Both the position numbers and the translations under genes were made by a program. The notes under the pieces were generated by a model. The model worked only from the letters and a program-made list of their open reading frames with translations, did no database searches and was not told the origin of the DNA. A DNA stretch of 48,406 bases from contig JAAERL010000074.1 in NCBI GenBank assembly GCA_024230435.1, positions 1-48,406 on the forward strand, given 5' to 3'. Positions 1-48,406 of the stretch are shown piece after piece (positions within the stretch are counted from its first letter, which is position 1; the number at the start of each line of letters is the position of its first letter). The stretch comes from Desulfobacteraceae bacterium. GTDB taxonomy: Bacteria; Desulfobacterota; Desulfobacteria; Desulfobacterales; Desulfosarcinaceae.

Positions 1-36
1 TGTCTTTTTTCCCGTCTTCTGCGTTATGCCAAAGCC

Positions 37-145
37 CGAATACGTTAAGTATGCAAACTGATCAGCAAAACTTTGGCGCGCCTTGAATACGAAAAAAAAT
101 CCTGCTCAATCTGGTATATTCTTTTCCGCCAATCGCCTAAACAGT
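37..145. repeat. Dispersed intergenic repeat, copy A
   Basis: This non-coding stretch shares ordered blocks with 36621-36718. The shared blocks are CGAATACGTTAAGTATGCAA (37-56), TTGGCGCGCCTT (73-84), GAAAAAAAATC (91-101) and a terminal block reading ATTCTTTT, CGCCAATCG and CTAA (118-140). Relative to copy B it carries about a dozen extra bases after 59, with the motif GCAAACT partly duplicated. It lies downstream of trmN6. No open frame is evident. Confidence 0.75.
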
Positions 146-165
146 TAAATTTCGCGGATGGATAC

Positions 166-888
166 TTATTTGGAAATCATGGCCGCTACTTCATCGGTAT
201 AGCTTCCATCGGAGCGATAAACAATTAATGGTTTTGCGACTCTTATTCCGGGACGGCCCGCCTTGGAGCCCTGGACAAGTATGAGTTTTGCGTCTTGATC
301 AGCCCTGGAATGAATACCGCGCATCCATTTTGGTTCCAGCCCGGCGTTACGCATACGGCTGATCAAGCCCGCCAACCTCTGAGCAGGATAAATAATTACA
401 AACTTTGCCCCTTTATATAACAACTTGTTTGCACAGGCCAGAAGCTGATCCAAATTTACACAGATCTCATGTCTGGCTATGGCTTTTTGACTATTCGGGT
501 TCACACGTCCCGAGTTTGGTTTGCGATACGGCGGATTGCTCACAACCCAATTAAAAGGGGCGTTGAACTGTTTGAATGTCAATGTACGCAAATCAGCATT
601 TAGCATACTGATCTTATGTTGCATCTTATTTTCGATAACGTTTTGATTCGCTACGGAAAACAAATCCGATTGAATTTCGACACCGGTAATATGTATGTCC
701 GGATAACGCAAAGCTAATATTATAGGTATGATACCGCAACCTGTACCCAGGTCCAGAACCCTGTCCCCGGCTTTGGGCTCCAGGCAAGAAGCCAGGATTG
801 CAGCATCAATGGAAAACCTATATCCATTTTTATATTGGGATATCTTGATGCGGCTGTTTAAAAATTTATTAGATGTCAAGCCGTCCAT
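166..888 (-). CDS. trmN6: tRNA1(Val) A37 N6-methyltransferase (TrmN6/YfiC-like)
   Basis: Predicted SAM-dependent N6-adenine methyltransferase of the TrmN6 family, which methylates A37 of tRNA1(Val) in E. coli. The 240-residue protein has a Rossmann motif I, DLGTGCG (residues 46-52), an acidic residue ending strand 2 (GVE, 69-71), and the amino-methyltransferase motif NPPY (118-121) followed by a basic, proline-rich loop. Length fits the family (about 240-250). The ATG sits 3 nt after the stop of the upstream DUF721 gene, so the two are probably cotranscribed. RNA substrate is inferred from family resemblance; another RNA or protein N-methyltransferase is possible. Confidence 0.75.
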   Translation of the reverse strand: MDGLTSNKFLNSRIKISQYKNGYRFSIDAAILASCLEPKAGDRVLDLGTGCGIIPIILALRYPDIHITGVEIQSDLFSVANQNVIENKMQHKISMLNADLRTLTFKQFNAPFNWVVSNPPYRKPNSGRVNPNSQKAIARHEICVNLDQLLACANKLLYKGAKFVIIYPAQRLAGLISRMRNAGLEPKWMRGIHSRADQDAKLILVQGSKAGRPGIRVAKPLIVYRSDGSYTDEVAAMISK

Positions 889-891
889 GGA

Positions 892-1209
892 TCATATCGG
901 TCCGATTTTAAATTTTACGGCTCTGACCCCTTCCCGGCCCAATGCGCAGTTCAACGACCTGATCAAATCTTTTTGCATAAATGACAAGTGATGCAAAAAA
1001 GTTGAATTTGATACGTGAATGAGCAACAGATCACCTTTAAAAGCCGCGGGTCTTGCCTGAGACGCAATGTGAGCTCCAACAGCATTTTCCCAAATATCCC
1101 AAATCTTTAAAAGAGCAGGTGATGTTGCCGGACCATGATTTGGCAATATCGTATCGATAACCGATCCAACAGTGGAAAAGTTTTTATTATTTTTGCGTCT
1201 ATTTTTCAT
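892..1209 (-). CDS. DUF721 / DciA-like protein
   Basis: A 105-residue basic protein with the DUF721 pattern: a central tryptophan-rich helix (KIWDIWENAVG), then a strand of the type GDLLLIHVSNS and a helix ending near the C terminus. Some DUF721 proteins (DciA) load the replicative helicase DnaB, but many members are uncharacterised. The frame opens at a GTG at 1233, but the internal ATG at 1209 is preferred: AAAGGT lies 12 nt upstream of it, while the GTG has no Shine-Dalgarno. It is immediately upstream of trmN6 (3-nt gap). Confidence 0.65.
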   Translation of the reverse strand: MKNRRKNNKNFSTVGSVIDTILPNHGPATSPALLKIWDIWENAVGAHIASQARPAAFKGDLLLIHVSNSTFLHHLSFMQKDLIRSLNCALGREGVRAVKFKIGPI

Positions 1210-1358
1210 CGTATTTAAGTGACCTTTAATCACGGTTACAGTTTATCCGAATCAGTTTTGATGAAACGCTGTAATTTCCGCCAATAATTCCAGTTGGTAT
1301 ATACATTAGGCCTGCAGAAGATGCAAATCATCCGTTATTGCTTGAATTTTGTTTTTCC

Positions 1359-1386
1359 TTGACTTGATTTTATCACCGTCTTAGAT
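1359..1386 (+). promoter_or_regulatory. Candidate sigma-70 promoter for hflKC
   Basis: TTGACT (1359-1364) and TTAGAT (1381-1386) are separated by 16 nt. This is the best housekeeping-like promoter in the spacer between the divergent DUF721 and hflK genes. It would give hflK a leader of about 155 nt. Sequence match only. Confidence 0.4.
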
Positions 1387-1441
1387 TAACCACTGTTTAA
1401 AACAGTTTGAATTTACATATAATCACTATTTATTTTATTGG

Positions 1442-1494
1442 TGGCAAAACCTTAGCGTTTATGGCGAATCTGCCAAAAGGTTCTGCTGGGAACC
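1442..1494 (+). promoter_or_regulatory. Possible structured leader upstream of hflK
   Basis: This GC-richer island in an AT-rich spacer contains competing base-pair options. AACCTT (1448-1453) can pair with AAGGTT (1477-1482), or GGTTC (1479-1483) can pair with GAACC (1490-1494). A local TGGC/GCCA hairpin spans 1462-1475. The two main pairings exclude each other. I recognise no named riboswitch, and the remainder of 1210-1550 shows nothing else beyond the promoter. Confidence 0.25.
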
Positions 1495-1550
1495 CGGGCA
1501 CAGTATGTGTCTTTGCGCAATAATAATCAGATCGTACAAGGAAAAAGAGT

Positions 1551-2591
1551 ATGTCATGGGATTGGGAAAAGTTAAATCAACAACATCAACACCAAAAAGG
1601 CTCACCCCCGCCTCAGATGGATGAATTGTTTAAGCAGTTCAAAAATCTGAAACTACCAGGCGGCCCTATTATTATTGGCATAATAGGCTTGATTGTCATT
1701 TTAGGATATTCCTCTTTCTTCACCATAGATACGGGTGCAGTGGGAGTTGTGCAACGATTCGGCAAATATGTTCGTATTGCAGAGCCAGGCCCCAATTTTA
1801 AGGCGCCTTTAGGTATTGAAACGGTCACAAAAGTGCCACTTGAAAAAATTGAAAGAGAAGAATTTTATATTAGCGTGGCCTCATCCTCGCCAAGATTCGG
1901 CGCAAATTCTGAAAGAGATTCGGAAACCTCGTCTCTTATGCTGACAGGTGATCTTAATGTTGCAGTTGTGCCCTGGATTGTACAATACCGGGTCAAAGAT
2001 CCAAAAAACTTCTTGTTTAAAGTAAAAAATGTTCACAATTTGCTCCGTGATTTATCCGAGACCAGCATGAGCCTGGTTGTGGGCGATCACAGCATCAATG
2101 AAGTGCTTACAAAACGCAGCGGAATTGCCAATGAAGCCGAAAAGGTTTTGCAAATAGAACTGGATAATGCCAGCACCGGGCTTCTGGTTGTGAATGTCGA
2201 ATTGAAAAAAACCAATGTTCCCACACCTGTTCAGAGTTCATTCAATGAAGTGAACCAGGCTATCCAGGACAAGGAAAAAATGATTTATAAGGCCAGGGAA
2301 GACTATAATAAAGAGATTCCCCGAGCCAAGGGCGAAGCCGAGCGTACCATTAAAACTGCTGAAGGTTATGCCCTGGACAGGGTAAACCGGGCCAAAGGCA
2401 ACACTGCAAGGTTCGATTCACTGTATTCGGAATACATAAAGGCCAAAGATGTGACCAAAAGGAGGCTTTACCTGGAATCAATCAAAGAACTCCTGCCCAA
2501 ATTGGGATCGATTTTCATTATCGACGATAGCCAAAAAAATCTGCTGCCTTTCTTGAACCTTAAAACCCTGACCGAAGGTAACGAAAAATGA
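1551..2591 (+). CDS. hflK: HflK, SPFH-family modulator of FtsH
   Basis: Membrane-anchored SPFH/prohibitin protein that with HflC forms a cage around the FtsH protease at the inner membrane. The 346-residue sequence starts with a short Gln/His/Pro-rich cytoplasmic segment, then one transmembrane helix (about residues 38-58), then an SPFH domain beginning VGVVQRFGKY. A long Ala/Lys/Glu helical region follows (RAKGEAERTIKTAEGYA, about 258-275). The start ATG follows AAGGAAAAAGAG. Its stop overlaps the hflC start by 4 nt (ATGA), so the pair is translationally coupled as in other bacteria. Confidence 0.93.
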   Translation: MSWDWEKLNQQHQHQKGSPPPQMDELFKQFKNLKLPGGPIIIGIIGLIVILGYSSFFTIDTGAVGVVQRFGKYVRIAEPGPNFKAPLGIETVTKVPLEKIEREEFYISVASSSPRFGANSERDSETSSLMLTGDLNVAVVPWIVQYRVKDPKNFLFKVKNVHNLLRDLSETSMSLVVGDHSINEVLTKRSGIANEAEKVLQIELDNASTGLLVVNVELKKTNVPTPVQSSFNEVNQAIQDKEKMIYKAREDYNKEIPRAKGEAERTIKTAEGYALDRVNRAKGNTARFDSLYSEYIKAKDVTKRRLYLESIKELLPKLGSIFIIDDSQKNLLPFLNLKTLTEGNEK

Positions 2592-3559
2592 ATATCAAAG
2601 TAATTTTTGCGATACTGATTCTTATTATCGTGGTGGGTTCACTTATGTGCGCCTACACTGTTGATGAAACCGAACAGGTTTTAGTTACCCGTTTCAATAA
2701 AATTAACCGGGTAGTCGCAGAACCCGGTTTACATTTTAAATTGCCAGTGATTGAAAAAAAAATCTCTTATCTGAAAAACCTGCAGGAATGGGATGGCGAC
2801 CCGGGCCAAATCCCCACAAAAGAAAAACGTTACATATCGGTAGACAGTTTTGCCCGCTGGCGGATAACCAGTCCCGTTCTGTTTTTTAAAACCATAGGAC
2901 CTGTTCAAGATAACGCCAGGTACCGCCTGGATGAAATTATTGATCCAGCTGTGCGGGACTTGATCACCTCAAACAGGCTTATTGACGCTGTACGCAACAG
3001 CAACAGAAAACTCGATACTTTTGAGTCGGATCTTGCACAGGCAAAGGTTGAGACTAAAAAGGACCAACTGTCCACTTACACTGTAACTACCGGCCGTAGT
3101 GAGATTAACTTAAGAATATTGGCAGAGGCAAAGCCCAAGTTAAAAAAATTCGGTATTGAACTTGTGGATGTTAAAATAAAGCGCATCAATTACGTAAGGG
3201 ATGTGCGGGATTCGGTTTACGGGCGAATGATCCAGGAGCGCAAACAAATTGCTGAAAAATACCGTTCCGAGGGGCAGGGCGAATCTCGAAAAATTCTCGG
3301 CGATAAAGAATTGGAGTTGAAAAGAATTCAATCCCGGGCTTATCGAAAAGCTCAGGAAATCAAAGGTAAGGCTGATGCTGAAGCCACCCGCCTATACGCG
3401 GAAACGTTCGGTAAAGATCCGGGATTTTATTCGTTTACAAAATCGTTGGAAATTTACAATGAAGCATTCAATAAATCCAGCACACTTGTTCTGTCCACGG
3501 ATTCGGAGCTTCTTAAATATCTCAAGGGCGGAGGCTTGAGTGCCAAACCCCGCAAGTAA
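2588..3559 (+). CDS. hflC: HflC, SPFH-family modulator of FtsH
   Basis: Partner of HflK in the FtsH-regulating membrane complex. The 323-residue protein has an N-terminal transmembrane anchor (about residues 3-22), an SPFH domain (EQVLVTRFNK onward), and a charged coiled-coil region with the HflC-typical stretches RMIQERKQIAEKYRSEG and KADAEATRLYAE. Length is close to the family norm (about 300-335). Its start overlaps hflK by 4 nt. A strong hairpin terminator follows at 3713-3752, ending the hflKC unit before the oppositely oriented bS22-like gene. Confidence 0.93.
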   Translation: MNIKVIFAILILIIVVGSLMCAYTVDETEQVLVTRFNKINRVVAEPGLHFKLPVIEKKISYLKNLQEWDGDPGQIPTKEKRYISVDSFARWRITSPVLFFKTIGPVQDNARYRLDEIIDPAVRDLITSNRLIDAVRNSNRKLDTFESDLAQAKVETKKDQLSTYTVTTGRSEINLRILAEAKPKLKKFGIELVDVKIKRINYVRDVRDSVYGRMIQERKQIAEKYRSEGQGESRKILGDKELELKRIQSRAYRKAQEIKGKADAEATRLYAETFGKDPGFYSFTKSLEIYNEAFNKSSTLVLSTDSELLKYLKGGGLSAKPRK

Positions 3560-3712
3560 AAAAGGCTGATAAAAGGACACAAGGCTTTGGGGCGCAAAGT
3601 TGGCGATGCTGGATGCGCCATACCCGGATATGCTTTTAGGGTCTTGCCTTTTACAATAAACGATGTGGTTATTGGGCATTGGCCTGTAATCAGCCATACC
3701 CTTTGGGGCAAT

Positions 3713-3752
3713 AAAAAAGCACCATTTTTTTAATCTAAAATGGTGCTTTTTT
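3713..3752. terminator. Bidirectional intrinsic terminator
   Basis: A perfect 16-bp stem: AAAAAAGCACCATTTT (3713-3728) pairs with AAAATGGTGCTTTTTT (3737-3752) around an 8-nt loop. There is a T run on both strands. It lies between convergent hflC (plus) and the bS22-like gene (minus) and can end both transcripts. Confidence 0.92.
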
Positions 3753-3785
3753 AATTTCGGCATTTGAAGAAAATCGCAACAATCA

Positions 3786-3884
3786 TTATTTGCCCTTTCT
3801 ACGCTGATGCCGCGTGCGAGCTAACAACTTGCGATGCTTATGTTTTCTCATTTTTTTCCTTCGCTTCTTAACAACACTACCCAA
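3786..3884 (-). CDS. bS22-like / AURKAIP1-COX24 domain micro-protein (32 aa)
   Basis: A very small gene that conventional gene callers would easily miss. It starts with TTG and encodes 32 residues beginning MGSVVKKRRKKMRKHKHRK and ending with RRKGK. About half the residues are Lys or Arg. The pattern GSV-x-KKRRK-x-M-x-K-x-KHRKLL-x-RTR-x-QRRK is that of the AURKAIP1/COX24 family, known from mitochondrial small-subunit protein mS38 and the mycobacterial 30S protein called bS22. The likely role is therefore a 30S-bound protein near the decoding region. The start is fixed by an exceptional Shine-Dalgarno with a 7-nt spacer and by the family N terminus. It converges with hflC across a terminator. 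Confidence 0.85.
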   Translation of the reverse strand: MGSVVKKRRKKMRKHKHRKLLARTRHQRRKGK

Positions 3885-3885
3885 T

Positions 3886-3899
3886 GGATCACCTCCTTT
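3886..3899 (-). promoter_or_regulatory. Exceptionally long Shine-Dalgarno of the bS22-like gene
   Basis: On the minus strand this reads AAAGGAGGTGATCC, a 14-nt perfect complement of the usual 16S rRNA 3' tail (GGATCACCTCCTTT). The AGGAGG core ends 7 nt before the TTG start. Read on the plus strand it imitates the end of a 16S gene, but no rRNA is present. Confidence 0.85.
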
Positions 3900-3927
3900 C
3901 TTGTATTAGCGATAAATAAACGCGGTT

Positions 3928-3957
3928 AATATATCATCACAACAGCGGCCTTGTCCA
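3928..3957 (-). promoter_or_regulatory. Candidate promoter for the bS22-like gene
   Basis: On the minus strand, TGGACA (3957-3952) is followed after 18 nt by TATATT (3933-3928). The start codon lies about 35 nt further on, just past the Shine-Dalgarno. Sequence match only. Confidence 0.4.
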
Positions 3958-4062
3958 CTAATTTTATGGTGTATTTTCGAAGGGCCTGGCTGTGGCCGTA
4001 AAACTGCGGCCTGATAACACACCATTGTTATTCTAAAGCATGTATGTTATTTGGCGTTCATC

Positions 4063-4608
4063 ATGAGCTTTTTAGCAACCAAGAGATTTACGCTGAACGA
4101 TATTCAAATGGTCAATAGGGCTGTTCTAATTGCTGAAGAGTTAGTCAGCAATTTTTTTAAAATGTCTGCGAATCAATGGTTGCGGCCGAAATACGATGTC
4201 AAAACCCTTGTGCAATTGGGCCAAAATGAAATCGTGGAAGGCCCTTTTGCACAAATCATTCGTTATGAGGGAAAACGCACGGGATCATCGCTTGGATCAG
4301 ATTCTTACGATTTCTATAAAATCTGCCTTCAGGACCACACAATAATAAAAACCCTTGAATCCAATCCGCTTTTATCCCTTTTTCCCATATGTTTGTATAT
4401 CATCACCCATGAACTGGTTCATATCGTACGATTTAGCAAGTTTCTCCAGATATTTGACGCCTCTGCTGCTGAAAAGCTTGCCGAAGAAAAACGCGTACAC
4501 ACGATAACCAATAACATTCTGACCCCCGTAAGGCAGAACGGCCTTAATATAGTGCTGGATTATTTCAAACAATGGCGTTTGCCAATTGAAGATTTAGAAA
4601 ATCAATAA
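4063..4608 (+). CDS. Orphan HExxH putative zinc metallopeptidase
   Basis: I do not recognise a named family. The 181-residue soluble protein carries HELVH at residues 116-120, a zinc-protease-type HExxH, within a hydrophobic helix (LYIITHELVHIV). A pair of glutamates follows about 25 residues later (EEKRVH, 141-146), a plausible gluzincin-like third ligand. No signal peptide or transmembrane anchor is evident. The ATG at 4063 is preferred over the in-frame TTG at 4051; neither has a clear Shine-Dalgarno. It lies between the bS22-like gene and fmdB in a proteostasis neighbourhood (hflKC, groESL). Proteolytic activity is inferred from the motif only. Confidence 0.55.
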   Translation: MSFLATKRFTLNDIQMVNRAVLIAEELVSNFFKMSANQWLRPKYDVKTLVQLGQNEIVEGPFAQIIRYEGKRTGSSLGSDSYDFYKICLQDHTIIKTLESNPLLSLFPICLYIITHELVHIVRFSKFLQIFDASAAEKLAEEKRVHTITNNILTPVRQNGLNIVLDYFKQWRLPIEDLENQ

Positions 4609-4706
4609 ATTATCATTTGCACCGGCTTGACAAGCCAAAATCTCACACTATATTAAGCCAAAAATTTTAAGCCAATATTCGGTATGTATAAGGAGGATTC
4701 AAAAGA

Positions 4707-4988
4707 ATGCCGATCTATGAATATCAATGCAAGTCGTGCGGTAAAATTGAGGAAGCTCTGCAAAAATTTTCCGAAAAGCCTCTCTCAGAATGCAAGCATT
4801 GTCCGGGCAAACTCCATAAGCTCATTTCACATAGTGCTTTCCATTTAAAAGGCTCCGGCTGGTATGTGACGGATTATGCCGGCAACTCGCAGAAAGATGA
4901 TTCTAAATCACAAAACAGTTTACCGGATAAAAAAGAGAATAAAAGCACTGCGGCGGATTCAGCTAAAAAAACAAGCGATCCTGATTGA
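4707..4988 (+). CDS. FmdB-family zinc ribbon protein
   Basis: A 93-residue protein with the FmdB/CxxC_CXXC_SSSS zinc ribbon at its N terminus: MPIYEYQC, CKSCG (Cys8 and Cys11) and a second pair CKHCPG (Cys29 and Cys32). A conserved GSGWYVTDY segment follows, then a low-complexity Lys/Ser/Asp tail. The family is named for a putative regulator of the formamidase operon, but its function is unsettled. A strong Shine-Dalgarno (AAGGAGG) precedes the ATG. It lies alone between the HExxH gene and groES. Confidence 0.88.
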   Translation: MPIYEYQCKSCGKIEEALQKFSEKPLSECKHCPGKLHKLISHSAFHLKGSGWYVTDYAGNSQKDDSKSQNSLPDKKENKSTAADSAKKTSDPD

Positions 4989-5152
4989 AACTATTAATCG
5001 ATTGCCTCCGGATCAATACGGTTGACATTGATTTTTGCGGGGCCGGGACTATGAACACGTTTGAATTAATGATACTGTTTCGCATATCACAAATAATAAA
5101 ATTCAAGTGCAATACAGAAACGTTGATTGTTAATTCAGCATTACTTCATACT

Positions 5153-5182
5153 TTGTCAATTTCAGATTGTTAGGCTGATAAT
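5153..5182 (+). promoter_or_regulatory. Candidate housekeeping promoter for groESL
   Basis: TTGTCA (5153-5158) and GATAAT (5177-5182) are separated by 18 nt, each matching 5 of 6 consensus bases. It would give groES a leader of about 320 nt. I found no CIRCE element (TTAGCACTC-N9-GAGTGCTAA) and no convincing sigma-32 promoter. Confidence 0.4.
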
Positions 5183-5511
5183 TTTATAAAGGAAAGAAGG
5201 TTTAGTTTTTAACAAACCGTTTTTAATATATATAGAAAAATGCATCTTTGAAATTAAAGATGTATTATATAACTGATTTAAAAAGTTAATGGTTACCTTA
5301 CTAAACGCAGGCAATAATATTGGAAAGGAGGTTGCAAAATCAACCCGGAGCAGTTTTTCGGGGCAAAGGGTAACAAGGCAACAGATATGGCCAATATCCT
5401 AATTTTTTGCTTGCAAGTAATAACTAAATCTATTTTTAATAAGACCATTATTAAAATGGTGCATTGATAACCATTTATTTAATCTGATGAAAATGAAGGA
5501 GAAAAAGCAAA
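5183..5511 (+). other. Long groES leader with hairpins and a possible ATC-start micro-ORF
   Basis: The leader holds a CATCTTT/AAAGATG hairpin (5243-5262), a GGTTG/CAACC hairpin (5330-5345) and a GATAT/ATATC hairpin (near 5381-5396). A strong Shine-Dalgarno, AAAGGAGG (5324-5331), has no ATG, GTG or TTG at normal spacing. At 7 nt there is ATC (5339), which opens a 42-codon frame ending at TGA 5465-5467; its product would begin (M)NPEQFFGAKGNK. I match it to no riboswitch class. A 62-codon frame starting at 4985 looks spurious. Confidence 0.3.
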
Positions 5512-5799
5512 ATGAAATTAACACCTTTACAGGATCGAATTCTTGTACATCGCGTTGAAGAAGAGACAACCACAAAAGGCGGAATCATCATTCCCGATAC
5601 AGCCAAGGAAAAACCCGCTGAAGGCAAAGTAGTAGCTGTAGGCAATGGAAAAATCGGCGATGATGGTCAGCGTATTGCCCTGGAGATCAAAGAAGGCGAC
5701 CGTATTCTGTTCGGCAAATATTCCGGTACTGAAGTTAAAATCGAAGGTGAAGAATATTTGATTATGCGTGAAGACGATGTTCTTGGCATTATCGGCTAA
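5512..5799 (+). CDS. groES: GroES co-chaperonin
   Basis: Heptameric 10-kDa lid of the GroEL chaperonin. The 95-residue protein has the canonical start [17 protein letters not shown], a mobile loop including [15 protein letters not shown] (about residues 20-35), and a C-terminal strand ending DDVLGIIG. Length is standard. A Shine-Dalgarno AAGGAG lies 10 nt before the ATG. It is followed by groEL after an unusually long 170-nt spacer. Confidence 0.98.
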
Positions 5800-5924
5800 G
5801 TGACATCATAGAATAATCGCTCACGATAGCAATATCCAGACTAAGTTGAAGATAATAAAATATCTGATAGACAAAACCAAACCTTGGATTATCTGTGCAA
5901 GCGAGCAGCAGATCAAATCCGTAG

Positions 5925-7628
<1,704 letters not shown>

Positions 7629-7672
7629 GGTGCAATCCCAATCAACTTATAAGTCCCATTAGCTAATAAAAT

Positions 7673-7712
7673 AAAAAGACCTCCGAGGCTATCACAGACC
7701 GGAGGTCTTTTT
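7673..7712 (+). terminator. groESL intrinsic terminator
   Basis: The stem AAAAAGACCTCCG (7673-7685) pairs with CGGAGGTCTTTTT (7700-7712) around a 14-nt loop and is followed by T residues. It starts 44 nt after the groEL stop. Confidence 0.95.
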
Positions 7713-7778
7713 TATGTTAAAAAACATATATATACTTAGTTTTTAACTTTATAATTCCCCTTGCCTGTCACTGAAAAC

Positions 7779-7808
7779 TTGACAAAAGCCCCCGAACCAG
7801 GCTACTGA
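7779..7808 (+). promoter_or_regulatory. Possible promoter for the LysM gene
   Basis: A perfect TTGACA (7779-7784) is followed after 17-18 nt by a poor -10 (CTACTG or TACTGA, 7802-7808). Weak support. Confidence 0.25.
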
Positions 7809-7864
7809 AATTAATAAGAATGTTTTCTTTTTCACAAAACCGCAAATAGATGGGGATCTTAGCG

Positions 7865-8932
7865 ATGAATATCGAGAGATACGTCTGCCGGACCATGCTC
7901 GTCACTTTGTTGATTGGCATGATTTCATTAGTTTGCATGCATGGCATGTCCTATGCTCAAGAGTCTGAAAAAAACACTCAGCAGGACATCCAATATGAAA
8001 CAGGTTTTTATTATACGATAAAAAAGGGAGATACCTTGTGGGATATTTCTCAACACTTCAGCGACTCTGCCTGGCAATGGCCCGATTTATGGAGTGATAA
8101 CGATCAAATCCCAAATCCGCATTGGATTTATCCTGGAGAACGCATTCGCCTTTATAGAAAAAAAGACTCTGCAAAACGGACTGAAGGCATCCCACAGCCT
8201 GCGCCCCAAGTGCAAACCTCAATGGAAATGCCAGAAGCCGATCAACCGAAAGTTGAATTTCTATACAACCAATTGAACGAGGTCGGTTTTATCCGAAAGC
8301 CAGCAGTTAACCCCACCGGTGTGATTTTTAAATGCCTACGAAATAAAAAGCTTATCAGCTTTGACGATGTGGTTTATATAAAAAATCCTGAGAAAGGCAC
8401 TGTTTCCGGTATGCAGCCGGGATCACGCTGGACGATTTATCGTTTGTTGAGTCCAACAAAGGATAAACAATCACAGCGCACTATCGGATCACAACATTAT
8501 TTATTAGGAGTTGTTGAAATCACTGAAAATAACAAAGAGTACGCTATCGGCAGAATTATAAAATCGTATCGGCGTATTAGCGTTGGGGATTTATTAATGC
8601 CCTACAAGCCTAAATCCATCGAAGTCATTGTCAGTGAGAGCGCTCCCGGCATCAAGGGACATATTATAGGATCGGAGGAACATACTGCACTTATCGGCGA
8701 GTATTTTATTGCGTTCATTGATAAGGGCAAACAGGATAAAATCATTCCGGGGCAACTTTATAATATTTACGAACAAGATGAAATGATCGATTCAAAGGGA
8801 AAAAAACTCCCTTTAAAACCTGTTGATATAGGATCTTTGATCGTGCTTCGTACTGAAAAAACGACATCAACGGTTTTAATCACTGCCTCCAAAGCCAAAA
8901 TTGTACCCGACACAAAGATTCGGACGCCCTAA
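7865..8932 (+). CDS. Exported LysM-domain protein
   Basis: A 355-residue secreted or periplasmic protein. It has an N-terminal signal peptide (about residues 1-31, ending SYAQE), then one LysM domain at about 49-97 (YTIKKGDTLWDIS and IPNPHWIYPGERI), so it probably binds peptidoglycan. The remaining 250 residues are beta-rich with regular hydrophobic strands and no recognised catalytic motif. The start at 7865 is preferred over ATG 7850 because GGGGATC precedes it and it gives a cleaner signal peptide. LysM proteins of this layout occur in deltaproteobacteria near pilus or envelope genes; here the next genes, convergent, are the pilus block. Function beyond wall binding is unknown. Confidence 0.8.
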   Translation: MNIERYVCRTMLVTLLIGMISLVCMHGMSYAQESEKNTQQDIQYETGFYYTIKKGDTLWDISQHFSDSAWQWPDLWSDNDQIPNPHWIYPGERIRLYRKKDSAKRTEGIPQPAPQVQTSMEMPEADQPKVEFLYNQLNEVGFIRKPAVNPTGVIFKCLRNKKLISFDDVVYIKNPEKGTVSGMQPGSRWTIYRLLSPTKDKQSQRTIGSQHYLLGVVEITENNKEYAIGRIIKSYRRISVGDLLMPYKPKSIEVIVSESAPGIKGHIIGSEEHTALIGEYFIAFIDKGKQDKIIPGQLYNIYEQDEMIDSKGKKLPLKPVDIGSLIVLRTEKTTSTVLITASKAKIVPDTKIRTP

Positions 8933-8955
8933 TTATGCCGTCATTACGTTGGTTT

Positions 8956-8978
8956 AAGGATTGCAAAGCAGTCTTTTT
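8956..8978. terminator. Weak hairpin between convergent LysM and pilus-ATPase genes
   Basis: AAGGATTG (8956-8963) pairs, with G-U pairs, with CAGTCTTT (8969-8976), followed by T residues. It is a plausible weak terminator for the LysM gene. Confidence 0.35.
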
Positions 8979-9048
8979 AAGCACATAACCTTATTGATAT
9001 TTTAGGGACATTTTTTCCGCGACCCTAACCAGCCAGATTGTCAGGCTC

Positions 9049-10872
9049 TTAAAAGTGTTCCCAGGTAACTCGCAGCACTTCTTGATAAGTCGTAGATTTT
9101 TGGAGCATTTTTTCGATTGCACTTTCACGCAAAGTACGCATTCCCTCTTCACGTGCTTTATCTCGCAGAGCTTCAACATCCGTTTTGATATCTGTTAAAC
9201 GTCTTAGAGAATCTGAATATGGCATGAGTTCAATGATGCAGGTTCTGCCCATATATCCGGTTCCCCTGCATTTTCCGCATCCTTTGCCACGCGCCAGTTC
9301 AAGAATTCCGCGCCGGCCGGTATCCAATCCCATCTCTTTTAGCTTAAGGCTATCAATCGTAATAGTTTCTAAACAATAATTGCAAATCGTCCGTAATAGC
9401 CTCTGGGATAAAACGCCTACAAGGGTGGCCTGAATTAAATAGAATGGAACGCCTAATTCCAGCAACCGTGTAATTGCCGATGGCGCATCATTGGTATGTA
9501 AGGTCGATAGGACCAAATGCCCCGTAAGGGCAGCTTGAATTGCATTTTCAGCAGTTTCCAAATCCCGCATTTCACCGATCATAATGACATCCGGGTCTTG
9601 GCGGAGAATATTTTTCAAAATGGAGCCGAAAGAAACACCTATATTGGCTTGAACTGCAATTTGATTAAAATTTTCATGCACCATTTCAATAGGATCTTCC
9701 ACTGTTGTGATATTTATCGTGGGAGTATTCAAACGGTTCAAAGTAGAGTAGAGCGTGGTTGATTTTCCACTTCCGGTAGGACCGCAAACAACTACAATTC
9801 CATGTGGTAAGGTGATAATCTTTTGAAAACGGTCCAGGTCAATTGACGAAAAACCAAGTTTTTCAAGATTTGCGAACAGGATATCCGGGTCCATGATTCG
9901 CATAACGACCTTTTCCCCAAAGGCTACTGGAACTGTTGAAACCCGGATTTCAACCTCCAAATCCCCTTTATCTGTTTTTATTCGGCCATCCTGGGGACGC
10001 CTTTTTTCAGCCATATCCAAACGGGATAAATTCTTTATGCGGCTGACAATAGCCGAATGAACGCTCTTGGGAAGCTTATATGTCGTATGAAGCACTCCAT
10101 CAATTCGCATTCGCACCACTGTTATTTCACGCTTGGGCTCTATATGAATATCACTGGCTTTTTGATCGAAAGCATAAAGGAACAGATGATTTACAGCATT
10201 GACAATATGCTGGTCATTTGAGGGCAACTCTTCCGCGGCCCTTAAACGCACATATTGCTCCAGATTTCCCAGATCAACCGAGGGACCTGCAAATTGATCT
10301 TGCGCGGCCACAATAGAACGCTTAAACCCAAAAAACTCGTTAATCAGCTTTATTACTTCAGACTTGGGACTGACAGCCACTTTTACCCGCATCTTGCTGG
10401 CCATGGAAATATCATCCATAACCTCCAGATTAAACGGGTACGGGGTTGCGACCGTAAGCATGCCGTCTTTAACATCCACGGGCAAAACAAGATGTTTCAT
10501 CGCAAATGAGCGGGGTATAGTTGCCGTAACGATATTTAAATCTAATTTTAGGGGATCAAGTTTATAAAATTGAAAGCCCCAATGTTTGGAAAGTGTTTTA
10601 TAAATGGTTTCTTCATCTAAGACTAAGGCAGATTTATCTAAGCGGCTTAAATTCAAAGATGAGATAACATCGACCATTGTAATAGGATTGTTTATCAGGT
10701 CGGATAATTGGGAACCTTCGGTTTTTTTATCGCGAATCTTTTCTAATTTTTGTTTCAATCCTTCTTTTTTTTTCAAAATTTCTTTTGCTCTCGCGACCGA
10801 TAACATCTTTTTGGAAACAAGAACCTGACAAATAGTTTCATCCTTTAGTGGATTGATGAGTTTCTTATTCAT
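9049..10872 (-). CDS. GspE/PilB-family secretion or pilus assembly ATPase
   Basis: Hexameric cytoplasmic ATPase that would power pilin extension or pseudopilus assembly. The 607-residue protein has an N-terminal helical region, an MshEN/T2SSE_N domain (about 85-182), and a catalytic core with Walker A GPTGSGKST (364-372), Asp box (VEDPIE, 391-396), Walker B-like DVIMIGEMRD (428-437) and His box (LSTLHTNDAPS). A tetracysteine zinc site is present (Cys497, 500, 532, 535). The start is set at ATG 10872, where TAAGGG precedes and the family N terminus begins, rather than 16 codons upstream. Pilus genes upstream favour a PilB-like role, but no pilC, pilT or pilQ is in view, so type II secretion cannot be excluded. 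Confidence 0.88.
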   Translation of the reverse strand: MNKKLINPLKDETICQVLVSKKMLSVARAKEILKKKEGLKQKLEKIRDKKTEGSQLSDLINNPITMVDVISSLNLSRLDKSALVLDEETIYKTLSKHWGFQFYKLDPLKLDLNIVTATIPRSFAMKHLVLPVDVKDGMLTVATPYPFNLEVMDDISMASKMRVKVAVSPKSEVIKLINEFFGFKRSIVAAQDQFAGPSVDLGNLEQYVRLRAAEELPSNDQHIVNAVNHLFLYAFDQKASDIHIEPKREITVVRMRIDGVLHTTYKLPKSVHSAIVSRIKNLSRLDMAEKRRPQDGRIKTDKGDLEVEIRVSTVPVAFGEKVVMRIMDPDILFANLEKLGFSSIDLDRFQKIITLPHGIVVVCGPTGSGKSTTLYSTLNRLNTPTINITTVEDPIEMVHENFNQIAVQANIGVSFGSILKNILRQDPDVIMIGEMRDLETAENAIQAALTGHLVLSTLHTNDAPSAITRLLELGVPFYLIQATLVGVLSQRLLRTICNYCLETITIDSLKLKEMGLDTGRRGILELARGKGCGKCRGTGYMGRTCIIELMPYSDSLRRLTDIKTDVEALRDKAREEGMRTLRESAIEKMLQKSTTYQEVLRVTWEHF

Positions 10873-10987
10873 ACATCCCTTACCCGCACCTGCTGTGTGG
10901 ACGCATCGCAAATTTTCCACCAGCGAAATGACTTATTTTGCCGGCTTTCCCGGCAGATACCATCTGACAGTTTTTTTGAATATAAAA

Positions 10988-13276
10988 TTACTGACGCATA
11001 TTAATGGATTTAATAGCCAAAGCAATATTGTTTATCACTTCCGCCAATAAAAGATGATGTGCGTAATCCATTTCCATTTTTCTCAAAGACACAATCCTAA
11101 TTTCGAAAGCTTTTAGGGTATCAATATCGTCTATATTTCCCGTACGCGCCAACCCATAAATTGCTAATAAAATGTTTTCGATCATCTTAGAGACACAGCG
11201 CTGCTCAAATTTTTGTTCTGCAGCCGAAACCATAACCTCAAAATTATGGGTCACTATTTTTTTTATGATAAAACCGGCATTTTGACCCTCAACAAGAGAT
11301 AGAAAAATAATCAGTTCTCTTTCCATGCTTAGGCAATAGTATACATCCAGATTGCTTGAAACTGAATTGATATCTATCTTCATACTTTGTTTTATCGCAT
11401 CTTGCAGGGCGCTGATCTTGGATAATATTCGCATTTTATCAGTTTTCAGCCGCCATGAGCAATACTGCTGGGCTTGCTTATCAATGCCTGATTTTTTATA
11501 CAGGATTTTGTTTGAAGTACGGTTGATGTTCATTCCCAGCCGCTTTTCCTGGTGATGCATTAAAATATTGCACAGTAAAAATCCGCTACGATCGCTATAG
11601 TTAATCTCAAATGGATTTTGAAAAACAACGGCCAAAATAAATCTTATAGCATGCCCGTTGTTTTCTGTATGATGGGTCAATAGTCTGTATGCCTCCAGAA
11701 TATTAAGCCGATCACCCTTGGTTGAGGACTTATCCAAGTGGGACCATAACATTTCAATAATAGTGCTGGCATAAGCGACGAGGTGATCAAGCCCGAGTTT
11801 AAACTCCTTAAGATCAAAAATTCCATAAGCATCAAAACACTTTTTCAAAAATTGAAGAATTAATTCAATTTCAGAAGTCTGAAGTCCAAACTGTTCGGTT
11901 AATTGTTCGACAGGAACATCAAAAAATTTTAAGCCCAAATCATTGAAAGTATCTATTTTTTTTGCGGTATATAGACGCTCTTTCATTAAGGTTAAAAGAT
12001 CAATGACTTTGGGATGAATGAGGCCAACAATAATAGTCTTTTCGTCATCGATGATACTAAGGGACCGCCGTTTGGTGGCAAGCTTTAAAATCAATCTATC
12101 CGGAACGTACTCCAGCTTTTTATACAAAAATGTTAGTATTGCATCATAAACAGCCTGGTCTGATGTCGTTTTTTCAAAACTTAAAAGCAATTTGGAAAAA
12201 TCATGTATTTTGTGAACCAGTCCATCCATATCCAAATTTGCATAGTCATTAATAAAAATGACATCTTGCAATCTTATGACATCAGACTTTTTATTTTGTA
12301 TGAATTCGAACAGATAGGAAAACAAGATTTCATTTTCCGAATCCATAGCTCGATCCTGCACGTTCTTAGCAGAAACAATTGCTGTGGTAGGCAGAATAAT
12401 CGGTTCTTCAGTATGTTCATATGATGGTGGCGGTGGCGGTACTTTCGATTTTTTTTGGATGGGCAGATTTTCAAAAACCGGAAAATCCACTTTGGGTATA
12501 TCATAGTCTTGTTCTATAGTTTCCCAGGTAATATTGTTAATTTCAATCAACGGACGAATTAGCTGAGATCGAATACTGCGAATGAGAAAAAACCTTTCGA
12601 AGCTTTTCAGGACCGTATCCTCTTTATTGAATTTGAGTGCGATGTATGCATCAGCTTGTTTAATAAGCTTTTGAATATTAATGGAAGATAAGCCATTGAG
12701 GCCCGCAACGATGGTCAAATTAGGATCAACTTGGCCATCCCAATCTTTCACGAGAGGAACTGCTATCGAGCTTCCAAAATAGTAAAATGTGATTGATGCG
12801 GCATTCTCTACAGCCTGTTGATATCGGGCCGCAATATTAAGGGCTAACCGCAATTGTTCTTTCTTATTAGACTTTATTTCGGCAATTCGAAGGTAAATCG
12901 AAACAAAGCCTTGCTCGAAAAAACAGTTAAAAGCTTTTTCAAGGGAACGCATTAGATGTTTGGGCAACTTTAGCCGGTTGGCGGCTAATTCGCCTGGACT
13001 GATTACGATATCGCCAAAAATGATTAAATATAGAGGTCTTTGGATTGAACTACTGCCGGGAATTTGCCGGATTATCAAATTGTCCGCATGATCTGATAAA
13101 TTTGTCAGAATCTTAAAATGTCTTAAAAGCTGATCAAACAACACCTGGTTTGCACGTGCAGTTTTTGCATTGCGCGTATGAGATAAAAATAAAGCTAAAA
13201 GGTGCACCACCTCAATAATGATGGGCAGCAATGGGCCATATTTATTTTCCGGCCTTCCAGTATCATTAAGCCTCAT
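10988..13276 (-). CDS. Uncharacterised 762-residue helical protein between pilY1 and the pilus ATPase
   Basis: I do not recognise this protein. It is soluble-looking, without signal peptide or transmembrane helices. It falls into two halves joined by a proline linker (KVPPPPPSYE, about residues 278-287). The N-terminal half (1-265) contains mixed alpha/beta segments such as YLIIFGDIVIS; the C-terminal half (300-762) is almost entirely helical and rich in Leu, Ile and Lys, like a repeat scaffold. ATG 13276 is chosen over GTG 13288 because GGTGGG precedes it. It is transcribed in the same direction as pilY1 (upstream, 445 nt) and the PilB/GspE ATPase (downstream, 115 nt). A pilus-associated cytoplasmic role is inference from position only. 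Confidence 0.75.
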   Translation of the reverse strand: MRLNDTGRPENKYGPLLPIIIEVVHLLALFLSHTRNAKTARANQVLFDQLLRHFKILTNLSDHADNLIIRQIPGSSSIQRPLYLIIFGDIVISPGELAANRLKLPKHLMRSLEKAFNCFFEQGFVSIYLRIAEIKSNKKEQLRLALNIAARYQQAVENAASITFYYFGSSIAVPLVKDWDGQVDPNLTIVAGLNGLSSINIQKLIKQADAYIALKFNKEDTVLKSFERFFLIRSIRSQLIRPLIEINNITWETIEQDYDIPKVDFPVFENLPIQKKSKVPPPPPSYEHTEEPIILPTTAIVSAKNVQDRAMDSENEILFSYLFEFIQNKKSDVIRLQDVIFINDYANLDMDGLVHKIHDFSKLLLSFEKTTSDQAVYDAILTFLYKKLEYVPDRLILKLATKRRSLSIIDDEKTIIVGLIHPKVIDLLTLMKERLYTAKKIDTFNDLGLKFFDVPVEQLTEQFGLQTSEIELILQFLKKCFDAYGIFDLKEFKLGLDHLVAYASTIIEMLWSHLDKSSTKGDRLNILEAYRLLTHHTENNGHAIRFILAVVFQNPFEINYSDRSGFLLCNILMHHQEKRLGMNINRTSNKILYKKSGIDKQAQQYCSWRLKTDKMRILSKISALQDAIKQSMKIDINSVSSNLDVYYCLSMERELIIFLSLVEGQNAGFIIKKIVTHNFEVMVSAAEQKFEQRCVSKMIENILLAIYGLARTGNIDDIDTLKAFEIRIVSLRKMEMDYAHHLLLAEVINNIALAIKSINMRQ

Positions 13277-13721
13277 GTTTGCGCCCACCGTATCTTTTTA
13301 GGGCATCTTGCAATTTCAAGAGGTTATTTTCTAAAACAAGTCACTTAGGGTGTACCGAATTCAACAGGAATTCCATTTACTATATAACCATCTGATAACA
13401 AGACACATTCACAGAAGTAACTATAGAGCAACCTTATGAATATGTCAATTAGGAATAAAATTCTTAAAAAATTGAATAATTTCAGTTAGTGCTCATCATA
13501 AAACGGACATATTTGGCCGAAATCATAGCATATGAAAACTTTAACTGCGGTATGCGGGTGATATTAAAACAATAATTTTTTAGCGCAACAAAAATGCCGG
13601 GCGAATTGGCTATTTCGTTTAAACCATAATATTTGGAACTTCACTGGCCCTTAGAGTCTGTTTGAGGCTTTTTGAAAACGCGAGAACGGTCACCATTGCC
13701 ATCCCGATAGATTTACGCTTG
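13277..13721. other. 445-nt intergenic region between pilY1 and the 762-aa gene
   Basis: AT-rich and without a convincing gene. A block at 13569-13608 resembles 37268-37306: the shared core is CGCAACAA-x-AAT then GAATTGGC. I found no strong promoter or sigma-54 box on either strand. Confidence 0.5.
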
Positions 13722-16700
13722 TTAGAAATTCTGACGCCAAAATACTATGCCCCATTTTTCACCTTCAAACTCTTTTTCTATGAGCCGGCCTGAAGAATCA
13801 CAAATCAGCAGAAAATCTGATGTTGACCAGAACTGTTTTTTTACAATGCCGGATGTGTAAATCAGTGAATGTTCAATTTGTTCAGGCAAAATTTTTTCAT
13901 CATCTTTATCTCTGACAATGCGCCCGCTGCATCCGTCCAGAATATAAATCCATGATGACCCGTCGGCCGAACATGATAAATTATGAGGAATCATGGAAAC
14001 TGCAATCACTTTTTTACCCCGGATAATCATATCTTCTATAACGCGTTCTCCATATTCCGAATCGGTTGATAAAGACGGGGGAAAATTCAGAAACCAGCCG
14101 GCCTTGTTAGGAAAACCTGGATTGCATTCTGATTCATTTTCCTTGCACATGCGATATATGATAGGACGATCATCAAGCTGACGAATCATTTTGCCATCTT
14201 CTGATGTTTGGGAAATTATTTTGCGAGGAACAAGTTTCAACCCTGAAGTAAGTTCACCTGATTCTCGATCTGTGAGGCTTCCAAGGTATTGGTTATTGTC
14301 ATCACCATAATCCCAAATCCCATAAAGGGATTGTTGCCGCATATCGGATAAATCGCTTTGCCCCAAATATTTTCCTGTACCGAAAAAGACCATATACCCC
14401 TTCAGGTCCGATCCGCACAGGCTGTCCATGCGCGTCACATCCGGGCGGGAGGTAATCGGCTGATCAATGGCTTGAAAAACCGGTTTCGGGATATCACCTT
14501 GGGCGGCATCAATCACACCGTAGGAAAAGATATCCGAACCATAGGCCACCCCCCATTTAGCCGGATCGGTGGATGTTAAATCGAATTTCCATAAATTACC
14601 ATGTAAATCGCCGGCATATGCGTAGTCAACCCGGTAATCCAGGTTTACATCGATAAGGGTTGGCGTGGATAAACCGTTATCGTCTCCGGCGCCGGTATGA
14701 ATTTTACGAATGATCGTTCCTTGTTCGGCATCCAGGATGTATAAAACCGCTTCTCCTGATGCGCTGTTGTAACCGTTGCCGAATATCACCACCGGTGCGT
14801 ATTTGCCTTTCGGGCAATTGGCGTTCTCAATATAAGCGCTGCTGTAAGAATACCCAATGTCAGGATCATATTCATCCGGCTCATCGAGCAAACCGTCCTG
14901 ATCGTTATCCATGCCGTCATTGGCCGTATCAGGGCGCGGATATTCCCATTTCACAATACCGCTGATATCATGTTCGTCCCCCTGCCCAGTATATTGATCC
15001 ACACTGAATGTTATCTTGTAGGGACTAGAACCATTACCACCTTCAGACCGTTGGCGTTCTTGGACACATAAACATGAGTACCCTTTTGCGCCTTTACCTA
15101 AACCGACGGTAAGATATGTTTTACGATGATTAGATCCCACAAGGACATCGCTGGCAACTACTGGGCCATCAACAAAAAACTGATGGTTTTGAGGATAACT
15201 ATCAAGAGGCAATTGCTTTAGCCGATCAAAAACCAAATTAGGCACATAGGCAAACCTTTCCACACCGGTACTGGCATTAAAAGCATGCAACATGCCGTCG
15301 TTTGCGCCGGCATAAACCGTGTTGCCAACAATAACCGGTGCAGAATGCACAATATCGCCAAGAATAGAGGATCGGCCGCGAAAATCATCAAATGCCTCTC
15401 CGCGGATATAGTTTAGTATATTTCGGGCTTTTGAATCAGCGCTGGAGCCCGCTTCCAGGTCAGAGCCCAAAGCCATGCGTTGTTTACCGGAAAGCCAATC
15501 GTATTGGAACGCAATCGCCTGGGGCTGATTCCAATAGCCTCCATAGGTAATAACACATCGATTTTTCACAAATCCACTCGAGCTGCTCAAAAAATCTGAA
15601 GCACGCCATACCGGAGAGCTGCTACGGGCGAAAGCTGAATCCTCAGCATCCATAACAAGCTGATAAGCCAGTAAATCGCCACTCCAATCCCTTTTGGAAT
15701 ATTGCGCTTGATATATCATCGCGTTGCCTACATCGATGGTAGATTGACCAATGATCACATCATCGGATAAATGCGCAGCCTTTTGCACATTTGATAGAAT
15801 ATTCATGGCGGCTTCAGTCAATTCGCTGGCATCATCAACATTGAAATAAATTCCCCTCCCGTTGACCGCCGCATGCCACAAATCATCTATTCTTGCACCT
15901 GGATTGGATGAAGGATCGGGCCATTCGGGAAAGCTTTCGGGCTTAAAAGAACACGAGTGCCCGCCAGATATGGATTGTTTTGAGCGCCCTTGCCCCTTGA
16001 TGTTATCTAAATGAAGCGTTCCTTTTGCGCCGAATGATACGGTATGGGTTACCATATGCTGGTGTGCTGCATCGTCACACCCGATGACGGGCACACCATC
16101 TGCCAGGGACGGAGCCAGATCCGTTTCATAAAAATGCATGGAAATATCGGCAAGGGTGTTGCTCCAAGTATCGGCAAAAGGTTTTTTATTATCCCCGTCG
16201 GCATTACCGGCACCTATAAATTGATCATCCCAGTGGCCACCAGAAAAAATAACCGCAAAAGCTTTCTGACACGCACCGTCTTGTTCATTTTTTAAAAACG
16301 GAGAAATTCCAAGTTTACTCGCTGTTTTTTCTTCAAAATACCGTCCGGCCTGATAAAGTGCTGATCTTAAGGCTCTGGCTCCTTTAAATGGCATTGCGTA
16401 AACAGCATTCATTAAACGCTCTGAATTTGCTTTGCCTGTTTCGGACTTGTTCAATGAAAGCACTTCGATGCGGGGTCTGGAGTTTAAGGCGTAAAGCCCG
16501 ATATTCAAATTTTTTGCATTAAGAATCATCTTGCCAAGGGCGCCTTTTAAAACAGCTCCTTTGCTGCGAAAATAAGTAAACCAATTAGCAAAATTCTGTA
16601 AATCTTCTTTATCTGTTTTATAACGGACAAACTGATTAAATTCATCAAAGATACCGGGCCGGACAAGATTTTTTTCTTCTTCATCATGCACAAGCACCAA

Positions 16701-17441
16701 TTCATTTTTCTGCACATATCCGTCGCCATTATCATTAAACCGGTAAAATCTCCTTCGGCAGGAGTTTAGCGTTGCGCCAAGATCAACCATTGAGTTCGGA
16801 TTTTGGGCAACCCATGTTACCAGGTAAATGCTCTCACCCCGGTCTTTACGGCCATTTCCGTTTTTATCTGCAAGCGTGAAATAATGAGCATTGGTAATAA
16901 AAAGTGGGCCGTTCTCGTCAGACAGATCAAAAAACAAACCGGCCATCGGAACCTTGGGGTCAGTGGCCGCCGAGGCCATAGGGTTTGAAAATGGCAGGTT
17001 TAAATCTGCATTACTGAACGTGTATTTTTCAGATGAGGGCCAAGGCTGGTAGTTTTGTCTGCAGTTGTAATAGAGACGGTTATATCCGCACCATTGCGAT
17101 TTCCACAACAACCGCTTGTCTTGATTTAAATACTTGCCTTTGTCACAGTGACGAGCACTAGTATTTATGCAGCCCTTAACGTTAAAAAGATCATCATGAC
17201 TTAAAAACAACCCATCGGGTTCCGGAGTTATCAACTCTGTTTTCATACTTGCACAATTGTCTATTATGATCATCACGTTGGCCGGCGCCGATTTTACTTC
17301 AATAGCAAGAGGCGTATCGCTAATATCGATAGCTTTGGCCTTTCCGGCGACAACAGCCACACATAACAAACACACCATTGCGCACCAATACGCCCTAACA
17401 GTTTGATTTTTGATTAACTTTTTACCACTTCGCAAATTCAT
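13722..17441 (-). CDS. pilY1: PilY1-like type IV pilus tip / adhesin protein
   Basis: Large exported pilus-associated protein (1239 residues; family about 1000-1200). It has a signal peptide (about 1-37), a von Willebrand A-like region (about 53-555) with a MIDAS-like DNCAS at 61-65, and a C-terminal beta-propeller (about 690-1239). The PilY1 calcium loop D-x-N-x-D-x-x-x-D lies at 931-939. Further EF-hand-like loops occur at 192-200, 236-247 and 845-857. PilY1 homologues cap the pilus with minor pilins, bind Ca2+ to control retraction, and mediate adhesion. The Shine-Dalgarno GAGGAATGAGGG precedes ATG, 10 nt after the pilX stop. The third MIDAS position is Cys where Ser is typical. Confidence 0.93.
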   Translation of the reverse strand: MNLRSGKKLIKNQTVRAYWCAMVCLLCVAVVAGKAKAIDISDTPLAIEVKSAPANVMIIIDNCASMKTELITPEPDGLFLSHDDLFNVKGCINTSARHCDKGKYLNQDKRLLWKSQWCGYNRLYYNCRQNYQPWPSSEKYTFSNADLNLPFSNPMASAATDPKVPMAGLFFDLSDENGPLFITNAHYFTLADKNGNGRKDRGESIYLVTWVAQNPNSMVDLGATLNSCRRRFYRFNDNGDGYVQKNELVLVHDEEEKNLVRPGIFDEFNQFVRYKTDKEDLQNFANWFTYFRSKGAVLKGALGKMILNAKNLNIGLYALNSRPRIEVLSLNKSETGKANSERLMNAVYAMPFKGARALRSALYQAGRYFEEKTASKLGISPFLKNEQDGACQKAFAVIFSGGHWDDQFIGAGNADGDNKKPFADTWSNTLADISMHFYETDLAPSLADGVPVIGCDDAAHQHMVTHTVSFGAKGTLHLDNIKGQGRSKQSISGGHSCSFKPESFPEWPDPSSNPGARIDDLWHAAVNGRGIYFNVDDASELTEAAMNILSNVQKAAHLSDDVIIGQSTIDVGNAMIYQAQYSKRDWSGDLLAYQLVMDAEDSAFARSSSPVWRASDFLSSSSGFVKNRCVITYGGYWNQPQAIAFQYDWLSGKQRMALGSDLEAGSSADSKARNILNYIRGEAFDDFRGRSSILGDIVHSAPVIVGNTVYAGANDGMLHAFNASTGVERFAYVPNLVFDRLKQLPLDSYPQNHQFFVDGPVVASDVLVGSNHRKTYLTVGLGKGAKGYSCLCVQERQRSEGGNGSSPYKITFSVDQYTGQGDEHDISGIVKWEYPRPDTANDGMDNDQDGLLDEPDEYDPDIGYSYSSAYIENANCPKGKYAPVVIFGNGYNSASGEAVLYILDAEQGTIIRKIHTGAGDDNGLSTPTLIDVNLDYRVDYAYAGDLHGNLWKFDLTSTDPAKWGVAYGSDIFSYGVIDAAQGDIPKPVFQAIDQPITSRPDVTRMDSLCGSDLKGYMVFFGTGKYLGQSDLSDMRQQSLYGIWDYGDDNNQYLGSLTDRESGELTSGLKLVPRKIISQTSEDGKMIRQLDDRPIIYRMCKENESECNPGFPNKAGWFLNFPPSLSTDSEYGERVIEDMIIRGKKVIAVSMIPHNLSCSADGSSWIYILDGCSGRIVRDKDDEKILPEQIEHSLIYTSGIVKKQFWSTSDFLLICDSSGRLIEKEFEGEKWGIVFWRQNF

Positions 17442-17451
17442 CCCTCATTCC

Positions 17452-17967
17452 TCAGTATCTCATGGCGTAACCAATTTCTATAATGTTTTGCGTACCATAC
17501 TTTTTACACAGGCCGTATATGACATTAATATGCAGCCTTGATTCTGTCATAACAAGTGAAGCGCCACTGGCAATGCGCAATTCTGAGGCGGCGATGTAAG
17601 TATCCTCTCCTATGGCGCCTTTTATACAGTTGTCTTGCCCATGACCATCCACATCCCAATGTGCGGGGATTCGAAAATTGAGTTTCTCTTCCGAAATTTG
17701 TTTTTTTGAATGGAACCAAACCGGGCAAGCATCTATCAAGTCAATAGGATCTGCTTCAGCCGTGCGCCCAACGCCTTCGGCAGCAGCGCTTTCGGCCAAA
17801 TAAAAGGCCTTTCTAATTTCATTTTCGTTGGCGCAAATTTTCATTTCTATCACACCCATTTGTATGCTCATAACGCCAAGTATTGTAACCGCCATTAAAA
17901 CAAGTACGCAACTTAAGAGCACAGAGCCTTTTTCATTTTGAATGAGATTAGTTTTGGAATTATTCAT
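17452..17967 (-). CDS. pilX: PilX-like minor pilin
   Basis: A 171-residue minor pilin of the PilX_N type. The N terminus has KGSVLLSCVLVLMAVTILGV, a Gly followed by a long hydrophobic helix without the Glu at +5, as is common in PilX. A family-typical helix follows, NEIRKAFYLAESAAAEG (residues about 44-60). The ATG shares one base with the pilV stop (TGATG), showing translational coupling. It precedes pilY1 by 10 nt, and minor pilin-PilY1 complexes are known to prime and cap type IV pili. Confidence 0.88.
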   Translation of the reverse strand: MNNSKTNLIQNEKGSVLLSCVLVLMAVTILGVMSIQMGVIEMKICANENEIRKAFYLAESAAAEGVGRTAEADPIDLIDACPVWFHSKKQISEEKLNFRIPAHWDVDGHGQDNCIKGAIGEDTYIAASELRIASGASLVMTESRLHINVIYGLCKKYGTQNIIEIGYAMRY

Positions 17968-18389
17968 CAGCTCTTTACTTTCATAAAATTATATGTCATT
18001 TTTTTCTCCACATTTCCACGATCACACCAGCGAATCACAACTCTGATAAGTTTACTATTTTCTATAGAATAGTTGTCCTGAACTTCCCATTCAATAGTAG
18101 CGTTGCTGTTATTTTGAACGGGAACCGGACCATGGTCCGGTTTTTCAGGGTTAAACTTTTCGTCAATATCTTCCAACCGTACATCATCGAATGGCAAGTT
18201 ATACAGCGATTCTAAAAAAACACCGGCTGAAATGCTGTTTTTCATCTTTTTATGGGCCCCGGTTATTGCAAGGGCACTTATATCTTGCATAACCAAGACC
18301 GATAAAATCCCAACTGAGAAAACCAGCATGGCAATAACGGCCTCTAAAAGAGTCAAACCAGTTTCATTTAAATTGTATCTGCAATCCAT
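17967..18389 (-). CDS. pilV: PilV-like minor pilin
   Basis: A 140-residue prepilin. The type III signal is ETGLTLLEAVIAMLVFSVGI: cleavage after Gly11, Glu16 at +5, then a hydrophobic helix continuing VGILSVLVMQ. The open frame extends upstream to 18467 with no pilin character; ATG 18389 puts the leader at a normal length and lies 10 nt after the pilW stop. Its stop overlaps the pilX start by 1 nt. It belongs to the fimT-pilW-pilV-pilX-pilY1 operon. Confidence 0.9.
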   Translation of the reverse strand: MDCRYNLNETGLTLLEAVIAMLVFSVGILSVLVMQDISALAITGAHKKMKNSISAGVFLESLYNLPFDDVRLEDIDEKFNPEKPDHGPVPVQNNSNATIEWEVQDNYSIENSKLIRVVIRWCDRGNVEKKMTYNFMKVKS

Positions 18390-18399
18390 TTCCAAGATC

Positions 18400-19251
18400 C
18401 TAAAGGTTCCGGCAGGCAATGGTGGTTTCCAGTACTTCGCGCCGCAAGCTCCCCTGATTGGAATCATAAAGATGCTGCCCTACAACAAGCCGGCGATTCT
18501 GGCGTTCACCCTTTTCCGGCTGCGATGTAACGGACAAAAACCACACGCGGACATATTTGATGCAATTGGGCGAAACTTGCCTTTCAAGCTCGCCTCCATC
18601 TACAGCCGTAATATTCTTATCTTTGTTCACATCATCGTTTTCATTTATTTTTCCATCATTGTTTGTATCGATATTTGTATCCAACAAATTGTCATTATCA
18701 GTATCCACCGCCCAAATCAGATGCTCTCCACCGGCCCAGGTATCTGCAAAGCCGTCCTTGTCTTCGTCAATGGCATAAGCAAATCCAAGGCCGTGAATAT
18801 TTTCCGCAATTGGGAAGCCGCCCTGGCCCTTGTCCCATGTCAAGCAAATTCGCCCGTAACTCTTATTTTTACGAATTCGAAACTTGAATAATTCATTTGG
18901 CCTTCTGTTCTCTTCATTATTATAAACACCATCCTCATCCACATCTAGTGTAAAGGATAGCGCCGGTTGTCCGGAGTCATTTAAATTTGTTTTAACAAGA
19001 TCATAGTGGCGCACATCAGTGATTCCGAATTTTCCACTGTTGTGCGGATCATAGCCGGCCATCCGAATTTGTTGCTCCAATATAGTCATTGCGCCCCGAA
19101 GGTTTTGGCGGCTACTGATTATGAGTCTTTGATTTCGATATTTTTCAGTTTGCGTTGTGTATGTTTTATAACCCAAAAATGCAATGCTTATACAAATACA
19201 CAGGGCGAACATCACCTCTATAAGGGTAAAGCCATGCCTTTGATCTATCAT
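18400..19251 (-). CDS. pilW: PilW-like minor pilin with Ca2+-loop insert
   Basis: A 283-residue prepilin with signal HGFTLIEVMFALCICISI (cleavage after Gly7, Glu12 at +5) and a PilW-type helix, SRQNLRGAMTILEQQIRMAGYD. Unlike ordinary minor pilins it has a run of EF-hand or dockerin-like loops: about residues 103-114, 162-170, 183-191 and 195-211, each with alternating Asp/Asn. The start is ATG 19251, sharing one base with the fimT stop (TGATG), rather than the TTG at 19260. It probably joins the minor-pilin tip complex that carries PilY1. Calcium binding is inferred from the motif. Confidence 0.9.
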   Translation of the reverse strand: MIDQRHGFTLIEVMFALCICISIAFLGYKTYTTQTEKYRNQRLIISSRQNLRGAMTILEQQIRMAGYDPHNSGKFGITDVRHYDLVKTNLNDSGQPALSFTLDVDEDGVYNNEENRRPNELFKFRIRKNKSYGRICLTWDKGQGGFPIAENIHGLGFAYAIDEDKDGFADTWAGGEHLIWAVDTDNDNLLDTNIDTNNDGKINENDDVNKDKNITAVDGGELERQVSPNCIKYVRVWFLSVTSQPEKGERQNRRLVVGQHLYDSNQGSLRREVLETTIACRNL

Positions 19252-19718
19252 CACATCCAATCCTTACCGGCCCATCGTTGTACTGAAATCCCACCGGCGC
19301 CCATAACATAAATCCGGTAGACGGGATTGCCGTTTTGATTGGACAAATAAATGTTGGCAGCCTTTACAGTCGGCATCATTCCCTGACTGTTAAAAGCAAT
19401 GCCCGAAGTGCTTTCTTTCCCGTCCGGTCCTGTTTGCAAAAAACGGACATTGCCGCGATACAGGTCTAAGCTTACCGAGTGTTGTGACAACGTATTGATA
19501 TAATGATTTTGAGTGGGCGAGTTTATTTTTATTTCACAGCGCTGCTTTTTTTTAATGGCCATCAGGCGGGCTAATTGAAGTTCTCCCCGAAGATGCTCTA
19601 CCGCATGTGAAACGCCTTGATGCCGCATCCAGTGCACAATTGGAGCAACGGCAATGATGGTGGAAGATAGGATCGCTAAAACAATGATCAGTTCAATCAA
19701 AGTAAAACCATATCGCAT
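19251..19718 (-). CDS. fimT: FimT/GspH-family minor (pseudo)pilin
   Basis: A 155-residue prepilin. The leader is very short, MRYGFTLIELIIVLAIL (cleavage after Gly4, Glu9 at +5). A GspH/FimT-type region follows (LRGELQLARLMAIKKK), and the C-terminal domain is beta-rich. FimT proteins are type IV pilus minor pilins, some of which bind DNA for uptake; GspH is the type II secretion counterpart. ATG 19718 with AAGGAC upstream is preferred over the GTG at 19742, since it gives a standard leader. It is the first gene of the minor-pilin operon and is coupled to pilW by a 1-nt overlap. Confidence 0.88.
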   Translation of the reverse strand: MRYGFTLIELIIVLAILSSTIIAVAPIVHWMRHQGVSHAVEHLRGELQLARLMAIKKKQRCEIKINSPTQNHYINTLSQHSVSLDLYRGNVRFLQTGPDGKESTSGIAFNSQGMMPTVKAANIYLSNQNGNPVYRIYVMGAGGISVQRWAGKDWM

Positions 19719-19990
19719 GTCATTTTCAGTCCTTGTCAACACAGTGATGAACTATTTGATAATAACGAAAACAACAGGATAGCAACGCAATTCTAAACCT
19801 GCAGATAGTTATAATATTTTTATTAACAGGAACAGGAAAAGTGTAAAACTACCGGTTTTGATCCCGTAAAAAATATAAAATTATATTATGTCATTGCGGC
19901 AAATTCCGGAGCCCACAACATGATAGCAGCCTTGGATTCCGGCTTTCATCGTAAATAACATAATAGAACTGAATTTTACTTTTTACTATT

Positions 19991-20821
19991 TTATTTTTTA
20001 TACTTCCCCTTTAAATAGTTCACTGCATTTTGAAAAACCTGAACCCCCGGCGTCAAACCGTTTTTAGCAAAGTGCGTTTGGCCGCGCTTTGCTTTCTCTT
20101 TCCACATGGTCCAATCCGGGTGGTTTGTCCAGTGATTGTAGGCTTCCGGATGCGGCATAAGTCCGAAAATACGGCCACTTGGATCACAAATTCCGGCTAT
20201 ATCGACAATAGAGCCGTTTGGATTGAATGGAAAAGCGCCATTAGCCGGTTTTGCGTCCGGCATGGCATATTGTAAGACGATTTGCTGGTTTTTCATCAGT
20301 TGGTTTAATGTTTCTTTATCCGTATAAAACTTGCCTTCCCCATGCCGCACAGGTACTTCAAGCTGCCTGATCCCACGGGTAAACACACAAGGAGAATCTT
20401 CGTTAACGGTAAGATTCACCCAGTCATTCCTGTACGTAGCACAATCATTTCCGGTAATCGCAACCACTCGTTCAGTGTAATCCCCATTGATTGCCGGCAG
20501 CAGTCCCATATTTACAAGACATTGAAATCCATTACAAATTCCAATGATTAATTTTCCGTTTTCAACAAATGACAAAAGTTTAGAGCCGATTTTGTTCTTC
20601 ATTCGAACTGCCTGCAAAACTCCGGCCCCATGATCATCGCCCCAGCCGAAACCACCGCCAAAGGCCATAATATGGTAGTCATCCAATGAAACAGATCCGC
20701 TAATCAGCTCATTTATATGAACCCGCTGGGCTCTTGCACCTGCCAATTCAAATGCATAGGAGGTTTCATAATCACAATTGAGTCCATAGCCACTTAACAC
20801 AAGAGCATTGATGCTTTTCAT
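19991..20821 (-). CDS. purQ: PurQ, glutaminase subunit of FGAM synthase
   Basis: Class I glutamine amidotransferase that supplies ammonia to PurL for conversion of FGAR to FGAM in purine synthesis. The 276-residue protein has the nucleophile elbow GICNGFQ (Cys96), the oxyanion region MAFGGGFGWGDD, and a C-terminal catalytic His/Glu in LMPHPEAYNHW. It is longer than Bacillus PurQ (about 227) and resembles the amidotransferase domain of the large fused enzyme. The ATG overlaps the purL stop by 4 nt (ATGA), so the subunits are made together. Confidence 0.95.
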   Translation of the reverse strand: MKSINALVLSGYGLNCDYETSYAFELAGARAQRVHINELISGSVSLDDYHIMAFGGGFGWGDDHGAGVLQAVRMKNKIGSKLLSFVENGKLIIGICNGFQCLVNMGLLPAINGDYTERVVAITGNDCATYRNDWVNLTVNEDSPCVFTRGIRQLEVPVRHGEGKFYTDKETLNQLMKNQQIVLQYAMPDAKPANGAFPFNPNGSIVDIAGICDPSGRIFGLMPHPEAYNHWTNHPDWTMWKEKAKRGQTHFAKNGLTPGVQVFQNAVNYLKGKYKK

Positions 20822-23820
20822 ACCATATCACCAAATGGGCCGTGCCAGGCATTTTTCAACTCCGGCACGGATAAGTCAATAATTGTAGTACTATTCAAAC
20901 CATTTACCGTAAAACGGTCCGTGGATGTCACTTGCCCGATACACGCCATAGGCATCCGGTCAAAATGTTTTTCAAATGAACGGCGCTGATTGGAATCTAC
21001 GGTAACAATGAATCTTCCCGCGGATTCGGAATAGAGAAGTTTGTCTTCCCTGAGCTCATCCCCACCTTCCACTGGTACTGATTCCAGATTAATACTCAGA
21101 CCAAGCCCTCCGGCCATTGCCACTTGAGCAAGATGAACACCTAACCCGCCCCTGTATATGCCATGGGCGGAAGCAATCAAGTCTTGATTGATCGCTTTGA
21201 ACAACGCCCGGTACAATGTCAAAAATTGTGAAGGCTTTACCTGCGGGACATTACAGCCAATGTAACCAAACATATCGTAATATTCCGAGCCACCAAGCTC
21301 GTTAGCGGTAGCCCCCAAAATGTATACCAAATCACCGGGCATCTTAGCATCCAGCGTCACACAACTCTTCACATCGGAAATAACGCTGGTAGTTGAAAAC
21401 TGAAGCGTTTCCAAAGCTGAAATCTTATGAACCTCTCCATACCGACCGGGCAGATGGCCGTCCACATACATACTGTCTTTACCGGATAGCAACGGGATCT
21501 CATATGCCAGGCACATATCACGCAACGCTTCGCAAGAGCGGACCAATTGTGCGGCCTTGAATTTGCCATCCGGATTGTCAACAGGATCAAATTGGATATT
21601 CGGCCAGCAAAAATTATCCACGCCGCCGATATGCCCGGGATCGCCACCTACTGCAATTAAACGCCGAACAGCTTCATCAATGGTACAGGTAGTCATATGA
21701 TAAGCGTCGATCTGAGAATAAAACGGTAGCAATGACTGGGCAAAAGCCAACCCGCGGTTAGACTCGAGAACCGGACGTATCACTGCGGCATCGCTTGCTA
21801 TATCCCTGTCTTTTCCAATAAGCGGCTTGATCACGCTTGTACCCTGGACCTCATGATCGTATTGCCTGGCAATCCAGTTTTTCGAACAGATATTGGGACG
21901 GGAAAGCATATCAAGCAAATGCTTGTTGCACTCTCTTACCGGAAGCAGGACCGGTTCAATAAGTCCTCGATCTTCGGGAGATTTCCAGACAGCATCAAAT
22001 TCCCATTGCGCAAATCCCTTCGTCAACAAATCAAGGTCGACAAACGCGCAGGTAGTTCCATTATATTTAATGTGCAGCTTACCCGTATCCGTATACCGCC
22101 CGATGATAGTACATTCAACGGCATGCTTGGCGGCCAGTTGAAAAAACGGCTCACGGTTTTCAGGATCAATGGCGATCGTCATCCGTTCCTGGGATTCGGA
22201 CACCCATATTTCCCACTGATCAAGGCCTTCATATTTAAGGGGCACTTTGTCCAGATCAATCTCGCAACCGTTGGAAAACAACGCGCTCTCACCGACCGAA
22301 CTCGATAGCCCCCCGCCGCCGTTATCCGTTATAAAACGAATCAATGCCTGGTCGCGGGCTTCCAAAAGAAAATCCTGCATCTTTTTCTGTGTATATGGAT
22401 CACCGATCTGCACATGTCCGGCCGGGGTATGCTCTGAAAATATTTCTGATGAAGCGGTTACCCCATGAATCCCGTCTTTGCCCACTCTTCCACCGGCCAT
22501 AATCACCAGATCGCCTGCAAGTATGTTTTTTTGTTCGGAAGGTTCTCCTTTGACACGTGACGGCATCAATCCCAAGGCAGATACAAAAACCAAACATTTG
22601 CCCATATATCCGGGATGGAACAGTACCTGACCGAAAGGTGTGGGAACACCGCTTTTGTTGCCTCCGTCGCGCACACCTTCAATGACGCCGTCCAATAAAC
22701 GTTTGGGATGAAGACGGGGTTTGAGGTCTCCTTGATAATCACGCATGCCGGCACAAAAGCCGTAACCACCCATGATTAATCGGGAACCTTTTCCTGTTCC
22801 CATGGGATCTCTGTAGATACCAACAATGCCGGTAATTGCTCCGCCATAAGCTTCCATATTTGACGGAGAATTGTGGGTTTCACCTGTAATTACATAATAA
22901 TGATCATCATCAAACCGCCCGACACCGGCATTATCCCATAATACCGAAATTACCCAATTTTTTCGCTTTTGCAGCTCAAGTGTCGGCTCCTTGATGCAGG
23001 TTTTAAATAAGTTATCGATTTTCCGGTTTTCACCGGTGCAGTAATCCTGATAATGAAATAAGCCTTGGAACGTATTGTGGTTACAATGATCACTTCTCGC
23101 CTGGGAGATATATTCAAGCTCAACATCAGTGGGATCAACAAGCCCTTCCAAAGAGCGCTGCTTTTGAACAGCCTTATCTAAAAAATAGTCCCTGATAACC
23201 GGTATATCTTTTGGATTAAGAGCTAAATTGCGTTCATTGCTCAATTGCCGCAACGTTTCATCGGAATCAATACCAATGGTCGTTACCGTCGGCTGATGAT
23301 CTAAACTCACTTTTGGGAGAATAAAGCCAATCCCTTGTTCCGTATTCCAGTCGCGGATGCTAAAAATCTTCCACTGTTGAATAATATCGTTAGCCAACAG
23401 TTCCGATGCAATTTTTTCAACTTTCCGGCGATTTAAATTTGTGCCTTTTAAGCAATACCGCTTGGAAGTATATGCGGCGGCATCAACAGAGAGTGCGGCG
23501 CCAAACAAATCCTGCATCGCCTCAATGGCCGTAGCCCCGGCATTATCGCGTACTCCGGGGCGGTAACCAATCCATATGGTCCAATCAAACTCTAATGGCA
23601 AAGGTTTTAGAGACGATACTTGCGAGACCGGATTTGTAAAAATTTCGGTTCTCGCCCTTTCGATTTCATCGGCATTGAGTTGAGCATCAATGGTAAGAAT
23701 ATTTATCGTTCTAATGCTCTGTGTTTGAATCCCAAAGTAGTCAAACGCTTTTTTACGTAAAGCCTCGCCTTCGGCATCCAAGAGTTCCGGTTTTTGAGTA
23801 ATTTCAATTCTAACGGGCAT
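20818..23820 (-). CDS. purL: PurL, FGAM synthase with fused N-terminal PurS-like region
   Basis: Synthetase subunit for the fourth step of purine synthesis. At 1000 residues it is much longer than Bacillus PurL (about 740) but lacks the C-terminal glutaminase of E. coli PurL (about 1295), which is encoded separately by purQ. The first 165 residues look like a duplicated PurS-like ferredoxin fold. The catalytic half carries ETHNSPSNMEAYGGAITG and the glycine-rich GGRVGKDGIHGVTASSE. ATG 23820 is chosen over ATG 23829 because GGAATG lies at a better distance. A 4-nt overlap couples it to purQ. Confidence 0.93.
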   Translation of the reverse strand: MPVRIEITQKPELLDAEGEALRKKAFDYFGIQTQSIRTINILTIDAQLNADEIERARTEIFTNPVSQVSSLKPLPLEFDWTIWIGYRPGVRDNAGATAIEAMQDLFGAALSVDAAAYTSKRYCLKGTNLNRRKVEKIASELLANDIIQQWKIFSIRDWNTEQGIGFILPKVSLDHQPTVTTIGIDSDETLRQLSNERNLALNPKDIPVIRDYFLDKAVQKQRSLEGLVDPTDVELEYISQARSDHCNHNTFQGLFHYQDYCTGENRKIDNLFKTCIKEPTLELQKRKNWVISVLWDNAGVGRFDDDHYYVITGETHNSPSNMEAYGGAITGIVGIYRDPMGTGKGSRLIMGGYGFCAGMRDYQGDLKPRLHPKRLLDGVIEGVRDGGNKSGVPTPFGQVLFHPGYMGKCLVFVSALGLMPSRVKGEPSEQKNILAGDLVIMAGGRVGKDGIHGVTASSEIFSEHTPAGHVQIGDPYTQKKMQDFLLEARDQALIRFITDNGGGGLSSSVGESALFSNGCEIDLDKVPLKYEGLDQWEIWVSESQERMTIAIDPENREPFFQLAAKHAVECTIIGRYTDTGKLHIKYNGTTCAFVDLDLLTKGFAQWEFDAVWKSPEDRGLIEPVLLPVRECNKHLLDMLSRPNICSKNWIARQYDHEVQGTSVIKPLIGKDRDIASDAAVIRPVLESNRGLAFAQSLLPFYSQIDAYHMTTCTIDEAVRRLIAVGGDPGHIGGVDNFCWPNIQFDPVDNPDGKFKAAQLVRSCEALRDMCLAYEIPLLSGKDSMYVDGHLPGRYGEVHKISALETLQFSTTSVISDVKSCVTLDAKMPGDLVYILGATANELGGSEYYDMFGYIGCNVPQVKPSQFLTLYRALFKAINQDLIASAHGIYRGGLGVHLAQVAMAGGLGLSINLESVPVEGGDELREDKLLYSESAGRFIVTVDSNQRRSFEKHFDRMPMACIGQVTSTDRFTVNGLNSTTIIDLSVPELKNAWHGPFGDMV

Positions 23821-24027
23821 AGCAACCATTCCAAAGTAAAGGGAAACACAATCAGATAAAAATACCTACAGGTCCGGGCAATTGCAAATCACCCTTTTTG
23901 CGCTGTATTTGGAATTGTTTTCACGGTGCGTCAACATATCCATACTCATTGTCTGTACTGATCGACGCAACAGAGGAAAATAGATTCAAAAACAGGCAAA
24001 ACTGGAAAATATGCCACTTCCAAGCCC

Positions 24028-25386
24028 CTAAAACCATGCTACCCTGATGTCATTATAGATAATAAAGATAAATAACAAGATTAATATAAAAACGCCGACT
24101 TGTTGTGCCATTTCACGAGTTCTAAGACTAACGGGCTTTCTTTGAACCGCCTCTATGGCAAAAAATAACAAATGCCCGCCATCTAACACCGGGATGGGAA
24201 CAAGATTAAAAACCGCGAGACTGACACTGACCATAGCGATAAATCTCAGAAGCCGGTTCAAGCCTTCGGCTGCTTCCTTGCTGGCCATTTGGGCGATACG
24301 AATCGGCCCTCCAATGGCTTCTTTAGGCATTTTGCCCTGAATCAGCCTTACAAAAATAATACCGGTATACTTTGTAATATACCAGGATTCCTCAAAACCC
24401 TTTCCTATTGACTGAAAAAAGCCGATTTTGATCTTAATTTCGTCTTCTTTAAGCGAAATATTTTGAGAGCTGATAATTCCAATGCGGTAAATCGTTTTCT
24501 TAACGCCAATAATATCACGCTCTTGGATCGGTGCAGGAGTGATCGGCACTGTAACCGTCTTCCCATCGCGTAAAATTTCAAAAATCTGTGTTTCACCTTT
24601 GGAGCCTGAAACGATTTTCTGCATGGTTTCCCAACGGTCAATGTTTTTACCGTCGATGGAAACAATTTGGTCGCCGGATTGCAGTTTCGCTTTTGCAGCA
24701 GGCGAATCCTTAACTATGGCGCTGATAACCGCCCCGCGTTTCAGAAAAGGCTCAATGCCGATATCGTATTTGCTAATCTCATCTAAATAAGGAATTTGGA
24801 TATGAACCAGTTTAGGTTTTACTTCGACCTGAAAAGTGGACTGATCCCGAACCACATTAATTGAAAGCGCTTCTCCCTGATTTTTATCCAAAATATTTCT
24901 GATATCATTCCAATGCCCGATTTTTTTCCCATTTATCCCGGAAATCACATCTGCATATTTCAACCCGGCTTCCATAGCGGGACTGCCGTCTTCCACATTC
25001 CGTATAACGGGCCTTAACGTTGTAATACCGGAGAAATAATAAACTAAAAAATAAATAAGGATCGCCAGCAAAAAATTGAAAAAAGGACCGGCAAATACGA
25101 TCAGGCTGCGCCTGGTAACGCTCTTGTGATTGAAGGAAAATGGTTTGTCTTTTGGCTCCAGGGGTGCTTCAGGATCATCACCAACCATTTTTACATACCC
25201 GCCCAATGGAACCAATGAAAGCCTGTAGTCTGTACGCCCTACAGTTTTCCCAAAAATTCGAGGCCCGAATCCAATGGAAAAGCGTTCTACCCCAACCCCA
25301 CAAAGACGGGCAATTAAAAAATGGCCTAGCTCATGAAAAGTAATAAGCACACCCAATACGATGATAAAAAGTAGAAAGCTATTCAT
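24028..25386 (-). CDS. rseP: RseP-type site-2 intramembrane zinc protease
   Basis: Inner-membrane protease that cleaves anti-sigma factors or signal-peptide remnants in the bilayer. The 452-residue protein has HELGH in the first transmembrane helix (His18, Glu19, His22) and the third zinc-ligand motif NLVPIPVLDGGH near residue 395. Two PDZ domains lie between them (about 115-185 and 215-290). Four transmembrane segments are predicted by eye, and length equals the E. coli enzyme. It follows dxr by 37 nt in the uppS-cdsA-dxr-rseP order common in proteobacteria. Confidence 0.95.
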   Translation of the reverse strand: MNSFLLFIIVLGVLITFHELGHFLIARLCGVGVERFSIGFGPRIFGKTVGRTDYRLSLVPLGGYVKMVGDDPEAPLEPKDKPFSFNHKSVTRRSLIVFAGPFFNFLLAILIYFLVYYFSGITTLRPVIRNVEDGSPAMEAGLKYADVISGINGKKIGHWNDIRNILDKNQGEALSINVVRDQSTFQVEVKPKLVHIQIPYLDEISKYDIGIEPFLKRGAVISAIVKDSPAAKAKLQSGDQIVSIDGKNIDRWETMQKIVSGSKGETQIFEILRDGKTVTVPITPAPIQERDIIGVKKTIYRIGIISSQNISLKEDEIKIKIGFFQSIGKGFEESWYITKYTGIIFVRLIQGKMPKEAIGGPIRIAQMASKEAAEGLNRLLRFIAMVSVSLAVFNLVPIPVLDGGHLLFFAIEAVQRKPVSLRTREMAQQVGVFILILLFIFIIYNDIRVAWF

Positions 25387-25423
25387 ATTTTTTTATTCAG
25401 GACTGATTTAATTGTTTTTGTCA

Positions 25424-26578
25424 TTATGAGCCAATCCGGCTGACTGCCATACGCCTTGACCAATCATCTGCTTCAAGTATTTCTTCCAACGTCTTTGCCG
25501 CCTTTACATCATGAGCAGCCATGGTGTGCTCAATTATTTTATAAATATCTGTAAAAGGCAACCTTGCATTCAAAAAAGCATCAACTGCTATTTCGTTAGC
25601 GGCATTCATTACCGCAGCAAGGGTGCCTCCGGTTTTACATGCTTCAAAGGCCAGTTTCAAACAAGGAAATCTGTCCAGGTCCGGCAAATCAAAAGTCAAT
25701 GCATGTATATTCGGCAAATCCGGCAAAGGCTGATCCAGGGCAAGCCGGTTCGGGTAAGATAATGCATAAGCGATAGCTCCCGTCATATCCGGAACACCCA
25801 ATTGAGCGATGACCGATCCGTCACAATAAGCAACCATGGAGTGAACGATGCTTTGAGGATGAACCACAACCTGGATTTGATCAATATCCAATCCAAACAG
25901 CCATTTAGCCTCAATAACCTCTAACCCCTTATTCATTAGAGTAGCTGAATCGATGGATATTTTGGCTCCCATTTGCCAATTCGGGTGTTTTAGCGCCTGG
26001 GATGCCCGGATTGTTGCAAACGCTTCTTTTGGAGTTTCGCGAAAAGGACCGCCCGAAGCAGTTAAAATAATCTTTGATACATCATTTTTTTGGTTTCCCT
26101 GCAAGCATTGAAAAATAGCACTGTGTTCACTATCAATAGGTAACAAATTTACATTATTTCGCAAAACGGATTCAATAACGATATTTCCGGCCATTACTAA
26201 TGTTTCTTTGTTGGCCAAAGCGATGTCTTTACCTGATTCTATGGCTGCAAGCGTAGGTTTTAATCCCGCTGCGCCAACCATGGCGCAGACAACCATCTCT
26301 ACACCATCCCACTTCGCCGCAGTCTGGTATCCTTGCGGACCGTATAAAATTTGTGTCTTTATATCGCTTGGCAAGCGTTCTTTTAACCGTTGCGCTGTCT
26401 GTTGGCCATAAACTGCCGCCATTTCAGGTCTGAAGGTCAAAATTTGCCTTGCGAGAAGGTCTATATTTTCTTTTGCGGTAAGAACTTTAATATTAAATTT
26501 TTCAGGAAACTTTTCCGCTATCTTTAACGTGTTTTGCCCAATGGAACCGGTAGATCCTAAAACGGCTAAAGATTTCAT
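25424..26578 (-). CDS. dxr: 1-deoxy-D-xylulose 5-phosphate reductoisomerase
   Basis: NADPH-dependent enzyme making 2-C-methyl-D-erythritol 4-phosphate, the first committed step of the MEP isoprenoid pathway. The 384-residue protein begins with the dinucleotide motif GSTGSIGQNTL. It contains the metal and substrate segments PIDSEHSAIFQCLQG and TASGGPFRE, and the C-terminal motif LAAVMNAANEIAVDAF. Length is normal. The ATG shares one base with the cdsA stop (TAATG). Grouping with uppS suits joint supply of isoprenoid precursor and undecaprenyl carrier. Confidence 0.97.
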   Translation of the reverse strand: MKSLAVLGSTGSIGQNTLKIAEKFPEKFNIKVLTAKENIDLLARQILTFRPEMAAVYGQQTAQRLKERLPSDIKTQILYGPQGYQTAAKWDGVEMVVCAMVGAAGLKPTLAAIESGKDIALANKETLVMAGNIVIESVLRNNVNLLPIDSEHSAIFQCLQGNQKNDVSKIILTASGGPFRETPKEAFATIRASQALKHPNWQMGAKISIDSATLMNKGLEVIEAKWLFGLDIDQIQVVVHPQSIVHSMVAYCDGSVIAQLGVPDMTGAIAYALSYPNRLALDQPLPDLPNIHALTFDLPDLDRFPCLKLAFEACKTGGTLAAVMNAANEIAVDAFLNARLPFTDIYKIIEHTMAAHDVKAAKTLEEILEADDWSRRMAVSRIGS

Positions 26579-27402
26579 TATATAATAAATTCCTTTAGTA
26601 GATATGCAACAGGGGCTGCGAAAAGCAAAGCGTCAATTCGATCAAGAAATCCCCCATGGCCTGGGAGAATCCGGCCGGAATCCTTGATCCCTGATGCCCT
26701 TTTGAATTCGGACTCGAACAAATCACCTAATTGACCCGCAATGCCAACGGTCAAAGCAAAAAAAACACAAACCGGCACAGATAATTGGTTAAAAAAAAGA
26801 TACTTAAATAACAGTCCAAAACCTGCATTTGAGATTAGCCCGCCTATTGCGCCCTCAATGGTTTTTTTAGGACTCACTGCAGGGTAAAGTTTATGACGGC
26901 CAAAATATGTACCTGTATAAAGAGCGCCGGTATCCCCCCATGCTACAACCCAAATAACAAAAAATATCCACAAAGGCCCATTGCGCCCACCATGTATCAG
27001 AATAGCAAAAGAAAGCAGAAAAGGGATATAGACAACGCCAAATACCTGTTTGATTGCAACAATCGGCGCATCCTGATTTACTTTAAAACGCAGCAGGGAA
27101 AAAAAGGCGGTTCCCAATACGGTAATGGCAAAAATGGTAATAAACCCAGTCAATGAGCCATACGCTGCCGTTGAAATTAATACCGCCCCAGTAAAGTATG
27201 CCCATAGTAAATAGTACCCGGGCACAACAGGGTTGTGATCCTGGTAAACAATTCTGAAGTATTCAAACAAACAGATTGTACTGATTAAAATTAAAAATAT
27301 TGCAAATAAGACCGGACCGCCTTTAAAAACTAAAAAAATAAGCAGTGGTATCAGGACAAGAGCTGTCAACCAGCGTTTCCAATGCATGGGAGCCTTTTTC
27401 AT
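26578..27402 (-). CDS. cdsA: Phosphatidate cytidylyltransferase
   Basis: Integral membrane enzyme making CDP-diacylglycerol from CTP and phosphatidate for phospholipid synthesis. The 274-residue protein has about eight hydrophobic helices. It carries the family signature near the C terminus, VSPKKTIEGAIGG followed by GQLGDLFESEFKR and GHGGFLDRID (about residues 180-262). The start at 27402 has no clear Shine-Dalgarno; an in-frame ATG at 27387 with AAAAAGG upstream is an alternative that loses five residues. Its stop overlaps dxr by 1 nt. Confidence 0.95.
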   Translation of the reverse strand: MKKAPMHWKRWLTALVLIPLLIFLVFKGGPVLFAIFLILISTICLFEYFRIVYQDHNPVVPGYYLLWAYFTGAVLISTAAYGSLTGFITIFAITVLGTAFFSLLRFKVNQDAPIVAIKQVFGVVYIPFLLSFAILIHGGRNGPLWIFFVIWVVAWGDTGALYTGTYFGRHKLYPAVSPKKTIEGAIGGLISNAGFGLLFKYLFFNQLSVPVCVFFALTVGIAGQLGDLFESEFKRASGIKDSGRILPGHGGFLDRIDALLFAAPVAYLLKEFII

Positions 27403-27573
27403 ATCCGAATCAAAAAGTTGATCATCGTATTTTCTTCAAGCTCATGCAAGCTGCAAATCATCAATTATTGCAACGAATCTGAATTCGTTTTCAATGCACG
27501 AGGAAACGATTCAATGAAACAAAAATTGTATAATTTGCAACTTCCAGGATCTTTAGAGTTAATCTGCATTTTT

Positions 27574-28317
27574 TTAAGGCAGAACTTTGCCAAACCTTCG
27601 ATCTCTGAGCTGAAACTGTTTTAGAATATCTATAAATTCATCCGCAGAAAAATCCGGCCAGAGTGTTGGCGTAACAAAAATTTCTGCATAGGCTAATTGC
27701 CAAAGTAAAAAATTGCTAATACGCATTTCGCCACTGGTTCGAATCAATAAATCGAGTTCCGGAATCCCTTTGGTATAAAGGTGTGATTCAACAAGCGCCT
27801 CATTGATATCTTGGGTTCTAATCTTACCGTGGGCAACTTTTCCGGCAACGGACCGAACCATTTCCACAATTTCGGTTCGACCCCCATAACTCAATGCTAG
27901 GTTCAAAATCGAACCGTCATTTTGCGCCGTAGCATCCATGGTCTGCCTAAGAGCCTTCTGAACATTGTCAGGCAGACGGTCCGGTTGTCCGATAACGGAC
28001 AAACGGATATTGCTCTCGACAAGTTCCGCCCTCTCCTGAACTAAAAATTTTTTCAAAAGCCTCATTAGTCCGGCTATCTCAGCCGCCGGCCTTTGCCAAT
28101 TTTCAGTTGAAAAGGCATATAAGGTTAAAACTAAAATTTTTAACTCCCTGCATACACGCACAATCGCGCGTACTGCCTCAAGCCCTTTTTCGTGCCCCCG
28201 GATACGATTTAATGCCCGTTTTTTGGCCCATCTGCCATTTCCGTCCATAATAATTGCAACATGCCGCGGGATTAATGCCGGGTCTAACCCATGTTGTTTA
28301 TTGTTATTAAAACTCAA
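27574..28317 (-). CDS. uppS: Undecaprenyl diphosphate synthase (cis-prenyltransferase)
   Basis: Condenses isopentenyl diphosphate units onto farnesyl diphosphate to make the C55 carrier for peptidoglycan and O-antigen. The 247-residue protein has [14 protein letters not shown] (catalytic Asp25), [14 protein letters not shown], and the C-terminal [18 protein letters not shown]. The frame opens at a TTG that overlaps the frr stop by 11 nt, with AAGAGA just upstream; no better start exists before the catalytic motif. A 171-nt spacer to cdsA shows nothing distinctive. Confidence 0.96.
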
Positions 28318-28864
28318 GAATCTCTTTCTCTTTTCCTTTATATATCCCCTCGATCTTTTCTATATGCTCGTTTGTTATCTTTTGAACTTGATCTTGTGCT
28401 TTAAATGCATCGTCTTCAGAAACTTCTCCATCTTTTTTAAAACCTTTAATCAATTCATTTGAATCGCGGCGAATATTGCGAATAGCGACTTTATGTTCTT
28501 CACACAATTTATGAACTACTTTAACCAGCTCTTTTCGCCGCTGCTCTGAAAGCGGCGGTATGGCAATTCGGATCAGCTTCCCGTCATTTGACGGTGTTAA
28601 CCCGAGATCAGACTTTAGTATTGCTTTTTCAATTTCTTTAATTGCAGTAGCGTCCCAAGGCTGTATTGTAATAAGACGGCTTTCAGGAACGGAAATGGTG
28701 GCCATTTGATTTAAAGCCGTCAAAGTTCCGTAGTAATCAGCCCTGATACCATCCAACAAGGATGCAGACGCACGCCCTGTTCGAATGCGCTTAAGCTCAC
28801 CTTCCAGTGCGACTATCGTCTTGTCCATCCTCTCTCTTGTCTCTTGATAGGTTTCTTCTATCAT
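28307..28864 (-). CDS. frr: Ribosome recycling factor
   Basis: RRF splits post-termination ribosomes with EF-G. The 185-residue protein has the usual two domains: a three-helix bundle ([22 protein letters not shown] at the N terminus) and a small beta domain (about 30-105). The conserved basic helix [17 protein letters not shown] is present. Shine-Dalgarno GAGGTGAT precedes the ATG. It follows pyrH, as in most bacteria, after a 99-nt gap. Confidence 0.97.
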
Positions 28865-28963
28865 TATATCACCTCATTATTGAAAATGAATACTGGTAGT
28901 GAAGGTCCCCGGGACTATTGTCATCAGATTTGACGAAAAAAACTATACAAATAACAGTGAAAT

Positions 28964-29683
28964 TTATTCAGTTGAAATTTTAGTTCCAACCTGCTCGCCA
29001 CAGACCACTTTAAGAACGTTACCTGCTTTCTTCAGATTAAAGATGACTAATGGCAATTTATTATCCATCGCCAGGGATATGGCGGTCATATCCATTATTT
29101 TCAACTGCCGTTCAAGTACTTTCATATAGCTGACCGATTTAATGAACTTTGCTTCGCAATTGACTTCAGGATCTTCTGAAAATACGCCGTCTACCTTTGT
29201 AGCTTTTAGAAGGATTTGCGCATGAACCTCCTGACCTCTCAATACAGCGGCAGTATCTGTTGTAAAATAAGGATTTCCCGTTCCAGCCGCAAAAATAACA
29301 ATCCTTCTTTTTTCAAGATGCCGCAATGCACGCCGCAGAATATATGGTTCAGCTACTTCATGCATGGATATCGCGGTTTGCACACGTGTCTGCATCCCGT
29401 TTTTTTCCAAAGCATCCTGCAAGGCGATGCTGTTTATCAATGTAGCCAGCATCCCCATGTGGTCCGCAGCGGTTCGTTCCATGCCGAAGGAGGTGGCTTT
29501 AACACCCCTGAAGATATTTCCGCCTCCTACGACAATGGCTATTTCTACGCCCAAATCATGAGTAGCTTTAACCTCTTTGGCTACATAATCAAGCATCTCC
29601 TGACTGATTCCAAACTTCTGATCACCCATCAGGGCTTCGCCGCTGAGTTTAAGCAAAATACGTTTATATTTTGGGCTATTCAA
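28964..29683 (-). CDS. pyrH: UMP kinase
   Basis: Hexameric bacterial UMP kinase of the amino acid kinase fold, phosphorylating UMP with ATP. The 239-residue protein has RILLKLSGEALMG (residues 8-20), VVGGGNIFRG, and the UMP/ATP-binding segments AAGTGNPYFTTDTAA and MDMTAISLAMDN. It starts 5 nt after the tsf stop; CGGAG spans the end of tsf, so translation is probably coupled. Confidence 0.97.
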   Translation of the reverse strand: MNSPKYKRILLKLSGEALMGDQKFGISQEMLDYVAKEVKATHDLGVEIAIVVGGGNIFRGVKATSFGMERTAADHMGMLATLINSIALQDALEKNGMQTRVQTAISMHEVAEPYILRRALRHLEKRRIVIFAAGTGNPYFTTDTAAVLRGQEVHAQILLKATKVDGVFSEDPEVNCEAKFIKSVSYMKVLERQLKIMDMTAISLAMDNKLPLVIFNLKKAGNVLKVVCGEQVGTKISTE

Positions 29684-29688
29684 AGTTC

Positions 29689-30288
29689 TTACTCCGTTCC
29701 TGCCTGAAACCGGGAAAATCGCTTAATTTGAATCTTTTCGCCTGTTTTTGCGATAACCTCATTCAGGTAATCTGATATGGTTTTATCGGGTTCGCGTACA
29801 TAGACCTGGTTCATCAAGCAATTTTCCTTATAAAATTTGCTTAATTTGCCATCTACGATTTTATCTAACATTTTTTCGGGCTTTCCGGTTTCAACTGCCT
29901 GTGCGCGGTAAATTTCCCTCTCACGTTCAACTACTGCTTCCGGCACATTTTCCGGAGAAATGCTCACCGGATTAACAGCGGCTATGTGCATGGCGATATT
30001 TTTAGCAAATTCAATAAAATCAGGAGTTTTGGCTACAAAATCAGTTTCACAGTTCACTTCAACCATAACACCTATTTTGCCACCCATGTGAATATAGGAT
30101 TGAATTATGCCTTCGGTAGTAGCTCTTCCGGCACGCTTAGCGGCTGTTGCCAATCCTTTTTTACGCAAAAAATCGACCGCCTTTTCCATATCACCTTCAC
30201 AAGCCGCCAAAGCTTCCTTGCAATCCATAATACCTGCCCCGGATTTTTCACGGAGCTCTTTTACCATTATTGCGCTAATCTGTGTCAT
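29689..30288 (-). CDS. tsf: Elongation factor Ts (short form)
   Basis: Nucleotide exchange factor for EF-Tu. At 199 residues it is the short form (E. coli 283), as in several other bacterial phyla. It has the N-terminal UBA-like domain (VKELREKSGAGIMDCKEAL) and the core motif CETDFVAKTPDF. Shine-Dalgarno AGGAG lies 7 nt before ATG. It follows rpsB by 15 nt in the universal rpsB-tsf-pyrH-frr order. Confidence 0.97.
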   Translation of the reverse strand: MTQISAIMVKELREKSGAGIMDCKEALAACEGDMEKAVDFLRKKGLATAAKRAGRATTEGIIQSYIHMGGKIGVMVEVNCETDFVAKTPDFIEFAKNIAMHIAAVNPVSISPENVPEAVVEREREIYRAQAVETGKPEKMLDKIVDGKLSKFYKENCLMNQVYVREPDKTISDYLNEVIAKTGEKIQIKRFSRFQAGTE

Positions 30289-30303
30289 ATCTTTTCTCCT
30301 GAA

Positions 30304-31215
30304 TTATTCTGCTCCAGAGCTTTTAACTTCGTTGTTTAGTTCCTGTCCCTGTGCGCCAGGAACTTCGCTATTTCCATCCTCTTCGCCGGTTTTTCGTATA
30401 ATTTCAACGATAGGTCCCTGGCTTCCGTCGGATATAATTTTTCTTTCACCAGGTTTCAAGCTTGCTGCTGCAGTTTCTATTTCAGAAGGTTCTTCAGATT
30501 GTTTATCCGTTTCTGCCTGTTTCTTTTCATCAAGACGATTCTTTCCCTCCATACAGGCTTCCGCAATGCGGGAGGAAACCAGACGAATAGCGCGAATGGC
30601 ATCATCGTTACCCGGAATGGCATAGTCAATTTCGTCCGGATCGCAATTGGTATCAACAATAGCGACAATTGGAATTCCAAGCCGGCGGCCTTCCCTTACA
30701 GCTATTGATTCATTCTTTGGATCAACGATAAATAAAGCTCCGGGAAGCTTACCCATGTTTTGAATCCCGCCAAGGGTGTTATCCAGTTTTTCACGCTCTT
30801 TTCCCAATTTGAGCCGCTCTTTTTTGGGAAACAGGTTGATCGACCCATCATTTTCAATCGTATTCAAATAATTTAGCCGGTCAATGCTCTTTTTGATGGT
30901 TTGAAAATTTGTCAGCATTCCTCCAAGCCAGCGATTATGAACATAAAACATTTCGCTTCGATTGGCTTCCTCATAGATGGATTCCCTGGCCTGCTTTTTA
31001 GTTCCTACAAAAAGCACTGGTTTTCCGCCGGCAACTGTATCAACAATAAAGTCGTAAGCTGATTTAAACATGCGAACGGTTTTTTGAAGATCGATTATAT
31101 AGATACCATTGCGTGCACCGAAAATGTACGGCTTCATCTTAGGATTCCAACGCTTAGTTTGATGTCCGAAATGAACACCTGCTTCCAAAAGCTCTTTCAT
31201 TGTAACATAGGCCAT
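30304..31215 (-). CDS. rpsB: Ribosomal protein uS2 with long acidic C-terminal tail
   Basis: 30S protein S2. Residues 1-225 follow the family closely: [42 protein letters not shown], and [20 protein letters not shown]. The protein is 303 residues, about 50-60 longer than typical, because of a Glu/Ser/Lys-rich tail (about 230-303) containing [18 protein letters not shown]. Shine-Dalgarno AAGGAG precedes the ATG. Upstream is a 153-nt spacer with a stable hairpin (31262-31296), a plausible autoregulatory site as S2 controls rpsB-tsf in some bacteria. Confidence 0.97.
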
Positions 31216-31261
31216 TCTAAAATCTCCTTATTCTTGGTTTTTCTTGCGCCAGCTTCCCCCC

Positions 31262-31296
31262 CGGCCTCCACTTTCAATTGAAAGCACCAGAAGCCG
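31262..31296 (-). promoter_or_regulatory. Hairpin in the rpsB leader
   Basis: On the minus strand, CGGCTTC (31296-31290) pairs with GAGGCCG (31268-31262), and an inner CTTTC/GAAAG stem forms from the palindrome CTTTCAATTGAAAG (31284-31271). It lies about 45 nt before the rpsB start. A role in S2 autoregulation is inferred from position. Confidence 0.4.
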
Positions 31297-31368
31297 AGTC
31301 CACCAGCGTGTAAATTTAAATCAGGGTTTCGTAACAAATTCACTGCTAATCTGCAATAATTATTTACC

Positions 31369-32262
31369 TCACCCCATAACGAATATAGCGATACGATCAT
31401 GTCCGTAATAATCAGTTGAAAACATAATTTCAGAATAAACGCCACAATCTCTTCCGATCCGTGCAACCGCCTCTCGCTGATCGTAACCGATTTCAAACAT
31501 AAGTATTCCGTTTTTTTCCAAAAAACCATATGCGGACTCGATAATATGTGCAATATGTTCAAGTCCATTTTGTCCGCCGTCAAGAGCCAACAACGGCTCA
31601 TAACCCTTAACATCTTGATCTAATTTTGGAATTTCAAATGTTGGAATGTATGGTGGATTTGAGATAATCAGATCAAATTTCTGATCTGTACCAATGGCTT
31701 CAAACCAATGCCCGAGAAAAAATCCAACAGTTTCTTTTTCTAAAAGGCGGTGAGCGTTTGCCCGGGCGACGGTTATAGCGTCTATGGAAATATCCGAGGC
31801 CCAGTACCGGCCTTGGGGGCATTCAGATGCAATGGAGATACTAATAGCACCGGAGCCTGTGCCCAACTCCAACACCCTTGGAGCCGCCAGCCGTTTTTCC
31901 GTCCTAATATATTTTAGCGCGGACTCAACGAGACATTCGGTTTCAGGACGCGGAATCAGCACTGATTTGTTAATATGAAAATCAAGAGACCAGAATTCTT
32001 TATGCCCAACAATGTAGCCAACCGGCTCACTTTTCAAACGGCGCTTAATAAAATCCCGAAAAATTTTCAATTCGCCTTGTTGCAAAGGCTGATCATGCCT
32101 TAGATAAAGATCAATGCGGTTAAGCCCTAAAGCATGTGCAAGTAATATTTCGGCTGAAGCCCTGGGATTTTCAATCTTATGGTTTGAAAAATAGTCCACC
32201 GTCCAGTGAAGGGTTTCCATGACAGTCCAAACGGGCTTAACACCTTTCTCATGCATCCGCAT
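31369..32262 (-). CDS. prmC: Release factor glutamine methyltransferase PrmC
   Basis: N5-glutamine methyltransferase that modifies the GGQ motif of release factors. The 297-residue protein has an N-terminal helical domain ending [21 protein letters not shown], motif I ELGTGSG (132-138), and the catalytic NPPY (202-205). It directly follows prfA, its substrate gene, with a 14-nt overlap, which is the usual arrangement. ATG 32262 is annotated; in-frame ATG 32220, after the prfA stop, is an alternative. Neither has a strong Shine-Dalgarno. Confidence 0.94.
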
Positions 32263-33316
32263 TTTGAAGCGCCTGACTTTGGTGGTGTGTAATCAGAGCA
32301 TCAATAATTTCATCAATATCGCCTTGTAGAATATTTTCCAGCCGATATAGGGTTAAACCAATGCGATGATCCGTCACTCTGCCCTGAGGGAAATTATACG
32401 TACGTATCCGCTCACTGCGATCACCACTGCCAACCTGGCTTTTACGTTCCTCGGATCGTTTGGCGTTTTGTTCCTTAGTGATCTTATCCAAAAGTCTTGC
32501 CCGCAAAACCTTCATTGCTTTGGCTTTGTTTTTGTGCTGGGATTTTTCGTCTTGGCAGCTAACAACCAAACCCGAAGGCAGATGTGTTATCCTTACGGCG
32601 GAATCCGTTGTATTAACCGACTGTCCACCAGGTCCTGCAGACCGGAATACATCTATTCGCAAATCATTTGGATCAACTTCCACTTCAACGTCCTCGGCCT
32701 CAGGTAAAACAGCGACAGTAACAGCCGATGTGTGTATGCGCCCCTGGGTTTCAGTTGCCGGAACACGCTGGACCCTGTGTGTTCCGCTTTCAAACTTCAT
32801 CCTGCTATACGCGCCCTTGCCTTTTACCAATGCAATGATTTCTTTGAGACCACCTACTCCAGTGGAATGGTGATCCATGACATCAATTTTCCAATTACGC
32901 TCTTCCGCGTATCGGCTATACATCTTATACAGGTCGGTTGCAAAAAGTCCGGCTTCATCACCCCCAGTCCCGGCTCGAATCTCAAGCAAAACGTTTTTTT
33001 CATCCAGGGGGTCCTTGGGGACAAGCAAAAGCTTAAGTTCATCAGACAGCTTTTCTTTTTCAGCACTTAACCGATCAACCTCTTCCTTGGCAAGGTCCTT
33101 TATTTCAGGATCACTGTCCTTAAGCAATTCTATGCTTTCATCCAATTCAGCATCAACTGCCTGATAATTTCTCATCGTTCGAACGACTTCGCTTAACTCT
33201 GAGTGTTCGCGAGCGTATTTCTGGTAGGCTGTACGATCCTGTAAAGTTTTTGGATCGCTTAGCAATCCTTCCAACTTTACATAACGCTCTTCAATACCTT
33301 TTAGTTTGTTTAACAT
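32249..33316 (-). CDS. prfA: Peptide chain release factor 1
   Basis: RF1, which reads UAA and UAG. The 355-residue protein has the codon-recognition tripeptide PAT in [13 protein letters not shown], distinguishing it from RF2 (SPF), and the peptidyl-hydrolysis motif in [15 protein letters not shown]. The frame extends upstream to 33340, but ATG 33316 gives the usual N terminus ([12 protein letters not shown]). It overlaps prmC by 14 nt. Confidence 0.96.
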
Positions 33317-33386
33317 GCTCAATCTAACTCTTTGCAACAATCCGCAGACTGCACATTATCGGCTCAGCAGTTATACTAAAACAGAC

Positions 33387-33413
33387 AAGCTGCCCCCTTT
33401 GGTGCGGCAGCTT
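33387..33413. terminator. Strong hairpin between rpmE and prfA
   Basis: A perfect 8-bp stem, AAGCTGCC (33387-33394) and GGCAGCTT (33406-33413), with an 11-nt loop. On the minus strand a modest TTTT tract follows a few bases later. It may attenuate rho-rpmE transcription before prfA, or act as a processing site. Confidence 0.45.
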
Positions 33414-33459
33414 GAAATTGAACCGCTATACCGGAACAATATTTAAGTGTATGTTATTT

Positions 33460-33663
33460 TTACCCAAATTTAGCGTATTTTTTGCGGAAACGTTCAATTC
33501 GACCGGCAGTATCAACCAGTTTCTGCTTACCGGTGAAAAAAGGATGGCAATCGGAACAAATTTCCACTTTGATATCTTTTTTTGTTGAGCCAACGTCAAT
33601 TTGATTGCCGCAGGCGCATTTGATTTTTGTGTTGTGATAGTTAGGATGTATATCCGTTTTCAT
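33460..33663 (-). CDS. rpmE: Ribosomal protein bL31 (zinc form)
   Basis: A 67-residue 50S protein. Zinc ligands are visible as KCACG (Cys16, Cys18) and CSDC (Cys37, Cys40), so this is the C+ form rather than the zinc-free paralogue. The tail [19 protein letters not shown] is canonical. Shine-Dalgarno AGGGGG precedes the ATG. It lies 23 nt downstream of rho, a common pairing. Confidence 0.97.
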
Positions 33664-33686
33664 TTTTATTTCAACCCCCTACAATT

Positions 33687-34934
33687 TTATGCATTCATTG
33701 AATCAAGAAAATCCTTATTATCACGCGTTCCTTGCATTTTATCAAGCAAAAATTCTAATGCATCCGCCGGATTCAAGGACGCCAGCAACTTACGAATAAT
33801 CCAAACACGATTCAATGAATTTTCATCAAGCAACAACTCTTCTTTTCGCGTTCCGGATTTCTTGATATCAATGGCCGGGAAAATTCGCTTATCGGCCAGA
33901 CGGCGATCAAGTTGGATTTCAAGGTTACCGGTTCCTTTGAACTCTTCAAAAATAACCTCATCCATTCGGCTTCCTGTATCAATAAGAGCCGTGGCAATCA
34001 CAGTCAAACTACCACCGTCTTCAATATTACGGGCCGCACCAAAAAATCGCTTGGGCCGTTGCAACGCATTGGAATCAACACCACCGGACAATATTTTCCC
34101 CGATGGCGGCATAACTGAGTTATAGGCCCGCGCAAGACGGGTGATGCTATCAAGCAGGATAACAACATCCTTTTTGTGCTCTACTAAGCGCTTAGCTTTT
34201 TCAATCACCATCTCCGCCACTTGCACATGACGCTCAGCGGGCTCATCAAATGTTGAGCTGATTACCTCTCCCCGAACAGAGCGTTCCATATCTGTCACTT
34301 CTTCGGGGCGCTCATCAATTAGCAATACAAACAAAATGATATCGTTATGATTTTTTACGATACTGTTTGCAATGCACTGTAGCAGCATGGTTTTTCCGGA
34401 CCGTGGCGGCGATACAATCAACCCCCTCTGACCAAAGCCTATTGGGGTCAGAAGGTCCATAATTCGTGATGAATAATTTTCAGCTTCCATTTCAAGTCCG
34501 ACTTTTCTGTCAGGATATAATGGAACCAAATTATCAAAAAGAATCTTATCACGCGCTAATTCAGGATCTTCATAATTGATAGCCTCAACTTTGAGCAAGG
34601 CGAAATATCGTTCAGACTCCTTGGGTTGCCGAATTTGTCCTGAAACCGTATCACCGGTTTTAAGGTTAAACCGCCTGATTTGCGATGGAGACACATAAAT
34701 ATCATCCGGGCCTGGCAGATAGTTATAGCTGGGAGCCCTAAGAAAACCAAAGCCATCAGGCAAAATTTCAAGCGTCCCTTCTCCATAAATTAAACCATTT
34801 TTTTCAATTTGTGCTTGCAAGAGGGAAAATATCAATTCCTGCTTCCGCATTCCCGCGTAACCCTCAATTTTCAATTTCTTGGCAAGCTGTGCTAACTCAT
34901 TGATTTTTTTACTTTTAAGCTCGGAAATATTCAT
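33687..34934 (-). CDS. rho: Transcription termination factor Rho
   Basis: Hexameric RNA-dependent ATPase and helicase. The 415-residue protein has an N-terminal SAP-like helical domain, an OB-fold RNA-binding domain ([17 protein letters not shown], about 52-68), and an ATPase core with Walker A PPRSGKT and Walker [17 protein letters not shown]. The Q-loop and R-loop region is recognisable ([17 protein letters not shown]). Length is normal. Shine-Dalgarno GGAGAA precedes the ATG. A leader of about 280 nt lies upstream, consistent with rho autoregulation in other bacteria. Confidence 0.97.
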
Positions 34935-35223
34935 TAACAGTTCTCCATTGGCATATTACTCATATCAATTTCCTCTATTGTGATATCTGATGATATTTTT
35001 TACCCCAGTCTAAGTGCTGGCCATTTAGCCCGCCTTATATTTCAAAACCGGAACAAATATCCCCATATCAAACCAAGTGCGTGAATCGTACTATGTTATC
35101 TAATTACGGGTATTCGCCCTTCCGGTGATAATTGCTTTAATCGAAACGTTGGAGGTAAATGAAGTTGTTCAATTAATGGAGAATTCTCTCCAACAGGGCG
35201 GGCTCCTTTTGTTCTTCGCTTTG
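34935..35223 (-). promoter_or_regulatory. Long rho leader with inverted repeat
   Basis: Between a candidate promoter and rho lies a 289-nt untranslated stretch. GTTGGAG (35194-35188 on the minus strand) can pair with CTCCAAC (35154-35148), enclosing a perfect palindrome GAGAATTCTC (35179-35188). No open frame is apparent. It may serve in Rho autoregulation. Confidence 0.35.
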
Positions 35224-35250
35224 AATATATCATGACCTAAAGACTGTCAA
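35224..35250 (-). promoter_or_regulatory. Candidate promoter for rho
   Basis: On the minus strand, a perfect TTGACA (35250-35245) is followed after a short 15-nt spacer by TATATT (35229-35224). The rest of the 35251-35623 spacer shows no gene I can support. Confidence 0.4.
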
Positions 35251-35623
35251 GTATTTTTGCACCATATTGAGCGCTGATCCAAACTTAACCAGTCATCCTG
35301 GAATATCTGACGAATTTTATAGCCTCAGCAACGCAACGATTTGCAAGCATACCAAAAATATTGAGCTGTCTTTAAATTAACCTCGGCAAGCATCCGTCCC
35401 CCGTTTTATTACTCCACAGATGCCTCTGACAACTATATGCAGCAGATGGAACTAACGTGCCGTATCTCATTCAAAATTCGTGGAACCTGCGGCCCATGCT
35501 ATACAATGGCCCCACTCTTCGTGCTCTACATGCGTTAACGCAAACATATGAGCTTAATGAACATAATGAACATAATTTCCATTTTCAGAAAGGCGCTTTT
35601 TATGGATGTAAATAAATTGCATG

Positions 35624-35675
35624 AAAAATGGGGATTTATTGAATCGAGCGAAGGCTATCCGCTTTCCCCATTTTT
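35624..35675 (-). terminator. Terminator-like hairpin downstream of adk
   Basis: AAAAATGGGGA and TCCCCATTTTT form an 11-bp stem (35624-35634 with 35665-35675). The 30-nt loop contains an inner AGCG/CGCT stem. On the minus strand it follows adk by about 25 nt and ends in five T residues. Confidence 0.6.
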
Positions 35676-35700
35676 GAAGTCCTTTTATAAATTATATCAA

Positions 35701-36423
<723 letters not shown>

Positions 36424-36453
36424 TCAATAATACGGTACTATAGAAAATTTAGG

Positions 36454-36481
36454 ATAGTATCAAAAGGTTGAGATGTGTCAA
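36454..36481 (-). promoter_or_regulatory. Candidate promoter for adk
   Basis: On the minus strand, TTGACA (36481-36476) and TACTAT (36459-36454) are separated by 16 nt. The adk start lies 91 nt downstream. Confidence 0.5.
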
Positions 36482-36593
36482 CCCATATTTGGCATCAATG
36501 CAAAAAGAGCGATTTGTTGTTCCGATTAGGGTCGCACGGTTTAGTCAAAAATTAAGATATCGCGCCTCCTTTCCGGGTGTTTTCGAAAATATA

Positions 36594-36718
36594 GAGCTAA
36601 GGCGATTTGTGTCAAAGATGCGAATACGTTAAGTATGCAAACTTGGCGCGCCTTTAAGAGGAAAAAAAATCTATGCGCAATAAGGGTGTATTCTTTTTCG
36701 CCAATCGGCTAAGACAGA
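36594..36718. repeat. Dispersed intergenic repeat, copy B
   Basis: It shares with copy A (37-145) the blocks CGAATACGTTAAGTATGCAA (36621-36640), TTGGCGCGCCTT (36643-36654), GAAAAAAAATC (36661-36671) and a terminal CGCCAATCG-x-CTAA block. Its ends form an imperfect inverted repeat: TAAGGCGATTTGTG on the left and, as reverse complement, TTAGCCGATTGGCG on the right. It lies between divergent adk and rpsU and contains no coding frame. Confidence 0.75.
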
Positions 36719-36770
36719 ATATCATTGTTGCATGACAAACCTTAAACATGAAATAAAAACATACTCAGGG

Positions 36771-36799
36771 TTGCAAAGCAAAAAAAATCAGTATATACT
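36771..36799 (+). promoter_or_regulatory. Promoter of rpsU
   Basis: TTGCAA (36771-36776) and TATACT (36794-36799) are separated by an ideal 17 nt. The rpsU start lies about 65 nt downstream of the expected initiation site. Confidence 0.65.
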
Positions 36800-36869
36800 T
36801 AGTTGTTTATTATGAAATTTTGCATAATTGAATAACCATCATTTGATGGAACGAAGGGGGCGAGCAAGG

Positions 36870-37076
36870 TTGAAGGAGATTACAGTTAGGGTACAAGATA
36901 ACGACTTGGAAAAAGCCATGAGAATTCTGAAAAAAAAGATTCAAAACGATGGCCTTTTCAAGCGTTTGAAGCTTAAAAAAAGCTATGAAAAACCAAGTGA
37001 GTACCGCCGCCGCAAGCAACGTGAAGCTTTACGCCGGCAAAGAATTGCTGCAGCACGCAGAAACCGGTACAAATAA
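36870..37076 (+). CDS. rpsU: Ribosomal protein bS21
   Basis: A 68-residue basic 30S protein involved in initiation. It starts at TTG 36870, giving MKEITVRVQDNDLEKAMR, the normal S21 N terminus. The frame continues upstream to an ATG-like start at 36828, but those 14 residues are not S21-like and AAGGGGG lies at good distance before the TTG. The C terminus is Arg/Lys-rich (RRRKQREALRRQR). It is monocistronic, with its own promoter and a strong terminator. Confidence 0.95.
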   Translation: MKEITVRVQDNDLEKAMRILKKKIQNDGLFKRLKLKKSYEKPSEYRRRKQREALRRQRIAAARRNRYK

Positions 37077-37092
37077 CTAATTTGCCGATGGG

Positions 37093-37133
37093 AAAAAAAC
37101 CCGGCCACCCCCTGCGCTGTGCCGGGTTTTTTT
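37093..37133. terminator. rpsU intrinsic terminator
   Basis: The stem AAAAAAACCCGGC (37093-37105) pairs with GCCGGGTTTTTTT (37121-37133). It lies 16 nt after the rpsU stop and could act on both strands. Confidence 0.95.
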
Positions 37134-37170
37134 GTTCTTGTTCAACTGAAAAAGTTGTTTTGCGATAGTT

Positions 37171-37230
37171 CAGCGCCCATCCGAAAATAGGCAAATTAGC
37201 TCAAATTAAGACGTGCAAAAATTTTACCGT
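37171..37230. repeat. Single arm of the 45306-45436 palindromic element
   Basis: It begins with AGCGCCCATC, as does 48205-48214, and contains GGCAAATTAG. It ends GTGCAAAAATTTTACC, matching GTGCGAAAAATTTTGCC in the left arm at 45306-45364. The rest of the 37134-37404 spacer contains a second repeat-like block at 37268-37306 and no gene. Confidence 0.5.
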
Positions 37231-37404
37231 AGACATACATCTGATATTACAAGATAAAATTTTATACAACAATATTTTTACGCAACAATAATATTAGATG
37301 AATTGGCATTGGGTGAATTGGTCGTTGCTCAACCGGCTCTATTTACGACCCATTTTCCTGCAGCTCTCATACCTATTTTAATATTAGACAGATGAGTTAT
37401 TAAA

Positions 37405-38685
37405 TTGAATTATCAAGAATGCCTGACATCAATGTACGGATTGCACCGGTTCGGCATTAAGCTGGAATTGGATACAATAAAACACATTCTAAACGAACTG
37501 GACAACCCTCAATCGGCTTACCGGATCATCCACATTGCAGGAACCAATGGAAAAGGTTCTGTTGCAGCCATGGTGTCAACAATTCTCATGACTGCGGGAT
37601 ACCGTGTGGGGCGATACACATCTCCACATTTAATAAAATTCAACGAACGTATCTGTATCAACGATCAGCAGATCACAGATAATGCCGTTGCAAATGCATA
37701 CAACCGTGTCAATGCTATAAAACAACCGGATCGCCAGCCTACTTTCTTTGAAATTACAACGGCCATGGCATTAGATGTGTTCAGGCAAGAATCAATTGAC
37801 TGGGCTGTGCTTGAAACCGGCATGGGTGGACGAATGGATGCCACCAATATCATTGATCCACAGATTACGGTAATCACCAATATATCCATGGAGCATAAGC
37901 AATACCTGGGAAATACAATACCGGAAATAGCTTATGAAAAAGCTGGAATCATAAAACCTGGCATTCCAATAATAACCGGCATTTCCCAACAAAATGCAAA
38001 ACATGTAATCAATGAAAAAGCAGCCTCAAGCAATGCGCCGGCGTATCAAAAAGGACTTGATTTTAAAGTTAGACAACAAAGAAACAACTGTTTTTCCTAC
38101 CACGGTATAACACACAAATGGCAATCACTTGAATTAAGGTTATCAGGCAGACATCAAATACAAAATGCTGCGCTTGCTTTAGCCGTTTGTGAAATACTGC
38201 ATAATAACGGCTGCATTGAAATTGATGAATCAACTATTCGTTCAGGGCTTTTACAGACAACCTGGCCGGGCAGAATGGAACTCTTTAGCACTGCACCGCA
38301 CCTTATTTTAGATGGCGCTCACAACCTCATGGCTGCTCGAATGTTGTCAAATCATTTGTGCACTGAATTTAAAGGCCGCAAAATCACATTGGTCGTTGGC
38401 ATACTAGACGACAAACCCTATCAGAGCATGCTTAAAGATCTGTCAATATCATGCAATCGCATCATCGTCACACAGCCAGCTATCGAAAGGGCCATTCCTG
38501 CAAATGTACTTGAAAAAGAAGCCAGGATGTTATGCCCGAATGTTGAAATAATACCCAAAGTATCCGAAGCTGTTCAAAAGGCGTTGGATACGAGTAGTGA
38601 TAAAGATGTAATTTGTATAGCAGGTTCTCTATACGTTGTGGGAGAAGCAAAATCAGCTTTATCCGCATCTGTACATATGAATTAA
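37405..38685 (+). CDS. folC: Bifunctional dihydrofolate / folylpolyglutamate synthase
   Basis: Mur-ligase-like enzyme that adds glutamate to dihydropteroate and to folates. The 426-residue protein starts at TTG, giving MNYQECLTSMYGLHRFGIKL, typical of FolC. It shows the P-loop IAGTNGKGSVAAM (about residues 44-56), VLETGMGGRMDATN, and ILDGAHNLMAA. Length is normal. The Shine-Dalgarno is weak. It stands alone between rpsU and a tRNA gene. Confidence 0.94.
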   Translation: MNYQECLTSMYGLHRFGIKLELDTIKHILNELDNPQSAYRIIHIAGTNGKGSVAAMVSTILMTAGYRVGRYTSPHLIKFNERICINDQQITDNAVANAYNRVNAIKQPDRQPTFFEITTAMALDVFRQESIDWAVLETGMGGRMDATNIIDPQITVITNISMEHKQYLGNTIPEIAYEKAGIIKPGIPIITGISQQNAKHVINEKAASSNAPAYQKGLDFKVRQQRNNCFSYHGITHKWQSLELRLSGRHQIQNAALALAVCEILHNNGCIEIDESTIRSGLLQTTWPGRMELFSTAPHLILDGAHNLMAARMLSNHLCTEFKGRKITLVVGILDDKPYQSMLKDLSISCNRIIVTQPAIERAIPANVLEKEARMLCPNVEIIPKVSEAVQKALDTSSDKDVICIAGSLYVVGEAKSALSASVHMN

Positions 38686-38763
38686 CTAAAGACTGCAACT
38701 AAAGGCTGTAAAAAATGCAAATCATCCGCGACCTTATTGTGAAATATCAGTTTTCACCAAAGC

Positions 38764-38792
38764 TTGACTTAAAAAGGTTTTTCCATTAAGTT
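38764..38792 (+). promoter_or_regulatory. Candidate promoter of tRNA-Arg
   Basis: TTGACT (38764-38769) and TAAGTT (38787-38792) are separated by 17 nt, ending 10 nt before the mature tRNA 5' end. Confidence 0.5.
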
Positions 38793-38802
38793 GCCGGTAT
38801 TT

Positions 38803-38878
38803 GCGCCCGTAGCTCAGTGGATAGAGCACCAGCCTCCGGAGCTGGGTGCCGCAGGTTCGATCCCTGCCGGGCGTACCA
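38803..38878 (+). tRNA. tRNA-Arg (anticodon CCG)
   Basis: A complete cloverleaf. The acceptor stem GCGCCCG pairs with CGGGCGT, the first pair being G-U. The D arm is GCTC...GAGC. The anticodon stem-loop is CCAGC-CTCCGGA-GCTGG with anticodon CCG at 38836-38838, and the T arm is GCAGGTTCGATCCCTGC. The discriminator is A and CCA is encoded (38876-38878). It reads CGG arginine codons. Confidence 0.97.
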
Positions 38879-38890
38879 AATAAAATCAAT

Positions 38891-38923
38891 AGGTTATCGT
38901 AATCAGCGATAACCTTTTTTTTT
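38891..38923 (+). terminator. tRNA-Arg terminator
   Basis: The stem AGGTTATCG (38891-38899) pairs with CGATAACCT (38907-38915) and is followed by a T tract to 38923. Confidence 0.92.
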
Positions 38924-38928
38924 ATTTG

Positions 38929-38970
38929 GGAGGGACTTTGAGTGGGACTTTATTATCTGAGAGTGACTTT
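38929..38970. repeat. Three tandem GGGACTTT-type repeats beside tRNA-Arg
   Basis: GGAGGGACTTT (38929-38939), GAGTGGGACTTT (38940-38951) and GAGAGTGACTTT (38959-38970) are near-direct repeats 50-90 nt after the tRNA 3' end. Such repeats can be integrase arm-binding sites at tRNA attachment sites. No integrase is present, so this may be a remnant. Nothing else is evident up to 39186. Confidence 0.4.
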
Positions 38971-39186
38971 TTTAATTCCACTTCGAGAACTAAAACAAAA
39001 ATCAACACCTGACATAGCAAAAAAAAACGCCATGTATCCAAACTGTTTCACCGAAACCGAGATGGATTTCTTGACTATAGGTATAAAGATTAAATAAATT
39101 GGAATTAGTTTTCAAAGGGTTTTGGTTTGCTGCAAGGTGTATGGCAGGTTGAAATATTTTTAAACCATGATTATAATGCGTGCGTT

Positions 39187-40992
39187 ATGAGTCACAGAAG
39201 CGATAAAATTCCAGACCCAAAAGAGCTTGAAAAAGAGCTGGGAGAATTTCTAACCAAGAAATTCGGCGGCAATGTTAAGCTTGCCACACCCATTGTAATG
39301 CCGCAAACAGGCATGACAGATAATGTTGAACCTGATTCCGGCAAATCAAAGATCGTAGATTTTAATCTCAAACCAGAAGAGCTTGTGTCTCATCTGGACC
39401 TGTTCATTGCCAAACAAGATGATGCCAAGGCAATTCTTGCGACTAAAATCTGCACACATTTTAACAGAATACGGCATAAGCAATCGTCATCGGACGTGTT
39501 TCCCAGCATGGTGGGCCGCATAAAAAACAACATTCTCATGCTTGGCCCTACCGGAGTTGGTAAAACCTATATGATCCGCCTTATTGCACACAGACTTGGC
39601 GTGCCTTTCGTTAAGGGTGACGCCACTAAGTTCAGCGAAACAGGCTATGTGGGCGGAGACGTTGAAGATTTGGTGCGTGATCTGGTTCGTGAGGCTGATG
39701 GCGATATTCAAAGAGCGCAATACGGTATCATTTACATTGATGAAATTGATAAAATCGCATCAGCCCAGAATTTAATCGGCGCTGATGTATCACGAACAGG
39801 TGTTCAGCGAACCTTGCTAAAACCGATGGAAGAAACGCAGGTAGATTTAAAGGTTCCCCATGATCCAATATCAATGCTTCAGGAATTAGAAAAATTTAGA
39901 ACCACGGGAAAACGGGAACGATCTACGATCAATACAAAAAATATACTTTTTATTATGAGCGGCGCCTTTTCGGGGCTCGATGAAATCATTAAAAAACGCA
40001 TTTCCGAACAAACTATTGGATTCAGTGCTAATGTAGGTAAATTTGAAAATCAGGATGAACTTTTCAAACAGATTAAATCCGAAGATTTAATAAATTATGG
40101 TTTTGAATCTGAATTTGTCGGCCGTCTTCCTGTTAGAGCCGTGTTTGAAAAACTGACTGAAAAGGATCTTCTGAGCATCCTGTCCAATCCGAATAACCCT
40201 ATTATAATAGGTAAGAAGCTAGATTTTGCCGCCTACGGTATTAGAATTGTTTTTATTGAAACCGCTCTTAAAATTCTGGCAAAGAATGCATATTCGGAAA
40301 ATACGGGCGCACGTGGTTTGGTAAGTTCTGTCGAACAGGCGCTTTTGCCTTTTGAAAAGCGTTTACCATCTTCAAAAGTGCGTAGATTTACCGTAACACC
40401 GGACTTATTGCAAAACCCTGAATCAAATTTAGCTCATCTTGAAAATGATCCTGAAAACGGTGAAGATAAAAACCGCTTTATGGCTGCTAAAGAGGATGAA
40501 AAGTCGTCCGTAACTCGCTATATCCTTAAAAATAAAAGGCGTTTTGCCTCAAAATGCGGCTTACCTTTAACCCAAACCCGCATAGCAATGCTTGCGGCGT
40601 ATTATTGTGAACACCCGCTTGACATCGAGAGTAGCATAATACGTTTCAATAATTATTATGAACAGATAAAAAATCTTGAAATGCAATTTCTTAAAAACAA
40701 TACAATCAATATCGTTTTTGAGGAAGAGGCAATTGATTATCTTATGGAACAATGGCTTGTGCACCAAACAACAAACGCTGATGCAGTTTACACTCAACTA
40801 TCAAATGATTTTCAACTCGGCTTGAATTTAGTACGTGAAAAAACCGGAAAAACCCGTTTCTTTATCACCAGACAAGCTTTAGACAATCCCGAAAGTTTTA
40901 TCCGTCAATTATTAGTGGAAGACAAAAATATCAAATCGCCCCCTGCCATTTCTTCTGACAGCAGCATAAATAATAAAAGGGAAGATTCATAA
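39187..40992 (+). CDS. ClpX-like AAA+ unfoldase lacking the zinc domain
   Basis: A 601-residue ClpX paralogue. It lacks the N-terminal zinc-binding domain of ClpX; residues 1-65 are a different charged segment. The AAA+ core has Walker A GPTGVGKT (120-127), pore loop GYVG (153-156), Walker B IIYIDE (181-186), an IGF tripeptide at 277-279 (the ClpP-docking loop in ClpX), and sensor-2 GARG (374-377). About 190 residues beyond the core (410-601) form an acidic linker and a helical domain I do not recognise. ATG 39187 is preferred to the TTG at 39127; neither has a good Shine-Dalgarno. The stop shares one base with the ahbC start (TAATG), linking it to heme synthesis genes. Confidence 0.85.
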   Translation: MSHRSDKIPDPKELEKELGEFLTKKFGGNVKLATPIVMPQTGMTDNVEPDSGKSKIVDFNLKPEELVSHLDLFIAKQDDAKAILATKICTHFNRIRHKQSSSDVFPSMVGRIKNNILMLGPTGVGKTYMIRLIAHRLGVPFVKGDATKFSETGYVGGDVEDLVRDLVREADGDIQRAQYGIIYIDEIDKIASAQNLIGADVSRTGVQRTLLKPMEETQVDLKVPHDPISMLQELEKFRTTGKRERSTINTKNILFIMSGAFSGLDEIIKKRISEQTIGFSANVGKFENQDELFKQIKSEDLINYGFESEFVGRLPVRAVFEKLTEKDLLSILSNPNNPIIIGKKLDFAAYGIRIVFIETALKILAKNAYSENTGARGLVSSVEQALLPFEKRLPSSKVRRFTVTPDLLQNPESNLAHLENDPENGEDKNRFMAAKEDEKSSVTRYILKNKRRFASKCGLPLTQTRIAMLAAYYCEHPLDIESSIIRFNNYYEQIKNLEMQFLKNNTINIVFEEEAIDYLMEQWLVHQTTNADAVYTQLSNDFQLGLNLVREKTGKTRFFITRQALDNPESFIRQLLVEDKNIKSPPAISSDSSINNKREDS

Positions 40993-42179
40993 TGATCGGC
41001 ATCTCCAAACTTTATTGCGCAACGGTAGAGCCTTCCGATGCCTTACGTTACGGGCGTCACTCAAACCAGTTACCAAGTCATTTACTACAATTTTCCAAAG
41101 ACAAAAAACCTGTGGTCGTCTGGAACATTACACGGGCATGCAATCTAAAATGCGCCCATTGTTACGCTCATGCCACATCAGGTGCCGGAAACCGTGAACT
41201 CGACACTTCCGAAGGCCGCAAACTAATAGACGATCTGGCAGATTTTGGCGTGCCCGTATTACTTTTATCCGGTGGCGAGCCATTGGTTCGAAAAGATCTG
41301 CCGGAATTGGCAAGCTATGCTGTTGAGAAAGGAATGCGTGCCGTCATCTCCACCAACGGGACACTTATTAACCAACAAACAGCAAAAACCCTTAAGTCTA
41401 TTGGATTGTCCTATGTTGGAATCAGCCTGGATGGAATGCAATCCGTCAACGATCACTTCAGGGGAATGCAGGGCGCCTTTTCCAAAGCAATGGAAGGTAT
41501 CCGCAATTGCCAGGATGTTGGAATCAAGGTTGGATTGAGATTTACGATTAACAAACGTAATGTAACTGAAATACCTAAAATTTTTGATCTTATTGAAGAA
41601 ATGGAAATTCCCAGGATCTGTTTCTATCATTTAGTTTACGCTGGCCGGGGATCGAAATTGATCGAAGAGGATTTAACCCACGAACAAAGCCGTCAGGCCG
41701 TTGATTTGATAATCGATCGAACTCAAAAACTTCACTCAGCCGGAAAGTCTAAAGAAGTACTGACAGTGGACAATCACGCCGATGGGCCTTATCTATATTT
41801 ACGGCTATTGCGTGAAAACCCTGAACGTGCCGCCGAAGTTCTTGAATTACTGAAAATGAATGAAGGAAATAATTCCGGAAGAGGAATCGGTTGCGTGAGT
41901 TGGGATGGGCATGTTTACGCTGACCAATTCTGGCGTCACCACAGTTTTGGAAATATACGCCAGCGGCCCTTTTCCCAAATTTGGACAGAACCGGAAGATC
42001 CCCTGCTGTTGCAGCTAAAAGAAAAGAAAAAGTTCGTTCAAGGCCGCTGCGCAACATGCCGATGGCTCGATATCTGCGGAGGAAATTTTCGAGTCCGCGC
42101 CGAAGCTCTGACCGGCAATGTTTGGGCCGAGGATCCTGCCTGTTATTTATCCGATGAAGAAATTTCGCAAACGCTATAG
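40992..42179 (+). CDS. ahbC: AhbC, 12,18-didecarboxysiroheme deacetylase (radical SAM)
   Basis: Radical SAM enzyme of the anaerobic alternative heme pathway, removing acetate side chains of didecarboxysiroheme to give Fe-coproporphyrin III. The 395-residue protein has CNLKCAHC (Cys50, 54, 57 for the SAM cluster), LLLSGGEPLVR, and a SPASM-like C terminus, CATCRWLDICGGNFRVRAEA. The CGGN-x-RVRA form is typical of NirJ/AhbC rather than AhbD. It is coupled by a 1-nt overlap to the ClpX-like gene and followed 42 nt later by hemB. Confidence 0.88.
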   Translation: MIGISKLYCATVEPSDALRYGRHSNQLPSHLLQFSKDKKPVVVWNITRACNLKCAHCYAHATSGAGNRELDTSEGRKLIDDLADFGVPVLLLSGGEPLVRKDLPELASYAVEKGMRAVISTNGTLINQQTAKTLKSIGLSYVGISLDGMQSVNDHFRGMQGAFSKAMEGIRNCQDVGIKVGLRFTINKRNVTEIPKIFDLIEEMEIPRICFYHLVYAGRGSKLIEEDLTHEQSRQAVDLIIDRTQKLHSAGKSKEVLTVDNHADGPYLYLRLLRENPERAAEVLELLKMNEGNNSGRGIGCVSWDGHVYADQFWRHHSFGNIRQRPFSQIWTEPEDPLLLQLKEKKKFVQGRCATCRWLDICGGNFRVRAEALTGNVWAEDPACYLSDEEISQTL

Positions 42180-42221
42180 ATCTATAGATCCTAAAGTAAA
42201 AAATAATATTGAGGAGCAACT

Positions 42222-43196
42222 ATGCTGTTTCCCGACTACCGGCCGCGACGCCTTCGGCAGAATGAAAATTTCCGCCGTATGATTAAAGAAACACATCTGA
42301 GCGTAAATGACCTGATTATGCCTTTTTTTGTAGTTAATGGAAAAAAAATTAAACGCCCCATTTCATCAATGCCGGGACAATTTCACTTATCCATCGATCA
42401 ACTCATTGAACAAGCATCGCTGGCCTATAGTATGGGTATTGCAGCGATTATCATTTTTGGTATTCCTGGTAAAAAAGACCCTTTTGGCTCTCAGGCATTT
42501 GCAAAAGACGGTATAATACAACGTGCAATTGCTGAAATTAAACAAAAACTGCCTGAACTTATAGTTATTACGGATGTATGTTTGTGTGAATATACGGATC
42601 ACGGCCACTGTGGAATAGTGGAAAATCAGGCTATTGACAACGATGCGACCTTGGATCTTCTAGCAAAAACAGCTTTATCACATGCAAAGGCGGGTGCAGA
42701 TATGGTCGCCCCCTCGGATATGATGGACGGACGGGTTACAGAAATACGCGGGGCGCTGGATGAAAACAACTTCAGCCATATTCCCATTATGGCGTATTCG
42801 GCAAAGTACTGTTCCGCATTTTACGGTCCTTTCCGGGAAGCTGCGAATTCAGCTCCCCGGTTTGGAGACCGGCAAACCTATCAAATGGATCCAGCCAACA
42901 GCAGGGAAGCTATCAGGGAAGCGTCCATGGACGTTGAAGAAGGCGCCGATATCATAATGGTCAAGCCCGCGCTGGCTTATCTGGATATTATCTCTCGAAT
43001 CAGAGATGAATTCGATTTACCTGTGGCGGCTTATCAAGTAAGTGGTGAATATGCCATGATCAAAGCAGCAGATCAGTTAGGTTGGCTGGATGGTCAACGT
43101 GCCATGATTGAATCGCTACTAAGTATCAAACGAGCAGGTTCGGATATGATTCTGACCTATTTTGCCATGGATGCTGCAAAAGCAATTAACAAATAA
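42222..43196 (+). CDS. hemB: Porphobilinogen synthase
   Basis: Condenses two 5-aminolevulinates to porphobilinogen. The 324-residue protein has the Schiff-base lysines in [11 protein letters not shown] (Lys195) and [12 protein letters not shown] (Lys248). A Cys-rich zinc site lies in [13 protein letters not shown] (Cys120, 122, 130), marking the zinc-dependent type. Shine-Dalgarno GAGGAG precedes the ATG. It sits between ahbC and ahbD, so early and late tetrapyrrole steps are encoded together. Confidence 0.97.
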
Positions 43197-43229
43197 TAAT
43201 ACCGTACCAACGAGGCTATTGATATACCA

Positions 43230-44339
43230 ATGGATAAAATTAAAACTCAAAAAATGAAAAAGGCCCCCTCTATTAATCATGGCAAAGCAACTATCCCGCA
43301 ATTGCGTTTAGTTGCCTGGGAAACAACCAGAAATTGCAATTTGAACTGCGTCCATTGCCGTGCATCCGCTACAGCCGGGCCTTATCAAGGCGAATTGGAT
43401 ACCCGGGCGGCTTTTCGCCTAATGGACCAAATTGCACAAGCAGCCAAGCCGATCATCATATTAACGGGCGGCGAGCCCCTTTTGAGAGATGATATTTTTG
43501 ATATTGCTTCTTATGGCTCCAAAAAAGGCTTCAGAATGGTTATGGCTCCCAACGGCACCTTAATTACTCCCAAGATAGCTCATCAAATGAAAAAAGCCGA
43601 AATAAAGCGCATCAGTGTGAGTCTGGATGGGGCTACAGCCAAAAGCCACGATCTTTTCAGGGGAGTCGAAGGAGCATATGATGGCGCCTTGCAAGGAATC
43701 CGCGAAGCAAAAACAGCTGGTATTGAATTTCAGATAAACACGACCATTACCAAAAAAAACCTGAGCCAAATACCTAAATTGCTGGAGTTGGCCGAATCTC
43801 TCGGCGCTGTAGCGCATCATATTTTTTTACTTGTACCGACCGGCCGGGGAAAATATATATTGGATCAAGAAATTAACTCCCAGGAGTATGAAGAAACGCT
43901 CAACTGGTTTTATGAAAAGCAGAATAAAACATCTTTACAACTAAAAGCCACCTGCGCCCCCCATTATTATCGTATTCTAAGACAAAGAGCTGCAGAACAA
44001 GGCCAGCGTGTCACCTTTGAAAGCCATGGGTTGGATGCAGTAACGAGAGGTTGCCTTGCAGGTACCGGTTTTTGCTTCATCTCACACACAGGCATAGTTC
44101 AACCATGCGGCTTCCTGAATTTAGAATGCGGCGATGTTACGCAACAGGAGTTTCATGAAATCTGGAAAAATTCCGATATTTTTAATAAACTTAGGGATTA
44201 TAAGCAACTTACAGGCAAATGCGGGATATGTGAATATCGGAAGGTGTGTGGAGGCTGCCGCGCCAGAGCCTATGAAGCAACGGGTGATTATATGGCTGCT
44301 GAACCACTGTGCCTTTATACACCATCCTCACAATCTTGA
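43230..44339 (+). CDS. ahbD: AhbD, Fe-coproporphyrin III decarboxylase (radical SAM heme synthase)
   Basis: Final enzyme of the alternative pathway, oxidatively decarboxylating two propionates of coproheme to the vinyls of heme b without oxygen. The 369-residue protein has CNLNCVHC (Cys36, 40, 43), ILTGGEPLLR, and an auxiliary-cluster C terminus with CGICEYRKVCGGCRARAYEA plus further Cys in RGCLAGTGFC and EPLCLY. An in-frame ATG at 43254 is a possible alternative start. It is third in the ahb cluster; the siroheme decarboxylase genes ahbA and ahbB are not in the window. Confidence 0.88.
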   Translation: MDKIKTQKMKKAPSINHGKATIPQLRLVAWETTRNCNLNCVHCRASATAGPYQGELDTRAAFRLMDQIAQAAKPIIILTGGEPLLRDDIFDIASYGSKKGFRMVMAPNGTLITPKIAHQMKKAEIKRISVSLDGATAKSHDLFRGVEGAYDGALQGIREAKTAGIEFQINTTITKKNLSQIPKLLELAESLGAVAHHIFLLVPTGRGKYILDQEINSQEYEETLNWFYEKQNKTSLQLKATCAPHYYRILRQRAAEQGQRVTFESHGLDAVTRGCLAGTGFCFISHTGIVQPCGFLNLECGDVTQQEFHEIWKNSDIFNKLRDYKQLTGKCGICEYRKVCGGCRARAYEATGDYMAAEPLCLYTPSSQS

Positions 44340-44509
44340 AAAATGATTGCAATGTAAATACAACTTGAGCTTACTTTTATATCAATGGTATGCTTTGTAC
44401 TGAATTGGCGAGATCTATGATCTTAGACATTTTTTTCATTAAATATAGCAATTTAATCTCGATATTTTTATCGGTTGCGGCAACATTATAATAAATATAT
44501 TAATTGATT

Positions 44510-45241
44510 ATGGTAGCATGCATCCGAATATTGTTATACCTAAGTATTGTCACGATGGCATGGCAGCCTGAAGGTTATGCGGCTTATCTGAACAATGTTA
44601 AAATTGGCAAACATAAGATTCATACACGAATTGTACTTGAATTTGATGAACCAATTAGTAGCCATACCGTTAATGACAAACTTTCCAATCAACTTGCCAT
44701 TGAGCTTCCCGGCGTTGTGCCTGATTTGAAAAGAAAAATACCTGTATATCTAAATCAAAATATTACAGATATCCACTTCGGAGTCTTTTCGGGCAGGTTA
44801 TCTGCACGGATTTTCTTTAATTTTGATAAATATGAACTTGATTATTTTAAACTAAACAATCCTTTTCGATTAGTCATTGATGTTCGCCCCGTTAATGTCA
44901 AAGAAGGTCTCTCTCAACAAAACGAGGACATAACACTTTCAAAACAAAGCAAAACAATTGCAACAGCAGCTCAGACACCTCCGTCGATAGAAACAGTAAA
45001 TATTCCAGAATTTAAAAAAAAATCAAAAACAGATATATTACAATTTGAACACGCCGATCAGCCGCTTGCACTCCAACATGGCATTGATCATAGTAAAAAT
45101 ATGACGGCTTCCAATCATAAGTATCAGTATTCACAATATAAATATAGCCAGCTTCAATATTATCTGATCGTTTCGCTAATTGCGATAACAATTATGATAT
45201 TGCTATTATTATTTTTTTTAATTTTATCCAAAAAATTATAG
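44510..45241 (+). CDS. Exported AMIN-domain-like protein with C-terminal membrane anchor
   Basis: A 243-residue envelope protein. It has a signal peptide (about 1-25), then an AMIN-like beta domain (about 26-125): TRIVLEFDEPISS, NQLAIELPGVVP and NNPFRLVIDVRP match the AMIN strand pattern. A variable Ser/Thr/Lys-rich linker follows, then a C-terminal transmembrane helix (about 220-240) and SKKL. AMIN domains localise amidases and pilus secretins to the wall. No amidase or secretin domain follows here, so its job is unknown. ATG 44510 is used; an in-frame TTG lies two codons upstream. Confidence 0.65.
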   Translation: MVACIRILLYLSIVTMAWQPEGYAAYLNNVKIGKHKIHTRIVLEFDEPISSHTVNDKLSNQLAIELPGVVPDLKRKIPVYLNQNITDIHFGVFSGRLSARIFFNFDKYELDYFKLNNPFRLVIDVRPVNVKEGLSQQNEDITLSKQSKTIATAAQTPPSIETVNIPEFKKKSKTDILQFEHADQPLALQHGIDHSKNMTASNHKYQYSQYKYSQLQYYLIVSLIAITIMILLLLFFLILSKKL

Positions 45242-45305
45242 GCAGACGCGCGGCCTTCACAATACAAAAAACTTGGAAACCCGCTATAGTATAGTTCGAT
45301 ATAGT

Positions 45306-45436
45306 TAGTATCCACCTATAAACAGGAAACTTTGTTCGAGATCAAAGTGTGCGAAAAATTTTGCCACAGGTATATGAGCAAAATTTCGAGCACAACGAAG
45401 ATATCGGACAAATTAGCCATTTATGAATGGACGCTA
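45306..45436. repeat. 131-bp imperfect palindromic element
   Basis: Two 59-nt arms (45306-45364 and 45378-45436) are inverted copies at roughly 70% identity by eye, separated by 13 nt. The inner ends are nearly exact (AAATTTTGC with GCAAAATTT). Outer blocks are TATCCACC-x-ATAAA against GTCCATTCATAAA. It lies between convergent AMIN and PilZ genes. Related single arms occur at 37171-37230 and 48203-48260. Confidence 0.7.
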
Positions 45437-45471
45437 TTTAAAAATTTTAGAAGATCAAGCTGCCTTTATCT

Positions 45472-46047
45472 CTAATGGCCGTTTCTTTTAATCAAAGTAT
45501 CAATAATATCTCGCTGATATTCCGTGATATTCTCGTAATGTACACCGATACCATCTGGATAGAGCCGCGAAACGCGCCCCATAATTTTAAAAGGCAATGT
45601 TTCATTTGATTCGGTTAAGGTGTAGCACAAGGCAACTTTTTGATTTAACTTAAAATTTTCTTTTGTTTCAATAAAAACGCCACTTGCACTGATATCGCGA
45701 ATGCAACTGCGATATGCCTTGCCCTCCATTGCAAAGTCCACTACAAGAAAACAAGTCAACCTTGGATATTCTCGAACCCATCTAAATTCGGGGTGCGAAA
45801 AATTACTTAATTTTTCAAGAAGCCTATCCTTATCAAGGATATTAACCAAAACAAAAATACGAGCTAAACGCATATGCCGTTGCAGATTTTCATCTTCATT
45901 TGAAAAATGATAGATACCGGAAACGTCTTCACCTTCTTCCAATGTCTGTTGAAGCTTTAAAAGCTGTTCATCGTCCATCTTGTAAACTGAAACTGACAGG
46001 CGGCAAACGATAGTATGCTTCTCAACCTGATCCACCGAATATTCCAT
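45472..46047 (-). CDS. PilZ-domain c-di-GMP-binding protein
   Basis: A 191-residue cytoplasmic protein. The C-terminal PilZ domain (about 88-185) has the c-di-GMP ligands intact: RxxxR at Arg92-Arg96 and DISASG (118-123). The N-terminal 85 residues are an unrecognised alpha/beta region, perhaps YcgR-N-like. ATG 46047 is chosen because GGAGGAG lies just upstream; the frame extends nine codons further. It is convergent with the AMIN gene and divergent from the MglA operon. Control of motility or pili by c-di-GMP is a reasonable inference. Confidence 0.85.
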   Translation of the reverse strand: MEYSVDQVEKHTIVCRLSVSVYKMDDEQLLKLQQTLEEGEDVSGIYHFSNEDENLQRHMRLARIFVLVNILDKDRLLEKLSNFSHPEFRWVREYPRLTCFLVVDFAMEGKAYRSCIRDISASGVFIETKENFKLNQKVALCYTLTESNETLPFKIMGRVSRLYPDGIGVHYENITEYQRDIIDTLIKRNGH

Positions 46048-46203
46048 TAAACGAACTCCTCCTCCCCCCAACACCTAAAAACGGAGATCAATGCCTTGAA
46101 TTATTTCTTATCATGGCGTATTATAACCTAAGCACAAATTATAGACAAGCCTCGTTTATACCAATTGCGCTCCATTACATACATACTGATAATCTATTTT
46201 TAT

Positions 46204-46232
46204 TTGACACTTTCGCTGCAATTTTCTATACT
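46204..46232 (+). promoter_or_regulatory. Consensus sigma-70 promoter for the roadblock-MglA operon
   Basis: TTGACA (46204-46209) and TATACT (46227-46232) are separated by exactly 17 nt, the best promoter match in the window. It implies a leader of about 200 nt. Confidence 0.75.
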
Positions 46233-46239
46233 TGACTGA

Positions 46240-46441
46240 CTAAATGCAAGTGCTGATTTGCATATTAACACAAAATCGAATAATATGATGAAAAGCTATT
46301 TTCACTATTTTGGAAGGATCACGAATTGGAGCAAAAATTAATCTAATTTTTTTCCGTTTCCAAACATCTATACCGGGGATCGGCAAGAAGGGGGAAGCTC
46401 CCTTGGTAACAACCACTCACCCTCTTTAAGGAGACAAATCA
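46240..46441 (+). promoter_or_regulatory. Long leader of the roadblock-MglA operon
   Basis: The leader contains a hairpin, AAGGG (46388-46392) with CCCTT (46400-46404), about 25 nt before the Shine-Dalgarno AAGGAG (46428-46433). No named riboswitch is recognised and there is no open frame. Confidence 0.3.
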
Positions 46442-46846
46442 TTGTCCTACATTCTTGATCAAGAACAGCTTGATGGTATAGAAGAAGTCTTACAGAAAGA
46501 CTTGATGGATCTTGGGTTGAAATGCGTTATCCTCATTGATATGGCTGGCAACATTATCGCTAATTTAGACAATGGCGAAGTAGGTCACGATGTTTATTCC
46601 TTAGCAGCACTGGCGGCTGGAAATTTCGGCGCTGTGTGTGCGATGGCGGCCATCATTGGAGAAGATGACTTTGCCTTATTATTTCACAAAGGGAAAAATG
46701 AAAATATCCATTTCAGCAAAGTGATGGATGATTTCTTACTGGTTACAATTTTTGGCAACGACGTTTCTCTTGGATATCTTAGACTGAAAGTGGACGAATC
46801 AATTCAAAAAATTAGTAAGTTTTTTGAAAAAACAAAAAAAATATAA
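46442..46846 (+). CDS. Roadblock/LC7-domain protein (MglB-like)
   Basis: A 134-residue roadblock/LC7 protein: a central helix-strand pattern with CVILIDMAGNIIANLD (about 29-44), then LAALAAGNFGAVCAMAAIIGE and FLLVTIFGNDVSLGYLRLK. Such proteins act as GAPs or scaffolds for MglA-type GTPases (MglB in Myxococcus). It starts at TTG with AAGGAG 8 nt upstream; no ATG is available. It is followed at 63 nt by the MglA-like GTPase, so a functional pair is likely. Confidence 0.88.
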   Translation: MSYILDQEQLDGIEEVLQKDLMDLGLKCVILIDMAGNIIANLDNGEVGHDVYSLAALAAGNFGAVCAMAAIIGEDDFALLFHKGKNENIHFSKVMDDFLLVTIFGNDVSLGYLRLKVDESIQKISKFFEKTKKI

Positions 46847-46909
46847 CATTGAAATACTTGGCCATTAACGTTGGAAAACCGGTATGACTTAAATATACAA
46901 GGATGCCGC

Positions 46910-47518
46910 GTGGCTGTCATTTATATTCAGAAAAAAGAAGTTCAAATAAAAATAGTTTATTTTGGACCTGGCAGGGGAGGGAAAACAACCAATCTGGAAT
47001 ATATTTTCAGAACAGTCAGGCACAAAATTCAATCTGATTTGGTTAGCATTAATACACATGGGGACAGAACTCTTTTTTTCGACTTTTTACCTCTGGATTT
47101 CGGACAAATTTATGGATATAACGTTAAAATTCAGCTGTATACAGTACCGGGGCAGGTCAAGTATAACGCCACACGAAAAATTGTATTAAAAGGAGTTGAC
47201 GGGGTGGTGTTCGTGGCTGATTCGATGGCGGTGATGAAGGAAAAAAATATACAATCGATAAAAAATCTTGAGGAAAACTTAGCCTTTTACGATATAGATA
47301 TTTTTGACAATTTCCCTATAATTGTCCAATACAACAAACGGGATTTGGCAAGTAGCGGCATACCGTTACTTGATATTAAAGCGCTTGAAAAGGATTTAAA
47401 TACGCGCCTCAACGCCCCTTACTTTGAGGCTAGCGCCCTTAAGGGACATAACGTGATACCAACCATTAAAAAAGCCATTTCACGGACGATGGTTTCACTG
47501 CAAGATCAGCTCGTATAG
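46910..47518 (+). CDS. mglA: MglA-like small Ras-family GTPase
   Basis: A 202-residue cytoplasmic GTPase that in Myxococcus sets the leading pole for gliding and type IV pili. It shows P-loop GPGRGGKT (19-26), the MglA-specific GDRTLFFDFLPLD (51-63), TVPG at 78-81 in place of the Ras DxxG, YNATRK, and NKRD (142-145). The start is GTG 46910 (MAVIYIQKKE), with AAGGATG 6 nt upstream. The frame reaches 46871, but the added 13 residues are unlike the family. It is preceded by a roadblock gene and followed after 10 nt by a coiled-coil protein of unknown role. Confidence 0.93.
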   Translation: MAVIYIQKKEVQIKIVYFGPGRGGKTTNLEYIFRTVRHKIQSDLVSINTHGDRTLFFDFLPLDFGQIYGYNVKIQLYTVPGQVKYNATRKIVLKGVDGVVFVADSMAVMKEKNIQSIKNLEENLAFYDIDIFDNFPIIVQYNKRDLASSGIPLLDIKALEKDLNTRLNAPYFEASALKGHNVIPTIKKAISRTMVSLQDQLV

Positions 47519-47528
47519 GAGGATAAGA

Positions 47529-48170
47529 TTGGATAAATCATCGAAACAAAACCTTGCTAACGATATCGAAACCCGGCTGGATAATTTTTTTGGAGCCAAC
47601 AATGAAGAGCCTTCACCACAACCGGAAAACGAACAGACGCCGAAATCCAAAATAGATAATTTAAACGAGCTTAAATCTATTGTACTATCGATTGATTGGG
47701 AAATTACAGATCAATGTTTAACGGATCTTATAACTGAAGCGGAATCTTTGCTGACAGTCCATAAAGAGGATCGTTCAATAAACGCCCTTCTTCGAATGCT
47801 GAAATCTCTCGGGAAATATGTTCGCAAAACAAAAGCTCAAGCCCACCCTGATGCAATTAAACGCATTTTAGCCATATACGATAGTCTTGAAAAATTATCT
47901 GACCCACAATCAGATGACAAAATAAAAAAGCAAATGATAGTAAAAGAAGTTTTAGCTTTTAAATCGCTAAAAAACCAAATCGAAACCCAAAAATTATTAC
48001 CACCTGAACCCGCTGCTGCAGGACAAATATCGGCAGATAATTATGTCGATCATCAAACATTTAAACAATCAATTAGTACTTTAAACAAAAAACTTATGGA
48101 CGAAATAAGAGCTTTAAAAAAACAATTAGAAAAACTCAATATGGAGATAGAAACACTTCGCGATAAATAG
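47529..48170 (+). CDS. Uncharacterised coiled-coil protein in the MglA operon
   Basis: I recognise no family. The 213-residue protein has an acidic, Pro/Glu-rich disordered N terminus (about 15-42), a helical middle (43-165), and a C-terminal coiled coil (about 175-213, LNKKLMDEIRALKKQLEKL) ending at the stop. It has no membrane segment. It starts at TTG with a perfect AGGAGG 6 nt upstream and lies 10 nt after mglA, so it is surely cotranscribed and is a candidate MglA effector or adaptor. That role is inference from position. Confidence 0.75.
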   Translation: MDKSSKQNLANDIETRLDNFFGANNEEPSPQPENEQTPKSKIDNLNELKSIVLSIDWEITDQCLTDLITEAESLLTVHKEDRSINALLRMLKSLGKYVRKTKAQAHPDAIKRILAIYDSLEKLSDPQSDDKIKKQMIVKEVLAFKSLKNQIETQKLLPPEPAAAGQISADNYVDHQTFKQSISTLNKKLMDEIRALKKQLEKLNMEIETLRDK

Positions 48171-48202
48171 CCTCGGATATTAATCCATCAATAAAACTTT
48201 AC

Positions 48203-48260
48203 TTAGCGCCCATCAATAAATTGCCAATTTGCCAGATATCTTAAGACGATTTGTGTTAAA
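48203..48260. repeat. Single arm of the palindromic repeat family
   Basis: It reads AGCGCCCATCAATAAATTGC, then CAATTTGCC and GATATCTTA. This matches the reverse complement of the right arm at 45378-45436 (GTCCATTCATAAATGGC, AATTTGTCC, GATATCTT). It continues into CGATTTGTGT, a block also in copy B at 36603-36612. The remaining sequence to 48406 shows no gene. Confidence 0.55.
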
Positions 48261-48406
48261 TAATAGGCTCATGTTGTGTTTCAGGGTCTTACAAACCTTT
48301 TATACAGAATAACTAACTGATTTTAAAGTATTTTTGACCAAGGTCTCAGTTTCTCATCCCGAATTATATTTACCATAAATTCAATTGGTTACACTGCTAC
48401 ATATAA

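Follow-up and report, generated by a model that had tools for sequence, protein, structure and literature searches.

The window, by which the whole 48,406-nt stretch of DNA from a sulfate-reducer-like bacterium is meant, carries on its minus strand a gene for the ribosomal protein bS22 that begins with UUG directly behind an extended Shine-Dalgarno (SD) sequence. The leader of this gene can pair with the 3' tail of the 16S rRNA. This pairing potential is conserved across the order, is coupled to a non-AUG start codon and is rare at other genes. The arrangement suggests that the ribosome itself controls the amount of bS22. The preferred reading is a monocistronic bS22 gene whose start would depend on pairing with the 16S tail and which would be under translational autoregulation of the bS21 type, with a probability of about 0.45.

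The bS22 gene and its surroundings

The open reading frame (ORF) at 3786..3884 (-) encodes bS22. It has 32 amino acids plus a stop codon, starts at TTG and gives the product MGSVVKKRRKKMRKHKHRKLLARTRHQRRKGK. The frame scores 62.3 bits against the NCBIfam equivalog NF047430 (ribo_bS22, cut-off 34) and 38.3 bits against Pfam PF08213 (COX24_C, cut-off 23). The PDB sequences closest to the predicted peptide are bacterial bS22 chains, the nearest being mycobacterial and Cutibacterium bS22, followed by mitochondrial mS38. The bS22/COX24-like identity proposed in an earlier note on this DNA is therefore borne out, both by scores over the curated cut-offs and by the solved chains. bS22 is a known family (NF047430; PF08213; mS38/AURKAIP1 in mitochondria), and the peptide shares its length, its basic composition and its MGSV-KKRRKKM-KHKHRKLL pattern.

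The UUG at 3882..3884 (-) is the sole start codon before codon 12 in a short open frame, and the N-terminus that it gives agrees with the solved bS22 chains. The TTG start that the note had read for the 32-aa frame also stands, as a non-AUG codon occupies the same position in 57/58 genomes of the same order. This gene differs from other bS22 genes in having UUG with an extended SD, whereas elsewhere in the phylum bS22 mostly has AUG with an ordinary SD. The accessible text of PMC10618245 reports a GUG start for Borrelia bS22. A search of open-access journal papers for bS22 with Shine-Dalgarno or autoregulation gave no report of this leader.

The bS22 gene stands alone. A gene read as hflC from its sequence (2588-3559, +) converges on it, and the two are separated by an inverted repeat at 3712..3753 that is perfect over 17 nt and has A and T runs. 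The repeat is a probable two-way terminator for hflC and bS22; a scan for consensus terminators gave 0 sites at 3712..3753. A motif scan gave a promoter candidate, TGGACA-18-TATATT with TG before the second hexamer, at 3928..3957 (-). The motif is weak alone, because 1 site was found and 1.2 are expected in shuffles. TGGACA is present upstream of bS22 in 45/58 same-order genomes, usually at a distance of 61-79 nt from the start codon, and the candidate is probably the bS22 promoter. Its position would therefore give a short bS22 leader of roughly 35-40 nt. No match was found when bS22 was looked for in plasmids and phages.

Pairing of the leader with the 16S tail

No recognisable 16S gene was found in the genome's own assembly, and the reference tail is that of relatives. 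The 16S 3' end was recovered in 4 of the 39 genomes searched, all four from the same order. All four ends terminate in GCGGCTGGATCACCTCCTTTCTAAGG and all read GGCTGGATCACCTCCTTTCTAAGG. The 17-nt stretch AGAAAGGAGGTGATCCA at 3885..3901 (-), directly before the TTG, is complementary to this end, and the pairing of the window leader runs through UUUCU to the end of the sequence that the relatives share. The earlier note had claimed an SD complementary to the whole 16S tail over 14 nt, the 14-mer AAAGGAGGTGATCC at 3886-3899 (-). This claim is confirmed and extended, since the complementarity of the window leader to the tail of the four relatives is 17 nt and not 14. In E. coli numbering, the partner of the 14-mer is 1529-1542, presumably all of the unpaired tail down to the point where helix 45 (h45) begins at its foot. 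Comparison of the leaders gives a conserved core, GGAGGTGATC at 3887..3896 (-), which pairs with G1530-C1539 in the same numbering.

The 14-mer occurs once in the 6.13-Mb assembly. In 60 genomes the exact 14-mer is found at 15 places (4 16S ends, the window and 10 elsewhere), and the reversed 14-mer has 0 matches. Four of the 10 other places (L032, L034, L035 and L037) precede plausible gene starts, and none of these is common to more than one genome in that list. The full 14-nt match is not conserved in homologues, which the note had offered as a check; among the 60 genomes searched, the exact 14-mer stands at bS22 only in its own genome. A chance match or a remnant of a 16S gene was considered and rejected, as the identity stops after 17 nt on both sides and the core is kept at the same place in relatives. 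Chance is excluded because the pairing of the bS22 leader is conserved.

The bS22 frame is present in 53/60 close genomes and in 40/40 of those with a completeness of 90% or more and a contamination of 5% or less, so the poor conservation that was named as an argument against the gene is not observed. In an even draw across the phylum bS22 is found in 68/247 genomes, and the gene is therefore patchy outside the order. Two sets of leaders were compared. The same-order set (n=58) comprises all 53 close genomes, the window's own included, and 5 from the even draw, while the rest-of-phylum set comprises 58 other genomes from the draw of 247. Helix lengths with the 16S tail count G-U pairs.

The two sets differ in both start codon and helix. 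The same-order genes start with TTG in 55 cases, CTG in 2 and ATG in 1, whereas the rest of the phylum has 55 ATG, 2 TTG and 1 CTG. Helices of at least 10 bp are found in 52/58 same-order genomes versus 3/58 in the rest of the phylum. An unbroken A1531-C1539 helix is present in 49/58 versus 1/58 (Fisher p 6e-22, kinship uncorrected), and the same-order helix is unbroken from G1530 in 43/58. The sole rest-of-phylum genome with the unbroken helix, L173, also has a CTG start. The one same-order gene with ATG, in L240, is without the extended helix. An AUG-started bS22 with an unbroken helix occurs in 0/67 rows, drawn from three partly overlapping sets. By family, the start is non-AUG in 33/34, the helix reaches at least 9 bp in 32/34 and it is unbroken in 28/34. 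Most of the coupling of the helix to a non-AUG start may represent one ancestral event.

A second, independent set of bS22 genes was collected with a coding-sequence pattern that is blind to the leader. It holds 80 loci among 117 matching stretches; L054 and L115 end at a contig edge and are not counted. Judged by identical leaders, this set comes partly from the same genomes as the same-order set. Loci of Desulfosarcina and of further Desulfobacterales-type records have the same leaders as genomes from the window's family, which makes Desulfobacterales the probable order. Among the matches listed, rows with Desulfobacterota or deltaproteobacteria titles have 58 TTG, 2 GTG and 1 ATG (61 rows, the window being one). 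The few Nitrospirota and Chloroflexota rows among the matches listed have ATG in most Nitrospirota and in all Anaerolineae-type rows. Dehalococcoidia bS22 among the matches listed has 5 TTG and 1 GTG without an extended SD; therefore, a weak start codon can occur without a long SD there.

Several single loci deserve mention. L117, from the same class and among the matches listed, has a bS22 gene that starts with ATG behind an ordinary SD (AGGAGG followed by AAATTTTA). An independent loss of both features together is possible in this case. In L171 (G257), outside the order, the bS22 peptide is identical to the order's common form, but the gene has ATG and no SD, and there is a second partial copy; transfer or contamination is possible. 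Three Chloroflexota loci among the matches listed (L058, L087 and L097) have 11-13 nt of AGAAAGGAGGT(GA) upstream of ATG at a longer distance. Their bS22-like frames give a peptide start of MPSD, and the real start is uncertain.

The control set consists of 664 ORFs of at least 120 codons from the same loci, each scored at its best candidate start. A helix of at least 10 bp is found for 74/80 distinct bS22 leaders versus 9/664 control ORFs, and a helix reaching 12 bp for 44/80 versus 0/664. Within these loci, bS22 is a pairing outlier relative to the 664 ORFs. The start of rpsJ is found in 29/30 loci and is ATG in all of them, with helices of 3-7. The 69 ORFs downstream of rpsJ have helices of 3-8.

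Proposed autoregulation and competing readings

According to the accessible text of PMC10618245, the pocket that bS22 occupies in other species is made up of the 16S helices h2, h27, h44 and h45. Its location on the 30S subunit is also given in the available part of PMC6582356, where an effect on the part of the mRNA channel immediately upstream of the anti-SD is proposed. The proposed mechanism starts from a weak UUG behind an SD that would pair along the tail as far as h45, or to one or two bases short of it. bS22 in its pocket would restrain the base of the tail and tighten the decoding centre. In a 30S subunit without bS22, the base of the tail would be freer and the decoding centre more permissive, which would lead to full pairing and better acceptance of UUG. 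The bS22 mRNA would then be translated mainly by 30S subunits that still need bS22. Such a preference of bS22-free subunits for the bS22 mRNA would amount to autoregulation of the kind shown for Flavobacterium bS21. Where the helix is unbroken from A1531 or G1530, just two or three bases separate it from the start codon. Entry of the codon into the P site may require that the helix open first, and bS22 could influence that step.

In Flavobacterium johnsoniae, ribosomes without bS21 preferentially translate rpsU via an SD of 9-13 bp, as described in the part of PMC9976891 that was accessible. In both systems one small 30S protein gene has a standout pairing, and in both, from the same partial text, the product lies near the 16S tail. 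Here the protein is bS22, the start is UUG and the best conserved pairing lies towards h45. An SD of at least 9 bp, as seen for bS21, precedes bS22 in 56/58 same-order genomes. The regulation was demonstrated in F. johnsoniae (PMC9976891, accessible text), whereas here it is inferred from sequence.

Other observations count against autoregulation. In F. johnsoniae, as far as the accessible text goes, SDs are hardly used elsewhere, but the present genomes, unlike those of Bacteroidia, use SDs at other genes. The sampled loci, 0.83 Mb in all, contain 199 other ORFs (80 aa or longer) with GGRGG at SD distance. In favour of specificity, the match continues into TGATC by 4 nt or more in only 8 of the 199, 6 of which are in loci fetched for the motif. 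The helix is broken before A1531 in 9/58 same-order genomes, and L174 has just 6 bp. The bS22 SD has a mean unpaired probability of 0.45 and is not predicted to be specially open. The core motif also stands before a start-like codon elsewhere in 30/31 genomes. G001 has up to 54 such places, mostly one repeated string; GGAGGTGATCCGGGTG recurs many times in this genome (26 + 29 listed matches, about 54 places) and is probably a repeat family rather than a set of SDs. The window's own genome has the core before a start-like codon at 4 places, of which 2 are credible gene starts, namely bS22 and L339, an ATG ORF of 102 aa.

If the autoregulation is real, control of composition by ribosomes lacking one protein is not peculiar to bS21 in SD-poor Bacteroidia, and the same design also arose for bS22 in SD-using bacteria. 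bS22 would also acquire a function open to testing, acting at the base of the 16S tail and on the choice of start codon. For its role, the accessible parts of PMC6582356 and PMC10085706 contain only proposals. Even without regulation, a non-AUG start (33/34 families) and a near-full-tail SD (28/34) make a strong rule for finding bS22, which is often unannotated.

The strongest rival to autoregulation is a constitutive strong start site, which is a serious possibility but somewhat unlikely. A 32-aa protein required at ribosome stoichiometry from a single-gene mRNA would call for the strongest SD, with the UUG either tolerated or setting the output, and with no feedback. Such an arrangement is ordinary ribosomal economics, and rpsU has strong SDs (8-12 bp) inside and outside the order. 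In Staphylococcus aureus, extended SDs are common and 7-9% of starts are UUG, without gene-specific control in the part of PMC13009471 that was available. Both cases exceed the usual SD pairing and UUG starts are frequent in S. aureus; the helix there grows at the 3' tip of the tail (A1543, U1544) in ~30% of expressed genes, again by the available text of PMC13009471. Unlike that helix, the one described here belongs chiefly to one gene and is conserved on the side facing h45. A constitutive site is also at odds with bS22 in the other families of the phylum, which manages with AUG and ordinary SDs, and with rpsJ, which is also ribosomal and has neither feature. AUG is one mutation away from UUG, yet it is back in 1/58 genomes (L240), where the extended helix is lost. 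A constitutive strong start accounts for the SD, but not for the absence of AUG in 57/58 genomes.

The constraint on the core of the leader counts in favour of autoregulation, and its position bears on the remaining readings. GGRGGTG is present in 55/58 same-order leaders and GGRGGTGATC is exact in 35/58; GGRGG lies 7 nt from the start codon in 56/58. The mean entropy of the core (-12 to -3) is 0.42 bit versus 1.19 at the third codon positions of the same gene. It is 1.39 bit at -16 to -13 and 1.79 bit at -40 to -20; entropy, pairing and change counts are uncorrected for kinship. Two core positions opposite U have G in 24/58 and 4/58 genomes and A in all others. Since the changes at these positions are only A to G (24/24, 4/4), the pair is kept as G-U. 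The TGA positions pair in 98-100% of leaders (A at -5 in 100%) and the T and C at -4 and -3 in 86% each. The leader bases opposite the 3' tip of the tail (GAAA) pair in 61-91% per position with G-U allowed, and 'TT' or 'AT' often interrupts this half among the matches listed. The conserved half is therefore the one next to h45. This pattern of conserved pairing points to the base of the tail rather than its tip.

A sensor of 16S 3'-end maturation is very unlikely on these grounds. Complete or unprocessed tails would pair best in such a case, and the subunits carrying them would translate bS22 preferentially. The pairing of the window leader through UUUCU is consistent with this idea, as is the enrichment for pairing bases opposite UUUC (61-91% per position). 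However, the tip-pairing half is less conserved than the core (1.39 versus 0.42 bit) and is often interrupted, and sensing of the 3' end is the poorer fit, since pairing is best conserved on the side of h45. The suggestion in the earlier note that expression could depend on the state of the 16S 3' end is weakened by the same comparison of GAAA (61-91%) with TGA (98-100%). Least likely of all is that the conserved bases serve to bind something else, either bS22 or another regulator, with the mRNA acting as an rRNA mimic or hairpin: many ribosomal proteins do repress by binding their own mRNA, but the conservation coincides with the 16S-tail complement in a fixed register, the core stays paired through its changes opposite U, the rest of the leader outside the SD has changed to saturation (median pairwise identity of the upstream leader 0.29), and an Rfam scan of 3400-4300 gave nothing over gathering scores, only sub-threshold matches centred on the terminator hairpin.

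The start of rpsU

The same window contains rpsU (bS21) at 36882-37043 (+), with TTG at 36870. Same-order rpsU genes start with TTG in 25 cases and GTG in 1 (n=26), and their helices of 8-10 bp lie nearer the tip of the tail. L218 has an alternative ATG six bases upstream, and in several other same-order rpsU genes a poorly pairing ATG or GTG lies in frame farther upstream. In the phylum outside this order, rpsU has 25 ATG, 1 GTG and 1 TTG with helices of 8-12 bp (27 usable loci of 30; the count leaves out L356 and L358). The helices are strong inside and outside the order, and a strong SD at rpsU is not special to it. From the counts in and outside the order, the start codons of both rpsU and bS22 set this order apart.

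A wider reading is put forward tentatively. bS22 may be a second ribosomal protein that controls itself, through a helix with nearly the entire tail that is read at the foot of h45 together with a non-AUG start. As bS21 and bS22 share the UUG, the 30S subunit might check two late or peripheral proteins via its own initiation machinery. The bS22 (3786-3884) and rpsU (36882-37043) genes share one contig and are separated by about 33 kb. Their spacing is about 24-32 kb on one contig in G002, G004, G030 and G039.
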